Source: Marivita sp.
GTDB taxonomy: Bacteria > Pseudomonadota > Alphaproteobacteria > Rhodobacterales > Rhodobacteraceae
Assembly (NCBI RefSeq): GCF_022763305.1
Contig: NZ_JALEGT010000051.1
Coordinates: forward strand, 24,103-88,102
Direction: 5' to 3'
Length of the DNA stretch: 64,000 bases
The translations under genes were made by a program, and so were the position numbers. Below, in pieces: positions 1 through 64,000 of the stretch. Every line of letters starts with the position of its first letter. Positions within the stretch are counted from its first letter, which is position 1. A model generated the notes under the pieces. That model was not told the DNA's origin. It ran no database searches and worked only from the letters and a program-made list of their open reading frames with translations.

Positions 1-1205
1 ATCTGGTCGACGTAATGCTTCACGTTCTTGGCGTGGGACGGCATGATCATCTTCATGAAGTCCTTGGCGATGCGGTACCCGCGTTCGCCTTCCACCAGAA
101 CCTCGTCGATGTCGCGGTTATAGAGATCGCGGATCGACCGTTTGATCAGGTCGCCCTCTTCATAGATCTTCGCCGGCGCGATGGATTTCAGCGTCAGTTC
201 GCGAATCTGCTCCCACAGGCGCTGAAGATACTCGTAGTCGCGCTTGATCTCGGTCTTGGTGCGCTTGGCACCCGCCGTGCGGATGATAAGACCTGCGCCC
301 TTGGGCACGTCGATCTCGTTTGCGATCTCTTTCAGCTTCTTGCGGTCGGGCGCGTTGGTGATCTTGCGGCTGATGCCACCACCGCGCGCGGTGTTCGGCA
401 TGAGCACGCAATAGCGGCCTGCCAGCGACAGATAGGTGGTCAGCGCCGCGCCCTTGTTGCCGCGTTCTTCCTTGACGACCTGCACCAGAAGGATCTGGCG
501 CACCTTGATCACTTCCTGGATCTTGTAGCGCTTGGGACGCGGCTTGCGACGCGGGCGGATGTCTTCGTGGGTGTCGTCATCGGCCACGGACTCGATGGTC
601 TCGTCCCGATCCGCAGGCTCGGATTTGCCGTCTTCGTCGTCCTCGTCAAGCAGCGCGGCCGGTTCCGCCGCATCACCGTCCTCGGGTTCCTCGACCGGAG
701 TTTCGGCGACCGTCTCCATCGGCGACAGGCCTTCGGTGTCGTCATCGTCCTCGTCGCTGAGGTCGATGGTCTCCATCCCCGAAATGTCGTCCGACACGTC
801 CTTGGTGGCGACGGCATCATCGCCTTCGGCCTTGGCGGCACGCGACCGGTTTCGGCCCCGCCCCCGGCGCGATTTGGGCTTTTCGTCCTCATCCTCGCGG
901 CGCGCCTGGCTTTCGGCATAGGCACGCTCTTCTTCCATCAGCGCTTCGCGATCCGCGACCGGGATCTGGTAATAATCCGGGTGGATTTCCGAAAACGCGA
1001 GGAAGCCGTGGCGGTTGCCGCCGTAATCGACGAAGGCCGCCTGCAGCGACGGCTCGACCCGTGTTACTTTTGCGAGGTAGATGTTGCCAGCGAGCTGGCG
1101 CTTGTTTTCGGATTCAAAATCGAATTCCTCGACCTTGTTTCCATCGACCACCACAACGCGGGTTTCCTCCGCGTGGGTGGCATCGATAAGCATTTTCTTG
1201 GGCAT
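1..1205 (-). CDS. rne: Ribonuclease E (N-terminal part; gene runs off the left edge)
   Basis: Minus-strand frame read by hand: MPKKMLIDATHAEETRVVVVDGNKVEEFDFESENKRQLAGNIYLAKVTRVEPSLQAAFVDYGGNRHGFLAFSEIHPDYYQ..., then an acidic insert, then ...RGGGISRKITNAPDRKKLKEIA...; typical alphaproteobacterial RNase E S1 region with insert. No stop inside the window. Confidence 0.95.
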   Translation of the reverse strand, partial: MPKKMLIDATHAEETRVVVVDGNKVEEFDFESENKRQLAGNIYLAKVTRVEPSLQAAFVDYGGNRHGFLAFSEIHPDYYQIPVADREALMEEERAYAESQARREDEDEKPKSRRGRGRNRSRAAKAEGDDAVATKDVSDDISGMETIDLSDEDDDDTEGLSPMETVAETPVEEPEDGDAAEPAALLDEDDEDGKSEPADRDETIESVADDDTHEDIRPRRKPRPKRYKIQEVIKVRQILLVQVVKEERGNKGAALTTYLSLAGRYCVLMPNTARGGGISRKITNAPDRKKLKEIANEIDVPKGAGLIIRTAGAKRTKTEIKRDYEYLQRLWEQIRELTLKSIAPAKIYEEGDLIKRSIRDLYNRDIDEVLVEGERGYRIAKDFMKMIMPSHAKNVKHYVDQ

Positions 1206-1650
1206 ATATTCCGTGCGCACAACCGCCGCCGCCCCCTCTTGTCAGGAAGGAGCCGGGATCGGATGTGTCTTGTCATGGCGAGTGCGTGCGCAGCGGCTGG
1301 CCGGGACGAACAGTCCCGTTGCTCTGGCCTCATGTCCTGCGCGCGTTTCATCGCGTTTCTTCTCCGACGCATGTCACAACAGTGACTGCATCCGTTACGA
1401 ACCTGATGTTCGGAAAACCTCAGGTGTTTGTAGAAGGCCTTGCGGGCCATACCAGCGTGCTCTGAACTCAGGACGTTTTGCCGACGCTCAGAGCAGCGAA
1501 ACTCTTTTGCCCGCACACCGCGAAACGGAGTGGGCTAACGAGTACAATAACGGCAGAGATGTCGATTGCACAATGGGCAATCTCACCTTTTCTGCATATG
1601 TCCCTCATCTTATCCTGACACAACATCACCCTGACGCCGGAAACACCCAC

Positions 1651-2118
1651 ATGAGCAAAAGCCTCGCGCGTGTGCGCACCGCCCTCGAAACACTCGGTTT
1701 GCCTGCGGACATTCGCGATGTCGGACAGGCCCGCACCGCTCAGGAGGCGGCTGACAGCGTGGGCTGCGCGCTGGACCAGATCGCCAAGTCCATCATCTTT
1801 CGCGCGGAAACCAGCGGCGATGCGGTGCTCTTTCTGACGGCGGGCGGCAATCGTGTCGATTCGGAAAAGGCGTCTGCCTGCGCTGGGGAACCTCTGGGCA
1901 AGGCGGATGCAAACCTGATCCGCGCGCAGACAGGCTTTGCCATTGGCGGCGTGTCCCCGGTCGGACACCTCAATCCGATCCGGGCCTGGCTTGACCCACG
2001 GCTCCTCGACTTCGACGTGATCTGGGCCGCAGCAGGCACGCCACGGCACGTCTTCCCGCTTGACCCAACCCTGCTTCCAAAAATCTGTAACGCGCAAATA
2101 TCTGATTTCACTTCGTAA
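1651..2118 (+). CDS. YbaK/prolyl-tRNA deacylase-like (aminoacyl-tRNA editing domain) protein
   Basis: MSKSLARVRTALETLGLPADIRDVGQARTAQEAADSVGCALDQIAKSIIFRA...; the longer ORF at 1081 includes non-coding 5' sequence. Confidence 0.85.
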   Translation: MSKSLARVRTALETLGLPADIRDVGQARTAQEAADSVGCALDQIAKSIIFRAETSGDAVLFLTAGGNRVDSEKASACAGEPLGKADANLIRAQTGFAIGGVSPVGHLNPIRAWLDPRLLDFDVIWAAAGTPRHVFPLDPTLLPKICNAQISDFTS

Positions 2119-2126
2119 AATAAGTA

Positions 2127-2204
2127 AATGTAAAAAACATTCACATAAGCCCTTGCAAAGGCAGGGACCAACTCCGATCTGTTCAATGTGAAAGACATTC
2201 ACAT
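2127..2204. promoter_or_regulatory. Two copies of a 20-bp dyad motif AATGTRAAARACATTCACAT upstream of the DUF2852 gene
   Basis: AATGTAAAAAACATTCACAT (2127-2146) and AATGTGAAAGACATTCACAT (2185-2204); both carry a perfect AATGT-N5-ACATT inverted repeat. Confidence 0.7.
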
Positions 2205-2226
2205 CACGCAAACAACGGAGTTGACA

Positions 2227-2646
2227 ATGAGTACGATCGCCGCCCCCGCATCTCTTCCGGCCCGCATGGGTTGGTTTTCCCGCGCCGAGGCGTGGCTGGA
2301 CAACAAGGGCAAAGGTGCCTGGATCGCCGCAATGGTCCTTGGATTCATCTTCTTCTGGCCCGTCGGCCTCGCCCTTCTTGCCTACATGATCTGGAGCAAA
2401 CGCATGTTCAATTCATCCTGCAGCAGCCGTCGCATGTCCCCGAAATTCACCGCGATGCGGTCCTCCGGGAACAGCGCCTTTGACGCCTACAAGAACGAAA
2501 CCCTGCGCCGCCTCGAAGAGGAGCAGGAAAACTTCGAAGCCTTCCTGAAGCGCCTTCGCGAAGCCAAGGACAAGGCCGAGTTCGACCAGTTCATGGAAGA
2601 CCGCGCCAAAGCCGCCAAGGAAAGCCGCGAAACCGAGGACGCCTGA
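2227..2646 (+). CDS. DUF2852 family membrane protein
   Basis: MSTIAAPASLPARMGWFSRAEAWLDNKGKGAWIAAMVLGFIFFWPVGLALLAYMIWSKRMF...; coiled-coil acidic C-terminus. Confidence 0.8.
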   Translation: MSTIAAPASLPARMGWFSRAEAWLDNKGKGAWIAAMVLGFIFFWPVGLALLAYMIWSKRMFNSSCSSRRMSPKFTAMRSSGNSAFDAYKNETLRRLEEEQENFEAFLKRLREAKDKAEFDQFMEDRAKAAKESRETEDA

Positions 2647-2718
2647 TCCTTGCACCCTGTCCAGGTGGCCCCATATCGGGGCCACACCCTTCGCCCAGTG
2701 AAAGACCCGTTCCCGACG

Positions 2719-3168
2719 ATGTACGCAACAGACACCTATCCCAACCTGCCGGACCCGATGGTTCAGCCCGAATTCTATGACAGCGTCACGATCAAGCGCG
2801 GTCTGGCCTGGCTGATCGACGCGGTCCTGATCGCGGCGCTGCTGGTGCCCGTGGTCGTGATGACAGCCTTTATCGGCCTGTTCTTCCTGCCGTTCCTGTT
2901 CTTCGTCACCGGTTTCATCTACCGCGTGGCCACGATCACCGGCCGGTCCGCCACATGGGGCATGCGTCTCATGTCCATCGAATTCCGCGACAGCCGCGGC
3001 GAGCATTTCGACTTCAGCCAGGCGTTCATGCACACGCTGGGCTACACCGTGTCGATGGCCATCTTTCCGCTGCAACTGATCTCCATCGCGATGATGTTTC
3101 TCACCGAACGCGGTCAGGGTCTGACCGACATGGTGCTGGGGACCGTGGCGATCAACCGTCGCCTCTGA
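2719..3168 (+). CDS. RDD family membrane protein
   Basis: ...KRGLAWLIDAVLIAALLVPVVV...GRSATWGMRLMSIEFRDSRGE...GQGLTDMVLGTVAINRRL, RDD-domain signature. Confidence 0.85.
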   Translation: MYATDTYPNLPDPMVQPEFYDSVTIKRGLAWLIDAVLIAALLVPVVVMTAFIGLFFLPFLFFVTGFIYRVATITGRSATWGMRLMSIEFRDSRGEHFDFSQAFMHTLGYTVSMAIFPLQLISIAMMFLTERGQGLTDMVLGTVAINRRL

Positions 3169-3209
3169 ACCGCAGGGTGCGTGATGCCACGCACCCCGCA
3201 CCAAACCAA

Positions 3210-3345
3210 TTGACAGACTCACCGCATTTCGCCATCCAACGCACAGATGTGCCGACGATGGCGTCGTCGGAGCAAGACCCACATCAAGCTTTCCCCAAGA
3301 AAGCGTATCGTCCTGAACGCCCGGATGTGATGCCGGGCGTTTTGC
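3210..3345 (+). promoter_or_regulatory. Candidate structured leader or small RNA ending in an intrinsic terminator, upstream of the creatinase gene
   Basis: TTGACA at 3210-3215 (weak -10); hairpins CCGACGA-TGGCG-TCGTCGG (3252-3270), GCTTTC-CCCAA-GAAAGC (about 3288-3304) and AACGCCCGG-N8-CCGGGCGTT followed by TT (3316-3343). Confidence 0.45.
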
Positions 3346-3377
3346 ATGAGTCCCGGCAGATGCTCGGAGACTTGACT

Positions 3378-4595
3378 ATGTTCGATACCCCCAACCGTCC
3401 CCAGACCTTCACCTGCCACAATGGCGACAAGGCTCCTCTGCCCTTTGCGCAGGCCGAATATGACCAGCGCATCGCGGGCCTGCGCGCGATCATGGCCAGC
3501 CATGATCTGGATGCGGTGCTGCTCACCTCGATGCAGAACATCGCCTATTACTCCGGCTTTCTCTACTGCAGCTTCGGCCGCCCCTACGGCCTTGTCGTGA
3601 CCCATGACACCTGCACGACCGTCAGCGCCAATATCGACGGCGGCCAGCCGTGGCGGCGCGCGCATTGCGACAACGTCATCTACACCGATTGGGAGCGCAA
3701 CAATTACTGGCGCGCCGTCGCGGCGCTGGTCGGCACAGGCCGTCGCATCGGTGTCGAGGGCGACCACCTGACCCTCGCCGCCCGCGCCACGCTGGATGCG
3801 TTCCTGAACACCCCCGAGGTGATCGACATCGCCCCCGACACGATGCGCTCGCGCATGGTCAAATCGCCTGCCGAAATCGCCCTCATCACCGAAGGCGCGC
3901 GCGTGGCCGATGTGGGCGGCTACGCCATCCGCGATGCCATCCGGGCCGGTGCGCGCGAGATCGACATCGCCATGGCAGGCCGTGACGCAATGGAGCTTGA
4001 GATCGCCCGCAGCTTCCCCGACAGCGAGATGCGCGACACATGGGTCTGGTTCCAGTCCGGCCTCAACACCGACGGCGCGCACAATCCGGTGACGATGCGG
4101 CAGCTTCGATACGGCGACATCCTGAGCCTCAACACTTTCCCGATGATCTCGGCCTATTACACGGCGCTGGAACGCACGCTGTTCCTCGGCGAGCCGGATG
4201 CGGAAAGCCTCCGCATCTGGAACGCCAATGTCGCCGCCCATGAACTCGGCCTCAGCCTGATAAAGCCGGGCATTTCCTGCGCCCAGATCTGCGACGAGAT
4301 CAACCGCTTGTTTGCACAGGAAAACCTGCTGCAATACCGCTCGTTCGGCTATGGCCATTCCTTCGGCATCCTGAGCCACTACTATGGCCGCGAAGCCGGT
4401 CTGGAACTGCGCGAAGACATCGACACGGAGCTGGAGCCGGGCATGGTCGTCTCCATCGAACCGATGCTCTGGATTCCCGAAGGCACGGCTGGGGCCGGTG
4501 GCTACCGCGAGCATGACATCCTTGTCGTTACCGAGGATGGCGCCACCAACATCACCGGCTTCCCCTACGGACCGGAGCACAACGTCATTGGTTGA
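3378..4595 (+). CDS. Creatinase (creatine amidinohydrolase, M24 fold)
   Basis: NIAYYSGFLYCSFGRPYGLVVT...SANIDGGQPWRR...DTWVWFQSGLNTDGAHNPVT...YRSFGYGHSFGILSHYYGREAGLELREDIDTELEPGMVVSIEPM...; matches remembered Pseudomonas creatinase motifs closely. Confidence 0.9.
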   Translation: MFDTPNRPQTFTCHNGDKAPLPFAQAEYDQRIAGLRAIMASHDLDAVLLTSMQNIAYYSGFLYCSFGRPYGLVVTHDTCTTVSANIDGGQPWRRAHCDNVIYTDWERNNYWRAVAALVGTGRRIGVEGDHLTLAARATLDAFLNTPEVIDIAPDTMRSRMVKSPAEIALITEGARVADVGGYAIRDAIRAGAREIDIAMAGRDAMELEIARSFPDSEMRDTWVWFQSGLNTDGAHNPVTMRQLRYGDILSLNTFPMISAYYTALERTLFLGEPDAESLRIWNANVAAHELGLSLIKPGISCAQICDEINRLFAQENLLQYRSFGYGHSFGILSHYYGREAGLELREDIDTELEPGMVVSIEPMLWIPEGTAGAGGYREHDILVVTEDGATNITGFPYGPEHNVIG

Positions 4596-4608
4596 ATACA
4601 GAGTGCTA

Positions 4609-4683
4609 GCGTTCGCCCGGGTGGGCGCGGAACGCGCCCGCCATGAGGCGGGCGGACGCGTTGCCACCGCATTCGCGGCGGCA
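4609..4683. repeat. Array of three adjacent hairpins
   Basis: GCGTTCGCCC-GGGT-GGGC(gcg)GAACGC (4609-4635); CGCCCGCC-ATGA-GGCGGGCG (4635-4654); TGCCaCCGC-ATTC-GCGGcGGCA (4662-4683). Confidence 0.75.
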
Positions 4684-4721
4684 GGGCGCTCTATTCGAAA
4701 GTCTTTAGCAGTGTCAGCAGA

Positions 4722-4964
4722 TCACCCGGCCCTGCCGGGTGGTGATGCTCCATCCCGATACCACGCCAGCACATAGACCCGGATCGCCGAGGCCAATCCC
4801 ACCTCGATATCCCGCGCCTCGTCGATCTCGGCCGCCAGCGCGTTGATCGGCATGTCCCGCGCCTCGGCAATGTCGCGAAACGCGCGCCAGAACGCATCCT
4901 CCAGCGACACGCTGGTGCGATGCCCCCGCAGGGTCAGCGACCGTTTCACCGGCCGTCCGCTCAT
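4722..4964 (-). CDS. Ribbon-helix-helix domain protein
   Basis: MSGRPVKRSLTLRGHRTSVSLEDAFWRAFRDIAEARDMPINALAAEIDEARD...; RHH_4-like. Confidence 0.75.
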   Translation of the reverse strand: MSGRPVKRSLTLRGHRTSVSLEDAFWRAFRDIAEARDMPINALAAEIDEARDIEVGLASAIRVYVLAWYRDGASPPGRAG

Positions 4965-5134
4965 GTCGTGGATTTGCCGTCCAGATCGCGCCTCGCCTTT
5001 TCGGCCTGCGCTTTCTCCAACGCCTTCTGCGCCTTGGTCCGTCCGAACTTCACCGCATTCTCATCCGCCTTGGCGCGCTTTTCGGCGCGCGCCTTGGTCT
5101 TGCGGAACTGGTTGAGATTGGTGACGCTGCTCAT
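4961..5134 (-). CDS. DUF4169 family small protein
   Basis: MSSVTNLNQFRKTKARAEKRAKADENAVKFGRTKAQKALEKAQAEKARRDLDGKSTT; 4-nt overlap with the RHH gene. Confidence 0.75.
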   Translation of the reverse strand: MSSVTNLNQFRKTKARAEKRAKADENAVKFGRTKAQKALEKAQAEKARRDLDGKSTT

Positions 5135-5192
5135 GATGGCAAAGATGGCAGCACGGCCATTGGATTTCCAGCCCCTCCGATCAAACGCCGGA

Positions 5193-5960
5193 TCACGCGG
5201 GCTTGCGCAGGACCCAGACCTGCTCGCTCGGATAGGCCTTGGCCCAGTCGAGCGGGACAAAGGGCTGCGCCTGTGACGCCTCTTCGGGCGCATAGAGTTC
5301 GAGATAGTTCACGATCTCGAACCCGATCTCGCGAAAGAGCGCCATCCAGTCCGCCATCGTCAGATTGAACGTCACCCCACTTGGATCAATCTCGACCTCG
5401 GTCCAATCCCCGCCCCACATGCCACGATAGGGACGGTGCAATACCGCCTCGCAAGGGGCACCGTTCTGGGGCGTACAGATCAATGACAGCGGGTGATTGC
5501 CCAGAAACACCAGACCTCCGCCCGGCCGCAACAGTCTCCACGCTTCGCGCAACCAGATCCCGGGCCTGCACCAGATGGCAGCCCCGTATTCGGAAATCGC
5601 AAAATCGAAGGCCGCGTCGGGCAGCCCGGTGGCCTCGGCATCCGCTTCGAGAAAGGTGATTTCGGCCCCATGCTGCCCGGCCAACCGCCGCGCGGTCGCC
5701 AACTGTTCGGCCGACAGATCAAGCCCCGTCACACATGCGCCCCGCCGCGCCATCCAGCCCGAAACATAGCCCGTTCCACAGCCCAGCTCGACCGCGTCAC
5801 AGCCTGCAAGATCCGCGGGAAACAGACCCAGATCGGCCTCGGGCAACCCCCAGATGCCCCAATGCGGCGCGCCGGCCCAAAGCCGCTCGCCCAGAGCCAC
5901 CCAATTTTTGGCATCGGCGTTCCAGACGCCGCGATTGACGGAAATATAGTCTTTGGTCAT
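5193..5960 (-). CDS. Class I SAM-dependent methyltransferase
   Basis: ...CDAVELGCGTGYVSGWMARRGACVTGLDLSAEQLATARR..., methyltransferase motif I. Confidence 0.85.
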   Translation of the reverse strand: MTKDYISVNRGVWNADAKNWVALGERLWAGAPHWGIWGLPEADLGLFPADLAGCDAVELGCGTGYVSGWMARRGACVTGLDLSAEQLATARRLAGQHGAEITFLEADAEATGLPDAAFDFAISEYGAAIWCRPGIWLREAWRLLRPGGGLVFLGNHPLSLICTPQNGAPCEAVLHRPYRGMWGGDWTEVEIDPSGVTFNLTMADWMALFREIGFEIVNYLELYAPEEASQAQPFVPLDWAKAYPSEQVWVLRKPA

Positions 5961-6052
5961 GTCAAAAAATCACGTGGAACAAACGAAAGAGGGTGCCGGA
6001 CTATCCCGCGACAGCTCGCCATATCCTAGCAAAAACTCAGAGGTCAGCGCCA

Positions 6053-6143
6053 AGGCCCTTCGAAGGGCCTCAGCCACGCGATTTTGAAATCGCGTCCCAA
6101 GCGCGTTCGAACGCGCTTGGGTCAAGCCGTTTCGAAACGGCTT
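6053..6143. repeat. Array of four consecutive palindromes with TTCGAA-type centres
   Basis: AGGCCCTTCGAAGGGCCT (6053-6070, perfect 18 bp); ACGCGATTTTGAAATCGCGT (6076-6095, one central mismatch); CCCAAGCGCGTTCGAACGCGCTTGGG (6096-6121, perfect 26 bp); AAGCCGTTTCGAAACGGCTT (6124-6143, perfect 20 bp). Confidence 0.95.
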
Positions 6144-6149
6144 TCTGGC

Positions 6150-7547
<1,398 letters not shown>

Positions 7548-7622
7548 AGCCTCCTCGGTATGCAGTTGCATGCCGTTTAGACCCAAGCGCCTCCCGGAGC
7601 AATCGACAAACCGGCGCGGTGC

Positions 7623-8123
7623 CTATTTGCGGAACGTATCCAGACTGACCACGTCGGCATCCTTGCGCCCGGAAGCCGGCACCTCGGTCTCGCGCGCCTT
7701 GGGCCGATCCTTGGCCTCGCGCACGGGTCGCGGGGCCGGCACCAGCGCGCCGTCATCCGCGACTTCGCCTTCCATGCTTTCAAAACGCAGGCCGAATTCC
7801 ACCGAGGGATCGACGAAGGTCAGGATGGCATCGAACGGAATATACAGCCGCTCGGGCGCATCGCCGAAATTCAGCGTCACAGCAAAGCCGTCCTCGCCGA
7901 CGTCCAGATTGTCGAACCAATGCTGCATCACCACGGTCATCTCGCCGGGATAGCGATCCGACAGCCAATCGGCAATTTCCACATCCGGATGGGCGGTGTC
8001 GAAGGTGATGAAGAAGTGGTGATCGCCCGGCAGTCCGTCCCTCTCGACGTCCTCAAGAACGGTGCGGATCAAGCCGCGCATCGCCTGATGCATCAGGCTG
8101 CCATAATTGATGCCAGTCGTCAT
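7623..8123 (-). CDS. SspB-like ClpXP adaptor protein (alphaproteobacterial type)
   Basis: MTTGINYGSLMHQAMRGLIRTVLEDVERDGLPGDHHFFITFDTAHPDVEIADWLSDRYPGEMTVVMQHWFDNLDV...; acidic linker and C-terminal VVSLDTFRK. Confidence 0.88.
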   Translation of the reverse strand: MTTGINYGSLMHQAMRGLIRTVLEDVERDGLPGDHHFFITFDTAHPDVEIADWLSDRYPGEMTVVMQHWFDNLDVGEDGFAVTLNFGDAPERLYIPFDAILTFVDPSVEFGLRFESMEGEVADDGALVPAPRPVREAKDRPKARETEVPASGRKDADVVSLDTFRK

Positions 8124-8218
8124 CGCCGTTCTCTCCCGAGTCTGTCCCGATCATATTGCATAAAATCCAAAACGAAAGGCCACGCTTGACGCAAAGTCAC
8201 CAACGCGCCGGAAATTCG

Positions 8219-8866
8219 TCAGCCGAAGACCGAACTGATTTCGCGCAGGATCTTGCGGCGGATCGCACGGGCATAATCCCTGTGACCACGGGCCGTTTCG
8301 ACGAATCCATCGGCGGTGATGACATTGCGCAGGTAGAAATTGGTGATCGCCCGCCCCAGCCCTTCGATGGCCAGCCCGTTGACCGTGACCCCCGACCGTT
8401 CGGCGGCTCGGCGCATCTGTCGCACCTCCCCGCCCGCGTTGGGTGTGCCATCGCCCGACATGTCGATCACGCGCCGCGCACAGTCAGGGCCGCTGTCGAA
8501 ATGGCGCAACGCGTGCCGCATCGCTTCGGCGGGTGCCGTGTTCGACATGACAAAGGCACGCGGAAGCCGTTCGACAGCGGAGGCGAACAGCTGCACATGG
8601 CTGGGGCTGATCATCTGCGTCCAGTCAAGACTCACCTCCTGCGCATCGACGCCCGACCATTGAATGACGCTCAGCGCCACCTGATCGCGCACGAGAATCT
8701 CCGAGATCTCGGGATCGCGCAACGCGGCGGCCAGCCCGTCGATCTGCAGTCGGTACTCCCCCGGATCGACGGATTGCGACACGTCCATCGCCAGAATCAA
8801 TGCCGTTCGGCAGGCATGGGCCGGCTGCGCCAGACACAGACAGACAAGAAGACTTCGCCACATCAT
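8219..8866 (-). CDS. DUF1194 domain secreted protein (VWA-like)
   Basis: MMWRSLLVCLCLAQPAHACRTALILAMDVSQSVDPGEYRLQIDGLAAALRDPEI...VIDMSGDGTPNAGG... Confidence 0.85.
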   Translation of the reverse strand: MMWRSLLVCLCLAQPAHACRTALILAMDVSQSVDPGEYRLQIDGLAAALRDPEISEILVRDQVALSVIQWSGVDAQEVSLDWTQMISPSHVQLFASAVERLPRAFVMSNTAPAEAMRHALRHFDSGPDCARRVIDMSGDGTPNAGGEVRQMRRAAERSGVTVNGLAIEGLGRAITNFYLRNVITADGFVETARGHRDYARAIRRKILREISSVFG

Positions 8867-8921
8867 CGGGTCAAGTGACCCTGCCCACCCCGGCAAGGTC
8901 AAGGAAAAGACGCGTGATTGC

Positions 8922-8936
8922 CTTTGAGCCTCAAAG
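8922..8936. promoter_or_regulatory. 15-bp palindrome CTTTGAG-C-CTCAAAG in a divergent intergenic region
   Basis: Perfect symmetry around C8929, between the DUF1194 gene (-) and the alcohol dehydrogenase gene (+). Confidence 0.45.
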
Positions 8937-9001
8937 AATTTTCCCTTTGATCTTCGTTCAATGCCGGATTCATATGCGTCCCAAAGAGGGAGGAGACCAC
9001 C

Positions 9002-10039
9002 ATGCGCGCAGCCGTGATCCGGGCGTTCAACGAAGATTTGTCCATCGAAACCGTGGCCGACCCGGCCTGCCCCGAAAACGGCGTCATCCTCAAGGTCGAG
9101 GCCTGCGGCGTCTGCCGGTCGGATTTCCACGGCTGGACGGGCGAACACCCCAAGGTGAAGCCGGGCGACATTCTGGGCCACGAATATTGCGGCACGGTCG
9201 TCGAGGCCGGGACGCAGGCCAAGCACAAGGTGGGCGACCGCCTGATCGCGCCCTTCATTCTGGCCTGCGGCAGCTGCGCGGCCTGTCAGACCGGCGTGTC
9301 CAACACCTGCGCCAGCCAGATCGTGCCGGGCTTCGGCACGCCGGGGGCTTATGCCGAACTGGTGGCGGTGCCGTTCGATCACAACCTCGTTCCGCTGCCT
9401 GCGTCGATGACCCCCGCTCTCGCCGCCGGTCTGGGCTGCCGCGTGACAACCGCCTGGCACGCGCTGACCGACCGCGCCAATGTGCGCGCGGGCGAATGGG
9501 TGGCCATCCACGGCACCGGGGGCATCGGTCTCTCGGCCATGCTTCTGGCCAAGATGCTGGGCGCTCAGGTCGTTGTGGTCGACGTGGTGGACGAAAAGCT
9601 CGACCACGCCAAAAGCCTTGGCGCGGATGCGGCCGTGAACGCAACGACCGAAAACGTCGCCAGCGCGATTCACGACATCACCGGCGGCGGTGCCCATGTC
9701 TCGATCGAGGCGCTGGGAATCGAGGCCACGACCAATGCCTCCATCGACTGCCTGCGCATCCTTGGCCGTCACGTTCAGGTCGGCATGCCCGCGGGCGAAA
9801 CCGGCATGATGAGCGTCAACATGCGCGGCATCTACGGCAAGCAACTGTCTTTCTTCGGCACGCGTGGGATGCCCGCCTGGAAATACCCCACGCTCCTCGA
9901 CATGATCGAACGCGGTCAGGTGGACATCCGTCCTATGGTCTCGCGCGAGGTCACACTGTCGGGGGCCAGCGCCGAACTCGCGGCCATGCGCGGGCCGACC
10001 CCACCGGGAACCGCCGTCATCACGGACTTCACGCGATAG
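9002..10039 (+). CDS. Zinc-dependent alcohol dehydrogenase family protein
   Basis: MRAAVIRAFNEDLSIETVADPACPENGVILKVEACGVCRSDFHGWTGEHP...GHEYCGTVVEAG...CGSCAACQTGVSNTC...; MDR fold. Confidence 0.9.
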   Translation: MRAAVIRAFNEDLSIETVADPACPENGVILKVEACGVCRSDFHGWTGEHPKVKPGDILGHEYCGTVVEAGTQAKHKVGDRLIAPFILACGSCAACQTGVSNTCASQIVPGFGTPGAYAELVAVPFDHNLVPLPASMTPALAAGLGCRVTTAWHALTDRANVRAGEWVAIHGTGGIGLSAMLLAKMLGAQVVVVDVVDEKLDHAKSLGADAAVNATTENVASAIHDITGGGAHVSIEALGIEATTNASIDCLRILGRHVQVGMPAGETGMMSVNMRGIYGKQLSFFGTRGMPAWKYPTLLDMIERGQVDIRPMVSREVTLSGASAELAAMRGPTPPGTAVITDFTR

Positions 10040-10069
10040 GTGAAGATCGAACTGTACTGAATTGAAAAT

Positions 10070-10390
10070 GCAGGCTTCTGTTGCCAGGTGCCTGCGAACC
10101 CCGCCTTACGCTGCTAGGCGCAAGGGCTTAAAGATCGGTAGATCCGACTGCTTACGCAGCCATTGCCACCGGAGCATGGTTGTCATTTGCAACTATACTG
10201 TTTGAACCGATAACGGTGGTATCTCACCGGGACAAAGCTAACGTGTTTAGACGTTCGTCGATCCTGTTTCGGCCCCATGATCCTGCAAATGACAGGGTGT
10301 TGGTGGAGCCGCCGGGTACCGCCCCCGGGTCCGAGCCGCTTATTGAACGCGCGTTTATGTCCATAGTCCCCGAAGGAACACTAGGAATAT
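10070..10390 (-). ncRNA. ssrA: Circularly permuted two-piece tmRNA (coding piece about 10070-10276; short intervening segment 10277-10300; acceptor piece 10301 to about 10385-10390)
   Basis: Minus strand: coding piece begins GGGGCCGAAACAGGATCGACGAACG at 10276; tag frame GCA AAT GAC AAC CAT GCT CCG GTG GCA ATG GCT GCG TAA (10190-10152) = ANDNHAPVAMAA; acceptor piece ends ...CCCGGCGGCTCCACCA at 10301; GGGGCCG pairs with CGGCUCC (7 bp, G3-U wobble). A GCAGGC...GCCTGC hairpin closes the 3' side of the coding piece. Confidence 0.95.
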
Positions 10391-10469
10391 CGGGCTTTTG
10401 CAGCGCAAATTCAAGGGGCATCTGGCGCAATCGCACGAGCTGGCGCATGATGCGCCAAGCAAGAGGATC

Positions 10470-11078
10470 ATGCCGATGAGCGACACACAGACCGTGTCCT
10501 TCACCCAGATGAAGGATGGCACCAAGGAAGACTACGAGCTTCTGGAAAAGCTGGAAAAACCGTATCTTGCCCTCACCCCGGACCGCGTTCTGGACGAGCT
10601 GCGCCGTCAGGGCGAAACCACCCTCGAAGGCTACCGCATCACCCGTCTGCAGCACGGGCTGCAATCGGCGACCCGTGCGGAAAACGACGGTGCCGATCTC
10701 GACTGGATCGTGGCTGCCCTTCTGCATGATGTCGGCGACGGGCTGGCCCCGCAGAACCACGACCGCTTTTCCGCCGAGGTGATCCGCCCCTTCGTCCGCT
10801 GGGAGGTTGCGTGGGTTGTCGAACATCACGGCATCTTCCAGATGCTCTACTACGGCCACCACTACGGCTGGGACCGTAACGCGCGGGACCGGTTCAAGGA
10901 CCATCCCTGCTTCCAGTCCTGCGCCGATTTCTGCGAACGCTGGGACCAGTCGTCGTTTGACCCCGACTACCCGATGCAGCCGCTCGACCATTTCGAACCG
11001 ATGGTCCGCGAGGTCTTCGCCCGCAAGGCGTATGACCCGGCTGTGATCCGCGAAGGCATTGTGGTTGGCCTGCCGTGA
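10470..11078 (+). CDS. HD domain protein, possibly PhnZ-like HD-type diiron oxygenase
   Basis: ...YRITRLQHGLQSATRAENDGADLDWIVAALLHDVGDGLAPQNHDRFSAEVIRPFVRWEVAWVVEHHGIFQMLYYGHHYG...; HD motif in a PhnZ-like context. Confidence 0.8.
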   Translation: MPMSDTQTVSFTQMKDGTKEDYELLEKLEKPYLALTPDRVLDELRRQGETTLEGYRITRLQHGLQSATRAENDGADLDWIVAALLHDVGDGLAPQNHDRFSAEVIRPFVRWEVAWVVEHHGIFQMLYYGHHYGWDRNARDRFKDHPCFQSCADFCERWDQSSFDPDYPMQPLDHFEPMVREVFARKAYDPAVIREGIVVGLP

Positions 11079-11662
11079 CGGGGACCCGGGTATTTACCGC
11101 CCAACAGGGCAAGACCCTGTTCCAGCCCGGTCAGGAGTGCCCCGGATTTCTCGACCTGACGAAAGGGTCGATCAAGGTGATGCTGACCGGCGCGTCGGGG
11201 CGTGAAGTGGTGCTTTACCGCGTGCGTCCCGGAGAGGTTTGCCTGCAGACCTTTTCCTGCCTCGTGGACGGCCACACCTACGGCGCCGAAGGCATCGTCG
11301 AGACGGACATCGAAGGCACGTTGATTCCCGCAAGCCTGTTCCGTCAGCAGATGGAGACCGACTCCACCTTCCGCCAGAAAGTGCTCAGTTCCGTGGCGCT
11401 GCGCTTTTCGGAATACCAGCAACTGGTCGAAGACGTCGCCCTCACCGGCTTTGACGCGCGTCTGGCCAAGGCACTGATGCGGCTGGCCGACACAAGCGGA
11501 ATCGTGCATGCCGCACTGGCCGCCGAAACCGCCTCGGGCCGCGCCTATGTCACCCGGCGGCTGGCGGTGTTCGCGGAGAAAGGCGTGGTCGAACAATTGC
11601 CGGACGGCATCGCCATCCGGGACAAACGCGCGTTGGAACAGATTGCCGCAGATCCCCGGTGA
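11075..11662 (+). CDS. Crp/Fnr family transcriptional regulator (GTG start, overlaps the upstream stop)
   Basis: cNMP-like N-terminus (FQPGQECPGFLDLTKGSIKVMLTGASGREVVLYRVRPGEVC) and Crp-type HTH (ASGRAYVTRRLAVFAEKGVVEQL). Confidence 0.85.
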   Translation: MTGTRVFTAQQGKTLFQPGQECPGFLDLTKGSIKVMLTGASGREVVLYRVRPGEVCLQTFSCLVDGHTYGAEGIVETDIEGTLIPASLFRQQMETDSTFRQKVLSSVALRFSEYQQLVEDVALTGFDARLAKALMRLADTSGIVHAALAAETASGRAYVTRRLAVFAEKGVVEQLPDGIAIRDKRALEQIAADPR

Positions 11663-11730
11663 CTCTGTCACCGTCCGACGCGCTCCTCCTTTGCTAACCT
11701 TCCCTCAGGAGCATGAAAAGGAGACCCATC

Positions 11731-11925
11731 ATGACCAAGAACGAAGGAACCATCGACCGCGCGCTGCGTGTGATTGTCGGCCTTGTCCTGCTGTCGCTTG
11801 TCTTTATCGGACCGCAGACCATGTGGGGACTGATCGGCATCGTGCCGCTGGCCACCGGCCTGATCGGCATCTGCCCTCTGTATTCGATCCTCGGCATCAA
11901 CACCTGCCCGGTGAAATCGCGCTGA
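11731..11925 (+). CDS. DUF2892 (YgaP-like) small membrane protein
   Basis: MTKNEGTIDRALRVIVGLVLLSLVFIGPQTMWGLIGIVPLATGLIGICPLYSILGINTCPVKSR. Confidence 0.9.
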   Translation: MTKNEGTIDRALRVIVGLVLLSLVFIGPQTMWGLIGIVPLATGLIGICPLYSILGINTCPVKSR

Positions 11926-11995
11926 CCCTCGGTTTGACCGAGAGTCACACAACTTGTGATTGGACCGACCGTGATTGGTTGGGCATGCTGACGGT

Positions 11996-12796
11996 ATGAA
12001 AACTGTCCTTGCCCTTCTGATCGCGGTCGCGCTCGTTGTTCCGCGCGTCTCCAAGGCTGAAGAGATCGAAGTCGATCTCGAACTGGTGTTGATGGTCGAC
12101 GTGTCGCGGTCCATGACCGAACGCGAGCTTGAGATTCAGCGCAAGGGGTATGCCGAAGCACTGCGCTCGGACGCGGTGTTCGCGGCACTGCAATCGGGGC
12201 TGCTGCAGACCGTCGCCGTCACCTATGTCGAATGGGCCGGCACACAGGAAGTCGTGATCGACTGGCGGCTTCTGCACACCCGCGAAGACCTTGACGCCTT
12301 TGCCGAAATCCTCACCTCGCGCTTTGACCCCGCGCTGCGCCGCACCTCGATTTCCGAGGCGCTGATCTTTGGCGCGCGGCTGATCGAAAGCAACGAATAC
12401 AAGGGCTTGCGGCGCGTCATTGACATATCCGGTGATGGCCCGAACAATCAGGGTCGCGCCGTGGCTGTCGCCAGAGACACCGTCCTGTCAAAGGGCATCA
12501 TCATCAACGGCCTGCCTCTTCTGACCCGCGAAGGCATGGACAGCGCCTGGCATCTCGACAATCTCGACATCTATTATGAAAGCTGCGTTATCGGCGGACC
12601 GGGATCGTTTGTCATTCCGGTCTTCGACTGGGACGATTTCGCCGAAGCGGTGCAGCGCAAGCTGGTGCTGGAAATGGTGTCGAACCCGCCCGAGGCACAG
12701 ATCATTCCCGCGCAATCGATCCGCCTTGACCCGACAGACTGCCTGATTGGTGAAAAAATCTGGCAGGACCGCCGCCGCTACTGGGACAGCCCCTGA
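11996..12796 (+). CDS. DUF1194 domain secreted protein (VWA-like)
   Basis: MKTVLALLIAVALVVPRVSKAEEIEVDLELVLMVDVSRSMTERELEIQRKGYAEALRS...RRVIDISGDGPNNQG... Confidence 0.9.
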   Translation: MKTVLALLIAVALVVPRVSKAEEIEVDLELVLMVDVSRSMTERELEIQRKGYAEALRSDAVFAALQSGLLQTVAVTYVEWAGTQEVVIDWRLLHTREDLDAFAEILTSRFDPALRRTSISEALIFGARLIESNEYKGLRRVIDISGDGPNNQGRAVAVARDTVLSKGIIINGLPLLTREGMDSAWHLDNLDIYYESCVIGGPGSFVIPVFDWDDFAEAVQRKLVLEMVSNPPEAQIIPAQSIRLDPTDCLIGEKIWQDRRRYWDSP

Positions 12797-13152
12797 GCCC
12801 CCGGAAGGTTGACGATCAGCAACCAAGCCGCGAACACTGCCTCGAACAGGAAATAGAGATGCGCCTTGGGAAAGGGCGGCTTGTCGAGCAACAGCGACAA
12901 CCCGCGCCCGAGCCCCGCACCCAGATAGACAAACCCCATCATCGCATAGGCCCAAGGCGTGCCCAGCCAAAGGCACGCGGCGCCCACGATCACGAACATG
13001 CCACCCACCGAAGCGCGCAGTTCCGACAGACCCATCGTGGTCTCGCCAGTCTTCAAGTCCAGCACTCCGGCCGTATAGCGCGGTGCCAGCATCCCGAACG
13101 CGCCCAGCGCGATGGTCAGAATGGCAGCAACGATGTTGAGAATGTCAATCAT
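12778..13152 (-). CDS. DUF4345-like membrane protein
   Basis: MIDILNIVAAILTIALGAFGMLAPRYTAGVLDLKTGETTMGLSELRASVGGMFVIVGAACLWLG... Confidence 0.7.
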   Translation of the reverse strand: MIDILNIVAAILTIALGAFGMLAPRYTAGVLDLKTGETTMGLSELRASVGGMFVIVGAACLWLGTPWAYAMMGFVYLGAGLGRGLSLLLDKPPFPKAHLYFLFEAVFAAWLLIVNLPGAQGLSQ

Positions 13153-13411
13153 AAGGTCTCCGGTGGTGGGGCTGGCTCGGGTGTGATCCGATGTTTCGCA
13201 AAACCTAGCAGCGCACGGCGGTCCGACAATCCCGTGTCCGACGCAGCACCGCGCGCAGCATGGCTTCAACACCGCCGGCCACGGCACGGATCCTCACCAG
13301 CGTCACACTTTTTTGTGAGCGATTTCAGCCCTCTCTTGAAGCGGAATCCGGCCTTTCCAATTTCAGCAGCGCGTCAGGGGATGGGCCTCTGACATCAGAC
13401 AGAAGGAGACG

Positions 13412-13660
13412 ATGGAAATGCGTCGTGTAGCAGTTGGTGCAATGCTTGCCGCTCTGTTCGCGGCACCGACGTTTGCAGCGATTTCGGAATATGACACCGA
13501 TGGGGACAACCTCGTGTCGTTCGACGAAATGGTCGTTGCTTACCCGGACCTCACGGAAGACCTTTTTGCGCAGATCGACACCAGCACCGACGGGCTGGTG
13601 GATGAGGCCGAACTGACGGCCGCGCTCGAGGCCAACCTGATCGTCAAACCCGCCGAATAA
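13412..13660 (+). CDS. Secreted EF-hand domain small protein
   Basis: Signal peptide then EYDTDGDNLVSFDEMVVAYPDLTEDLFAQIDTSTDGLVDEAELTAAL: two DxDxDG-type loops. Confidence 0.85.
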   Translation: MEMRRVAVGAMLAALFAAPTFAAISEYDTDGDNLVSFDEMVVAYPDLTEDLFAQIDTSTDGLVDEAELTAALEANLIVKPAE

Positions 13661-13700
13661 CCGGCGTTTTTTGCAACGGATGACACCAAGAGGCATTCCC

Positions 13701-13868
13701 ATGTCGATGAACATCACGGTCCCGAAGGTCACCAACTGGTGGGCGTGGGGTGGCGGTGCAGCGGTTCTGGCTGCACTGATCGCCGCCGCTGTCTGGGGGT
13801 TCGATCTGTGGGGCAGCGGTTCGACCGCAGAAGAGACCGCTCCGGCGGTCGTCGAAGACTCGCAATAA
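13701..13868 (+). CDS. Small single-pass membrane protein, hypothetical
   Basis: MSMNITVPKVTNWWAWGGGAAVLAALIAAAVWGFDLWGSGSTAEETAPAVVEDSQ; 40 bp after the EF-hand gene. Confidence 0.6.
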   Translation: MSMNITVPKVTNWWAWGGGAAVLAALIAAAVWGFDLWGSGSTAEETAPAVVEDSQ

Positions 13869-13993
13869 CGGCACGATGATCGGTTCCGCCGGCCCGGATC
13901 GGCGGAACCACCCGCTGCGCCAGACGGGCACCAAACATTTGGCGCATTTCTGCGGCACTGTTACACTCGCCCAAAAGCAAGAGCAGTCCGCCC

Positions 13994-15256
13994 ATGTCCG
14001 CCTCGCCCCAGACCGTGCGCCGCCGCAAGGTGTTCTACATTCCCGGCTACGACCCGTTCCCGCCCCGCCGGTATCGGGAACTGTACCGCACCGAAGGGGC
14101 CAAGCAGGCCGAGATCTCGGGCTACGGTCTGCATGTCGAGGCCAGCCTGCAGGGTGGCACCTATAGCTGGCACGCCTCGGCCCTGATCTACGACACCCGC
14201 GTCACCGCCGATTTCGAGGTCCTGCTCTGGTCCGACATCGTGCGCGACAGCATGTCGAACAGCATTCCCGGCACCTATTGGCAACTGATCCGCACAAGCT
14301 GGATCTACATCGCCAGCGGCACCCTGCGCCGACTTGCTGTGCTGCCCAAAGGCCCGCTGGCGGCAGCCCTCTACCCCATCGGCGTGCTGATCCTGCAACT
14401 GCTGGCGGCGCTGCTGGCCGCGCATCTGGTGGGCTGGGGCCTCAGCACCCTGTTCGGGGCCGCGACCCTCTGGGCCATCGGCCCCGGTGCGATCCTCAAC
14501 TGGACGACATCGCTGCTTTACTGGACACCGTTCTTCGTCATCGTTGTGCTTGTCGTGCGCTGGTTCAAAGCGCAGGACCGCCGCATCTATGCCTATTACC
14601 TGATGCACGATTACGCCTTTTCCGCAGGCCACAAAGGCGCAACTCCGCCCGCGCTGCAGACCCGGCTGGACGAGTTCCGCGGCATCATCGGCACCGCCCT
14701 TCTTCAGGACTATGACGAGGTGCTGGTCGTCGGCCATTCCTCGGGCGCGCATCTCGCCGTGTCGATCCTTGCCGACATCCTGCGCGACAACCCCAACCTG
14801 CCCGCGCGCCCTGCGCTATCCTTCCTCAGCATCGGCCATGTGATCCCCATGGTGTCTTTCCTGCCCGACGCCTGGGAATTGCGCCGCGATCTGCAAGCTC
14901 TGTCGGAACAGGACGACATCGTCTGGATCGACGTCACGGCCCAGGGCGACGGCTGCTGTTTTCCGCTCTGTGACCCGGTCGGCGTGTCGGGTGTTGCCAC
15001 CCTCGACAAGCAATGGCCGGTGGTTTTCTCGGCGCAGTTTTCCAGAACGATGGCGCCAGAGCGGTGGGCAGCGCAGCGACGGCAGTATTTCAAGCTGCAT
15101 TTCCAGTATCTCTGCGCCTTCGAGAACCCGCTCGACTACGACTATTTCCAGATCACCGCAGGCCCGCGCACCCTTGGCCAGCGCTACGCCACCCGCGCGC
15201 CCTCGCCCAGCCGGATCGACGTGCCGGTGTCGAAATACACGAACACCGCCCCGTGA
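13994..15256 (+). CDS. Membrane-anchored alpha/beta hydrolase-like protein
   Basis: Contains VLVVGHSSGAHLAVSILAD (nucleophile-elbow-like GHSSG) and two TM segments around residues 110-190. Confidence 0.75.
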   Translation: MSASPQTVRRRKVFYIPGYDPFPPRRYRELYRTEGAKQAEISGYGLHVEASLQGGTYSWHASALIYDTRVTADFEVLLWSDIVRDSMSNSIPGTYWQLIRTSWIYIASGTLRRLAVLPKGPLAAALYPIGVLILQLLAALLAAHLVGWGLSTLFGAATLWAIGPGAILNWTTSLLYWTPFFVIVVLVVRWFKAQDRRIYAYYLMHDYAFSAGHKGATPPALQTRLDEFRGIIGTALLQDYDEVLVVGHSSGAHLAVSILADILRDNPNLPARPALSFLSIGHVIPMVSFLPDAWELRRDLQALSEQDDIVWIDVTAQGDGCCFPLCDPVGVSGVATLDKQWPVVFSAQFSRTMAPERWAAQRRQYFKLHFQYLCAFENPLDYDYFQITAGPRTLGQRYATRAPSPSRIDVPVSKYTNTAP

Positions 15257-16635
15257 TCCCGCCCAAACCCATATCGCGCCCCGACCGCGTGTCGCTCTGT
15301 CGCTATCTGAAACTGTTCCGGCAGGACATCCTGTCGGCCCAACCCGAACGGCTTTACGGCGCGTGGATGGCCGAGTTCCGCACGCCGTTCTTTCGCTCCT
15401 ACCTCGCCAATGATCCCGGTTTGGTGCAGACCATCCTGCGCGACCGGCCGCGCGATTTTCCGAAATCCGACCGCATCGGAGAAGGTCTGCGTCCGCTCCT
15501 CGGTCAATCGGTCTTCCTGACCAATGGCCCCGTCTGGGACCACCAGCGCCGCATCATCGACCCGGCTTTCGAGCGTGGACGCCTCACGCAGTCACTGCCC
15601 GCCATGTGGGACGCCGGTCAGGCAATGGTGGCCCGTGTGCTGGACCAGATCGGCCAAGGCACAGAGATCGAGATCGAGATCGAGGAAATCGCCAGCCACG
15701 CCGCTGCCGACGTGATTTTCCGCACGCTGTTTTCCATCCCCATCGAAGACGCCATTGCATCCCAGGTCTTCCACGAATTCCGCGCCTATCAACGCAGCCA
15801 GCCGATCCTCAACCTTGCCGCCTTCGTGCCCCTGCCCCGCTGGTTCCCGCGATTTCACCGGCCCGAGACCAAACGCGCCGCAACGCGCATCCGCGCGCTT
15901 ATCACGCAACTGGTAGACGCACGGCGCGAGGCCATCGCAAACGGCACCGCGCCCGATGATCTGGCCACCCGGATCATGACCACCCCCGACCCCGAAACCG
16001 GGCAATGCTTTACCGCAGCCGAGATGGTCGATCAGGTGGCGATCTTCTTCCTCGCCGGTCACGAGACCAGCGCCAGCGCCTTGGGCTGGGCACTCTATTG
16101 CTGTGCAGCAGCCCCCGATTGGCAGGACCGGATCGCGCTGGAAGCCGCCGCATTGACCGATCCGAAAGAGGTCAAACGCCTGACCACCAGCCGCGACGTG
16201 TTCCGCGAAACGCTGCGCCTGTACCCGCCTGTCCCGATGATGGTGCGCGAAACCACACGGCCCGAGACCTTCCGCAAACGCGCCATCCCGAAAGCCGCGC
16301 AGCTTGTGCTCAGCCCGTGGCACCTGCACCGCCACATACGGCTGTGGGACAATCCCGACGCCTTCGACCCGACCCGCTGGCAATCCGACGACACCCGCCA
16401 ATCCGCCCGCGACGCCTATATGCCGTTCAGCGCCGGCCCCCGCGTCTGTCCCGGCGCGGGTTTTGCAATGGCCGAGGGCCCGCTGCTTCTGTCGCTGCTC
16501 CTGCGTGCGGTCGAAGTCGCACCCGTCCCCGGCAAACCGCCCCACCCCGTCGCCCATCTCACCGTGCGTGCCCGCGATGGCATCTGGCTGAGGGCGCAGC
16601 CTCGGCGCAGACCGGACACAGGCGCGAAAGGTTAG
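15253..16635 (+). CDS. Cytochrome P450 (GTG start, 4-nt overlap with the hydrolase)
   Basis: I-helix FLAGHETSAS; ExxR (FRETLRLYPP); heme-binding FSAGPRVCPGAGFAMAEG. Confidence 0.95.
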   Translation: MIPPKPISRPDRVSLCRYLKLFRQDILSAQPERLYGAWMAEFRTPFFRSYLANDPGLVQTILRDRPRDFPKSDRIGEGLRPLLGQSVFLTNGPVWDHQRRIIDPAFERGRLTQSLPAMWDAGQAMVARVLDQIGQGTEIEIEIEEIASHAAADVIFRTLFSIPIEDAIASQVFHEFRAYQRSQPILNLAAFVPLPRWFPRFHRPETKRAATRIRALITQLVDARREAIANGTAPDDLATRIMTTPDPETGQCFTAAEMVDQVAIFFLAGHETSASALGWALYCCAAAPDWQDRIALEAAALTDPKEVKRLTTSRDVFRETLRLYPPVPMMVRETTRPETFRKRAIPKAAQLVLSPWHLHRHIRLWDNPDAFDPTRWQSDDTRQSARDAYMPFSAGPRVCPGAGFAMAEGPLLLSLLLRAVEVAPVPGKPPHPVAHLTVRARDGIWLRAQPRRRPDTGAKG

Positions 16636-16643
16636 CGCTAACC
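16630..16643. promoter_or_regulatory. LacI-family-type operator GGTTAGCGCTAACC
   Basis: Perfect 14-bp palindrome about 80 bp upstream of the class I aldolase start, followed by TTGACA at 16665-16670. Confidence 0.6.
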
Positions 16644-16722
16644 GTCTGGCGAACCTCTATCTTTTTGACAAAGGCTGATCTAGGACAGCCTCAACCACAC
16701 CATTCCAGATTGGGGATCTCAC

Positions 16723-17610
16723 ATGACCGACACCGCAATGGCAGACCGCATCAAGACCGGCGCAGGCTTTATCGCCGCGCTTGACCAAAGCGGCGGGTCC
16801 ACCCCCAAGGCGCTGCGCCTCTATGGCATCGAGGAAAACGCCTATAACGGCGATGAGGAAATGTTCTCGCTGATCCACGAGATGCGCTGCCGCATCATGA
16901 CCGCGCCTGACTTCACCTCGGACAAGGTGCTGGGCGCGATCCTGTTCGAGCGCACCATGCGCGATACGGTCGAAGGTGTGCCGGTGCCCACCTATCTTTG
17001 GGAGAACCGCGGCGTGGTGCCGTTCCTGAAGATCGACAAGGGTCTGGAAGACAAGGCAGACGGCGCACAGATCATGAAGCCGATGCCGGGCCTCGAGGCA
17101 CTGCTGGCCGATGCCAAGGCCATGGGCGTCTTCGGCACCAAGGAACGCTCGGTCATTCACGAGGCCAATGCCGCCGGCATCAAGGCCGTGGTCGCCCAGC
17201 AGTTCGAGGTCGCCAAGACCGTCTGTAACGCAGGCCTCGTGCCGATCATCGAACCCGAAGTTGACATCAACAGCCCCACCAAGGCGGAGGCCGAAGCGAT
17301 CCTGAAACAGGAAATCGCGGCACATCTCGACGCTCTGGGCGATGGCGAAACGGTGATGCTCAAACTCACCATCCCGACAGTAGACGGGCTTTATGTCGAT
17401 CTGGCCGATCACCCGAAAGTGCTGCGCGTTGTGGCCCTGTCGGGTGGTTACAGCACCGATGACGCCTGCGAACGTCTGGCCCGGAACCCCAAGATGATTG
17501 CCAGCTTTTCGCGCGCGCTGGCGGAAGGTCTGTCCAAGCAGCAGTCGGATGCAGAGTTCAACGCGGCACTCGGTGCCAATATCGACAAGATCTTCAACGC
17601 GTCGAAGTAA
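16723..17610 (+). CDS. Fructose-bisphosphate aldolase class I
   Basis: GFIAALDQSGGSTPKALRLYG...VPFLKIDKGL...VPIIEPEVDI...VMLKLTIPT...VVALSGGYSTDDACERL. Confidence 0.93.
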   Translation: MTDTAMADRIKTGAGFIAALDQSGGSTPKALRLYGIEENAYNGDEEMFSLIHEMRCRIMTAPDFTSDKVLGAILFERTMRDTVEGVPVPTYLWENRGVVPFLKIDKGLEDKADGAQIMKPMPGLEALLADAKAMGVFGTKERSVIHEANAAGIKAVVAQQFEVAKTVCNAGLVPIIEPEVDINSPTKAEAEAILKQEIAAHLDALGDGETVMLKLTIPTVDGLYVDLADHPKVLRVVALSGGYSTDDACERLARNPKMIASFSRALAEGLSKQQSDAEFNAALGANIDKIFNASK

Positions 17611-17639
17611 ACCCGCGCAGGCAAAGGTCAGGATAGCAG

Positions 17640-17665
17640 AAAGGCGGGGATCACCCCGCCTTTTT
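17640..17665. terminator. Bidirectional intrinsic terminator between convergent genes
   Basis: AAAGGCGGGG-ATCA-CCCCGCCTTTTT; overlaps the stop codon of the minus-strand DUF924 gene (17651). Confidence 0.9.
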
Positions 17666-18229
17666 CAGCTCTTCCACAGTCGAGCCATAACCTCCGCCGT
17701 TGACGTAGGTCAGTTCGGTCGCCGTAGAATTGCGGCCCAGCGCGGTGTTGCGATAGGGAAAGCGGCCGAATTTGCGGATCACCTCACGATGAGCCCGGGC
17801 GTGCAGCAGGTTGCTGGCCCCCTGCAACGGCATCCGTTCCAGCATCAGGCGAACGCAGCGATCCTGATCACAGAGGTTCTCGGAATGCATGAGCGGCAAG
17901 TAGAAGAACTGCCGCGCGGGTTCGTCGATCCGGAGATCCCAATTCTTGCCGATCGCCTGCTTTGCCGCCGCCAGCGCGATCTTGTCCGACGCAAAAGCGC
18001 GGCCCGAACCGCGGAACATGTTGCGCGGGAACTGGTCCAGCAGGACGATATACGCCAGCGCGCCGCTCGGATAGGTCAGCCACAGCGCGTGACGGCCCTC
18101 CATCGCACCCTCCCAGGCCGCGCCGAACCGGTCACGGATCTCCTGATCCAGCGCCTCTTCGGATTTGTACCATCCCTCCGGCCCGACCTCGTCGAGCCAG
18201 AACCCCAAAACGTCCTCAGGCGTGATCAT
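17651..18229 (-). CDS. DUF924 family protein
   Basis: MITPEDVLGFWLDEVGPEGWYKSEEALDQEIRDRF...LDQFPRNMFRGSGRAFASD...FFYLPLMHSENL. Confidence 0.9.
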   Translation of the reverse strand: MITPEDVLGFWLDEVGPEGWYKSEEALDQEIRDRFGAAWEGAMEGRHALWLTYPSGALAYIVLLDQFPRNMFRGSGRAFASDKIALAAAKQAIGKNWDLRIDEPARQFFYLPLMHSENLCDQDRCVRLMLERMPLQGASNLLHARAHREVIRKFGRFPYRNTALGRNSTATELTYVNGGGYGSTVEELKKAG

Positions 18230-18357
18230 CACTCTCTCCCGACCCTGCGCAAAGTCCCCCAAGACCTTGGCCGACGCTACTCAAGAAAAGAATCGCGCAA
18301 CAGTCACTTTTGATGTCAGGGCCGACACATGACGCTTTTTTCGGCGGTTGGTGGACA

Positions 18358-19650
18358 TCACGTCGCAGGGCTGTCCGGTTTGGCAGCAGCTTCGTCCTGG
18401 GCCTCGGCCTCCGCCTCGGCGGTTTCGATGGCCCATTCCGAGGCGATCTCGACCGTGACCGGCGATGCGGTGGGCATCATGCCCTGGTAGGCAATGGTGT
18501 CTTCGGCTGCAGGCGCAGGACGCTGGGTCATCCGGTAGATGGCGTACCCGGTCAGGGTCAGCAGGACAAAGGCCAGCAGGATGAAATATCCCGGTGGTCC
18601 CATCACCTGCATCGCATAGCCGATGATGAGCGGGCCCGTGATGGCCCCGACCCCGTTCACGAAGAGCAGCCCGGCAGACGCCGCCGCCATGTCCTCGTGC
18701 TGAAGGAAGTCATTGGTATAGGCGATGAGCAACGAATAGAGCGGGTTCGACAGCCCCCCGATCAGGAAGGCTGCGGCGACCAGGATGTAGAAATTCGCGC
18801 CAAGCACCATGCCCATGACCGAAGCAAGCCCCGCGATCAATGCTGACAGCGCGATCAGCTTGCGCCGGTCCGCCCGGTCCGACAGCCAGCCCACCGGGTA
18901 CTGGAAAAGCAGCGCACCCACGTAAAACGCCGCCGTGAAGATCGGGATCTGCCCGATGCTCAGCCCGGCCTCGGTGGCATAGACCGCCGCCATCCCGAAC
19001 TGCGCGGCAAAGACGCTGCCCATCAGGAACATGCCGACACAACCCAAAGGCGAGGTCTTGTACAGCTCCACCAGCGTCATCCGCTTGGTGCTCTCGAACG
19101 CCGGTGTGGGCGAGATCGACAGCAGGATCGGCGCAAAGGCGATGGAGACCAAAACCGACGGGATCACGAACAGCAGGTATCCCGACGGGTCCGGCACCAC
19201 GAGCAGGCCCTGTGCGATGATGATGCCCAGCATCTGCACGATCATGTAAGCCGACAGCGCCTGTCCGCGCGTTTCATTGGTGGCCGAATTGTTCAGCCAG
19301 CTTTCCGCCGTCACGTAGACACCGCAGAAACAGAAGCCGATCACAACGCGTCCCAGAATCCACGCAATCGGATCCTGGATCGTCGGAAAGAGCAGCAGCG
19401 CCGCCGACACGAATGACCCAAGCGCCGCAAAGACCCGCACATGGCCCACCCGCCGGATCATGATGGGTGTCACCCGCGACGCAATGAGGAACCCTGCGAA
19501 ATAGGCCGACATCACAAGCGACATCTCGACCGAGGAAAAGCCGATCGAAGACCCGCGCACCCCCAGCAGCGACCCCTGCAGGCCATTGCCCAGCATCAAG
19601 AGCAGCATGCCCAGCAGCAATGGCCAGGAGGTTCGGATCACGGTCAGCAT
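18358..19650 (-). CDS. MFS transporter
   Basis: 12-TM pattern; MLTVIRTSWPLLLGMLLLMLGNGLQGSLLGVRGSSIGFSS...GWLSDRADRRKLIALS... Confidence 0.9.
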   Translation of the reverse strand: MLTVIRTSWPLLLGMLLLMLGNGLQGSLLGVRGSSIGFSSVEMSLVMSAYFAGFLIASRVTPIMIRRVGHVRVFAALGSFVSAALLLFPTIQDPIAWILGRVVIGFCFCGVYVTAESWLNNSATNETRGQALSAYMIVQMLGIIIAQGLLVVPDPSGYLLFVIPSVLVSIAFAPILLSISPTPAFESTKRMTLVELYKTSPLGCVGMFLMGSVFAAQFGMAAVYATEAGLSIGQIPIFTAAFYVGALLFQYPVGWLSDRADRRKLIALSALIAGLASVMGMVLGANFYILVAAAFLIGGLSNPLYSLLIAYTNDFLQHEDMAAASAGLLFVNGVGAITGPLIIGYAMQVMGPPGYFILLAFVLLTLTGYAIYRMTQRPAPAAEDTIAYQGMMPTASPVTVEIASEWAIETAEAEAEAQDEAAAKPDSPAT

Positions 19651-19765
19651 GTCTTGTCCCTTTGTCCGTTCGCGTGGCCTTGCGTCTGGGCTAGAGCAGC
19701 AGGATCACAATCGCAAGAACCAGAGCGACAGAATTCCGACATGCCATGCCGCAGACGGGACAGGC

Positions 19766-20812
19766 CTACGGGATCAGCAGCGAACTGTCCCCATAGGAAA
19801 AGAACCGGTACCGGTTCTCGATCGCATGGGCGTAGATCTCGCGTACGCGCTCCTGCCCCATCAGCGCCGAAACCAGCATCATCAGCGTGGATTTGGGCAG
19901 GTGGAAATTCGTCATCAGCCCGTCGGTCACGTGGAACCTGAAACCCGGATAGATGAAGATGTCGGTGTCCCCCTCCCACGGCTGGATACTGCCCCCGCGC
20001 GCAGCACTCTCGATCAGCCGCAGCGCCGTGGTGCCCACCGGGATCACCCGCCCGCCCGCCGCCTTGGTCGCGGCGATCTCGGAGGCGGCTGTCTCGGACA
20101 CGCGGCCCCATTCGGCGTGCATCTTGTGGGTGGTCACATCCTCGACCTTGACCGGCAGGAAGGTGCCCGCGCCCACATGCAGCGTGACGAAACTCATGCC
20201 CACCCCCCGCGCCTGCAGTGCTGCCACCAGCGCCTCGTCAAAATGCAGCGATGCCGTGGGTGCCGCCACCGCGCCCATATTGCGCGCCCAGATGGTCTGG
20301 TAGTCTTCCTTGTCCTTCTCGTCCGCGGGCCGCTTGGCCGCGATGTAGGGCGGCAGGGGCATGGCCCCCGCCTCGGCCAACGCCGCGTCGAAATCATCGC
20401 CCGTCAGATTGAACCGCAGCAGCCCCTGCCCGTCGCTCCGCCCTTCGAGGATGGCCGTCAGGTCAGACGAGAACACCACCTCTTCCCCCTCGCGCAGCTT
20501 CTTGAGTGGTTTGACCAGCGCCGACCATGTCCCGTCCGCCTGCGGCTCAAGCAGCGTCACCTCGATCTTCGCCTCGGTCGCGCCAGCCTCGCCCACACGG
20601 TGCCGCACACCGAACAACCGCGCCGGGATCACCTTCGTGTCGTTCAGCACCAGCCGGTCCGTGGGCCGCAGGATCTCCGGCAACTGGTTCACGATCCGGT
20701 CCGCAATCCCCCCCGCCTCGGCATGCAAGAGCCGCGCTGACGACCGGGGCGAGGCAGGCCGCGTGGCGATCAAGTCGTCTGGCAGGTGGAAATCGAAATC
20801 GCTGAGTTTCAT
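19766..20812 (-). CDS. queA: tRNA preQ1(34) S-adenosylmethionine ribosyltransferase-isomerase QueA
   Basis: [29 protein letters not shown]...[28 protein letters not shown]...[32 protein letters not shown]. Confidence 0.97.
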
Positions 20813-20951
20813 GGGTCCGGTCCGCTGCTGCATCTGTGGCCGCAGCCCTTACCGAACTTGCGGAGGCAACAAAAGCACGGAGCACGTTTCGCTCAGAATG
20901 ACGCAAATGGCAGGAGTGAGCCGAAAGGCCCCGTCCTGACCGGGCGCTCCG

Positions 20952-21602
20952 TCAGAGCACCTTCCGCGTCAGCACGACATTGAACGAGATCGAAACGCGT
21001 GGCTCGTCCACGAGATTGGGGTGGACAAGGTGGTGCAGAAAACTCGGCCAGAGGAACAATTCACCGGGCTTCGGCAGTCGCCTGTACTCTGGGTTGAATT
21101 GACCATCATCCCTGACCGCATTCATGTTGGCTTGCGGACGCGGATCGAAAAAGCTGATCTCACCCGGATTCAGATCGCTCCGATTGCGGATCGCCTCGGA
21201 TTGATCTGGGACCTGCACGTAGTAGGTGCCAGACAGCCAGGAATGCGGGTGGTTGTGAAGGTTGTGATAGTCCCCGCGCCGGTTGATGTTCGCCCAGCCC
21301 TGAATATCGAACTCAGGGCGATAGCTCATGTTCAGCTCGGCGGCATAATCAAGAACCGCCTTGTGGCAGCATTGGCGCAGCCAGCCGATGGCGGGATGCG
21401 ATTGGCCGAAGATGTCCTGATCGAGGTACCGCACAGTCAGGTCCTGGGTCCCGGTATCCTCTGCAAGCAGCATCGGGGCCAGCACGGCATTCGCCTGTTC
21501 CGCGCCGGGAAGCGTCAGTGTCATTAGAAGGGTCGGCCAGAGACGTTCGAACTGGGGGCGTGCCAAGTCAGTCATGTGAAGTGTCCGCAATACCTCGGAC
21601 AT
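20952..21602 (-). CDS. TIGR02466-type putative 2OG-Fe(II) oxygenase
   Basis: ...MSYRPEFDIQGWANINRRGDYHNLHNHPHSWLSGTYYVQVP...GELFLWPSFLHHLVHPNLVDEPRVSISFNVVL. Confidence 0.85.
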   Translation of the reverse strand: MSEVLRTLHMTDLARPQFERLWPTLLMTLTLPGAEQANAVLAPMLLAEDTGTQDLTVRYLDQDIFGQSHPAIGWLRQCCHKAVLDYAAELNMSYRPEFDIQGWANINRRGDYHNLHNHPHSWLSGTYYVQVPDQSEAIRNRSDLNPGEISFFDPRPQANMNAVRDDGQFNPEYRRLPKPGELFLWPSFLHHLVHPNLVDEPRVSISFNVVLTRKVL

Positions 21603-21754
21603 GAAAACGTCATCCCCGGGTTGCCCAAGGCATGACATATTTACTGGGCCGCTTCCATGGCCTTGGTTCGATCCACAGGCCACATTGAGGAATGGACTTC
21701 TCCTTCGCCCCGCATCCCCGACCCCTGCCCGACTGGGACACACGTCAGCCCCGC

Positions 21755-24700
21755 CTACTCCCCTACCTGCGGCGCAGGCCGCCTGAAGATCTCGCGGAAC
21801 ATGCCCGGCGTCAGCGCCGAGAGCGGGTTCACACTGACATTCGGCTGATTGGCCGGCCCCGTGAGGTTGAAGTTGAACCCGATCAGCCCCTCGCCCTTGC
21901 GGGTGAAGATGCTGCCGATGCCGTTGAGGAAAAAGATCGGCGACAGCACACCCTGCAGGTCGAGCATCCCGGCGCCCAGATTGTAGGTCCCGTCCATCGA
22001 AATCCCCATCGACGGGCCGGTCGCGCTCGACCGGGTGAGGATCAGCTGATCCGGAGTCAGGCGGAACCGCGCCTCCACCTCGGTGAAGAGGATGCCCGGC
22101 CCTTCAAGCTGGTCAAGCAGCCCCACGATGCTGATCGCGTCCAGCAAGGACGCAATGCCCGGCGCATCCCGGAGCCGCGTGTTCACCACGTCCAGCGCGC
22201 CATCATAGCTGCCCGCCTGTCCGGTCACCGGCGCCAGCGCGAGGGTCATGTCGCCTCCGGCCACGGTTTTGAGGATGCCCGCCTCGCGGATCACCCGGCC
22301 CGCATCGTTCGACCGGATGCGAAACGCCGTTGCGCCGCCCTGCGGCAGGGCTTCGCCCACGATGGGCGCCGCGCCATTGACGCTGGCGGTGAAGCTGCCG
22401 CTCAGCCCCGCACCGGATTGCAGATCACCCCGGAAGTCCGTCAGACGGATGCTGTTGGACACTTGCAGCGCATCGAGCGCCAGGGTCAACGGCACACGCG
22501 CGCCGGTTCCACCACCCCCGCCGCCCCGACCGAAAGGCGCGTTGCGCAGATCGACGGTCCCGCCCGCAATACGCACTGCGGGCGGCACACCGGCGCCGCG
22601 ACCGGTCAGCACGACCGGCGCATCGAGCCATCCGCCCGCACGCACGCGCTCAAGGTCGATGCTGTCCAGCGATCCGTCAGCGTTCAGCGTGATCCTGCCC
22701 TGCGCCTCCAGCCCCGGCCCCGCCAGCACCAGCCGCTCGATCCGGGCGGGTTGGGCGAGAACCCCCGCCACCTCCAGCGTGCCCGCCGTTCCGCGCGGCA
22801 GGGTCCAGCCGATGGGGGGCAGCGAGAGGCCGATCCCGGACAGACGCGACGTCAGCGAGAACGACGGCGGCGCGCCGGGTTTCAGATCGACCCGCAGATC
22901 GGCGGGACCCGACCCGCTCACCATCTCCTCGGGCAGAGCCACGCCAAAGGATTGCGCCGCCGCCTGCGACAGGGTCACGACCCCGTCCACCGTGCTGCCG
23001 ATCTGCGCGGTGCCGGGCTCCGGGATCGGCAGGGTCCATGTCCCCTCGAACGGCACGCCCGACAGTGCGGCCTGACCCGACACCTGCAACCGGTCATTGC
23101 GCACCGACACGTCCAGAGCGCGGGCGGTCAGGCTGCGATTGGGGACGATCGCATCGCTCGCCACCTCGGTCGCGCGCCCCTGGACTGCAAGCCGCATATC
23201 GGGCAACCGAACCCCGGGCCGCAACGGCAGGTCGAGCGTGCCGTCGAACCGCACCTGCCCCGCCAGAAGGTCCACCGGCCTCCGGGCGCGTTGCATGAGC
23301 CGGATCGGCTCGCTGTCGAGATAGGACAGCAGTGCCTCGATGCTGCCCGCGCCCGAGAGCGTGATCTGCCCGTCCGCCGGGCGCTGCCGTGTGTCCGGGA
23401 TCACGAAACTGCTGCCGTCGATGGTGATGGCTCCACCCTGTTCCGGCGTGATCCGTCCCCGTGTGACGCGCACCGCAAAGCGGTCGTCGTTGAGGGTCAG
23501 CGTGCCCGCCCCCTGTTCGACCACCGGCAGGCTGCGCGCATACCGCACCTGCGCCTGATCGAAGGCCGCATTAAGATAGATCACGGGCCGCGGCTCGTCC
23601 TGCGAGCGCAGCGCGAACTGACCGCGCCGGATCTGTCCGCCCTCGATATTGGTGACCACCCAGTCGCGGGTGCGCGGGGCCAGAGCCACCGGCCAGAGAT
23701 GCAGCAGCGCCTCGGGGGTCAACGCCCCGAAACTGCCGTCGAGCGCATAGTCCCAGGCGTCCTGCGACGCGCGCAACTTGCCGGACATGCGCAGCGGCAC
23801 CTGCGGGTCGTCGATCCACACGCGGCCAAGATCAAGCTCGAACGGCGCGAGCCTCAGCCGGAAATCAAGCTCTGCCCGGTCAATCGACAGGGGCACATCA
23901 AAGAGCGTGTCGGGCGCGGCCTCGAGCCGGCTGAACCGCACCTGCCCCAGCATCTGGGACGGGATGCCATCGCGCAGATCGGCCAGCGTTGCGCGCCCAT
24001 CCGCGACCGCGCGCACCAGATCGCTGTCCACGGACAATTCGCTGAAACTGATCTGCGAACGGTCCGGATCATAGGTGAAATAGCTGCGCGCGGCGTTGAA
24101 GGGGATCGGCGGTGTGTCCGGTGTCGGCTGCACCACCCCCGCATCGATCTGCAACGTGGCATTGAGCGGACCGAGCGAGCCATCCGCGCGCATCGCCGCG
24201 CGCAGCGATCCCGAGATCGGCGCCCGGAGCGCCCCGAGCCAGGCCAGCGCCGGGCCTTGAGTGGCAATATCCTGCGAGGGCATGTCGTCGAGGGACACGC
24301 CGAAGGCGACGTCGGTCTCACCGATGGTCGATGCGGCATCCAGCTGCAACCGGGTCGCCGTGGCCCCGCCGCCCAGCAGGGCGAAATCCCCCGACAGGCG
24401 CAGCTGATCCCCCGCGCGGTCAAGCCGCAACCGGCCGCCATCCACCGTCCAGCCACGCCGCGCCCGGGCATCCTCGAAGCGCAGGGTCAATGCGCTGGCT
24501 TCGACCGATTGCAGCCGCGCCAGCCGCTCGTCCATCAGCAGCCGGTCGATCTGCGCCACCAGCGTCGGCACGTCCGGCGCGGAGCCATCCACCGCAAAGG
24601 CGTCCCCCAGGGCAAGCCCCAGTTGCCCCGCCCGGTTGCGCGTGAGTGTGACGAAGGCGCCGCTCACGCTCAGGTCGCGCAGGACCACCCGCCGCCGGAT

Positions 24701-25060
24701 CAGGTCCGGCAGGGCAAGGCCGATCTCGATATCCGAGAGCACCGCGACCGGCGTCCCTGCCGCCGTCTGGATGTCCACGTCCAGCAGGATGACCCGCGTG
24801 CGCCCATCCCGCTCCAGCCGAAGCTGCACATCCCCGAAGAGCACCTGGAATCCCGGCAACACTGTGGCCAGCCGCTCTTCCACCGTGTCGCGCACCCAGT
24901 CAGGGGCCGACAGGCTGCGCCCGACCAGCGCCCAGCCGGTCCCGAGTGTGACCAGCAGCAGCGCCAGCATCATCGACACCGCCCAGCGGGCCCGCCGACT
25001 GCGCGACGGCGACATCTGCGGTTGCGTGGGCTGTTCCGTCTCCGTCACTGGAAGCGGCAT
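21755..25060 (-). CDS. Large AsmA/YhdP-like (DUF3971) envelope protein
   Basis: 1101 aa, N-terminal TM anchor (ARWAVSMMLALLLVTLGTGWALVGRSL), beta-rich repeats, C-terminal ...ISMDGTYNLGAGMLDLQGVLSPIFFLNGIGSIFTRKGEGLIGFNFNLTG... Confidence 0.85.
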   Translation of the reverse strand: MPLPVTETEQPTQPQMSPSRSRRARWAVSMMLALLLVTLGTGWALVGRSLSAPDWVRDTVEERLATVLPGFQVLFGDVQLRLERDGRTRVILLDVDIQTAAGTPVAVLSDIEIGLALPDLIRRRVVLRDLSVSGAFVTLTRNRAGQLGLALGDAFAVDGSAPDVPTLVAQIDRLLMDERLARLQSVEASALTLRFEDARARRGWTVDGGRLRLDRAGDQLRLSGDFALLGGGATATRLQLDAASTIGETDVAFGVSLDDMPSQDIATQGPALAWLGALRAPISGSLRAAMRADGSLGPLNATLQIDAGVVQPTPDTPPIPFNAARSYFTYDPDRSQISFSELSVDSDLVRAVADGRATLADLRDGIPSQMLGQVRFSRLEAAPDTLFDVPLSIDRAELDFRLRLAPFELDLGRVWIDDPQVPLRMSGKLRASQDAWDYALDGSFGALTPEALLHLWPVALAPRTRDWVVTNIEGGQIRRGQFALRSQDEPRPVIYLNAAFDQAQVRYARSLPVVEQGAGTLTLNDDRFAVRVTRGRITPEQGGAITIDGSSFVIPDTRQRPADGQITLSGAGSIEALLSYLDSEPIRLMQRARRPVDLLAGQVRFDGTLDLPLRPGVRLPDMRLAVQGRATEVASDAIVPNRSLTARALDVSVRNDRLQVSGQAALSGVPFEGTWTLPIPEPGTAQIGSTVDGVVTLSQAAAQSFGVALPEEMVSGSGPADLRVDLKPGAPPSFSLTSRLSGIGLSLPPIGWTLPRGTAGTLEVAGVLAQPARIERLVLAGPGLEAQGRITLNADGSLDSIDLERVRAGGWLDAPVVLTGRGAGVPPAVRIAGGTVDLRNAPFGRGGGGGGTGARVPLTLALDALQVSNSIRLTDFRGDLQSGAGLSGSFTASVNGAAPIVGEALPQGGATAFRIRSNDAGRVIREAGILKTVAGGDMTLALAPVTGQAGSYDGALDVVNTRLRDAPGIASLLDAISIVGLLDQLEGPGILFTEVEARFRLTPDQLILTRSSATGPSMGISMDGTYNLGAGMLDLQGVLSPIFFLNGIGSIFTRKGEGLIGFNFNLTGPANQPNVSVNPLSALTPGMFREIFRRPAPQVGE

Positions 25061-25130
25061 CCTTTTGCGTTATTCTCTGGTCAGCCGGGGATCTCCCCGA
25101 TCCGTTTTCATCTTCATAAAGGATAGCGCC

Positions 25131-25598
25131 ATGAGCGATACACTGGAATTGGCTCCGGACTTCACCCTGCCGGTTCAGGGCGGCGATCACAGCGAAGTTT
25201 CGCTGAAGGATTTGCGCGGCACGCCGGTCGTGCTGTTTTTTTACCCGCGCGACGACACTTCGGGCTGCACCAAGGAAAACGAGGCCTTCACCGCGCTGGA
25301 TGGCGAATTCGCCCAGATCGGCGTCAAGGTGTTCGGCATCTCGAAGGACAGTCTGGAAAGCCATGAGAAATTCATGGCCAAGAAGAAGCTGACGGTCCCA
25401 CTGATCTCGGACGAGCACGGCTCCGCGTCCGAGGATTTCGGCGTGTGGAAGGAAAAATCCATGTACGGCAAGAAATTCATGGGGATCGAACGGTCGACCT
25501 TCCTGATCGATGCCGAGGGGCGGATCGCAAAGGCCTGGCGCAAGGTCAAGGTTCCGGGCCATGCCGAAGAGGTGCTCGAGGCGGCAAAGGCGCTTTGA
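25131..25598 (+). CDS. bcp: Thioredoxin-dependent thiol peroxidase (peroxiredoxin Q/BCP)
   Basis: LAPDFTLPVQGG...VVLFFYPRDDTSGCTKENEAFTALDGEFAQIGVKVFGISKDS. Confidence 0.95.
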   Translation: MSDTLELAPDFTLPVQGGDHSEVSLKDLRGTPVVLFFYPRDDTSGCTKENEAFTALDGEFAQIGVKVFGISKDSLESHEKFMAKKKLTVPLISDEHGSASEDFGVWKEKSMYGKKFMGIERSTFLIDAEGRIAKAWRKVKVPGHAEEVLEAAKAL

Positions 25599-25610
25599 TG
25601 CATTTTGGAT

Positions 25611-25705
25611 CGGATCGGGCCACGCCCGATCCGACCGGCGCGCGCCTGCGGCGCGCATGAGGGCTCTGCCCTCATACTCCCGAAGTATTTGCAAACCAGA
25701 GAAGC
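25611..25705. repeat. Array of three adjacent perfect hairpins with 3-nt loops plus a downstream tail
   Basis: CGGATCGGGC-CAC-GCCCGATCCG (25611-25633); GCGCGCC-TGC-GGCGCGC (25640-25656); ATGAGGGC-TCT-GCCCTCAT (25657-25675); then ACTCCCGAAGTATTTGCAAACCAGAGAAGC. Confidence 0.9.
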
Positions 25706-25752
25706 ACAGGTCATCGGCTTGAACTTCAACGCCCAGCGCGCAATGAGGGGCC

Positions 25753-26562
25753 ATGATGACCTTATGTGACATGGCAGTGGATGTCCTGACCACCGCAGAC
25801 GGACGTGCCAAGACCGCGAAGTCGCGGGATTACGCACGCCAATGGTTCGCCGCGCGGGAGGCAGGCACCGCTTTGGAGATCGGCGCCGCTACGCCACCGC
25901 TGCGCCCGTCCCGGCCGGACGCGCCGGAATTGCTGGACCCGCGCGATGTGCCCAAGCGCAAGCCCGGCAGTCCGCAGGGGCGCATCGCGCTTCTGCATGC
26001 GGTGGCACATATCGAGCTGAACGCGGTCGATCTGCACTGGGACATCATCCCACGCTTTGCACAGATCAAAATGCCGATGGGGTTCTATGACGACTGGGTC
26101 AAGGCGGCGGACGAGGAATCCAAGCATTTCAACCTGATGTGCGACTGCCTCGAAGAGATGGGCAGCTATTACGGTGCCCTGCCCGCCCATGCCGGGATGT
26201 GGCGCGCCGCCGAGGATACGGTGGACGACTTCATGGGGCGGCTGGCCGTTGTGCCCATGGTGCTCGAAGCGCGGGGGCTGGATGTGACACCGGGCATGAT
26301 CGAGATCTTCCGCAAGGCCGATGCCAACAGCGCGGTGACCGCGCTTGAGACGATCTATGCCGAGGAAGTGGGCCATGTCGCCTACGGCTCGAAATGGTTT
26401 CATTTCCTCTGCGGGCGGCATGAGGAAGACCCGAAGGACGCCTTTCACAGCCTTGTCCGGCGCTATTTCAAGGGCGCACTCAAGCCGCCTTTCAACGAGG
26501 AAAAACGCGCCGAGGCGGGCCTGCCGCCGGATTTCTACTGGCCGCTGACCGAAACGCTCTGA
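25753..26562 (+). CDS. DUF455 family ferritin-like protein
   Basis: ...RIALLHAVAHIELNAVDLHWDIIPRF...DDWVKAADEESKHFNLMCDCLEEMGSYYGALPAHAGMW... Confidence 0.9.
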   Translation: MMTLCDMAVDVLTTADGRAKTAKSRDYARQWFAAREAGTALEIGAATPPLRPSRPDAPELLDPRDVPKRKPGSPQGRIALLHAVAHIELNAVDLHWDIIPRFAQIKMPMGFYDDWVKAADEESKHFNLMCDCLEEMGSYYGALPAHAGMWRAAEDTVDDFMGRLAVVPMVLEARGLDVTPGMIEIFRKADANSAVTALETIYAEEVGHVAYGSKWFHFLCGRHEEDPKDAFHSLVRRYFKGALKPPFNEEKRAEAGLPPDFYWPLTETL

Positions 26563-26777
26563 GCGATCTTGGCGCTGTTGCAATTGAGCATCGCATCATA
26601 AGCCCCGAGAAGATCGGCGAAATCTTGCCAATTCGGCAAGCCTTCGCGCGCGCGGGCGCAACATTGGTCCAAAAACGTTGCCAATTCGTGAATCGGTCTT
26701 TAGAGCCGTAACAGATACGCGCCCGGAGTTTGGGGCTTGAGAGGCGCGACCTAGGGACGGGAAAGAGGAACATACAG

Positions 26778-28091
26778 GTGCGCACACGTCTTGCGATCAA
26801 ACTGCATGCCACACTCGAACGCTTTTTTCCGGAACGCCGTCTGTTCCTTCGCTCCGACACCGACACCCGGTTCATCCGACTGAAATCCAGCACACAGGCG
26901 CTCGCGTTCGGGGGCGCCTCTCTTGTTTTGGCCTGGAGCATCATCGCGACTGCGGTGCTTTTGATGGACTCCATCGGATCGGGAAATTTCCGCGAACAGG
27001 CGCGCCGTGATCTCGAGACCTATCAGCTGCGCCTGAACATCCTGTCGGAAGAGCGCAATGCCCGCGCCGCCGAGGCGATTGCCGCGCAGGAACGGTTCAA
27101 CACCGCGCTCGAACAGGTGTCGGTGATGCAGACCAAGCTGCTGGAAGCCGAAACCCGGCAGGCCGAACTGGAAGCCGGGCTCGAGGCGGTGCAGCTGAAG
27201 CTGCGCGACGCGATCCGCGCGCGCGAGGACGTGCGCACCGAACTGGCCTCTTTGATGAGCGAGATCGAAGCCGGTGGAACCGGTGTCGCCTCGGCCGACA
27301 GCATCGACAGCACGACGCTGGATTTCCTGTCCGCCGCACTGGCCCGCACGGCCGAAGAGCGCGATCAGGTCGTGGCCGATGCACAGGACGCGCTGATCCG
27401 CGCCGACGAGATGGCCACCGAAATCCGCCTGATGGAAGAGAAGAACGATACGATCTTCCGTCAGCTTGAAGAGGCGATGACAGTCTCCGTCGCGCCGCTC
27501 GACAAGATGTTCGAAGCGGCGGGCATGAACCCCGACCGCATTCTCGACCAGGTGCGCCGTGGCTATTCCGGTCAGGGTGGCCCGCTGACCCCGCTCAGCT
27601 TCTCGACCCGGGGTGAAGACCCGTCCGAGGACATCCTGCGCGCCAACCGCATCCTGAACCAGATGGACCGCCTGAACCTCTACCGGATCGCGGCGGAAAA
27701 GGCGCCCTTTGCCATGCCGATCAAGGATTCGTTCCGCTTTACCAGCGGATTCGGATATCGCTGGGGCCGCCTGCATGCGGGCACCGATTTCGCCGGTGCG
27801 CATGGCACACCGATCTATGCGACGGCGGACGGTGTTGTGACGTTCGCAGGCTGGCAGTCAGGATATGGTAGGCTCGTCAAGATACAGCATGAGTTCGGCA
27901 TCGAGACCCGCTATGCCCACAACTCAAAACTCTACGTGACAGTGGGTCAAAGGGTCTCGCGCGGGGACAGAATTGCTGCTATGGGGAACACTGGACGTTC
28001 CACTGGCACCCACCTCCATTACGAAGTCCGTGTCGGCGGCAAACCTGTCAACCCCATGATCTACATCAAGGCTGCAAACGATGTTTTCTAA
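26778..28091 (+). CDS. M23 family metallopeptidase (DUF5930-like N-terminus, coiled coil)
   Basis: GTG start; C-terminal ...FTSGFGYRWGRLHAGTDFAGAHGTPIYATADGVVTFAGWQSGYGRLVKIQHEFGIETRYAHNSKLYVTVGQRVSRGDRIAAMGNTGRSTGTHLHYEVRVGG. Confidence 0.95.
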   Translation: MRTRLAIKLHATLERFFPERRLFLRSDTDTRFIRLKSSTQALAFGGASLVLAWSIIATAVLLMDSIGSGNFREQARRDLETYQLRLNILSEERNARAAEAIAAQERFNTALEQVSVMQTKLLEAETRQAELEAGLEAVQLKLRDAIRAREDVRTELASLMSEIEAGGTGVASADSIDSTTLDFLSAALARTAEERDQVVADAQDALIRADEMATEIRLMEEKNDTIFRQLEEAMTVSVAPLDKMFEAAGMNPDRILDQVRRGYSGQGGPLTPLSFSTRGEDPSEDILRANRILNQMDRLNLYRIAAEKAPFAMPIKDSFRFTSGFGYRWGRLHAGTDFAGAHGTPIYATADGVVTFAGWQSGYGRLVKIQHEFGIETRYAHNSKLYVTVGQRVSRGDRIAAMGNTGRSTGTHLHYEVRVGGKPVNPMIYIKAANDVF

Positions 28092-28578
28092 AAGCAAAAT
28101 CAATGAGCCCGGCCCCAAGGCTGACGAGGCGAGCGCACCGAAACCGGCCATGCCTGATCCGTCGCGCACCGCAACGGAGTTCAAGGCCTCCGCGCCCAAG
28201 GCCAAGCCTGCGGCCTCGGTCCTGTCGAGCGACCTGCACATCACGGGCAACCTCAAGACCACCGGCGACATCAATGTCGAAGGCACCGTCGAGGGTGACA
28301 TCCGCGCGCATCTTCTGACCGTCGGCGAAAGTGCCACGATCAAGGGCGAAGTGGTGGCGGACGATGTCGTCGTCAACGGCCGCGTCGTGGGCCGTGTGCG
28401 CGGCCTCAAGGTGCGCCTGACCGCGACGGCGCGCGTCGAAGGTGACATCATCCACAAGACCATCGCAATTGAATCCGGCGCCCATTTCGAAGGCTCGGTG
28501 CAGCGTCAGGACGATCCGCTCAACGGCGGCAAGAAGCCTGTTGCGCCGGCCCCCGCCCCGGCGGCGTCGAACGGGTAA
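28081..28578 (+). CDS. Bactofilin (polymer-forming cytoskeletal protein)
   Basis: ...SSDLHITGNLKTTGDINVEGTVEGDIRAHLLTVGESATIKGEVVADDVVVNGRVVGRVRGLKVRLTATARVEGDIIHKTIAIESGAHFEGSVQR; starts inside the M23 gene. Confidence 0.95.
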   Translation: MFSKSKINEPGPKADEASAPKPAMPDPSRTATEFKASAPKAKPAASVLSSDLHITGNLKTTGDINVEGTVEGDIRAHLLTVGESATIKGEVVADDVVVNGRVVGRVRGLKVRLTATARVEGDIIHKTIAIESGAHFEGSVQRQDDPLNGGKKPVAPAPAPAASNG

Positions 28579-28604
28579 GACCCACCGACGTTACCTCGTC
28601 GGAC

Positions 28605-28632
28605 AGGCCGCCTTCGGGCGGCCTTTTCTTTT
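28605..28632. terminator. Intrinsic terminator after bactofilin
   Basis: AGGCCGCC-TTCG-GGCGGCCT-TTTCTTTT; preceded by CCGACG-N6-CGTCGG (28585-28602). Confidence 0.9.
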
Positions 28633-28635
28633 GGC

Positions 28636-29610
28636 TCAGTCCTTGGCTGTCGGACGTGGACGCCGCATCCGGCGTTCGCGATACACGATCATCAGCCCGC
28701 CGATCACGATCAGAAGCGCACCCGGCCAGAGATCATCCACCGGGGCTTCGTCAAAGAAGACCCAGCCCAGCAGGAACGCGATGGGGATGCCGAAATAGCT
28801 GAACGGTGCCAGGTTGCTGGGCTCGGTCATCCGGTAGGCCACCACGAGGCACAGCACCGCCGATCCACCGAAGAGGCCCATCAGGACAATGAAGGCGAGG
28901 TCTTCGGCACTGGCGACCGGGGTGAACCCGCCCACTGCCAGTGCCAGCGTGAACGAGCCCAGTGCCGCGATGGCCGAGGAATAGAGATTGAACAGCGGGG
29001 TCGGCACGTCCGGGTCGATCAGCCGCGCGGTCACACCGCTGAACGCGTAGAGGAAGGACGCCCCCACCGGCAGCAGCAAAGCCCAGGTGAACGCGTCGCT
29101 TCCCGGGCGCAGGACCAGGACAACCCCGACGAAGCCGACCGCCACGGCGAACCAGCGCACCCAGCCCACCCGTTCCCGCAGGAGCGGCACCGCCAAGGCA
29201 GTGGTGAAGAGCGCGGTCGTGTAGGAGATCGTTGTTGCCGTGGCAAAGGCCATGATGCCCAGCGACAGGTAGAACATCAGCTGCGCAAAGGTCACGGCCG
29301 CCCCCCGCAGCGCCGCAAGCCGCCATTGGCGGATGCGCATCGGACGCCCGCCCTGCCGCCAGCTGGCCGTCATCCACAGCGCGATGAAGCTTGGCACCAG
29401 CCCGAAGAGGTTGCGATAGGCCGACAGCTCGGCGGCGCTGTAGCGCGGCGAAAGGTGCTTGATGATCAGACCCATCAGGTCAAAGAGCACGAGCGCCGCG
29501 ATGCTGATCAGGATGCCCAGAACGGCATTGTCCGTAGATCTGCGGCTTGCGGGTTCGGAGGCGCCATTCTGCGGTGGCGCCGTCCGGTCCATGGTGTTGC
29601 GCGGGATCAC
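28636..29610 (-). CDS. DMT/EamA family transporter
   Basis: 10-TM pattern; ...[41 protein letters not shown]... Confidence 0.9.
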
Positions 29611-30335
29611 AACACGCGCTTCAGGAAGGCGCGCGTGCGGGCTTCGCGCGGATCCGAAAACAGGGTTTCGGGCGGTCCTTCCTCGAGGATGCGCCCGGCG
29701 TCGAGGAAACAGACCTTGTCGGCCAGTTCGCGGGCAAAGGCCATTTCATGCGTGGCAAGGATCATCGTCATGCCTTCGGCCCTGAGTTGGCGCAGCACGT
29801 CCAGGACCTCGCCCACCAGCTCGGGATCGAGCGCGCTGGTGATCTCGTCAAAAAGCATGATCTCGGGCTGCATCGCCAGCGCGCGGATGATCGCGACGCG
29901 CTGCTGCTGACCGCCCGAAAGCTGATCCGGGTAATGGTGCATCCGCTGCCCCAGATCGAACCGCTCGAACAGCGCCTTGACGGGTGCCTCCAGCACATCG
30001 CGGCTCTTGCCCAGCACCCGACGCGGGGCGAGCATGACATTCTCGGCGGCGGTCATGTGCGGAAACAGGTTGAACGACTGGAAGACGATTCCGATACGCG
30101 CGCGGATTGGCTGCGGGTTCAGACCGGGTTCGCTGATGTCCACGCCATCCAGCAGGATGCGCCCGTCGTCGATGGGTTCCAGCAGGTTGATGCAGCGCAG
30201 CAGCGTGGACTTGCCCGACCCCGACGCGCCAATGAGGCAGACCATCTCGCCCTCGTCCACCGTCAGGTCGATGCCCCGGCAGACCGGGTTGTCACCGAAA
30301 CTCTTGGTGACGCCCTGCAGGTCCAGTTTCGCCAT
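29607..30335 (-). CDS. Amino-acid ABC transporter ATP-binding protein
   Basis: Walker [11 protein letters not shown], signature [16 protein letters not shown], Walker [19 protein letters not shown]-type. Confidence 0.95.
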
Positions 30336-31186
30336 CAGCTCTGCCGCCGCCGCTGTTTGTTCATCAGGTAATCGGCGTACCGCGTGGCCGGGATGGTGAG
30401 CGCGAGAAAGATCACCGCCGCGCCGACATAGGGCGTGAAGTTCGCAAGCAGCGACTTGTAGACCCCCGCCTGCCGAAACACCTCGACCGGGCCGATGAAG
30501 CTGAGAAGTGCGACGTCTTTCTGCAGCGCGATAAAGAGGTTCATATTGGCCGGGGCCACGTTGCGGATCGCCTGCGGAAGCACGACATAGCGCATGGTTT
30601 CGCCGTCCGACAGACCGAGCGAGGCCGCCGCCGCGCGCTGGCTGTGATGGATGGAGTCGATGCCCGAGCGGATCACCTCGGCGACGTAGGCCGCGTAGAC
30701 AAGGATCAGCGCCAATGACCCCCAGATGTACGGCGAATTCCACGGGCGTGGCAGGCCAAGTCCGGGAATGCCGAACCCGATCAGGTAGATCACGAGGATC
30801 ACCGGCAAGCCGCGAAACACGTCCGTATAGATCGCCCCGAAGAGCCGCAGCGGATAGAGCGCGGGCGAACGCACATCGCGGAAAAGCGCGATCACCAGAC
30901 CCAGAACGGCGATGATCGGTGCGCACCACAGGAAGATGGCGACGTTCATCAGGAACGCATCCAGCAGTCCCGGAAAGGTCCGCGCAAACACCTCGCCGTT
31001 GAAGAAACTGCGTTTCACCGCGTCCCAGCCGGGGGCCAGCGGCACCAGCAGCACAACCACCAGCATCACCGCAAACGTCGATCCTGCCGCGATGGTGATC
31101 GACCGTCGCCGCAGACGTTGCTCATAGGCTTGGCGACGGGTCAGCGCTGGCGCTGACCCGCGTGGCAGGCTTGTCTGATCGGTCAT
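30335..31186 (-). CDS. Amino-acid ABC transporter permease
   Basis: ...[57 protein letters not shown]... Confidence 0.93.
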
Positions 31187-31187
31187 G

Positions 31188-32024
31188 TCACTCGATCACG
31201 GGAACGCCGGTGGCATCCTGCAACCAGGTGGCTTCGATCTCGGCCAGCTTGCCGCTTTCCGTCAGCGCGGTGATCGCCGTGTTGACGCAGTCGCGCAGCG
31301 GGTTGCCGTCCTCGAACAGCAGACCGAACTGATCCGGGTTCTCGGACCGTTCTGCCGGGAACTGACCAAGGATCACACCACCTTCGACCACCACCGCCGA
31401 CAGATAAAGTGCGGTTGGCAGATCGAACAACGCAGCATCAATCTGGTTGGCCTGCATCGCAGCGGTCACGTCTGTGTTGTCACCGTATAACAGAGGGTCT
31501 TTCTCGGGCGCCACGATCTCGGTCAGCTTCGGCAGTGCCGTGGTGTTGGCATCCGCGCCCCAGACCAGCCCCTTGAGGCTGTCGAGCGTCGCGGTGGCCC
31601 CTGCATCCACCACGCTTTGCGTCGTCAGAACCGCCATGGCCGAGGTGTAATAGGGCAGCGAGAAATCGACCATCTGCTCGCGCTCGGGTGTGATCGAGTA
31701 TTGCTGCATGTTGAAGTCGAAATCCTTGGCTCCCGGCTGGATCGCCTCGTCGAACGAGGTGCGGACCCATTTCACCGCGTCGGCCTCGAAGCCAAGCTCT
31801 GCCGCGATGGCATAGGCCACGGCTGCTTCGTAACCTTCCCCGCTTTCGGGCGCATCGTTCAGCACCCAAGGGTAATAGGCCGGGTTGCCGGTGGCGATGG
31901 TCAAGACGTTCTCTTCCAGCGTCAGCCCGGCGGCACAGCTGCTATGCCCGGCAGCAAGAGCCACCGACGATGTGGCAGCAAGAAGACATGCGGAAGTCAC
32001 GACGGTTTTCATTGGGGTTTTCAT
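31188..32024 (-). CDS. Amino-acid ABC transporter substrate-binding protein
   Basis: Signal peptide; ...PAYYPWVLNDAPESGEGYEAAVAYAIAAELGFEADAVKWVRTSFDEAIQPGAKDFDFNMQQYSITPEREQMVDFSLPYYTSAMAVL... Confidence 0.93.
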   Translation of the reverse strand: MKTPMKTVVTSACLLAATSSVALAAGHSSCAAGLTLEENVLTIATGNPAYYPWVLNDAPESGEGYEAAVAYAIAAELGFEADAVKWVRTSFDEAIQPGAKDFDFNMQQYSITPEREQMVDFSLPYYTSAMAVLTTQSVVDAGATATLDSLKGLVWGADANTTALPKLTEIVAPEKDPLLYGDNTDVTAAMQANQIDAALFDLPTALYLSAVVVEGGVILGQFPAERSENPDQFGLLFEDGNPLRDCVNTAITALTESGKLAEIEATWLQDATGVPVIE

Positions 32025-32435
32025 TGGTCTGATCGTCCTACCCTGTTGAGTCGGTCAGAGGTTAGACGGCGGCATGGATTTGTCCAGCAAGCAGCGCGCC
32101 TGCACGCGTCACTCATGGCGTGCCGGATCGGGATCGCCTTGTTTTCCGTCGCAGCTCCGGGCTGCCCCGGGTCAACTCGCCCATACCGCGAATGATCAGC
32201 TCTCCCTGAAGCAACGCTTTGCTCCCGCTCCGTGCCGCACAGCAAAGACCAAACGGTCCAAACAGTCTCGAATTTTGGTCTGACTCAGAGCAGAATTGCG
32301 CTGCCGCCCGTGCGATAAAACAACTATAGAGTTAGCAGTACACCGTATCGCCGAAGCGGGATTTCGTTCGTCCGCGCAGGCTCATTCCAGTGCAAACACT
32401 TTACCCCCTTCACAAGTGTATCCGGAGTATTGGGC

Positions 32436-33071
32436 ATGCTTCATGCCGCCAAGAGAGTGCTGATTCTGGATGAACAGACGCTTCTCACCGACCTGATCAG
32501 AACGTCCCTGAGCGCCACCGGCAAATACGTCGTGTCCTGCGCCGCCAGCCTGTCTGCCGCAACGGATCTGCTGAACTGCCCGGAAACGCCCCCGTTCGAC
32601 ATCATTCTCCTCGACACCCAGTTCGGAAAACCGCTGACCGTCCGGGACGTTGCCCATATCGCAGAGCTCTGCGCACCCGTGCAGGTCGTTCTCTTCGCGG
32701 CACAGGCCGACAAGGCATTCATCGATCGATGCGTCGCCGTCGGGGCCTTTGGCTTCGTCCCGAAGACGTTGTCGTTCCAGGCGTTTGAAAGCGTTCTGGA
32801 CTTCATCTTGACGGGTCAGATGTTCATCCCCGCCGACCTCGGGTCCACAGCGCGCGGGCACGGCGCCCCCGATCCGTCATTGTTGAACCCCTGCGAAATC
32901 CGGGTTCTGGAGAAAATCTCGGTCGGCATGTCGAACAAGGAAATCACGGACTCGCTCAGCCTGCCGGAATCCACGGTCAAACTGCGGGACCGTTCGATCT
33001 GCAGGAAACTCGGCGCGGCGAACAGGACACAGGCTTTGGTCAACGCGCAGCGACACGGTCTGGTCAACTGA
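32436..33071 (+). CDS. NarL/LuxR-type response-regulator-like transcription factor
   Basis: Receiver-like N-terminus (RVLILDEQTLLTDLIRTSL...PFDIILLDTQFG...GFVPKT) and GerE HTH (LNPCEIRVLEKISVGMSNKEITDSLSLPESTVKLRDRSICRKLGAANRTQALVNA). Confidence 0.85.
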   Translation: MLHAAKRVLILDEQTLLTDLIRTSLSATGKYVVSCAASLSAATDLLNCPETPPFDIILLDTQFGKPLTVRDVAHIAELCAPVQVVLFAAQADKAFIDRCVAVGAFGFVPKTLSFQAFESVLDFILTGQMFIPADLGSTARGHGAPDPSLLNPCEIRVLEKISVGMSNKEITDSLSLPESTVKLRDRSICRKLGAANRTQALVNAQRHGLVN

Positions 33072-33091
33072 CCTTGACCGCCCTCGCGCTA

Positions 33092-33355
33092 TCAGCTGCG
33101 TCGCCCTTTCCAGCCGCCCCGCCGCTTTGGCGTCTGCGCGGCGCTCAGCCCTTCCGTCAGCACCTGCGTCATCGGGTGACCCGCCACCGGATGACGCTCG
33201 AGCAGGGTGCGGATCAGCGTCTGACTGTCCGCATCGACCGGCACCGCCAGCGCCCAGTCGAGAAAGATCGACCGGCACTCCTCGTAGGTGATCCCGTCGA
33301 TCTTGAAGGCCTCGGCGATCAGTCCCTTGGGGTCGGTGGCGTCACCCTTGCGCAT
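33092..33355 (-). CDS. Small conserved-looking hypothetical protein downstream of glnE
   Basis: MRKGDATDPKGLIAEAFKIDGITYEECRSIFLDWALAVPVDADSQTLIRTLLERHPVAGHPMTQVLTEGL...; 3 bp from the glnE stop. Confidence 0.7.
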   Translation of the reverse strand: MRKGDATDPKGLIAEAFKIDGITYEECRSIFLDWALAVPVDADSQTLIRTLLERHPVAGHPMTQVLTEGLSAAQTPKRRGGWKGRRS

Positions 33356-33358
33356 GGC

Positions 33359-36151
33359 TCACTCCTCGTCACTCACATCGGGTAAGGCAGCGGCGATCAC
33401 ATCCGCCGCGCGCCGGGTATGATCGTCCAGAAGCGCCTGCAGAGCGTCAATGCTGTTGGTTCCGGTGATCCGGCACAGAAACTCCGACGCCGCGCTGATG
33501 TCCCGATCCGGCGTCAGCGTGGTCTCGGAAATCAGCCGCGAGCCGATCTGCAACGCCCAGCACAGGTTGTAGGTCGCGCTCAGCGTTTCCGCCGCGTCCT
33601 GTGACAGCCATCCGCAGGCGGCACCACGACCCAAAGCATCGGGCACCGTGGTCAGCGGACCACCGGCGATCAGCGCGGCAGCCTGCGCCACAAGTTCGAT
33701 ATCCTGCAACCGCCCCTGCCCCAGTTTGGCTTCCCATGGCCCGCCCTCGCCCTTGGCCGCCGCGATCCGGTTGCGCATGATCGCCACCTCGCGCAACACC
33801 TCATCACGGTCGCGGGATTCGGCCATCACCTCGGTTTGAACGGCGCCGACATCCTGCATCAGCGCGTCGGGTCCGGCGACACAACGCGCCCGGCTGAGCG
33901 CCAGATGCTCCCACACCCAGGCATCGGATTTCTGATAACTGCGGAAGGAGTCGAGACTGGTCGCCACCGGCCCCTGATTGCCCGAGGGACGCAGCCGCAT
34001 GTCGATCTCGTAGAGCCGCCCTTCGGCCATCGGAGCGGTCACGGCGGTGATCAGCGCCTGTGTCAGCCGCGCGTAATAGGTCCGGGTCGCCAGGGGGCGG
34101 CGGCCTTCGGACATTTCAGCCTCGCCCGGATCATAGATCACGATCAGGTCCAGATCGGACCGCGAATGCAAGCGGCGCGAGCCTAGACTTCCCATGCCCA
34201 CCACAACGGCCCCGCGCCCCGGACAGGGGCCGTGCTTGCGCGCGAACTCGGCCTGCACCTCGGGGGCAAGTGCCGTCAGCGTGGCATCCGCCAGATCGGC
34301 ATATTGCGTGCCCGCCTCTTCGGCCCCGATCAACCCGCGCAGAAGATGGACACCAACCCGGAAGTGCCATTCCTTGCCCCAGCGCCGCGCGGTGTTGAGC
34401 TTGTTCTCGTAATCGCCTTCCCGCGCGAGAAGATCGGCCAGCGCCGTCTGCAACGCGTCACGCCCCGGCCAGTCGGAAAAGAAATCCCCGCCGATCACCG
34501 CGTCGAACACCGACGCGTTGCGCGACAGATACCGGGCAAGGTCGGGCGACACACCCACGATGTCGATCAGCAGGTCGATCAGCTGCGGATTGGCCTCGAA
34601 GAGCGAAAACACCTGCACCCCGGCGGGCAGACCGCTCAGGAACCCGTCAAAGGCCATGAGCGCCTCCATCGGGTGCGAGGTCTTGGCGAGCCGTCCAAGG
34701 ATCTCGGGTTGCAGCCGCTCGAAAATACCGCTGCCCCGCGCCGAGCGCAGCGCGGGATAGGTGCGCCATCGAGACACGATTTCCGAGTTCTCCAACTCCT
34801 CGGGCACCGCGCTGCGTTTTGAGGGCGTGCTGTCGCCGCCAAAGAAGCCTTCGGTCAGGGCGTGGGTTTCCTCGAGTCGCGTGCGCAGGTCCCGATGCAG
34901 CGACGCGCGGTCGGTGCCCATGAAGGCGGCCAGCCGGTCGAACCCCTCGTTTGATTGCGGCAGGTCATGGGTCTGCGCATCGCGCAGCATCTGCACGCGG
35001 TGTTCGACCTCGCGATGGGCGCGGTAATGCCCTGTCAGCGTGTCGGCCACATCCTGAGGCACCCAGCCCTTGTCGGCCAGCACCGCCAGCCCCGGCACCG
35101 TGCCGCGCACCCGCAGGTCGGGGTCGCGACCCCCGGCAATGATCTGGCGGGTCTGGGTGAAGAACTCGATCTCGCGGATACCGCCGCGCCCCAGTTTCAT
35201 GTTGTGCCCCGGCAGGGTGATCGGCCCGGCCAGCCCTTTGTGGTCGCGGATCTTGCGCACCATGTCATGCGCGTCTTCGATGGCGGCGAAATCGAGATGC
35301 TTGCGCCAGACAAAGGGCGTCAGGGTCTTGAGGAATTTTTCGCCCGCCGCGATGTCCCCCGCGCAGGGCCGCGCCTTGATATAGGCCGCGCGTTCCCAGG
35401 TCCGACCAAGGCTTTCGTAATAGCGCTCGGCGGCCTCCATGGCGAGGCAGACCGGAGTCACTGACGGATCTGGCCGCAGCCGCAGATCGGTGCGGAAGAC
35501 GTAGCCGTCGCCCGTCAGGTCGCTGAGCATGGCGCACATCTTGCGCGTCGCCCGCACCAAGGCGGATCGCGCCTCGTGATAGTCAGCCGGGTCAAAGCGG
35601 GTCTCGTCGAAGAGGCAGATCAGGTCCACGTCCGAGCTGTAATTCAGCTCTCCCGCCCCCATCTTGCCCATCGCCAGCGCCACCATGCCGCCTGCCTGTT
35701 CCGCATCGTCTTCGTTCTGGCCGGGCAGCTTGCCGCGTTTGATCTCGTGCAGGGTGGTGGCGCGCAGGGCGAGATGCACCGACAGATCGGCGAAATCCGT
35801 GAGCGCCTGTGTGACGGTCTCGAGCGGCCAGACCGCGGCCAGATCGGCCAGCCCGGTCAGGAGCGCGACGCGCCGTTTGGCCTGACGCAGCCGTGCGGGC
35901 AGCCCATCTGGGGCGGTGGCCCGCAGAGTCGCGTGCTCGTGCAGAAGCGCGGCTTCGGGATCGTCCAGCGCCCCTTCGAGCCAGTCGCTTTCCTTGTCGA
36001 TTAGCGATTTGAGGTAAGGGCTGCACCCGCCCGCCCCATGGATCAGCTTTGCCACATCCCCGGTCGCCCAAGGGGTTGCCCTGAGCGCATCAGCGCCCTG
36101 TTCGGGCTCATAGGCATGGGGAAGACGGGTGATGCGGCTGGCAAAAGTCAT
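33359..36151 (-). CDS. glnE: Bifunctional glutamine-synthetase adenylyltransferase/deadenylyltransferase
   Basis: GKMGAGELNYSSDVDLICLFDE, GRTWERAAYIKARPCAGD, LGRGGIREIEFFTQTRQIIAGG, GMGSLGSRRLHSRSDLDLIVIYD; duplicated GlnE domains. Confidence 0.97.
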   Translation of the reverse strand: MTFASRITRLPHAYEPEQGADALRATPWATGDVAKLIHGAGGCSPYLKSLIDKESDWLEGALDDPEAALLHEHATLRATAPDGLPARLRQAKRRVALLTGLADLAAVWPLETVTQALTDFADLSVHLALRATTLHEIKRGKLPGQNEDDAEQAGGMVALAMGKMGAGELNYSSDVDLICLFDETRFDPADYHEARSALVRATRKMCAMLSDLTGDGYVFRTDLRLRPDPSVTPVCLAMEAAERYYESLGRTWERAAYIKARPCAGDIAAGEKFLKTLTPFVWRKHLDFAAIEDAHDMVRKIRDHKGLAGPITLPGHNMKLGRGGIREIEFFTQTRQIIAGGRDPDLRVRGTVPGLAVLADKGWVPQDVADTLTGHYRAHREVEHRVQMLRDAQTHDLPQSNEGFDRLAAFMGTDRASLHRDLRTRLEETHALTEGFFGGDSTPSKRSAVPEELENSEIVSRWRTYPALRSARGSGIFERLQPEILGRLAKTSHPMEALMAFDGFLSGLPAGVQVFSLFEANPQLIDLLIDIVGVSPDLARYLSRNASVFDAVIGGDFFSDWPGRDALQTALADLLAREGDYENKLNTARRWGKEWHFRVGVHLLRGLIGAEEAGTQYADLADATLTALAPEVQAEFARKHGPCPGRGAVVVGMGSLGSRRLHSRSDLDLIVIYDPGEAEMSEGRRPLATRTYYARLTQALITAVTAPMAEGRLYEIDMRLRPSGNQGPVATSLDSFRSYQKSDAWVWEHLALSRARCVAGPDALMQDVGAVQTEVMAESRDRDEVLREVAIMRNRIAAAKGEGGPWEAKLGQGRLQDIELVAQAAALIAGGPLTTVPDALGRGAACGWLSQDAAETLSATYNLCWALQIGSRLISETTLTPDRDISAASEFLCRITGTNSIDALQALLDDHTRRAADVIAAALPDVSDEE

Positions 36152-36212
36152 GGTGGCAGATGGCCACGGGTTTGTGGAAAGTGCAATGGCTCTGCAGCCG
36201 CAGCGCAAAGCA

Positions 36213-36568
36213 TTCCGGTCAACAGGTTTGCCGGACCAGGCAGAGGCTCTGCCGGGTCGCTCTGTCTCGTCTGATCTGGTCGTAAAGGAGGCGGCGCCGC
36301 TCCTTGGCCTGACGCTCTCTTGCCTGCTGCCGGGGCTATCCCCGGGACCTGTGCCCCTGTCGGGGCCTTCTGAAACCGGTTTCTCATGGTCACCCCTGAC
36401 GGGGATCAAGAGAGGTCCATTCTGTGTTCGCGGCCTGGGAGTGACCCTACCCGCTCGATGCGCATCGTGGGCGGGGGTATGCGGTGCAAGCGGTTAAGGA
36501 TTTGGAAAGCCCTCGTACGGTCACGTCAGGAGCGAATGGCCGATGTGCGGGACGTTCCGGCCATTCGC
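36213..36568. repeat. Hairpin-rich non-coding stretch upstream of glnE
   Basis: GGCAGAG-G-CTCTGCC (36239-36253); AAGGAGGCGGCGCCGCTCCTT (36285-36305); CCGGGG-CTAT-CCCCGG (36330-36345); GCCCC-TGTC-GGGGC (36353-36366); GAAACCGGTTTC (36372-36383); CCCC-TGAC-GGGG (36393-36404); CGATGCGCATCG (36456-36467); GCGAATGGCCG-N15-CGGCCATTCGC (36532-36568). Confidence 0.7.
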
Positions 36569-36936
36569 AGCAAGTGCAAAATGCGTCCCTGCCGACCGAC
36601 GGGTGAGTACAGGGACCAGTCAATCGGACCCATGGTCGAAAACTGACGGGCTTCGGGGTCAGCGATGGCACGTCGGTTTCATAAGCTTGCCAGCCGACGC
36701 TCTAAGGAAAAGACATCGTTGGAACGCTTTACTGGCAAGGTGAAGAGCTTGGAACCCGGACGCGTGGCAAGATCGCCGGAGACCTTTGTAAAGAGGCTAC
36801 GGGAGGAGTCGGTTTCTGAAGTGGTGTGAGATGTCTGACGGGAATGGCGTTGTTTTCAGGGTCGAAGCCCGGCACAAGAGACTTTGAGCGGTTGCACCCG
36901 AACGCGGCACGACGACGTGGTTTAAGGAGATGACAC

Positions 36937-37560
36937 TTGGCTTGGGTGTTCAATTCGGAAACGGTGGGACACTACACCACCACGTTCAAATTCCTCGATG
37001 GCGACGACATGAAGCTGTCGGTTCTGGACCCATATGTTGATGTCGGGATCAACCCGCCGGATGCCCTCGAAGCGACCCATTGCGGGCGGCCCATCGACAC
37101 GACATATCTGCCGACCCGGGCGCGGCCTTCGGGGCGGCGGCGCAGGCTGGCGGATGTCGTCGGGTGCCGGATCGGATTCATCGTGTCCGAAAAGTTCCGC
37201 GAGATCGTCGAGCGGTTCGAGCCGGGCGTGCATGGGTTTCATCCGATCACGATGGAATGGAAATCGGGCGAACCTGAGACCGGGCATTACATCTGGATCA
37301 TCCACCGGGCGATCAAGGGGCTGCACCCGACGCTGATCCACCCGCCCTATCCCGGGCCGATGGGTTTCTGGGACGGTCTGAATCCGCGCCGCCATCCGGA
37401 CGGTAAGGCGGTGTTCAGCGCCGAGGCCATCGGCGATGCCCATGCATGGTCCGATCCGCAACTGGACTACAGACGCATCGTCAGCGACGCCTTGTCAGAT
37501 GCCTTTATCGAGGCGGGGCTGACCGGTTACACGCGCGCTCGGCATATCGACGTGGTGTGA
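36937..37560 (+). CDS. Imm11-like (DUF1629) putative immunity protein
   Basis: TTG start with AAGGAG 7 nt upstream; ...LADVVGCRIGFIVSEKFREIVERFEPGVHGFHPITMEWKSGE...VFSAEAIGDAHAWSDPQLDYRRIVSDALSDAFIEAGLTGYTRARHIDVV; family call from memory. Confidence 0.6.
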   Translation: MAWVFNSETVGHYTTTFKFLDGDDMKLSVLDPYVDVGINPPDALEATHCGRPIDTTYLPTRARPSGRRRRLADVVGCRIGFIVSEKFREIVERFEPGVHGFHPITMEWKSGEPETGHYIWIIHRAIKGLHPTLIHPPYPGPMGFWDGLNPRRHPDGKAVFSAEAIGDAHAWSDPQLDYRRIVSDALSDAFIEAGLTGYTRARHIDVV

Positions 37561-38063
37561 TGCGCCACAAATCCAAATCTGTCTGATTTCAAAGAGTACT
37601 GATCCCGCACGCGATCAGCGAGGTACGAAAATGTCCACTGTCGGCGATTTGTACTTCCCCAAAGGTTTTCGGCAGGTCGTTGCGCAGGCACTTCTGTATG
37701 CGGGACCCGCCGCAGCCTGTGTCGTGAAGAACGCCGAAGGGCGTCCCACCTTTGCAGTTGAGGAGCCGATGCACTGAAAATGCGTCGCGCGCGGGCCTTG
37801 GGAGGCCGACATCGCGCAGGGGGATCGAGTTACCACCCAGGGAGGGGCAGCGTGGCTGGGCAGAATGGGTAGCTCTCGAACGGGGAGGAATAATAGGGGC
37901 CGGCTTGTTTTACGACCTCAACACCGGGCCGGACAACTACTTCAGTCTCGACAAGTTGCGGACGGCGAAATGGGCTGGGAACGGACGAAGGCACGCGCGG
38001 TGAAGGTTCGACGCGGGCGCGGTAGTTTGGGCTCGAAGCGGTCTTACATCCTTCGATGCACCC

Positions 38064-39272
38064 TCAGACCCGCCGCAGCGCCAGCACGGAATTCAACCCT
38101 CCGAAGGCAAAGGCGTTCGACAGGGCCACATCGACCTTGGCCTCGCGCGCCTCGTTCGGCACCACATCGAGCGCGCATTCGGGGTCCGGTTCCTCGTAGC
38201 CGATGGTGGGGGCGATGACCCCGTCGCGCAGGGCCATGATGCAGGCCAGAAGCTCGATCGCGCCGGTGCCCCCGATGCAGTGCCCGTGCATCGACTTGGT
38301 GGACGAGATCATCAGCCGGTCGGCATGGGCCCCGAACACATCCGCTACGGCGGCGCATTCGGTCTTGTCATTGGCAGCGGTGCCAGTGCCGTGGGCATTG
38401 ATATAGCCCACGTCTTCGGGGTTCAGCTTGGCATCATGCAGCGCGCCGGCAATCGCGCGCGCGGCGCCGTTCTTGGACGGCATCACGATGTCCGAGGCGT
38501 CCGAGGTCATGGCAAACCCCACCACTTCGGCCAGGATCTCGGCCCCGCGTTTGCGGGCGTGCTCGTACTCCTCGAACACGAAGACGCCTGCGCCTTCGCC
38601 CTGCACCATGCCGTTGCGGTTGGCGCTGAAGGGGCGGCAGGCGTCCTTGGACATGACACGCAGCCCTTCCCACGCCTTCACGCCACCAAAGCAGAGCATG
38701 GATTCGGACCCGCCGGTGATCATGACCGGGGCCAGCCCGCCATGCACCATCTGGAAGGCCTGGGACATGGCGTGGTTGCTTGAGGCGCAGGCGGTGGACA
38801 CTGTGAAGGTCGGGCCTTTGAGGTTGAACTCCATCGACACATGGCTTGCGGCGGCGTTGTTCATCAGCTTAGGCACGACAAACGGGTGGACCCGGTTCTT
38901 GCCCTCTTCGTAGACGCTGCGGTAATTCTCATCGAGCGTGGTCATGCCACCGCCGGAATTGCCCAGCACGACACCGGATTTCGCAGCCAGCTCGCCAGAG
39001 AACTCCAGCCCCGCCTGCGCCAGTGCTTCGCGGGCGGCGATCAGGGTGAACTGGGTGAACCGGTCATAGAGCGACAATTGCTGACGGTTGAAATGCGCGG
39101 TTTCGTCAAAATCATGCACCTGCGCGCCGATCTGGATCGCCAACCGCTCCACATCGCGGAACACCAAAGGGCCGATGCCACAGCGCCCTTCGCGCATCGC
39201 CTCGAGCGTGTCGTGCACGGACAGTCCCAGCGCGTTGACTGTGCCCGCCCCGGTGATGACCACGCGCTTCAT
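38064..39272 (-). CDS. Beta-ketoacyl-ACP synthase (FabF/KAS II-like)
   Basis: TVSTACASSNHAMSQ (Cys), NAHGTGTAANDKTE (His), KSMHGHCIGGTGAIE (His): complete catalytic triad. Confidence 0.93.
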   Translation of the reverse strand: MKRVVITGAGTVNALGLSVHDTLEAMREGRCGIGPLVFRDVERLAIQIGAQVHDFDETAHFNRQQLSLYDRFTQFTLIAAREALAQAGLEFSGELAAKSGVVLGNSGGGMTTLDENYRSVYEEGKNRVHPFVVPKLMNNAAASHVSMEFNLKGPTFTVSTACASSNHAMSQAFQMVHGGLAPVMITGGSESMLCFGGVKAWEGLRVMSKDACRPFSANRNGMVQGEGAGVFVFEEYEHARKRGAEILAEVVGFAMTSDASDIVMPSKNGAARAIAGALHDAKLNPEDVGYINAHGTGTAANDKTECAAVADVFGAHADRLMISSTKSMHGHCIGGTGAIELLACIMALRDGVIAPTIGYEEPDPECALDVVPNEAREAKVDVALSNAFAFGGLNSVLALRRV

Positions 39273-39278
39273 CGCTGG

Positions 39279-39539
39279 TCAGTCCTTCTGTCGGGCGATC
39301 AGCCCCTCGATCCCGGCCAGAACCGAGGCCACTGACGAGATGTCGAAATCGCTTTTTTCCGGTTCATTGGCGTTGAAGGGCACCTCGATGTCGAATTCCT
39401 CTTCGAGGGCGAAGATACATTCGACCAGTCCCATGCTGTCGATCCCGAGGTCCTGCATCGTGTCGGTCATGCTCACATCCGACGGCTCGATCATGGCTTG
39501 CTCCGCAATGATGCGGATGACCCGGTCCTGTACGCTCAT
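39279..39539 (-). CDS. Acyl carrier protein (dedicated)
   Basis: MSVQDRVIRIIAEQAMIEPSDVSMTDTMQDLGIDSMGLVECIFALEEEFDIEVPF...; phosphopantetheine DSM site. Confidence 0.93.
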   Translation of the reverse strand: MSVQDRVIRIIAEQAMIEPSDVSMTDTMQDLGIDSMGLVECIFALEEEFDIEVPFNANEPEKSDFDISSVASVLAGIEGLIARQKD

Positions 39540-39576
39540 CTGTCCGATCCGATGGCTGTTGCAACTGCCCCGTGAT

Positions 39577-40667
39577 CTAGTCGCTTGGACCCGTCTTTGA
39601 AACCGCTTTCTTGAGGCTGGCGACATCCACGATCAGGCGCGGCAGGCGGCGGAGCTGGCGGTAGATCTCAAGCTGGCTGTCCATCTTCATCGCCGGATAG
39701 CCCAGCATGACGCGGCCCGAGGGCACATTGGACAGCACCTTGGTGGCCCCGCCGGTGACCACGTTGTCCCCGATGAAGAGGTTGTCGCTGACCCCGGTCT
39801 GCCCCCCCAGCACGACATTGTTGCCGATGCGGCTGGACCCGGCGATGCCGACCTGCGCGCAGATCAGGCAATCGTTGCCGATCACCACGTTATGGCCGAT
39901 CTGGGCGAGGTTGTCGAACTTGCACCCGTTGCCGATGCGGGTGGCGCGCACCGTGCCCCGGTCGATGCAACTGTTGGCGCCAAGCTCCACATCGTCGCCG
40001 ATCTCGACGCCGCCCAGCGAATGGATGCGGGCATAGCTTTGCGCGGTCGCCCCCGCCTGATCCCCCAGCGTTTCGCGCACCTTTTCCGCGGCCGAGGGTT
40101 CGGGGGTGACGAAGGAGAACCCATCGGCACCGACTGTGGCCCCGAAATGCGCGATGAAGCGGTCGCCTATGGTGACGCCGTGGCCGATCCTGACGCCCGG
40201 ATGCAGCAGCGCGCCCTCTCCGATCCGCGTGTCGCGTCCGACAAAGACCTGCGCGCCGATCACCGATCCCGCGCCGATCCGGACGCCTGCACCTATGACA
40301 GCGAACGGCCCCACCGAGACGCCGTCGCCCAGTTGCGCCGTGGGGTCGATCACTGCTGTCTCGTGTATGCCTGTCGGATATCCGGCACCCGGATCCATCA
40401 TGGCCGACAGGCCCGACATCGCGAACCGGGGGCGCGGCGACATCAGGGCGGCGTCCAGCCCCATCGCCCGCCAATCCGCGCCGTCCCAGAGCATCGCCGC
40501 GCGCGCCCTGCCCTGCCACAGTTGATCCGCAAATTCAGGTTTCATCGCGAGGGCGAGATCACTCTCGCCAGCCTGCGCCGGTTCGGCCACGGCCGACACC
40601 TTCAATGCGGTATCGCCTTCGGCGCGGATGCCGAGGGCGTCCGCGATCTGTGCAATGGTGTAGGACA
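39577..40667 (-). CDS. lpxD: UDP-3-O-acylglucosamine N-acyltransferase LpxD
   Basis: MSYTIAQIADALGIRAEGD...; left-handed beta-helix hexapeptides; HFGATVGADGFSFV...RIHSLGGVEIGDDVELGANSCIDRGTV...TKIGNG-like; NLAQIGHNVVIGNDCLICAQVGIAGSS. Confidence 0.95.
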
Positions 40668-40696
40668 TGCTGCCTCCGGCCTGATTGCCGAGAGAT

Positions 40697-42310
40697 TTAG
40701 CTGCGAACGCCGCCGATCTCCACCCCTGCCGCACGAAGGGCGTCCCAGATCGCCGCATCGCGACCGTAGACATCGCGGCGGTACTTGGTGTGGCCCTTGG
40801 CCGTCGTGAAGGCGGTCCGGTAGATCAGGTGCACCGGCACGGGCTGATCGAGGTTGACCCGCGTTTCGGACCCGCTGCGCAGACGCGACTGGAAAAAGCC
40901 GACCGGATCATCGGTCTGTCGTGCCAGCAACGCATAGGCAAAATCGTGCGGATCATTGAGACGCACGCAGCCATGGCTGTAGGTGCGTACCTCGCGCGAA
41001 AACAGGCTCTTGGCCGGTGTGTCATGCAGGTAGATGTTGTGCTTGTTGGGGAACATGAACTTGACCGTTCCCAGCGCGTTGTTCGGTCCCGGCGGCTGAC
41101 GCATGGCAAACGGGAAGCTGTTGCCGCTGTAGCGGGCAAAGCTCTGGTTGCGGCTGACGACACGGCCCCGGCTGTCAGTGATCTGCAGATGCGATACGGC
41201 CCCCGGATTGGAGCGCAGTTTCGGCAGGTACTCATTCACGATGATCGAGCGCGGCACGTACCAACTCGGGTTGATCACCATATGGTCCATCACATCCGAG
41301 AATTCCGGTGTCTGACGGTCGATGTCCTGATGACCGACAACCGACCGGGTCTCGAAGGTCAGCTTGCCATGGTCGAAGATACGGGCGTTGAAATCCGTAA
41401 GATTGACAAGAATGTGCCGATCACCAAGGCCCTCGGGCTTGTTGATCCAGCGTTCGCGCTCCATCGCCACGATGACCGATTTCAGCCGGTCCTGCGGCGG
41501 GACGTTGATCTGGGCGAGCGTTTCACCCCCGGCCACGCCATCGACGGTCAGGCCGTGGTCTTCCTGGAAGGTGCGAACCGCTTCGGTCAGGGATGTGTCG
41601 TAGCGCGCCGTGACAGTGGGATCGAGATAGCCCATCGCGATGAGACGGTCGCGCAGCGCCACAACCCCTGCCCCGGTAACACCGGGCTCATACTTGCCGG
41701 AGGGCACAGGCGCACCCCACCCGCCATGGGCGATGCGATGTTCCAGCCGCATCTTGGATTTCATCAGTCGGGCGTATTCCTGCGACTGCGGCACCAGCGA
41801 CGCAAGAAACGCCTGCGGGGCATCCGACATCAGCCCGTCGAGGTAGTAGCTGGTCTCGCGGCGCGGGATGTCGCGGACGATTTCATTGCGGACGCGGCGC
41901 GGATTGTCGATCACGCCGGTCTGCAGATCGCGGGCAAACTGGAGATAGAGTTCGGTCAGCGACACTTCGAGCGCACCACGGTCGAATCCGCTCCGGACGG
42001 ACGCCATGCGCGACAGGAGCGCCTCGGCGTCATATCGCGATGCAGGCAGTCCGTGGTAATGCGCCATGCTCAGCGCCTCGAGCAACGCGGTGCGGCGTTC
42101 GAGATCGGCCGGCGTGCCACCGGTCCAGATCGGCTCGAATCCACGCTCACGGTAAAAGGCGGCGATCTGCTCGTCGCCTGACAGGCTTTCGGCCACGGCT
42201 TGCTGGAAGGCCGTGACCTGAACCGCTCCGGCGCTCTGCGGGACCGTATAGCTGGCCGCCACAAGGGCGATCACGGCTGCGCCACGCAAAAACGTCCGAT
42301 AGGTCATCAT
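40697..42310 (-). CDS. L,D-transpeptidase (YkuD/YcbB-like) with peptidoglycan-binding domain
   Basis: MMTYRTFLRGAAVIALVAASYTVPQSAGAVQ...; ...KHNIYLHDTPAKSLFSREVRTYSHGCVRLNDPHDFAYALL (SHGCVR active site). Confidence 0.95.
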   Translation of the reverse strand: MMTYRTFLRGAAVIALVAASYTVPQSAGAVQVTAFQQAVAESLSGDEQIAAFYRERGFEPIWTGGTPADLERRTALLEALSMAHYHGLPASRYDAEALLSRMASVRSGFDRGALEVSLTELYLQFARDLQTGVIDNPRRVRNEIVRDIPRRETSYYLDGLMSDAPQAFLASLVPQSQEYARLMKSKMRLEHRIAHGGWGAPVPSGKYEPGVTGAGVVALRDRLIAMGYLDPTVTARYDTSLTEAVRTFQEDHGLTVDGVAGGETLAQINVPPQDRLKSVIVAMERERWINKPEGLGDRHILVNLTDFNARIFDHGKLTFETRSVVGHQDIDRQTPEFSDVMDHMVINPSWYVPRSIIVNEYLPKLRSNPGAVSHLQITDSRGRVVSRNQSFARYSGNSFPFAMRQPPGPNNALGTVKFMFPNKHNIYLHDTPAKSLFSREVRTYSHGCVRLNDPHDFAYALLARQTDDPVGFFQSRLRSGSETRVNLDQPVPVHLIYRTAFTTAKGHTKYRRDVYGRDAAIWDALRAAGVEIGGVRS

Positions 42311-42650
42311 TTTCTCTCCAAAAGGCCCAAACCCAACCCGCAAGGGTACAGCGTTGTTCCCGATGGTCCCGTTGGCAGCCACGGCTGTCCATTCACAAAA
42401 AGTTTGTTTTTGCGTTTTATCAGGGACATGCGGCACCTCTGCATCGCCCATGGCACGTGTAGCGTAACTTTAACACAGTTTGCGAGTTTAAGCAGAATCC
42501 TGCCGAAAATGCTTGAATTGGAAATTTCCTCGGAACTTTAGGTTTTTTTGAGATTCGGGATGTGTCATAGTCTGCGCACCAAGGCATTCGGCAGGTCCGT
42601 GGAACGACACGGACGACGGGTAAAGTGAAAAACGGGACAGGCACTTTTCA

Positions 42651-43220
42651 ATGACTGACACGGTATCTGGCGGCTTCACGCGCCGTGGATTGCTGGCCGC
42701 CTTCGCGGCAACAGCTGTCACAGCGGCGCCAACTTTCGCAAATGCGGCAGGGTTCCTGCGCGGCGGGGGGGATATCCGACGGATCAAGATGTACTCTGGC
42801 CGCACCGGCGAACGCATCGACATGATCTACTGGATCGAAGGTGAATATATCGGGGACGCCGTCAAAGAGGTGCACCACTTCATGCGCGACTGGCGCACCA
42901 ATGACGTGAAATCCATCGATCTGCGCACGATCGACATTATGGCGGCGGCGCATAATCTTCTCGACGTATCCGAACCCTACATGCTTCTGAGCGGCTATCG
43001 CAGCCCCAAGACCAACGCTATGCTGCGCAGCCGCAGCTCCGGCGTTGCAAAGAATTCCCTGCATCTCAAGGGCCAGGCGGCAGACCTGCGCCTCAATTCG
43101 CGGTCGGTCAACCAGATGGCGCGCGCCGCAGCGGCCTGCAAGGCCGGAGGCGTCGGCCGCTATTCCGGGTCGAACTTCGTGCACATGGATTGCGGTCCCG
43201 TCCGCAGCTGGGGCGGGTAA
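42651..43220 (+). CDS. DUF882/YcbK-like (M15) Tat-exported protein
   Basis: MTDTVSGGFTRRGLLAAFAATAVTAAPTFANA (Tat signal); ...YMLLSGYRSPKTNAMLRSRSSGVAKNSLHLKGQAADLRL...GRYSGSNFVHMDCGPVRSW. Confidence 0.92.
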   Translation: MTDTVSGGFTRRGLLAAFAATAVTAAPTFANAAGFLRGGGDIRRIKMYSGRTGERIDMIYWIEGEYIGDAVKEVHHFMRDWRTNDVKSIDLRTIDIMAAAHNLLDVSEPYMLLSGYRSPKTNAMLRSRSSGVAKNSLHLKGQAADLRLNSRSVNQMARAAAACKAGGVGRYSGSNFVHMDCGPVRSWGG

Positions 43221-43249
43221 CGCACCCTTTCCATCTGTTACACATGATG

Positions 43250-43280
43250 AAGGCTGCCGATCCGGCAGCCTTTGCCTTTT
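43250..43280. terminator. Intrinsic terminator between convergent genes
   Basis: AAGGCTGCCG-ATC-CGGCAGCCTT-TGCCTTTTT. Confidence 0.85.
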
Positions 43281-43313
43281 TGAAGGACGGGGACACGCAG
43301 CCCCCTTCCCCGA

Positions 43314-45269
43314 TCAGAACGACATCTTGTAGGTCACTGCGCCGGTAAAGCCGCGCGATCCGTCGAGGCCGATGGAACTTGTGCCGGTCAGGCTCAGGAA
43401 CGCCCCCGATCCCATCTCCTTGACCACCGAGCCCGAGATGTAGCCCCATGTCTGGTCCGGACGCGGCGCGGACACGCTGCCGAGCGTGTTGGCATCCGGC
43501 CCGAGCGACACGACCAGCGGATCATCGTTGAAATCATGCTCGATCGAGCCACGCAGGTTGAACACCACCCCGTCCATGTTCGCCGGCGAGAAGATAGCGG
43601 ACAGACCTGCGGTCAGGCGCTTGGATTCGTATTCGCTGTCGCCATAGGACAGGCTGGCTGCGCCATTCGATTCGGTGAAGCCGTCGATGGACACCTTTTC
43701 CCATGTGTAATGCGCAAACGGGTTGAGCCGCACCTGATCGTTCAGCGGATAGATCGCGCCGCCACCGATCCGGGCAAAGCGATAGCTGCCTTCGGTATCG
43801 GCAGTGTAGGTCTCGGTCGCAGGACCAAGGGTAAAGCTGCGGGTGATGTCATCGACATTGATCCGCCCGCCGCCGAAGGCCGCGTTCAGATAGTATTTTG
43901 GAGACAGGGCAATCTGGCCGAACACGACGCCGATCAACAAGTCCGTGTCGAAACCGCCCGCGTCATTGTCGAAATCGACCTCGCCGTAATCAAGGCTGAT
44001 CCCCGCGCCGATGGTCGCATTGGGTGCAACCGCGATGTCGGCCCCCGCCTTGAGCACCCGCGTCGCCCCTTCGAGCCCCGGTGTCACCTGCTGCGCGTCG
44101 CCCTCGAAACTGCCGAAATCAAGGCTGGCATAGACGTCGATCTCGCCCACCTCGCGGCGCCGCCGCTCGCCGTTTTCGTCCGTGGTGAACAGCACCGTGG
44201 GGTTCATCCGGTTCTCGATCGAAAGCCCGTGCTGACGCAAGGCGGTCATCGTGGCCACGGAAATCGCACCGGTCTGCGTGGCCGCCTGAAGCCCGGCAAA
44301 CGCCGCCTGACCGAACAGCGCATGGGCCGAAGTCGTGGGGTGGACACCGTCGGCAAAGACGCGCTGCTCGCTGTCGGCGCTGGCGTTCAACCCCTGCAGA
44401 CAGCTGAGCGAGGTGTCCGGACAGGCCGGGATCACGGCAGCATTCGGCGCGGTGAACCCGTATTTCGCCGGATCGGCCTGAACCGCGCCCAAAAGCTTCT
44501 GGCTGTCCACGATCACCGCGCGGTCCCCGATGGAGGCCAGCAGGGTGCTGTTGAACGCGTTGGTCAAGGCTGTCTGCAGACCTGCGCCCTGCGGACCCGA
44601 GGAAATACCGAAAGGCGTCGTGCCGATGTCCGGGATGGTGACGACAATCACGGACTCCGCACCGGCCGCGCGAACGCGGTCGACAAGACCCACCAGTTCG
44701 GTGGCGGCCTGCGCCATGTTCGCCGCTGCCGCATCGGGCGCAAGCAGACCGCCTCCAACCGCGCCAGCCTGCGCGAAGACATCGTTGGCCCCGCCCCAGA
44801 GAATGACCAGATCGTTCTCGCCCAGCTCGGGGCGATCCGCCAGCATCCGGTCCACCTGTTCGGTCAGCGACCGTGTGGTGATGCCCTGCGACGGGTTGAA
44901 TCCGATACCCGTCGGGTCGGTCACGCGCGATCCACCTTCGGCATAGATCGTGCCGCCCAGCGCCACTTCGCCCTGCCCGGCCAGCGGCACCGCCGAATAG
45001 ACATTGGGACCAAGGGCCAAACCCAGCTCGCGGCCAAGGAATTCGCCATAGGTCAGCGACGATCCGTCGGGCGCGTTGGTCAGGAACTTGTAGTTGATGA
45101 CCGGCAGTGCCCCCATCCCGCCCGCAATCACCGATTGCGAATAGGCCCCCGCATCGCTCAGCGAGTCGCCTATGATGAATACATCATCGAAGCGCAGCTC
45201 TTCTGCGGTGGCGAGACCCGCAAGTCCCGTGAGCATGGTGCTGGCAAGGGCAAGTGTTCTGAACGTCAT
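43314..45269 (-). CDS. Autotransporter-domain SGNH/GDSL hydrolase
   Basis: FDDVFIIGDSLSDAGAYSQS (GDSL-type block); VILWGGANDVF; DGVHPTTSAH; C-terminal autotransporter beta-barrel ending ...AVTYKMSF. Confidence 0.93.
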   Translation of the reverse strand: MTFRTLALASTMLTGLAGLATAEELRFDDVFIIGDSLSDAGAYSQSVIAGGMGALPVINYKFLTNAPDGSSLTYGEFLGRELGLALGPNVYSAVPLAGQGEVALGGTIYAEGGSRVTDPTGIGFNPSQGITTRSLTEQVDRMLADRPELGENDLVILWGGANDVFAQAGAVGGGLLAPDAAAANMAQAATELVGLVDRVRAAGAESVIVVTIPDIGTTPFGISSGPQGAGLQTALTNAFNSTLLASIGDRAVIVDSQKLLGAVQADPAKYGFTAPNAAVIPACPDTSLSCLQGLNASADSEQRVFADGVHPTTSAHALFGQAAFAGLQAATQTGAISVATMTALRQHGLSIENRMNPTVLFTTDENGERRRREVGEIDVYASLDFGSFEGDAQQVTPGLEGATRVLKAGADIAVAPNATIGAGISLDYGEVDFDNDAGGFDTDLLIGVVFGQIALSPKYYLNAAFGGGRINVDDITRSFTLGPATETYTADTEGSYRFARIGGGAIYPLNDQVRLNPFAHYTWEKVSIDGFTESNGAASLSYGDSEYESKRLTAGLSAIFSPANMDGVVFNLRGSIEHDFNDDPLVVSLGPDANTLGSVSAPRPDQTWGYISGSVVKEMGSGAFLSLTGTSSIGLDGSRGFTGAVTYKMSF

Positions 45270-45387
45270 GGACTGTCCTCCCGTCGGCGGTTTTTTGCTG
45301 CCATCTTGTTGCGACAACTGAACAGAGCCGACGGGGCTCAAGTCAACGGCAAACTGCGCGTTTGGGCTGAATTGACGTGAGGTGACA

Positions 45388-45409
45388 CGTCGGAGAACCA
45401 TCTCCGACG
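45388..45409. terminator. Hairpin downstream of the aminotransferase gene (no clear T-tract)
   Basis: CGTCGGAGA-ACCA-TCTCCGACG, perfect 9-bp stem. Confidence 0.5.
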
Positions 45410-45438
45410 CAACTCGACCTTGCAGCCATGACGAATGA

Positions 45439-46824
45439 TCAGGCGCTCAGTTCGGCCTGAAACCCGTCGAGGCTTTTCTCGACAGCGGCGAGGATTTCGC
45501 TGATCTGCGCGGATTGGATGATCATCGGCGGACAGAACGCCATCGCGTCCATCATGTTGCGCGAGATCAGACCGTTCTTCAGAAAATGCGCATTGAGCCC
45601 CGCGCCCATCTTGCCGGGTGCGAATTCCTCCGCGCGGCCCTCTGGTGCAACGATTTCCAGCGCAGCGATCAGGCCCACGCCCCGCGCCTCGCCCACCAGC
45701 GGGTGATCGACGAAGGTGCGCAGGCCCGCCTGCAACTCGGCCCCGCGTTCGGCGGCATTCGCCACGAGATCGCGTTCCTCGATGATCTTGAGGTTCTCCA
45801 GCGCCACCGCCGCCCCAACCGGATGCGCGCCGCCGGTATAGCCGTGGCCCAACACGCCGATGCGCCCGGATTCGTCGGCGATGGGCGCATAGACCTCTTC
45901 GGTCATCATAAAGGCCGAGAACGGGAAATAGGACGACGTGATCTGCTTTGACATGGTCATGATGTCGGGTTTGATGCCGAAGGTCTCGCAGCCGAACATC
46001 TTGCCGGTCCGGCCAAAGCCGCAGATCACCTCGTCGGCGATCAGCAGGATGTCGTAATTTCCCAGGACCGCCTGGATTTTCTCCCAATAGGTCTTGGGCG
46101 GCACGACAACGCCGCCCGCGCCCATCACCGGTTCAGCGATGAAGGCCGCAATCGTATCCGGCCCTTCCGCCTGGATCATCGCGTCGAGGTCTTCAGCGCA
46201 GCGGGTGGCGAACTGTTCTTCGCTCTCTCCCTCCTGCCCTTCGCGCCAGTAATGCGGGCAGGTCGTGTGCAGGATGCCGGGCAGCGGCAGGTCGAAGGAT
46301 TTGTGGTTGTAGGGCAGCCCGGTCATCGAGGCCGAGGCAATCGTCACCCCGTGATAGCCCCGAATGCGCGAAATCACTTTCTTCTTCTCGGGCTTGCCCA
46401 GCGCGTTCGAGCGGTACCAGACCATCTTGAGGATCGTGTCATTTGCCTCGGACCCGGAATTGGTGAAGAACACCTTGCTCATCGGCACGGGGGCCATGCC
46501 GATCAGCTTTTCCGCCAGATCAATCGCCGGCCCGTGCGAGCGGTGTGCGAAGTTGTGATAGTAAGGCAGCTTCTGCATCTGCCGGGTCGCTGCATCAATC
46601 AGGCGCTGTTCGTTGAAGCCGACGGCAACACTCCAGAGGCCTGACATGCCCTCGATATACTTGTTGCCATGGGTGTCGAACACATGAACGCCCTCGCCCC
46701 GGTCCATGATCAGCGGGCCGTTCTGCTCGTGCAGGCGGGCATTGGTGTAGCTGTGGAAGTGGTAGGCAATGTCGCGGGCTTCGTCGGAATTCGGGCGCAG
46801 GTCCATGGGGCACATCTTTCGCAA
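45439..46824 (-). CDS. Class III (omega) aminotransferase
   Basis: ...GNKYIEGMSGLWSVAVGFNEQRLIDAATRQMQKLPYYHNFAHRSHGPAIDLAEKL...ADEVICGFGRTGKMFGCETFGIKPDIMTMSKQITSSYFPFSA... Confidence 0.93.
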   Translation of the reverse strand: MRKMCPMDLRPNSDEARDIAYHFHSYTNARLHEQNGPLIMDRGEGVHVFDTHGNKYIEGMSGLWSVAVGFNEQRLIDAATRQMQKLPYYHNFAHRSHGPAIDLAEKLIGMAPVPMSKVFFTNSGSEANDTILKMVWYRSNALGKPEKKKVISRIRGYHGVTIASASMTGLPYNHKSFDLPLPGILHTTCPHYWREGQEGESEEQFATRCAEDLDAMIQAEGPDTIAAFIAEPVMGAGGVVVPPKTYWEKIQAVLGNYDILLIADEVICGFGRTGKMFGCETFGIKPDIMTMSKQITSSYFPFSAFMMTEEVYAPIADESGRIGVLGHGYTGGAHPVGAAVALENLKIIEERDLVANAAERGAELQAGLRTFVDHPLVGEARGVGLIAALEIVAPEGRAEEFAPGKMGAGLNAHFLKNGLISRNMMDAMAFCPPMIIQSAQISEILAAVEKSLDGFQAELSA

Positions 46825-46933
46825 TCTCGGTGAGTCTTGTGATGCAGCTAAAAGGTTCGCCGCTGGCGTGGCAAGGGGGGACGGGCCATGCTAGCCCTGT
46901 CATATCGCCCCGGACCAAGAAGGGAGAGCCTGC

Positions 46934-47959
46934 ATGAAAACCTATTTCGACGAGCGCCAACTGGGACACAAACCCGAGGTCTACTATCGCGGCGGCGCGC
47001 CGATGCCGCATCCGGAACAGCCCGAACGCGCTATCCTGATCCGGGACATGCTGCTGGCGAACGGGTTTGTGGTCGAGGCACCGCAGGATTTCGGGATCGC
47101 GCCCGTGAAGGCAGTGCATGATCCGGCCTATGTCGATTTCTTTTTAGATGCCTATGACCGGTTCCTTGCGGAAGCCCCTGACGGCGCGCTTGGCATTCCC
47201 ACACGCCACCCCGGCACACGGCGCGGGCGCTGCCCGAAGGACATCAACGGTGCGATGGGGTGGTGGATGACCGACACCTCGACGCCGCTCACCGAGAATA
47301 CCTACGAGGCGATCTACTGGTCCGCACAGACCGCCCTTGCCGCGGCCACGGACGTGGTGAACGGCGCGCGCGCCGCCTACGGGCTGAGCCGCCCGCCGGG
47401 GCATCATGCGATGACCAACTGCGCGAACGGGTTCTGTTTCTTCAACAACGCCGCCATTGCAGCGCATCACCTGCGGGGCAAATGGGAAAGGGTCGCACTT
47501 CTGGATGTGGATGTGCATACGGGAAATGGCAGCCTCGACATCTTCTATGACCGGGACGATGTGTTCTTCTGTTCGCTGCATCCCGACCCGGCGGTCTATC
47601 CCACCTTCTATCTGGGCTATGCGGATGAGACCGGCGAAGGCGCGGGCCTTGGGTTCACCCGCAACGAGGTCCTGAGCATGGGCGATGGTGAGGCCGAGGT
47701 TCTCGCCGCCCTCGACCGTGGTATCGCCGCGGTTCAGGAGTTCGACGCCGAAGCGCTGGTGGTGTCGCTGGGCTTTGACATGGCCGCAGATGATCCGTTG
47801 GCGGCGGTGCAGGTCTATGCCGAAGGTTTCGCCGAAATGGCCCGCCGGATCGCGGCGATGGGATTGCCGACGGTGCTCATTCAAGAAGGCGGCTATCTTG
47901 GCCCGTCGCTGCGCACCAATGCCGAAGCCTTCCTGACCACGTTCCGCGACAGCCTTTAG
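46934..47959 (+). CDS. Histone deacetylase family / acetylpolyamine amidohydrolase
   Basis: AYGLSRPPGHHAMTNCANGFCFFNNAAIAAHHLRGKWERVALLDVDVHTGNGSLDIFYDRDDVFFCSLH. Confidence 0.92.
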   Translation: MKTYFDERQLGHKPEVYYRGGAPMPHPEQPERAILIRDMLLANGFVVEAPQDFGIAPVKAVHDPAYVDFFLDAYDRFLAEAPDGALGIPTRHPGTRRGRCPKDINGAMGWWMTDTSTPLTENTYEAIYWSAQTALAAATDVVNGARAAYGLSRPPGHHAMTNCANGFCFFNNAAIAAHHLRGKWERVALLDVDVHTGNGSLDIFYDRDDVFFCSLHPDPAVYPTFYLGYADETGEGAGLGFTRNEVLSMGDGEAEVLAALDRGIAAVQEFDAEALVVSLGFDMAADDPLAAVQVYAEGFAEMARRIAAMGLPTVLIQEGGYLGPSLRTNAEAFLTTFRDSL

Positions 47960-48642
47960 GCGCCGCGCGCCAGCAGATAGGCGTTTTCGCGGCGGTCAAA
48001 GCCCGCGATCTGCAGCCCATCGGCAAAGCCCGCCTCAAGTGCTTGGCGGATGCGCAGCCGTTCCGACAAGGCCGTGGCCGGGTCATCCGCGGCCAGCCGG
48101 GCGAAATCGGCGGGGATCGGGACGGTGTCCACGGGATTGGCCGTCGCCCCGTCCGCACGGGTGAGATCCCAATCGGCCAGCAACCGGTCCGAGGGAACAC
48201 CGGCGTTGATGCCCTCCATCTCCCCGTAATAGTCGCGGTAGTAGATGTTGGCCGTCGCCCCCAGGCGGTAGATGTTCAGCACCGCATTGGCCCGCCGCGC
48301 CGGATCATAGGTCCAGCGCACGCGGGTGATGCCGCGCGCAAGGCACCAGTCTTTCTGATAGAGCTTCATGCGCAGCCCCAACCCCCGCCCCTGCGCGTCG
48401 GGATGTACCCCAAGACGGTGCGAATGCTGTGCGGTGGGATCGCTGGTGGGAAAGGCGAAGAGAAACGCCAGCATCCTGTCGCCGTCAAACGCGCCCGCAA
48501 CCAGCCCGCCCTCGTGCTGGATCGCCAGCATCAGGTCGGAATTGTCCGCCGGATCGTCCTCGCCCCAGACGCTTCGCTGGAACGCCTCGGCCGCCTTCAT
48601 CTGGGCAAGCGAGGCAAGGTCGCGCAGGATCAGATCGGTCAT
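47956..48642 (-). CDS. GNAT family N-acetyltransferase
   Basis: ...HRLGVHPDAQGRGLGLRMKLYQKDWCLARGITRVRWTYDPARRANAVLNIYRLGATANIYYRDYYG... Confidence 0.88.
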   Translation of the reverse strand: MTDLILRDLASLAQMKAAEAFQRSVWGEDDPADNSDLMLAIQHEGGLVAGAFDGDRMLAFLFAFPTSDPTAQHSHRLGVHPDAQGRGLGLRMKLYQKDWCLARGITRVRWTYDPARRANAVLNIYRLGATANIYYRDYYGEMEGINAGVPSDRLLADWDLTRADGATANPVDTVPIPADFARLAADDPATALSERLRIRQALEAGFADGLQIAGFDRRENAYLLARGA

Positions 48643-49754
48643 GCGGTCCAGACCTCGACCAGGTCCGACACGGTGTCGAGATAGGCCCTGTCCAGGGTCA
48701 CGCCGATCCCCGGCCCCGGCGGCACGGGCATCAGTCCACCCGTCGCCTCGAGCGGTTCGTTGATGATGTCCCGCGCGAAATAGCGGCTGGCGCTGGAGGT
48801 GTCGCCCGGTTTGGTGAAGTTGGGCATGGTGGCAAGGTGGATGTTGTGCGCCCGCCCCACCCCGCTTTCGAGCATGCCACCACACCAGACCGGCGCACCG
48901 AAGGCGGCGCAGACATCGTGAACCCTGCGCGCCTCGGCTAGGCCACCGACGCGGCCCACCTTGATGTTGATCACCCGCGCGGCCCCCATCTGAAGCGCGA
49001 CGCGCGCGTCCTTGGCGGTGCGGATGCTTTCGTCCAGACAGATCGCCGTTTGCAGCGCCGCCTGCACCTGTCCGTGGTCAAGGATGTCGTCATGGGCCAA
49101 GGGCTGTTCGATATAGTCGAGGCCGAACGCATCCATGCCGCGCAGGGTCGCAAGATCGGCAAGGCCGTAATCGGTGTTCGCGTCGACCGTCAGCTTGATG
49201 TCCGGAAACTGCGCACGCACCGCTTCGAGCAGCGCCAGATCATGCCCCTGCCGGATCTTCAGCTTGGTCCGCCGATAGCCCTGCGCCTGTGCCTCGGCAA
49301 TCCGGTCGAGAGTCACGTCAAGCGGCGCGATGCCAAGGCTGACCCCCACCTCGATCTGGTCGCGCACCCCGCCCAGCAGCGCGCAGAGCGGCAGGTCAAG
49401 TGACCGCGCCCAGAGATCCCAGACCGCCATTTCCGCCACCGCCTTGGCCATCCGGTTGCCACGCCACGGGGCCAGCAGCGGGTCCACATCCGACGGGCTG
49501 GTGATCCGCATCCCCACCAGCCTGGGCAAGATGGCAGTGCGCAACAGGTCCAGCGCCCCTGCATTGGTTTCCTCGAGCCAATCCGGCAGCGGGTCCATCA
49601 CCCCTTCGGCGATCCCGGTGATGCCGTCCGCCTCGAGGATGAGAAGCGGAAAAGTCTTGTGCGTCATCGTCCCGGTCGAGATGACGAAGGGTGTCAGAAG
49701 CGGCAGATGCACCATCCGCAGCTCGGCCCGGTCGATTGTGAAGCTGTGGGTCAT
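48639..49754 (-). CDS. MenC-like enolase-superfamily protein (N-acylamino acid racemase / o-succinylbenzoate synthase type)
   Basis: RRTKLKIRQG (KxK), LTVDANTDYGL, FGLDYIEQPLAHDD, CLDESIRT, INIKVGRVGGL: muconate-lactonizing-enzyme subgroup motifs. Confidence 0.9.
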   Translation of the reverse strand: MTHSFTIDRAELRMVHLPLLTPFVISTGTMTHKTFPLLILEADGITGIAEGVMDPLPDWLEETNAGALDLLRTAILPRLVGMRITSPSDVDPLLAPWRGNRMAKAVAEMAVWDLWARSLDLPLCALLGGVRDQIEVGVSLGIAPLDVTLDRIAEAQAQGYRRTKLKIRQGHDLALLEAVRAQFPDIKLTVDANTDYGLADLATLRGMDAFGLDYIEQPLAHDDILDHGQVQAALQTAICLDESIRTAKDARVALQMGAARVINIKVGRVGGLAEARRVHDVCAAFGAPVWCGGMLESGVGRAHNIHLATMPNFTKPGDTSSASRYFARDIINEPLEATGGLMPVPPGPGIGVTLDRAYLDTVSDLVEVWTA

Positions 49755-49815
49755 GCGACAGTGTTACGTCGCGCCGTTGGGCTGGGCAACCAAGGCGGCG
49801 CCAACATCGGGAGGA

Positions 49816-50367
49816 TCAGACCACCTTCTTGACCGAGAAAATCGAGCCGTCGGACCCGCCCATGCCCCGCACATGCACATCTACCTGCGCCAGCCCGACC
49901 GATGTCGGATCGGACAGATCAAGAAACAGGTAGCTCGCCGAGAACTTCGTCATGTCCGGCAAAGGCACTTTCCATTCATTGAGAACGGTGACACCCCCGG
50001 CAGTGCGAAAGGTGTTCCATGCGGCTTCGGCGGCGCTCGACGGTTTCGCGATATGCGCCATGCCCACGCGCCCGTTCTTGGTGAAGAATGCAATATGGCA
50101 CCCGCTGAAGGGCCCGGTGCCCATCCAGCCCGATCCGCCGACGGCGAATCCGTACGTGGCACGGTCGGGAATATAGAGCACCCAGACACCGGTGCCTCCC
50201 GACACTTCGCTCACGCTGACCGCGCCACCTGTGCTGACATTGGCCTTGCGTGAAACTTCAAGACAATCCGCGCTGCTGCTGGAGACAACAGGTGTCCCGA
50301 TACCCAGTGTGAACTGCTGACCAAGTGTCCCGGAAAGCGCTCCGTATGTCGGCGTGATGTTTGGCAT
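49816..50367 (-). CDS. Hypothetical protein, no family recognised
   Basis: MPNITPTYGALSGTLGQQFTLGIGTPVVSSSSADCLEVSRKANVSTGGAVSVSEVSGGTGVWVLYIPDRATYGFAVGGSGWMGTGPFSGCHIAFFTKNGRVGMAHIAKPS...; protein-like composition. Confidence 0.65.
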   Translation of the reverse strand: MPNITPTYGALSGTLGQQFTLGIGTPVVSSSSADCLEVSRKANVSTGGAVSVSEVSGGTGVWVLYIPDRATYGFAVGGSGWMGTGPFSGCHIAFFTKNGRVGMAHIAKPSSAAEAAWNTFRTAGGVTVLNEWKVPLPDMTKFSASYLFLDLSDPTSVGLAQVDVHVRGMGGSDGSIFSVKKVV

Positions 50368-50510
50368 GAAATGACCTTCCGTCCGAGGGGATTGCACGTC
50401 CGGCACACCCTGCACCGGGATGACCCTAAGGCAAGAGCACCGCATTCCGATGGATCGGTCAAGTTATTCCAAAGAGCCTTGGCCCAGATACACGCACTAC
50501 AGCTCTCGCC

Positions 50511-51929
50511 TCATTCTGCCGCAACCGGAGGCCGAGTGGAGGCCGGGATCGGGCAGGCATAGGGGAATTCGGCCAGATGCTGCTGGTGCGCCTGTTTCGC
50601 CGCGGCGCGCAGCAGGTCGTTTGCAATGGCGGCGCGGGCGGTGGCGGCCATGACCTTGGCGGCGTGGACCATGCCCTTGTGTGCAAAGGGCGCCTTGCCC
50701 TGTGCCGTCTGCTGCCATGTGTGCAGCGGCGTGCCCATGGCGCAGGTCGCGACGCGCGCCTGCACGGTGGGGACGGCCCAGCTCACATCGCCCACGTCAG
50801 TCGATCCCATGCCCCCACCGAAGGGCCGGTCCAAAGGCGCAATGAAATCACAGATCGGTTTGTCGTAATCGGGCTTCATGCTGAGCCGCTGGAACATGCT
50901 GGCGATGTCGTCCTGGGTCAGCGTCGTCTGGATCTCGCGGGCGAAGGCCAGATCGGCGGCGTCAAAGGGCACGGGGCCAAGGGCCTCGAATTCGGCCTGC
51001 ATCGCCTCTTCCAGCGGGCGGTTGCCGATCAGGTTCGACACGGCGGAAAAGACCCGCGACTCGACTTTGGTGCCCGACATGAGCGCCGCCCCGTCGGCGA
51101 TGGCGCGGACGCGCTGCACCAGATCGGCCAGCCCCTTGAGGTCGCGCGCGCGGATCAGTTGGCGGACGGTGGCGCGGGCCTGCACGACGTTGGGCGCGGG
51201 GCCACCGGCATCGAGATAGGCGTAATGCACCCGTGCATCGTCGGGCATGTGTTCGCGCATGTAGTTCACACCGATGTTCATCAGCTCGACCGCATCCAGC
51301 GCCGAGCGCCCCAGTTCCGGGGCACCGGCGGCATGCGCGGCCTTGCCGGTGAAGGTGAAGTCGATCCGGGTGTTGGCGAGGGACCGCGCGTCATCGACGG
51401 CGTTGAACCCGGCGGGGTGCCACGTGATCGCGATGTCCACATCGTCGAACAGGCCGTCGCGCACCATGTAGGTCTTGGCGGCGCCGCCCTCTTCCGCCGG
51501 GCAGCCGTAGTACCGCACCGTGCCCGCGATGCCTTCGGCGACCAGCCAGTCCTTGACCGCCGTCGCCGCAAGCATCGCCGCAGCGCCCAGAAGATTGTGC
51601 CCACAGCCGTGACCAAAGCCGCTGTCGTCGATCATTCTGGGTTCCGCCAGTCCCGGCTGCTGGCTCAGCCCCGGCAGCGCGTCGTATTCGCCAAGGATGG
51701 CGATGACCGGGCCGCCTGATCCCGCCTCGCCGATCACCGCCGTGGGGATGCCCGCCACGGCTTCGCGCACGCGGAAGCCCTGTTGCCGCAGCATCTCGGT
51801 ATGTGCGGCGCAGGATTTGACCTCGGTATAGGCCAGTTCCGGGGTGTCGAAGACACGGTCGGCAAGGCCGACAAAGGCCTCGCGATGCGCGTCGACATGA
51901 GACCAGATCGGGTTTTCGTTGGTGGGCAT
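50511..51929 (-). CDS. M20 family amidohydrolase/peptidase (AbgB-like)
   Basis: ...ILGEYDALPGLSQQPGLAEPRMIDDSGFGHGCGHNLLGAAAMLAA...YGCPAEEGGAAKTYMVRDGLFDDVDIAITWHPA... Confidence 0.93.
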   Translation of the reverse strand: MPTNENPIWSHVDAHREAFVGLADRVFDTPELAYTEVKSCAAHTEMLRQQGFRVREAVAGIPTAVIGEAGSGGPVIAILGEYDALPGLSQQPGLAEPRMIDDSGFGHGCGHNLLGAAAMLAATAVKDWLVAEGIAGTVRYYGCPAEEGGAAKTYMVRDGLFDDVDIAITWHPAGFNAVDDARSLANTRIDFTFTGKAAHAAGAPELGRSALDAVELMNIGVNYMREHMPDDARVHYAYLDAGGPAPNVVQARATVRQLIRARDLKGLADLVQRVRAIADGAALMSGTKVESRVFSAVSNLIGNRPLEEAMQAEFEALGPVPFDAADLAFAREIQTTLTQDDIASMFQRLSMKPDYDKPICDFIAPLDRPFGGGMGSTDVGDVSWAVPTVQARVATCAMGTPLHTWQQTAQGKAPFAHKGMVHAAKVMAATARAAIANDLLRAAAKQAHQQHLAEFPYACPIPASTRPPVAAE

Positions 51930-52035
51930 CGGGCTTCCTCCGGGATCGGATACGGACTGACTTCGCCCCAAGCCGCGCCCAAGGTCAACGCTGTTTCGAC
52001 AGGGACGGGCGCAGGGGGTCGCCGGGACCCGGCGG

Positions 52036-52986
52036 TCAGGCGCGCTCTTCCACCACCGGCCGCGTGCTGCGTTCGGTGACGATTCCGTGCCATGCCGGAT
52101 CGGACCGGATGGACATTTTCACATGACGCATGAAGGCGCGCGCGGTCTTGGTCAGGGGACGCACGGTCGAGACCGCAAAGGACGTGCGATAGACAAAGCG
52201 CGGCAGGAACGGGCGGATCGTCAGTGTCGGATCATCGGCCCGCAGCACGGGGAAGGGACAGATCACGGTGACGCCGCTGCCCGCCCGGGCGAGGGTCACG
52301 GCGCTCAGCCCGGTGGCCACTTCGGCCACCCGCTTCGGGGCGACACCGGCCTCGGAAAACAGCCGATCCAGACGCGAGCGGACGATGTGCCGCCGCAGGA
52401 TCGAGATGAAGTTCTGGCCGTCCAGAAGGTCCGGCGTGATCACGTCATGCACCGCAAGCGGATGGCCGCGTGGCATGACGCAGACCGCCTCGCTTTCCTG
52501 AAACGGGATCAGTTCCATGGCGGAATGGGTCAGATCCGCATGGGTGAACCCCAGATCCACCGCATCATCGACAAGGCGACTGACCAGCCCGTTCGAGGTG
52601 CAGGTTTCAAGCGACATGGGCTGGGACGGGTGCAGCTTCATGAAACTGGCCATGCAGGAACCGACGAGATCGGACAGCGAGGGCGGCGCCGCAAGGCGCA
52701 GCGGATGGGTGCCGGGATCATCGGGATCGGCCCCGTTGATGAGCGAGATCGCATCGAAAAGACGGTCGAGTTGCGCATTCAGGCGCAGCGCCTCGGCGGT
52801 GGGGCGCAGACGCCCGCCGCGTCGTTCGAAGAGCACCACATCGAGCCGCGCTTCGAGCTGGCTCACCGCGCGGCTGACGCTGGGTTGCGAGATGCCCAGA
52901 AGCCGGGCCGCGCCATTTGTGGTGCCCGAGGTGATCACGGCGCGCAGCGCTTCGTATTCCCGGATCGAATGCCAGTTGTTGCGCAT
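52036..52986 (-). CDS. LysR family transcriptional regulator
   Basis: YEALRAVITSGTTNGAARLLGISQPSVSRAVSQLEARLDVVLFERRGGRLRPTAEA. Confidence 0.95.
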   Translation of the reverse strand: MRNNWHSIREYEALRAVITSGTTNGAARLLGISQPSVSRAVSQLEARLDVVLFERRGGRLRPTAEALRLNAQLDRLFDAISLINGADPDDPGTHPLRLAAPPSLSDLVGSCMASFMKLHPSQPMSLETCTSNGLVSRLVDDAVDLGFTHADLTHSAMELIPFQESEAVCVMPRGHPLAVHDVITPDLLDGQNFISILRRHIVRSRLDRLFSEAGVAPKRVAEVATGLSAVTLARAGSGVTVICPFPVLRADDPTLTIRPFLPRFVYRTSFAVSTVRPLTKTARAFMRHVKMSIRSDPAWHGIVTERSTRPVVEERA

Positions 52987-53012
52987 GTGTGTCCCCTGCC
53001 TGTCGCCGTCGG

Positions 53013-53045
53013 ATGCAGGATAATACGGTTATGGCATACCTGCAT
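53013..53045. promoter_or_regulatory. Inverted repeat ATGCAGG-N19-CCTGCAT between the LysR gene and the ABC operon
   Basis: ATGCAGG (53013-53019) / CCTGCAT (53039-53045), with TATGGCATA in the spacer. Confidence 0.45.
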
Positions 53046-53161
53046 AGCAAAAGCGCATGGAGCTTTTTCTTCCTTCATGCCGGTGCGGCGGTAACCTTGG
53101 AGCACTTTCAGAAAATGAACCGGGCTGCATCTGCAGACCCGGATGAACAGGGAGATGTTCC

Positions 53162-54781
53162 ATGACCCTCAGGTATCTGCGCCTGACCGCCGTTGCCATT
53201 GCAGCCGCCTTGCCCGCCCTGCCCGCCGTCGCACAGGAGTTGCGGATCGGGCTGGCCGCCGAGCCCAGTTCGGCGGACCCGCATTTCCATAACCTTGGTC
53301 CGAACAACCAGTTGCGCCGCAACGTGTTCGAATCCCTTGTCGGCACGGACGAGCAGCAAAAGCTGTTCCCGCAGCTTGCGACAAGCTGGAAGCCGCTGGA
53401 TGACACCCGCTGGGAATTCAAGCTGCGCGAGGGTGTGACCTTCTCGGACGGGTCGGCGTTTGATGCTTATGACGTGGTCTATTCCGTCTGCCGCATCCCC
53501 GGCGTGCCGGATTCGCCGTCGCTCTTCACCACTTATACCAAGGCAATCAAGGATTTCGAAATACCGGATCCGCTGACGCTGATCGTGCACACCGAAGCGC
53601 CCTACCCGCTCTTGCCGACCGAGTTTTCGACCTGGGGTGTCATTTCCGCCAAGGCCAATGGCGTGGACGCGTCGACCATCGACTTCTCGCCGGATGGCTG
53701 CGGTGACATCGCCTATCCCGAGACACAGGCCTTCAACGATGGCGCAGCCGCCATCGGCACCGGGCCGTTCCTGCTGGAAAGCTTCCGCCGGGGTGAGGGC
53801 ATCGAACTGGTCCGCAATCCGGATTACTGGGGCGAGGCCGCGCCGTGGGAGCGGGTGAGCATGAAGCCGCTGACCTCGGACGGTCCGCGTGTCGCGGCGC
53901 TGTTTGCAGGGGATGTCGATTTCATCGAGAATCCACCACTGCAGGATCTGGAGCGCATCAATGCCGAAGGCGGTCTGCAGGTCGTGCAGGGCATTTCCAA
54001 CCGCGTGATCTATCTGCATATGGACCATGCGCAGGAACCCAGCCCGATGATCACCGGCACCGACGGGAAGAACCCGCTCAAGGACGTGCGGGTGCGTGAG
54101 GCGCTGTCCATCGCCATCAACCGCGATGCCATCGTCGACCGGATCATGGGCGGCGTGGCCGTGGCGGCGGGCGAATTGCTGCCTGCCGGAATGTTCGGTG
54201 CGCATGAGGAAGGCGCCATGCCGCCTGCCCCCTATGACCCGGAGCGCGCTCAGGCACTTTTGGCCGAGGCGGGCTACCCGGACGGGTTCGGCATCACCAT
54301 CGGCACGCCGAATGACCGCTACATCAACGACGCGCAGGTTGCACAGGCGGTTGCACAGATGTGGGCGCGGATCGGCATCCCGACAGAGATCGACGCTGTC
54401 ACAGCCTCGACCTTCTTCTCGCGCCGGAACGCCTATGAATTCTCGGTCTATCTTGCGGGCTGGGGTGCGGGCACCGGCGAGATGTCATCGCCGATCAAGG
54501 CGCTGGTGGCCACCCGCGACGGCGACCGCGGCTATGGCGGCACCAACCGGGGCCAGTATTCCAACCCCGAGGTGGATGACCTGCTGACCAAGGCGCTCGC
54601 CACCGTCGATGATGACGCCCGTCAGGAGCTTCTGCGCGAAGCCTCGCGCGTGGCGATGGCGGATTGGGCCATCCTGCCGCTGCATTTCGAGGTGACGCCC
54701 TGGGCGATGACCGACAAGGTCACCTATGCGCCGCGCGTGGATCAGTACACGCTGCCCGCCTCGATCAAGCCGGTGCAATAA
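53162..54781 (+). CDS. Peptide/nickel-type (SBP_bac_5) ABC transporter substrate-binding protein
   Basis: MTLRYLRLTAVAIAAALPALPAVAQELRIGLAAEPSSADPHFHNLGPNNQLRRNVFESLVG...WEFKLREGVTFSDGSAFDAYDVVYS... Confidence 0.95.
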   Translation: MTLRYLRLTAVAIAAALPALPAVAQELRIGLAAEPSSADPHFHNLGPNNQLRRNVFESLVGTDEQQKLFPQLATSWKPLDDTRWEFKLREGVTFSDGSAFDAYDVVYSVCRIPGVPDSPSLFTTYTKAIKDFEIPDPLTLIVHTEAPYPLLPTEFSTWGVISAKANGVDASTIDFSPDGCGDIAYPETQAFNDGAAAIGTGPFLLESFRRGEGIELVRNPDYWGEAAPWERVSMKPLTSDGPRVAALFAGDVDFIENPPLQDLERINAEGGLQVVQGISNRVIYLHMDHAQEPSPMITGTDGKNPLKDVRVREALSIAINRDAIVDRIMGGVAVAAGELLPAGMFGAHEEGAMPPAPYDPERAQALLAEAGYPDGFGITIGTPNDRYINDAQVAQAVAQMWARIGIPTEIDAVTASTFFSRRNAYEFSVYLAGWGAGTGEMSSPIKALVATRDGDRGYGGTNRGQYSNPEVDDLLTKALATVDDDARQELLREASRVAMADWAILPLHFEVTPWAMTDKVTYAPRVDQYTLPASIKPVQ

Positions 54782-54865
54782 TCACCACTCGCTGAACGCC
54801 TGCGGCGGCCTCCGGGCCGCCGTGGGACCCTTTTCCCTCGTCCAGCCCGGAAAGCGCCCCACGGC

Positions 54866-55843
54866 ATGCTTGTCTACCTGCTCAGACGGATTGCGCAGTC
54901 CATCTTCGTGGCCCTTGCGATGATGGTGATCGTGTTCTTCGGCATCTACATGATCGGCAACCCCGTCGACATTCTCATTTCGCCCGACGCCACCCCGCGC
55001 GAGATCGAGGAAACGATGGCGCGGTTCGGGTTCGACCAGCCGATCTACATCCAGTTCTTCACCTTCGTCGGCAACGCTTTGCAGGGCGATCTGGGCCGCA
55101 GTTTCGTGCATGGCGAAAGTGCGGTGACGCTGATCCTGCATTACATGCCCGCGACGCTGGAACTGGCCGCTTTGGGGCTGTTCTTCTCCGTTCTGATCGG
55201 TGTTCCGCTGGGCGTCTATGCTGGCTACAAGGCCGACAAATGGCAGGGCCGCGCGATCATGACCGGGTCGATCTTCGGCTTTTCCCTGCCGAATTTCTGG
55301 GTCGGGATGCTGCTGATCCTGATCTTTGCGGTCGAATTGCGCTGGCTGCCCTCGACCGGGCGGGGTGACACCGTGGATGTGTTCGGCATCCGGCTGTCGA
55401 TCTTTTCCGAAAACGGGTTGCAATACATGATCCTGCCCGCCCTGACCCTGGCGCTTTACAAGGCGTCGCTGGTCACGCGCCTCGCGCGCGCAGGCACGCA
55501 GGAGGCGCTGGTGCAGGATTACGTGAAATTCGCCCGCGCCAAAGGGGTGTCGGAGACGCGCATCCTGTTTGTGCATGTCCTGAAGAACATCATGATCCCG
55601 ATCGTGACTGTTCTGGGTCTTGAGCTGGGCTCGATGATCGCCTTCGCCGTGGTGACCGAAACCGTCTTTGCATGGCCGGGGATGGGCAAGCTATTGATCG
55701 ACTCGATCCTGACGCTCGACCGGCCAGTGATCGTGGCCTACCTGATGATGACGGTTCTGATCTTTATCGTGATCAACCTTGTGGTCGACATCGTCTACAC
55801 GATCCTCGACCCGCGCGTGCGTGTGACCGGAGGGACGGCATGA
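54866..55843 (+). CDS. ABC transporter permease (DppB-like)
   Basis: MLVYLLRRIAQSIFVALAMMVIVFFGIYMIGNPVDIL...; EAA-type loop. Confidence 0.95.
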   Translation: MLVYLLRRIAQSIFVALAMMVIVFFGIYMIGNPVDILISPDATPREIEETMARFGFDQPIYIQFFTFVGNALQGDLGRSFVHGESAVTLILHYMPATLELAALGLFFSVLIGVPLGVYAGYKADKWQGRAIMTGSIFGFSLPNFWVGMLLILIFAVELRWLPSTGRGDTVDVFGIRLSIFSENGLQYMILPALTLALYKASLVTRLARAGTQEALVQDYVKFARAKGVSETRILFVHVLKNIMIPIVTVLGLELGSMIAFAVVTETVFAWPGMGKLLIDSILTLDRPVIVAYLMMTVLIFIVINLVVDIVYTILDPRVRVTGGTA

Positions 55844-56880
55844 CCGAGATGCCCGCCCCGATCCCGCTGCGCGAACGGACCGCCGACGCCCTGCCCTGGC
55901 TGGTGACGGCGGCGATGGCGCTCGCCACGCTTGCTCTTGCCTTCGGCCCGGACTGGAGCAGCCTGCCCGCACGGGTGCTGATGCTGATCGGGTTCGTCGC
56001 GATCTGCGCCCATCTGCTGCGCGGGCGGGGGCGGCAGTTCTTCAACGGTCCCGTGGCTTATATCGCGGCGGGCAGTCTGCTTTTGCTGGTGGTGCTCGCG
56101 CTTTTTGCCAATGAGATCGCACCGCAGAACCCCTATGACCTGCGCCAGTTGGACATCATGGATGGCCGCCTGCCGCCGGGATCGACCACCTTTGACGGGG
56201 CGATGACCTATCATCTGGGCACCGACGAACAGGGGCGCGATATTCTGTCGGGCATCCTTTACGGCCTGCGGGTGTCGCTGTCGGTCGCCATCATCGCCAC
56301 GCTGGTCGCGATGGCCATCGGCGTGGTCGTGGGCATCTACGCGGCATGGGCCGGGGGACGGGTCGAGACCATCCTGATGCGGCTGGTGGACCTGCAACTG
56401 TCCTTCCCGTCGATCCTTGTGGCGCTGATGCTGATGGCGGCGTTCGGGCGCGGGCTGGACAAGGTCGTGATCGCGCTGATCATCGTGCAATGGGCCTATT
56501 ACGCCCGCACCGTCCGGGGCACCGCGCTGTCGGAAACCCGCAAGGAATATATCGACGCGGCGCGGGGTCTGGGCCTGCCGGTGCGGCGGATCATCTTCAA
56601 GCATCTGCTGCCCAACTGCATCCCGCCGCTGCTGGTGATCTCGACCGTGCAGATCGCCAACACCATCGTGCTGGAATCCTCGCTGTCCTTCCTTGGGGTC
56701 GGCGTGCCGATCACGCGGCCCTCGCTTGGTCTGCTGATCGCGAACGGGTACGATTATATGCTGTCGGGCCAATACTGGATGAGCATGTATCCCGGCGTGG
56801 CCCTTCTGGCGATCGTGGCGTCGATCAATCTTGTCGGTGACCGCCTGCGCGACACCCTGAACCCGAGGTTGCGCAAATGA
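55840..56880 (+). CDS. ABC transporter permease (DppC-like)
   Basis: ...HLGTDEQGRDILSGILYGLRVSLSVAIIATLVAMAIGVVVGIYAAWAGGRVETILMRLVDLQLSFPSILVALMLMA... Confidence 0.95.
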   Translation: MTEMPAPIPLRERTADALPWLVTAAMALATLALAFGPDWSSLPARVLMLIGFVAICAHLLRGRGRQFFNGPVAYIAAGSLLLLVVLALFANEIAPQNPYDLRQLDIMDGRLPPGSTTFDGAMTYHLGTDEQGRDILSGILYGLRVSLSVAIIATLVAMAIGVVVGIYAAWAGGRVETILMRLVDLQLSFPSILVALMLMAAFGRGLDKVVIALIIVQWAYYARTVRGTALSETRKEYIDAARGLGLPVRRIIFKHLLPNCIPPLLVISTVQIANTIVLESSLSFLGVGVPITRPSLGLLIANGYDYMLSGQYWMSMYPGVALLAIVASINLVGDRLRDTLNPRLRK

Positions 56881-57857
56881 GTGTTCTCGAAGTGCACAAC
56901 CTGCAAACCCATTTCTTCACCGATGCCGGTGTGGTCAAGGCGGTGGACGGGGTCGATTTCGCGCTGAACGAAGGCGAGGTGCTGGGGCTGGTCGGCGAAA
57001 GCGGATCCGGCAAATCCGTCACCGGGTTCTCGATCCTGCGGCTGGTCGATCCGCCGGGACGTGTGGTGGGCGGGCACATCATGTTCCGGGGTCAGGATCT
57101 GGCACAACTGCCCGAGGCCGAGATGCGGCGTCTGCGCGGCAACAAGATCGCAATGATCTTTCAGGATCCGATGATGACGCTGAACCCGGTTCTGCGCATC
57201 GACACCCAGATGATCGAAGCGGTGCGCGCCCATGAGAAGGTCAGCGCCAAGGCCGCACGGGACCGCGCCATATCGGCTTTGGCCAAGGTGGGCATCCCCT
57301 CGCCCGCCGAACGGTTGGACGCCTATCCGCACCAGTTTTCGGGCGGGATGCGGCAGCGGGTGGCGATTGCCATCGCCCTGCTGAACGGCCCCGACCTGAT
57401 CGTGGCGGATGAGCCGACCACGGCGCTGGATGTGACGATCCAGAGCCAGATCCTCGCCGAGATCCAGGAACTGGCGCGGGACACCGGCACGGCGCTGATC
57501 TGGATCACCCATGACCTGGCCGTTGTCGCCGGGCTCGCGGATCGGGTGGCGGTGATGTATGCGGGGCGGATTGTCGAGACCGGCCAGACCGATGCAGTCC
57601 TGACGGCCCCGGGGCATCCCTATTCGGTTGGTCTTCTGGGGTCGATCCCCGGTCACGGCCAGCGCGGAGAACGGCTGACCCAGATCCCCGGCATGGCCCC
57701 GAATATGGCGCATCTGCCCCCCGGTTGCGCCTTTGCGCCGCGCTGCTTCAACGCCGATGAGCGCTGCCGCAGCGACGCACCCGGCATCGACGAGATAGAC
57801 ACGGGCCGGGCGTTGCGCTGCCATCATCCGCTGATCACGCCGGGGGTGTCCGCATGA
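56877..57857 (+). CDS. ABC transporter ATP-binding protein (DppD-like)
   Basis: [54 protein letters not shown]-terminal oligopeptide region. Confidence 0.95.
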
Positions 57858-58852
57858 CCGCCATGCTCGAACTCGACGCGGTGTCGCGCCAATTCGTCAA
57901 GAAACTGGATTCGATCGAAAAGCTGGCCAAGACGCTGGGCGCGTCGGTCTCGGAAAGCTGCGTGAACGCGGTGGATTCCGCCTCGTTTGCCGTCGCCCGT
58001 GGCGAAGTGGTTGGCCTCGTTGGGGAATCCGGCTGTGGCAAGTCCACGCTGGGCCGGATGGTGGCCGGCTTGCTTCCGGTCAGTGGCGGCACGATCCGGT
58101 TTGAAGGGGTCGATGTCACAGATGCGGCCTCGGACGAGGCCAAGACCGCGCGGCTGCGCATCCAGATGATCTTTCAGGACCCGATGTCCTCGCTCAATCC
58201 GCGCATGAAGGTGGAAGAGATCGTCGGCGAAGCCGCCGTCTATCACGGTCTGACCACGCGACGCGAGATGAGCACCTATGTCGCCGGCATCCTGCGGCAG
58301 GTGGGGCTTGATCCGGCCTATGCGCAGCGGTTTCCGCACCAGTTTTCCGGCGGGCAGCGGCAGCGGATCGGGATTGCCCGGGCGCTGGCCGTACGGCCGG
58401 ATTTCCTGATCTGCGACGAAAGCATCGCCGCACTAGACGTGTCGATTCAGGCGCAGGTGATCAACCTGTTTCAGGACCTGCGGCGCGAACTGGACCTGAC
58501 CTATCTTTTCATCAGCCACGACCTGAGCGTGATCGAGCATATCGCGGATCGGGTGGTCGTGATGTACCTGGGACGGATCGTCGAGATCGCCTCGACCGAA
58601 GCGCTGTTCGACGCGCCGCAACACCCCTACACGCAGGCTCTGATTGATCAGGTGCCGCGTCTGGGTGCGGGTCGCCAGACCTATCGCACGATCAAGGGCG
58701 AGATCCCCTCGCCTCTCGCACCGCCGCCCGGCTGCCATTTCCACCCCCGCTGCCCGATGGCCGGACCCCGCTGCCAGCGCGAAGTGCCGGTGCTGCGGAA
58801 CAGCGCCGGACGATCCGTGGCCTGTCACCTGCATGATGGAGGAACCCAATGA
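57854..58852 (+). CDS. ABC transporter ATP-binding protein (DppF-like)
   Basis: [60 protein letters not shown]. Confidence 0.95.
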
Positions 58853-59724
58853 GTCTGCACATCCCCGGCGTTCTGACCGTCGAAGGCACCGAAACCCAGC
58901 GCGTGCCCCTCGTGTTCGACAGCCCGCATTCCGGCACGGACTACCCGAACGATTTCGGCCATGCCGCCGACCCGACGCTCCTGCGGCACGCCGAGGACAC
59001 CCATGTGCATGACCTCTGGTCCGGGGCCGTGCCCGCCGGGGCCGTCCTGCTGCACGCGCATTTCCCGCGCTCCTACATCGACGCCAACCGCGCGCCGGAT
59101 GACATGGACCCGAACGCTTTGTCCGGCCCCTATCCCGAACCGCTCAACCCTTCGGTCAAGAGCACCCTCGGCATCGGCCTGTGCTGGACCCGCGTGCCGC
59201 CCGGTGGCGAGCCGCTTTACACCCGGCCCCTGCCCCCGGAGGAGGTTCATGCCCGGGTCAAGCGCTATCACCGCCCCTACCAGACGCACCTGCGCACGCT
59301 TCTGGATGCGTCCCATGCCAAATGGGGCGCGGTCTGGCATGTGAACTGCCATTCGATGCAGGAGGTTGCGTCGGCCATGTCGACACAAGAGCGCGGCACG
59401 CCTCGTCCCGATTTCGTGCTGGGCGACCGCGATGGCACCGCCTGTGCGCCGGACTTCACAAACACCGTCGCGGAGTTTCTGACCGCACGCGGCTATTCGG
59501 TGGCGATCAACGATCCCTACAAGGGGATGGAGTTGATCCGCGCCAATGGCAACCCGGCGCAGAACCGCCATTCGATGCAGATCGAGGTCAACCGCAAGCT
59601 CTACATGAACGAGGCCAACCGCATCCCGAATGCAGGCTATGCCGCCCTGCAGTCCACCTTCACCGATCTGGCGCAGCATCTGGTCCGCCACGTCGAAACC
59701 GCGCTTGAGGGACAGCCTGCATGA
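58849..59724 (+). CDS. N-formylglutamate amidohydrolase family
   Basis: VPLVFDSPHSGTDYPNDF...SYIDANRAPDDMDPN...WHVNCHSMQEV...DFVLGDRDGTACAPDFTNTV. Confidence 0.9.
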   Translation: MSLHIPGVLTVEGTETQRVPLVFDSPHSGTDYPNDFGHAADPTLLRHAEDTHVHDLWSGAVPAGAVLLHAHFPRSYIDANRAPDDMDPNALSGPYPEPLNPSVKSTLGIGLCWTRVPPGGEPLYTRPLPPEEVHARVKRYHRPYQTHLRTLLDASHAKWGAVWHVNCHSMQEVASAMSTQERGTPRPDFVLGDRDGTACAPDFTNTVAEFLTARGYSVAINDPYKGMELIRANGNPAQNRHSMQIEVNRKLYMNEANRIPNAGYAALQSTFTDLAQHLVRHVETALEGQPA

Positions 59725-60701
59725 CAAGCTCGGCCACCGGATTGCCCAACATCTACTCCGTCGAACTGAGCCCGCCCGACATCTCGGCCTATGCCGAAGG
59801 CAATACCGGCGTGCCCTATGTCTGGACCTTCGACAGCGGCAGCTCAGGCCCGCATGTGGCAATTACGGCGATTGTGCACGGCAACGAACCCTGCGGCGCG
59901 ATTGCCATCGACTGGCTGATGCAGATGGGACTGCGCCCGCGTCAGGGAAAGCTGTCCTTCGCCTTCGTCAACACCGCCGCCTACGAGGCCTTCGATCCCG
60001 AGGTGCCCGACGCCACCCGCTGGGTGGAGGAGGATTTCAACCGGCTCTGGGGTGATGGCGTGCTGGATGATCCTGACCGCCGGGTGACACCCGAGGTGGA
60101 GCGCGCCCGGGAACTGCGCCCGTGGCTGTCGAGTGTGGATCTGCTGCTCGACATCCATTCGATGCAGCACAAGACCGATGCACTGATCATCGCAGGCCCC
60201 GCCGCCAAGGGGCGCAGGCTGGGCCGCGCCATCGGCTGGCCGGGGATCGTCGTGACGGACAAGGGCCATGCCGAAGGTCAGCGGATGCGCGACTTCGGTG
60301 ATTTCGCCGATCCTGCTTCGGACCGGAATGCGGCGCTGGTCGAATGTGGCCAGCATTGGGAAGCCGAGGCGGCAGAAGTCGCCAAGGATTGCGCCGTGGG
60401 CTTTCTGCGCGCCACCGCGGCTGTGCCTGCGGATTTCGCCGAAGACCGTATGGCCACCCGTCCGCCCCGGCCCGAGACCGTCTGTTACGAAGTGATGGGG
60501 CCGGTGACGATCGAGACCGACAGCTTTCGCTTTGCGCAGGACTGGCGCGGGCTGGAGCACCTGCCCAAGGGCACGCTGATCGGGTATGACGGCGACCGGG
60601 CAATCCATGCGCCGCATGATCCGACTGTGCTGATCATGCCCTCGCGCCGTCTTTGGCCGGGCAAGACCGCCGTGCGCCTTGCCCGCCCGGTTGATGCCTA
60701 G
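59721..60701 (+). CDS. Succinylglutamate desuccinylase/aspartoacylase (M14) family protein
   Basis: HVAITAIVHGNEPCGAIAIDWLMQMGLRPRQGKLSFAFVNTAAYEAFD...VDLLLDIHSMQHKTDALIIAGPAAKG. Confidence 0.9.
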   Translation: MTSSATGLPNIYSVELSPPDISAYAEGNTGVPYVWTFDSGSSGPHVAITAIVHGNEPCGAIAIDWLMQMGLRPRQGKLSFAFVNTAAYEAFDPEVPDATRWVEEDFNRLWGDGVLDDPDRRVTPEVERARELRPWLSSVDLLLDIHSMQHKTDALIIAGPAAKGRRLGRAIGWPGIVVTDKGHAEGQRMRDFGDFADPASDRNAALVECGQHWEAEAAEVAKDCAVGFLRATAAVPADFAEDRMATRPPRPETVCYEVMGPVTIETDSFRFAQDWRGLEHLPKGTLIGYDGDRAIHAPHDPTVLIMPSRRLWPGKTAVRLARPVDA

Positions 60702-60729
60702 ACGGAGATCCGACTGGTCGGCGACAACC

Positions 60730-61542
60730 TCAGGAGAACATGTCGGGCTGGTCGATCACCAACTGGTTCCAGATCGTCTGGAAATGCAGCCAGCCGATAT
60801 ACTCGCTGCCCACATGCTCGCGGCTGTAGCGCGCACGGTCGTCGGGGATGCGGATCGGCGTGATGCCGGAGGCGGCGATGTCAAGCTGTTGCTGGCAGCA
60901 GCGCTCCAGCGCGATGAACCAGAACGCGGCGGATTCGATGCTGTGACGGCTCGCGGTCAGTAGCCCGTGGTTCTGATGCAGCGCGGCTTTCACGCCCTTG
61001 AACGCTTTGGCGACGTCTGAACCAGCGTGGTTCTCCACGGCAACCGCTCCTCCCTGCTCACCGATGACGACATGATCCTCGAAGAACGCACAGGCGTCCT
61101 GCGTGATCGGGTCGATGGGCCGCCCGGTGGCGCACCATGCGGTGCCGTAGGTGGTGTGGGCATGGCACATGGCAATAATGTCGGGATGTTCCTCATGCAC
61201 ATTGGCGTGCAGCACGAACCCTGCACGGTTCACGGCATGGTCGCCTTCGATCACCGTGCCTTTGTGATCCACAAGGATCAGGTTCGACATCTTCACCTTG
61301 TCGAAATGGATGCACATCGGATTGGTCCAGTAAAGCTCCGGCTGTTCCGGATCGCGCACTGTCAGGTGTCCGGCAAAGCCATAGTCGAACCCCTGTTGTG
61401 CAAAAGCCCGACAGGCCGCAACCAGCCGTTCCTTGCGGTGCTGCCGCTCGGCCTCGACGGTGTCGAACTCCGGCAATTCGGGGAAAATCAACCCCTCCTG
61501 TTCGGGTTGGTAGATCGAAACGCGGTTCCCAAGATCGAGCAT
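60730..61542 (-). CDS. Class II aldolase/adducin family protein
   Basis: ...RLVAACRAFAQQGFDYGFAGHLTVRDPEQPELYWTNPMCIHFDKVKMSNLILVDHKGTVIEGD...DIIAMCHAHTTYGTAWCATGRPIDPI... Confidence 0.92.
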   Translation of the reverse strand: MLDLGNRVSIYQPEQEGLIFPELPEFDTVEAERQHRKERLVAACRAFAQQGFDYGFAGHLTVRDPEQPELYWTNPMCIHFDKVKMSNLILVDHKGTVIEGDHAVNRAGFVLHANVHEEHPDIIAMCHAHTTYGTAWCATGRPIDPITQDACAFFEDHVVIGEQGGAVAVENHAGSDVAKAFKGVKAALHQNHGLLTASRHSIESAAFWFIALERCCQQQLDIAASGITPIRIPDDRARYSREHVGSEYIGWLHFQTIWNQLVIDQPDMFS

Positions 61543-61565
61543 GATTGTGCTGCCTTTCAAAATTG

Positions 61566-61577
61566 TACCGAATGGTA
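61566..61577. promoter_or_regulatory. Palindrome TACC-GAAT-GGTA upstream of the class II aldolase gene
   Basis: TACCGAATGGTA, 24 nt from the start codon at 61542; TetR-operator-like symmetry. Confidence 0.4.
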
Positions 61578-61606
61578 AAAAAACGGCGCCCCCGAAGGAG
61601 CGCCGT
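61576..61606 (-). terminator. Intrinsic terminator of the GMC oxidoreductase gene
   Basis: Minus strand: ACGGCGCTCC-TTCG-GGGGCGCCGT-TTTTTTA. Confidence 0.9.
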
Positions 61607-61613
61607 GTCTGGC

Positions 61614-63185
61614 TCAAAGGTTCTGCGCGCTCATTTCCCGGGCGATGTGGTCCGCCTGCCGGATCGCCAGCGCCACGATGGTGAGCGTCGGGTTTTCCGC
61701 AGCCCCGGTGGTGAATTGCGATCCGTCCGAAATGAACAGGTTCGCGATGTCGTGGGTCTGCCCCCACTTGTTCACCACACCGTCGCGCGGGTTCTCGGAC
61801 ATCCGGTTGGTGCCGAGGTTGTGCGTCGACGGATAGGGCGGTGTCGGGAAGGTGCGGGTCGCGCCCACTGCTTCGTAGATCGCTTGACCCTGCTTGTAGG
61901 CATGGTTGCGCATCGCGATGTCGTTGGGATGGTCGTCGAAATGCACGTTGGCCACCGGCAGACCGTACTGATCGGTGACATCGTGGTTCAGCGTGACCCG
62001 GTTGGTTTCCTGCGGCATGTCCTCGCCCACGATCCACATGCCCGCCATGTTCTCGTAGTGATCGAGCGCCGAGGTGAACTCGCGGCCCCAGCCACCCGGA
62101 TCGAGGAACGCCGCCATGAAGGGCAGTCCGAGAGACAGGGTTTCCAGCTCGTACCCACCGACGAACCCGCGCGATGGGTCGTGCCGGGCTTCGTCCTGGA
62201 TAATGCCCGCCATCGTTGTGCCGCGCCACATCTTCACCGGCTTGTCGAAGACGCCATAGACCGACCCGGTCATGTGCCGCATGTAGTTGCGCCCCACCTG
62301 CCCCGAGCTGTTGGCCAGACCATCCGGGAACATCGAAGACGCAGAGTTCAGCAGCAGACGCGGGCTTTCGAACGAGTTGCCCGCAACGCAGACAATACGC
62401 GCCTTCTGCATCTGCAGCGTGCCGTTTGCGTCATAGTATTCGACGCCCGTGACCTTTCCTGCCTCGTTGTGCAGGATGCGGGCCACATGCGCACGCTCGC
62501 GTACTTCAAGGTTGCCGGTCGCTTCGCCCTCGGGAATGTCGGTATAGGCAGCCGACCACTTGGCTCCCCATTTACAGCCCTGAAAACAGAAGCCTGTCTG
62601 CTGACAGGGAATGCGGTCGCCATCATCGCGCGTCTGGATCGCCATGCGGCCGGTGCTGACCTCTTTATAACCCAGTGCCTTGGCGCCCTTTTCGAAAACC
62701 AGGTAGTTGTTGCTTCCCGGCAGTCCCGGACGGTCCCCGGTGCGTGTCACACCCAGCTTGTTTTCCGCCTTGGTGTAGTAGTCGTCCATCTCGCGCGGAT
62801 CGATCGGCCAGTCGAGCAGGTTTGCCCCCTGCACGTCGCCATAGGTGGTCTTGGCTTTCCACTCGTGATCCTGAAAGCGCAAGCTGGCGCCCGCCCAGTG
62901 GGTTGTGGTGCCGCCGACAGCCTTGACGATCCACGCGGGAAGACCCGAGAAATCCTTGGCCACGCGCCAGTCGCCGCTGGTGGTGCGGGGGTCGAGCCAG
63001 GCCAGCTGGCCAAAGCTTTCCCATTCGTCGTTGATGTAATCCTCGGGCAGGTAGCGCCCGCCGGCTTCCAGCGCAACGACGCTGATGCCCTTCTGGGCCA
63101 GTTCATTTGCAAGAACACCACCGCCTGCGCCGGTGCCGATGATGACGACAACGCTGTCGTCGTTCAGATCAAATGGGGCTGCCAT
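61614..63185 (-). CDS. GMC family oxidoreductase
   Basis: DSVVVIIGTGAGGGVLANELAQKGISVVALEAGGRYL...TTHWAGASLRF...GAAENPTLTIVALAIRQADHIA. Confidence 0.95.
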   Translation of the reverse strand: MAAPFDLNDDSVVVIIGTGAGGGVLANELAQKGISVVALEAGGRYLPEDYINDEWESFGQLAWLDPRTTSGDWRVAKDFSGLPAWIVKAVGGTTTHWAGASLRFQDHEWKAKTTYGDVQGANLLDWPIDPREMDDYYTKAENKLGVTRTGDRPGLPGSNNYLVFEKGAKALGYKEVSTGRMAIQTRDDGDRIPCQQTGFCFQGCKWGAKWSAAYTDIPEGEATGNLEVRERAHVARILHNEAGKVTGVEYYDANGTLQMQKARIVCVAGNSFESPRLLLNSASSMFPDGLANSSGQVGRNYMRHMTGSVYGVFDKPVKMWRGTTMAGIIQDEARHDPSRGFVGGYELETLSLGLPFMAAFLDPGGWGREFTSALDHYENMAGMWIVGEDMPQETNRVTLNHDVTDQYGLPVANVHFDDHPNDIAMRNHAYKQGQAIYEAVGATRTFPTPPYPSTHNLGTNRMSENPRDGVVNKWGQTHDIANLFISDGSQFTTGAAENPTLTIVALAIRQADHIAREMSAQNL

Positions 63186-63206
63186 AAGTCTGTCCTCCCT
63201 TATGGC

Positions 63207-63731
63207 TCAAAGCCAGTTGATGTCGTTGAAACCGCGGTCGATATAGCCGCCCTGGCTGAAGCTCTCGCCCTCGTAGCCAAAGATCGGCCAGACCGCTTTC
63301 TGGTTATAGAGCCCGGTCACAAGACCACCGCGGATCTGCTGGAAGAACGCGCTGTCTTCCATGCCGCGCAGGATGTCGACGCGGTCGCGCTCCCATCCGG
63401 TGGCGAGATAGCTGTCAAAGCCCTTGCCCTGAGCGGCCGCGTTCAGCGCCGCAATCCCGGCCGTGATGCCAGCCGCCGCTTCGGCGCTGTCATAGCCCTT
63501 GACCGCGATAACATAGTATTCATCGGCCACCTGATCGTGCGGATAGATGTCCCGCGCCATCTGCACGAGCGTGGCAAAGGTTTCCGCGTCGAGATGCGTG
63601 GCTTCATAGGCCCAAGCGGCATCGGGGGCCGCAAGGAACCCGGCCCCGACGACAAAGGACGCGCCTGCCGCGCTCGCACGCTTGAGCAGGTCACGCCGCG
63701 TCAGCCCACGCAGGCTTTCTTTCTGTGACAT
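63207..63731 (-). CDS. Gluconate 2-dehydrogenase subunit 3-like Tat-exported protein
   Basis: MSQKESLRGLTRRDLLKRASAAGASFVVGAGFLAAPDAAWA (Tat) ...TFATLVQMARDIYPHDQVADEYYV... Confidence 0.85.
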   Translation of the reverse strand: MSQKESLRGLTRRDLLKRASAAGASFVVGAGFLAAPDAAWAYEATHLDAETFATLVQMARDIYPHDQVADEYYVIAVKGYDSAEAAAGITAGIAALNAAAQGKGFDSYLATGWERDRVDILRGMEDSAFFQQIRGGLVTGLYNQKAVWPIFGYEGESFSQGGYIDRGFNDINWL

Positions 63732-63786
63732 GTGTAGTCTCCTCCCTGTTTGATGTGCACCCGTTGGGTAGGACGGGTGCGGCCTG

Positions 63787-64000
63787 ATCACTTGAACCGC
63801 CCACCGCGTTCGAGCACCTCGATCTGGTACCCGTCCGGATCGGCGACGAAGAAAAACCGGGCGATCACCTCGCCTGCCGGAGCAAAGGATACGAGCTTGC
63901 GGGGGTTCAGACCCTCGGCTTCGAACCGGGCATGTTCGGCATCCAGATCGCTGACCGAGACAGCCAGGTGACCGTAGCCGTTGCCAAGGTCGTAAGGCTC
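63787..64000 (-). CDS. VOC/glyoxalase family protein (C-terminal part; runs off the right edge)
   Basis: ...EPYDLGNGYGHLAVSVSDLDAEHARFEAEGLNPRKLVSFAPAGEVIARFFFVADPDGYQIEVLERGGRFK*. Confidence 0.9.

What the first reader, a model, noticed from the sequence alone, without database searches (positions are those of the whole stretch)
6053..6143. Four back-to-back palindromes with unrelated arms but a shared TTCGAA-type centre, right after the fumC stop
Seen directly: AGGCCCTTCGAAGGGCCT, ACGCGATTTTGAAATCGCGT, CCCAAGCGCGTTCGAACGCGCTTGGG and AAGCCGTTTCGAAACGGCTT occupy 91 bp with only 0-5 bp between them, starting 7 bp past the fumC stop. The arms share no sequence, but three centres are TTCGAA and the fourth is TTTGAA. 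This is not a classical REP/BIME (conserved stem) and not an ordinary terminator (no T-tract, four in a row). Inference: selection acts on structure (tandem RNA hairpins or DNA cruciforms) rather than sequence, e.g. 3'-end mRNA protection, an RNase E landing pad, or a mobile palindrome whose arms diverge in a compensatory way. From memory, similar TTCGAA-centred palindromes occur in Roseobacter intergenic regions, but I know of no named family.
Basis: partly seen in the sequence, partly recalled or inferred. Interest (0 to 1): 0.76.

Follow-up and report, generated by a model that had tools for sequence, protein, structure and literature searches.

The report
Tandem hairpin arrays at gene ends
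Just behind a metabolic gene of a marine bacterium lies a row of four self-complementary DNA stretches that belongs to an apparently undescribed repeat family, scattered behind stop codons in some genera of its bacterial family, whose sequence drifts while its hairpin shape is kept, probably because the hairpins mark or protect the ends of messages.

Summary
In detail: four hairpin palindromes at 6053-6143, beginning 6 bp past the fumC stop. They are not unique. The genome carries dozens of such arrays (2-4 units, centre spacing 23-25 bp). The units share one frame, AAG-N4-TTCGAA-N4-CTT, whose four middle bases vary but stay self-complementary. A pattern demanding no symmetry of N4 found 420 sites in 17 congeneric genomes against 1 for its control; 66 of the 75 listed were fully complementary. 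Arrays sit a median of about 6 bp behind stop codons, occur in 16/70 convergent, 17/310 codirectional and 0/107 divergent gaps, and lack a U-tract. At orthologous sites the array persists while arms change on both sides together (8 of 28 pairs; 0/500 shuffles). At three orthologous fumC sites an ordinary T-tract terminator stands instead. The family is patchy within Rhodobacteraceae and at chance level elsewhere in the class. No Rfam family, no RAYT transposase in the genome and no paper found describes it. Best reading: a two-way 3'-end hairpin element (termination and/or exonuclease barrier) under structural constraint. The RNA function is inferred; the near absence of G-U pairs leaves a DNA-level mechanism open.

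The parts
6053..6070 (.). palindrome unit 1 AGGCCCTTCGAAGGGCCT (outer, site-specific arms); farthest from the fumC stop
   Evidence: same arms at orthologous fumC sites of G005 and G007
6076..6095 (.). palindrome unit 2 ACGCGATTTTGAAATCGCGT (type B, [AC]CGCGRTTTCGAAAYCGCG[TG]); central TG unpaired
   Evidence: type B recurs at many sites
6096..6121 (.). palindrome unit 3 CCCAAGCGCGTTCGAACGCGCTTGGG (type A core AAGCGCGTTCGAACGCGCTT)
   Evidence: core at 20 places in the genome with up to 3 mismatches, the 2-mismatch variants mostly symmetric
6124..6143 (.). palindrome unit 4 AAGCCGTTTCGAAACGGCTT, nearest the fumC stop; in several relatives its AA overlaps the TAA stop codon
6053..6143 (-). whole array as transcribed from fumC: four hairpins; MFE -67.5 kcal/mol for the 113-nt stretch 6040-6152
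   Evidence: RNA, z -7.8; DNA, z -7.4
6150..7544 (-). fumC, class II fumarate hydratase, upstream gene whose 3' end carries the array
   Evidence: TIGR00979
5193..5960 (-). class I SAM methyltransferase-like gene downstream, same strand, start 92 bp beyond the array
   Evidence: several methyltransferase models, none above its cut-off

Best explanation
The array is one copy of a dispersed, Rhodobacteraceae-restricted family of tandem hairpin elements placed immediately behind stop codons. Each unit is a hairpin of about 20 nt with a fixed loop region (UU-NN-AA, mostly UUCGAA), a fixed stem base (AAG/CTT or ACG/CGT) and freely interchangeable middle pairs. Because every unit is palindromic, both DNA strands give the same row of hairpins, so the element can work for the upstream gene and for a convergent neighbour alike. 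I propose that it works at RNA level as a U-tract-less, two-way transcript-end element: the hairpins forming behind RNA polymerase promote release (clustered-hairpin type or with Rho) and/or block 3'-to-5' exonucleases. Shown: family, placement, structural conservation, lack of a U-tract. Inferred: termination or protection. The compensatory arm changes probably arise partly in single events, by hairpin-templated template switching during replication, and are kept by selection for stem stability on both strands.
For: Placement: stop-facing distances cluster at -2 to 20 bp (median about 6) while start-facing distances are mostly 30-250 bp; units in 16/70 convergent, 17/310 codirectional and 0/107 divergent gaps; 27 of 41 convergent arrays fill the gap between the two stop codons with at most 25 bp to spare. 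Conservation of structure over sequence: at one orthologous convergent site hairpins persist in all 14 genomes where the whole site could be read, and in an 11-genome alignment 8 of 28 stem pairs have double-sided changes (0/500 shuffles; slid controls 0-2); at another site two array types with different arms fill the same gap between the same genes. Non-circular test: AAGN4TTCGAAN4CTT finds sites whose N4 are complementary in 66 of 75 listed (expected about 0.5%), 30 distinct arms. Functional replacement: at orthologous fumC sites of G001, G011 and G014 a GC hairpin plus T-tract terminator replaces the array. Clustered hairpins without U-tracts are reported as intrinsic terminators in other bacteria (PMC8355165); template switching can make multi-base compensatory changes (PMC8794818).
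Against: No transcript 3' ends are available. No U-tract follows any array tested (0/38, 0/82). G-U pairs are not clearly in excess of A-C mismatches (5 v 5 among ortholog variants; 13 v 8 in all arrays), whereas an RNA-only constraint should tolerate G-U. Distribution is patchy, so the element is dispensable in most genera. Two of 16 unit-bearing convergent gaps in the sample also hold a T-tract terminator, and one ortholog carries both (G009).
Confidence: 0.6

Rival explanations
1. DNA-level structural element: the palindromes act as cruciforms or as sites for a DNA-binding or architectural protein (supercoil sink between converging genes, nucleoid protein or gyrase site); location behind genes follows from supercoiling.
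For: Near-absence of G-U pairs and similar G-U and A-C counts fit strand-symmetric constraint; strict 23-25 bp spacing; fixed outer AAG/CTT and centre TTCGAA look like contact positions; strong DNA fold.
Against: Variable middle pairs that stay complementary are not expected of a plain protein dyad; many arrays lie behind codirectional genes hugging the stop codon rather than in mid-gap; a T-tract terminator replaces the array at three orthologous fumC sites.
Confidence: 0.2
2. REP/MITE-like selfish palindromes that spread by transposition or gene conversion and survive where harmless, behind stop codons; the hairpin is needed for their own movement.
For: Dispersed family with two near-constant inner units; patchy distribution and copy number up to 99 pattern sites per genome; unit number at the fumC site varies 1 to 4.
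Against: No Y1/RAYT transposase in the own genome or in most array-rich genomes; no GTAG/CGTC tag seen; outer arms are site-specific and retained across species at the same site, not copies of one master; no match in plasmid and phage records at this sensitivity.
Confidence: 0.12
3. Mutational by-product: hairpin-templated template switching keeps and renews palindromes at gene ends without any function.
For: Paired changes outnumber wobble intermediates (19 v 5); several double changes in one hairpin; inner dinucleotide changes freely.
Against: Does not explain fixed spacing, fixed stem base, fixed centre, restriction to gene ends, or presence of an array with different arms at the same site in other species.
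Confidence: 0.08

Closest known systems
REP elements and BIMEs (GTAG- and CGTC-tagged REPs, PMC3733652; REP survey PMC12306157)
   Same: dispersed short palindromes behind genes, often several in a row, RNA hairpins, linked to mRNA stability and termination
   Different: REPs keep the stem sequence and carry a GTAG or CGTC tag, GTAG ones with RAYT transposases; here the loop and stem base are fixed, the middle stem is free but complementary, no tag seen, no RAYT in the genome
Clustered-hairpin intrinsic terminators (PMC8355165)
   Same: several adjacent hairpins within 80 nt of the stop codon, no U-tract required
   Different: those are any hairpins with no sequence conservation reported; here a repeat family with a shared unit frame and fixed spacing
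Canonical Rho-independent terminator
   Same: GC-rich hairpin right behind the stop codon; stands in place of the array at three orthologous fumC sites
   Different: no U-tract, 2-4 tandem hairpins, strand-symmetric
Template-switch-maintained RNA stems (PMC8794818)
   Same: multi-base compensatory changes keeping perfect stems
   Different: described for rRNA and other RNA genes, not for tandem intergenic hairpin repeats

Membership tests
REP/BIME (GTAG type) | conserved stem sequence among copies | tested here: not met
   56 distinct perfect arms among 226 units; only base and centre conserved
REP/BIME (GTAG type) | associated RAYT (Y1_Tnp) transposase in the genome | tested here: not met
   0 in own genome; 0 in array-rich G041, G051, G018, G159, G090; present in G007 and G203
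REP/BIME (GTAG type) | GTAG or CGTC tetranucleotide at one end of the unit | tested here: inconclusive
   not apparent in the window array or in the arrays read by eye; not counted systematically
REP/BIME (GTAG type) | extragenic, behind genes, in clusters | tested here: met
Canonical intrinsic terminator | U-tract directly behind the hairpin | tested here: not met
   0/38 codirectional and 0/82 convergent ends have 5 or more T in 8 nt
Canonical intrinsic terminator | stable hairpin behind the stop codon | tested here: met
Clustered-hairpin terminator | two or more hairpins less than 15 nt apart within 80 nt of the stop | tested here: met
   criterion from PMC8355165
Clustered-hairpin terminator | transcription shown to end there | not testable with these tools
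   no RNA-seq or Term-seq data
MITE | terminal inverted repeats with target duplication and empty sites | tested here: inconclusive
   orthologous sites compared at three loci show arrays of different size, not clean empty/filled pairs; target duplications not measured
Any Rfam family | covariance-model match above gathering score | tested here: not met

The most novel reading that the evidence does not exclude
A repeat class defined by shape: units keep a loop and a stem base, while the stem is rewritten pairwise by hairpin-templated template switching, so perfect palindromes are renewed by a mutational process on DNA and recruited as two-way transcript ends; the same array can mix TTCGAA and GTCGAC centres.
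Probability: 0.3. Interest if true: 0.78.

Novelty: new variant of a known kind. Interest (0 to 1): 0.62.

Why it matters
It would give some marine Rhodobacteraceae a family-specific, U-tract-independent way of ending or protecting messages in both directions, which would help explain why terminator predictors miss gene ends in GC-rich genomes. Its many orthologous units with paired arm changes and few wobble intermediates make it a natural test bed for whether compensatory stem changes arise in one step by template switching.

Tried and rejected
Rfam at permissive E-value gave only chance matches; at gathering threshold on ten further loci, none. RAYT/REPtron origin: no Y1_Tnp in own genome or in most array-rich genomes. 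Plasmid and phage spread: no match. Literature searches for TTCGAA palindromes or Rhodobacteraceae palindromic repeats found no description. A G-U excess as proof of RNA-level selection was looked for and not found. Gene context comes from my own codon-usage ORF caller, not from curated annotation.

Full report
What is there. The minus-strand gene fumC (TIGR00979) ends at 6150. Six bases further begin four palindromic units, 6124-6143, 6096-6121, 6076-6095 and 6053-6070, reading away from the stop. The unit at 6076-6095 is perfect except for its two central bases. As RNA or DNA the strand folds into four separate hairpins (z -7.8 and -7.4). The next gene, a methyltransferase-like gene on the same strand, starts 92 bp beyond.

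More than chance. In an 864-kb sample of the genome, runs of two or more palindromes (at least 8 pairs) occur 20 times and not once in one shuffle. In the intergenic part alone there are 19 such runs against none in 100 shuffles. All three perfect TTCGAA-centred palindromes of 14 bp or more in the window lie in this array.

A dispersed family. A BLAST of the array against its own genome finds about ten further places. Those read in full are mostly arrays of 2-4 such units hard behind a stop codon. Among 86 arrays from 17 congeneric genomes the centre spacing is 23-25 bp in 172 of 197 steps. The centre is TTCGAA in 203 of 283 units, with TT..AA kept and the inner two bases varying without regard to symmetry. 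Consensus: A[A/C]G-N4-TTCGAA-N4-C[T/G]T. In most four-unit arrays two units are near constant (AAGCGCGTTCGAACGCGCTT and [AC]CGCGRTTTCGAAAYCGCG[TG]), while the outer two are specific to the site and kept between species at that site.

Shape, not sequence. A pattern that fixes only AAG, TTCGAA and CTT finds 420 sites in 17 genomes with 1 for the reversed control (sum of the per-genome counts). Of the 75 sites listed, 66 have fully complementary N4 with 30 different arms, where about 0.5% is expected. At the orthologous convergent site of L008, found by its flanking genes and therefore not selected for palindromy, 97.7% of cells pair and 8 of 28 pairs have changes on both sides (0 of 500 shuffles; slid controls 0-2). 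At the L015 site some species hold three units and most others two units with different arms between the same genes.

Placement. Stop-facing distances cluster between -2 and 20 bp, median about 6; start-facing ones are mostly 30-250 bp. By my ORF caller, 16 of 70 convergent, 17 of 310 codirectional and 0 of 107 divergent gaps carry TT..AA- or GT..AC-centred units. No U-tract follows (0/38, 0/82). At the orthologous fumC 3' end, species hold 4, 3, 2 or 1 units; three (G001, G011, G014) have a GC hairpin plus T-tract terminator instead, and others have neither.

Distribution. The FumC neighbours place the host next to Marivita (L094, 97% identity); this is an inference from one protein. In 199 family genomes, one per genus, 51 have a match and 19 have five or more (up to 99); controls are 0-2. 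In 240 genomes of the class, hits outside the family are at control level and their N4 are not complementary by eye. In other genera the same spacing and gene-end placement recur, and single arrays can mix TTCGAA and GTCGAC centres (L311, L313). In some relatives the arms are AT-rich.

Mechanism. The strand-symmetric hairpin row behind stop codons, its retention with rewritten arms, its absence from divergent gaps in the sample and its replacement by an ordinary terminator point to a two-way 3'-end element. Clustered hairpins without U-tracts have been reported as terminators (PMC8355165), and REP hairpins are known to affect mRNA stability (PMC12306157, and general knowledge). Whether the array ends transcription, blocks exonucleases or both is not shown. 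Wobble pairs are nearly absent and not clearly more frequent than A-C mismatches. This fits constraint on both strands or one-step template-switch repair (PMC8794818) better than a simple one-strand RNA constraint, so a DNA-level role remains a live rival.

Membership. It works like a BIME or a clustered-hairpin terminator, but it fails the conserved-stem and RAYT features of GTAG REPs and the U-tract of canonical terminators. No Rfam family matches and no paper found describes it; most subscription literature could not be searched. Limits: the gene calls are mine, the sampled contigs partly carried known copies, and no expression data were available.

Noticed in passing
own genome contigs C113, C24, C16, C21, C73, C87 (L024-L063), e.g. 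C113:5358, C24:36143, C16:10094: A second tandem-palindrome type, mostly in pairs, centred on GTCGAC/GTCAAC (e.g. GTTTCCGTCAACGGAAAC + GATGCGTCGACGCATC), also behind stop codons and with complementary variants; present in 16 of 17 congeneric genomes.
   Followed up: partly
C113:78793-78993 (L027): Four copies or partial copies of the GTCAAC/GTCGAC pair in a row at about 66-bp period behind one gene.
   Followed up: no
L314, L317 and other G051 sites: In genome G051 two identical TTCGAA palindromes often flank a spacer of roughly 90-120 bp (e.g. AAGCGGTTTCGAAACCGCTT at C1:28921 and C1:29033), as if bounding an element.
   Followed up: no
L099, L128, L160 (about 670 bp beyond fumC): AT-rich pair AAATTTCTTCGAAGAAATTT / AAGAAAATTCGAATTTTCTT with 23-bp centre spacing between convergent genes in other genera.
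   Followed up: partly
L023, L182, L239: One orthologous array group lies between genes called as divergent; an uncalled small gene or RNA may end there.
   Followed up: no
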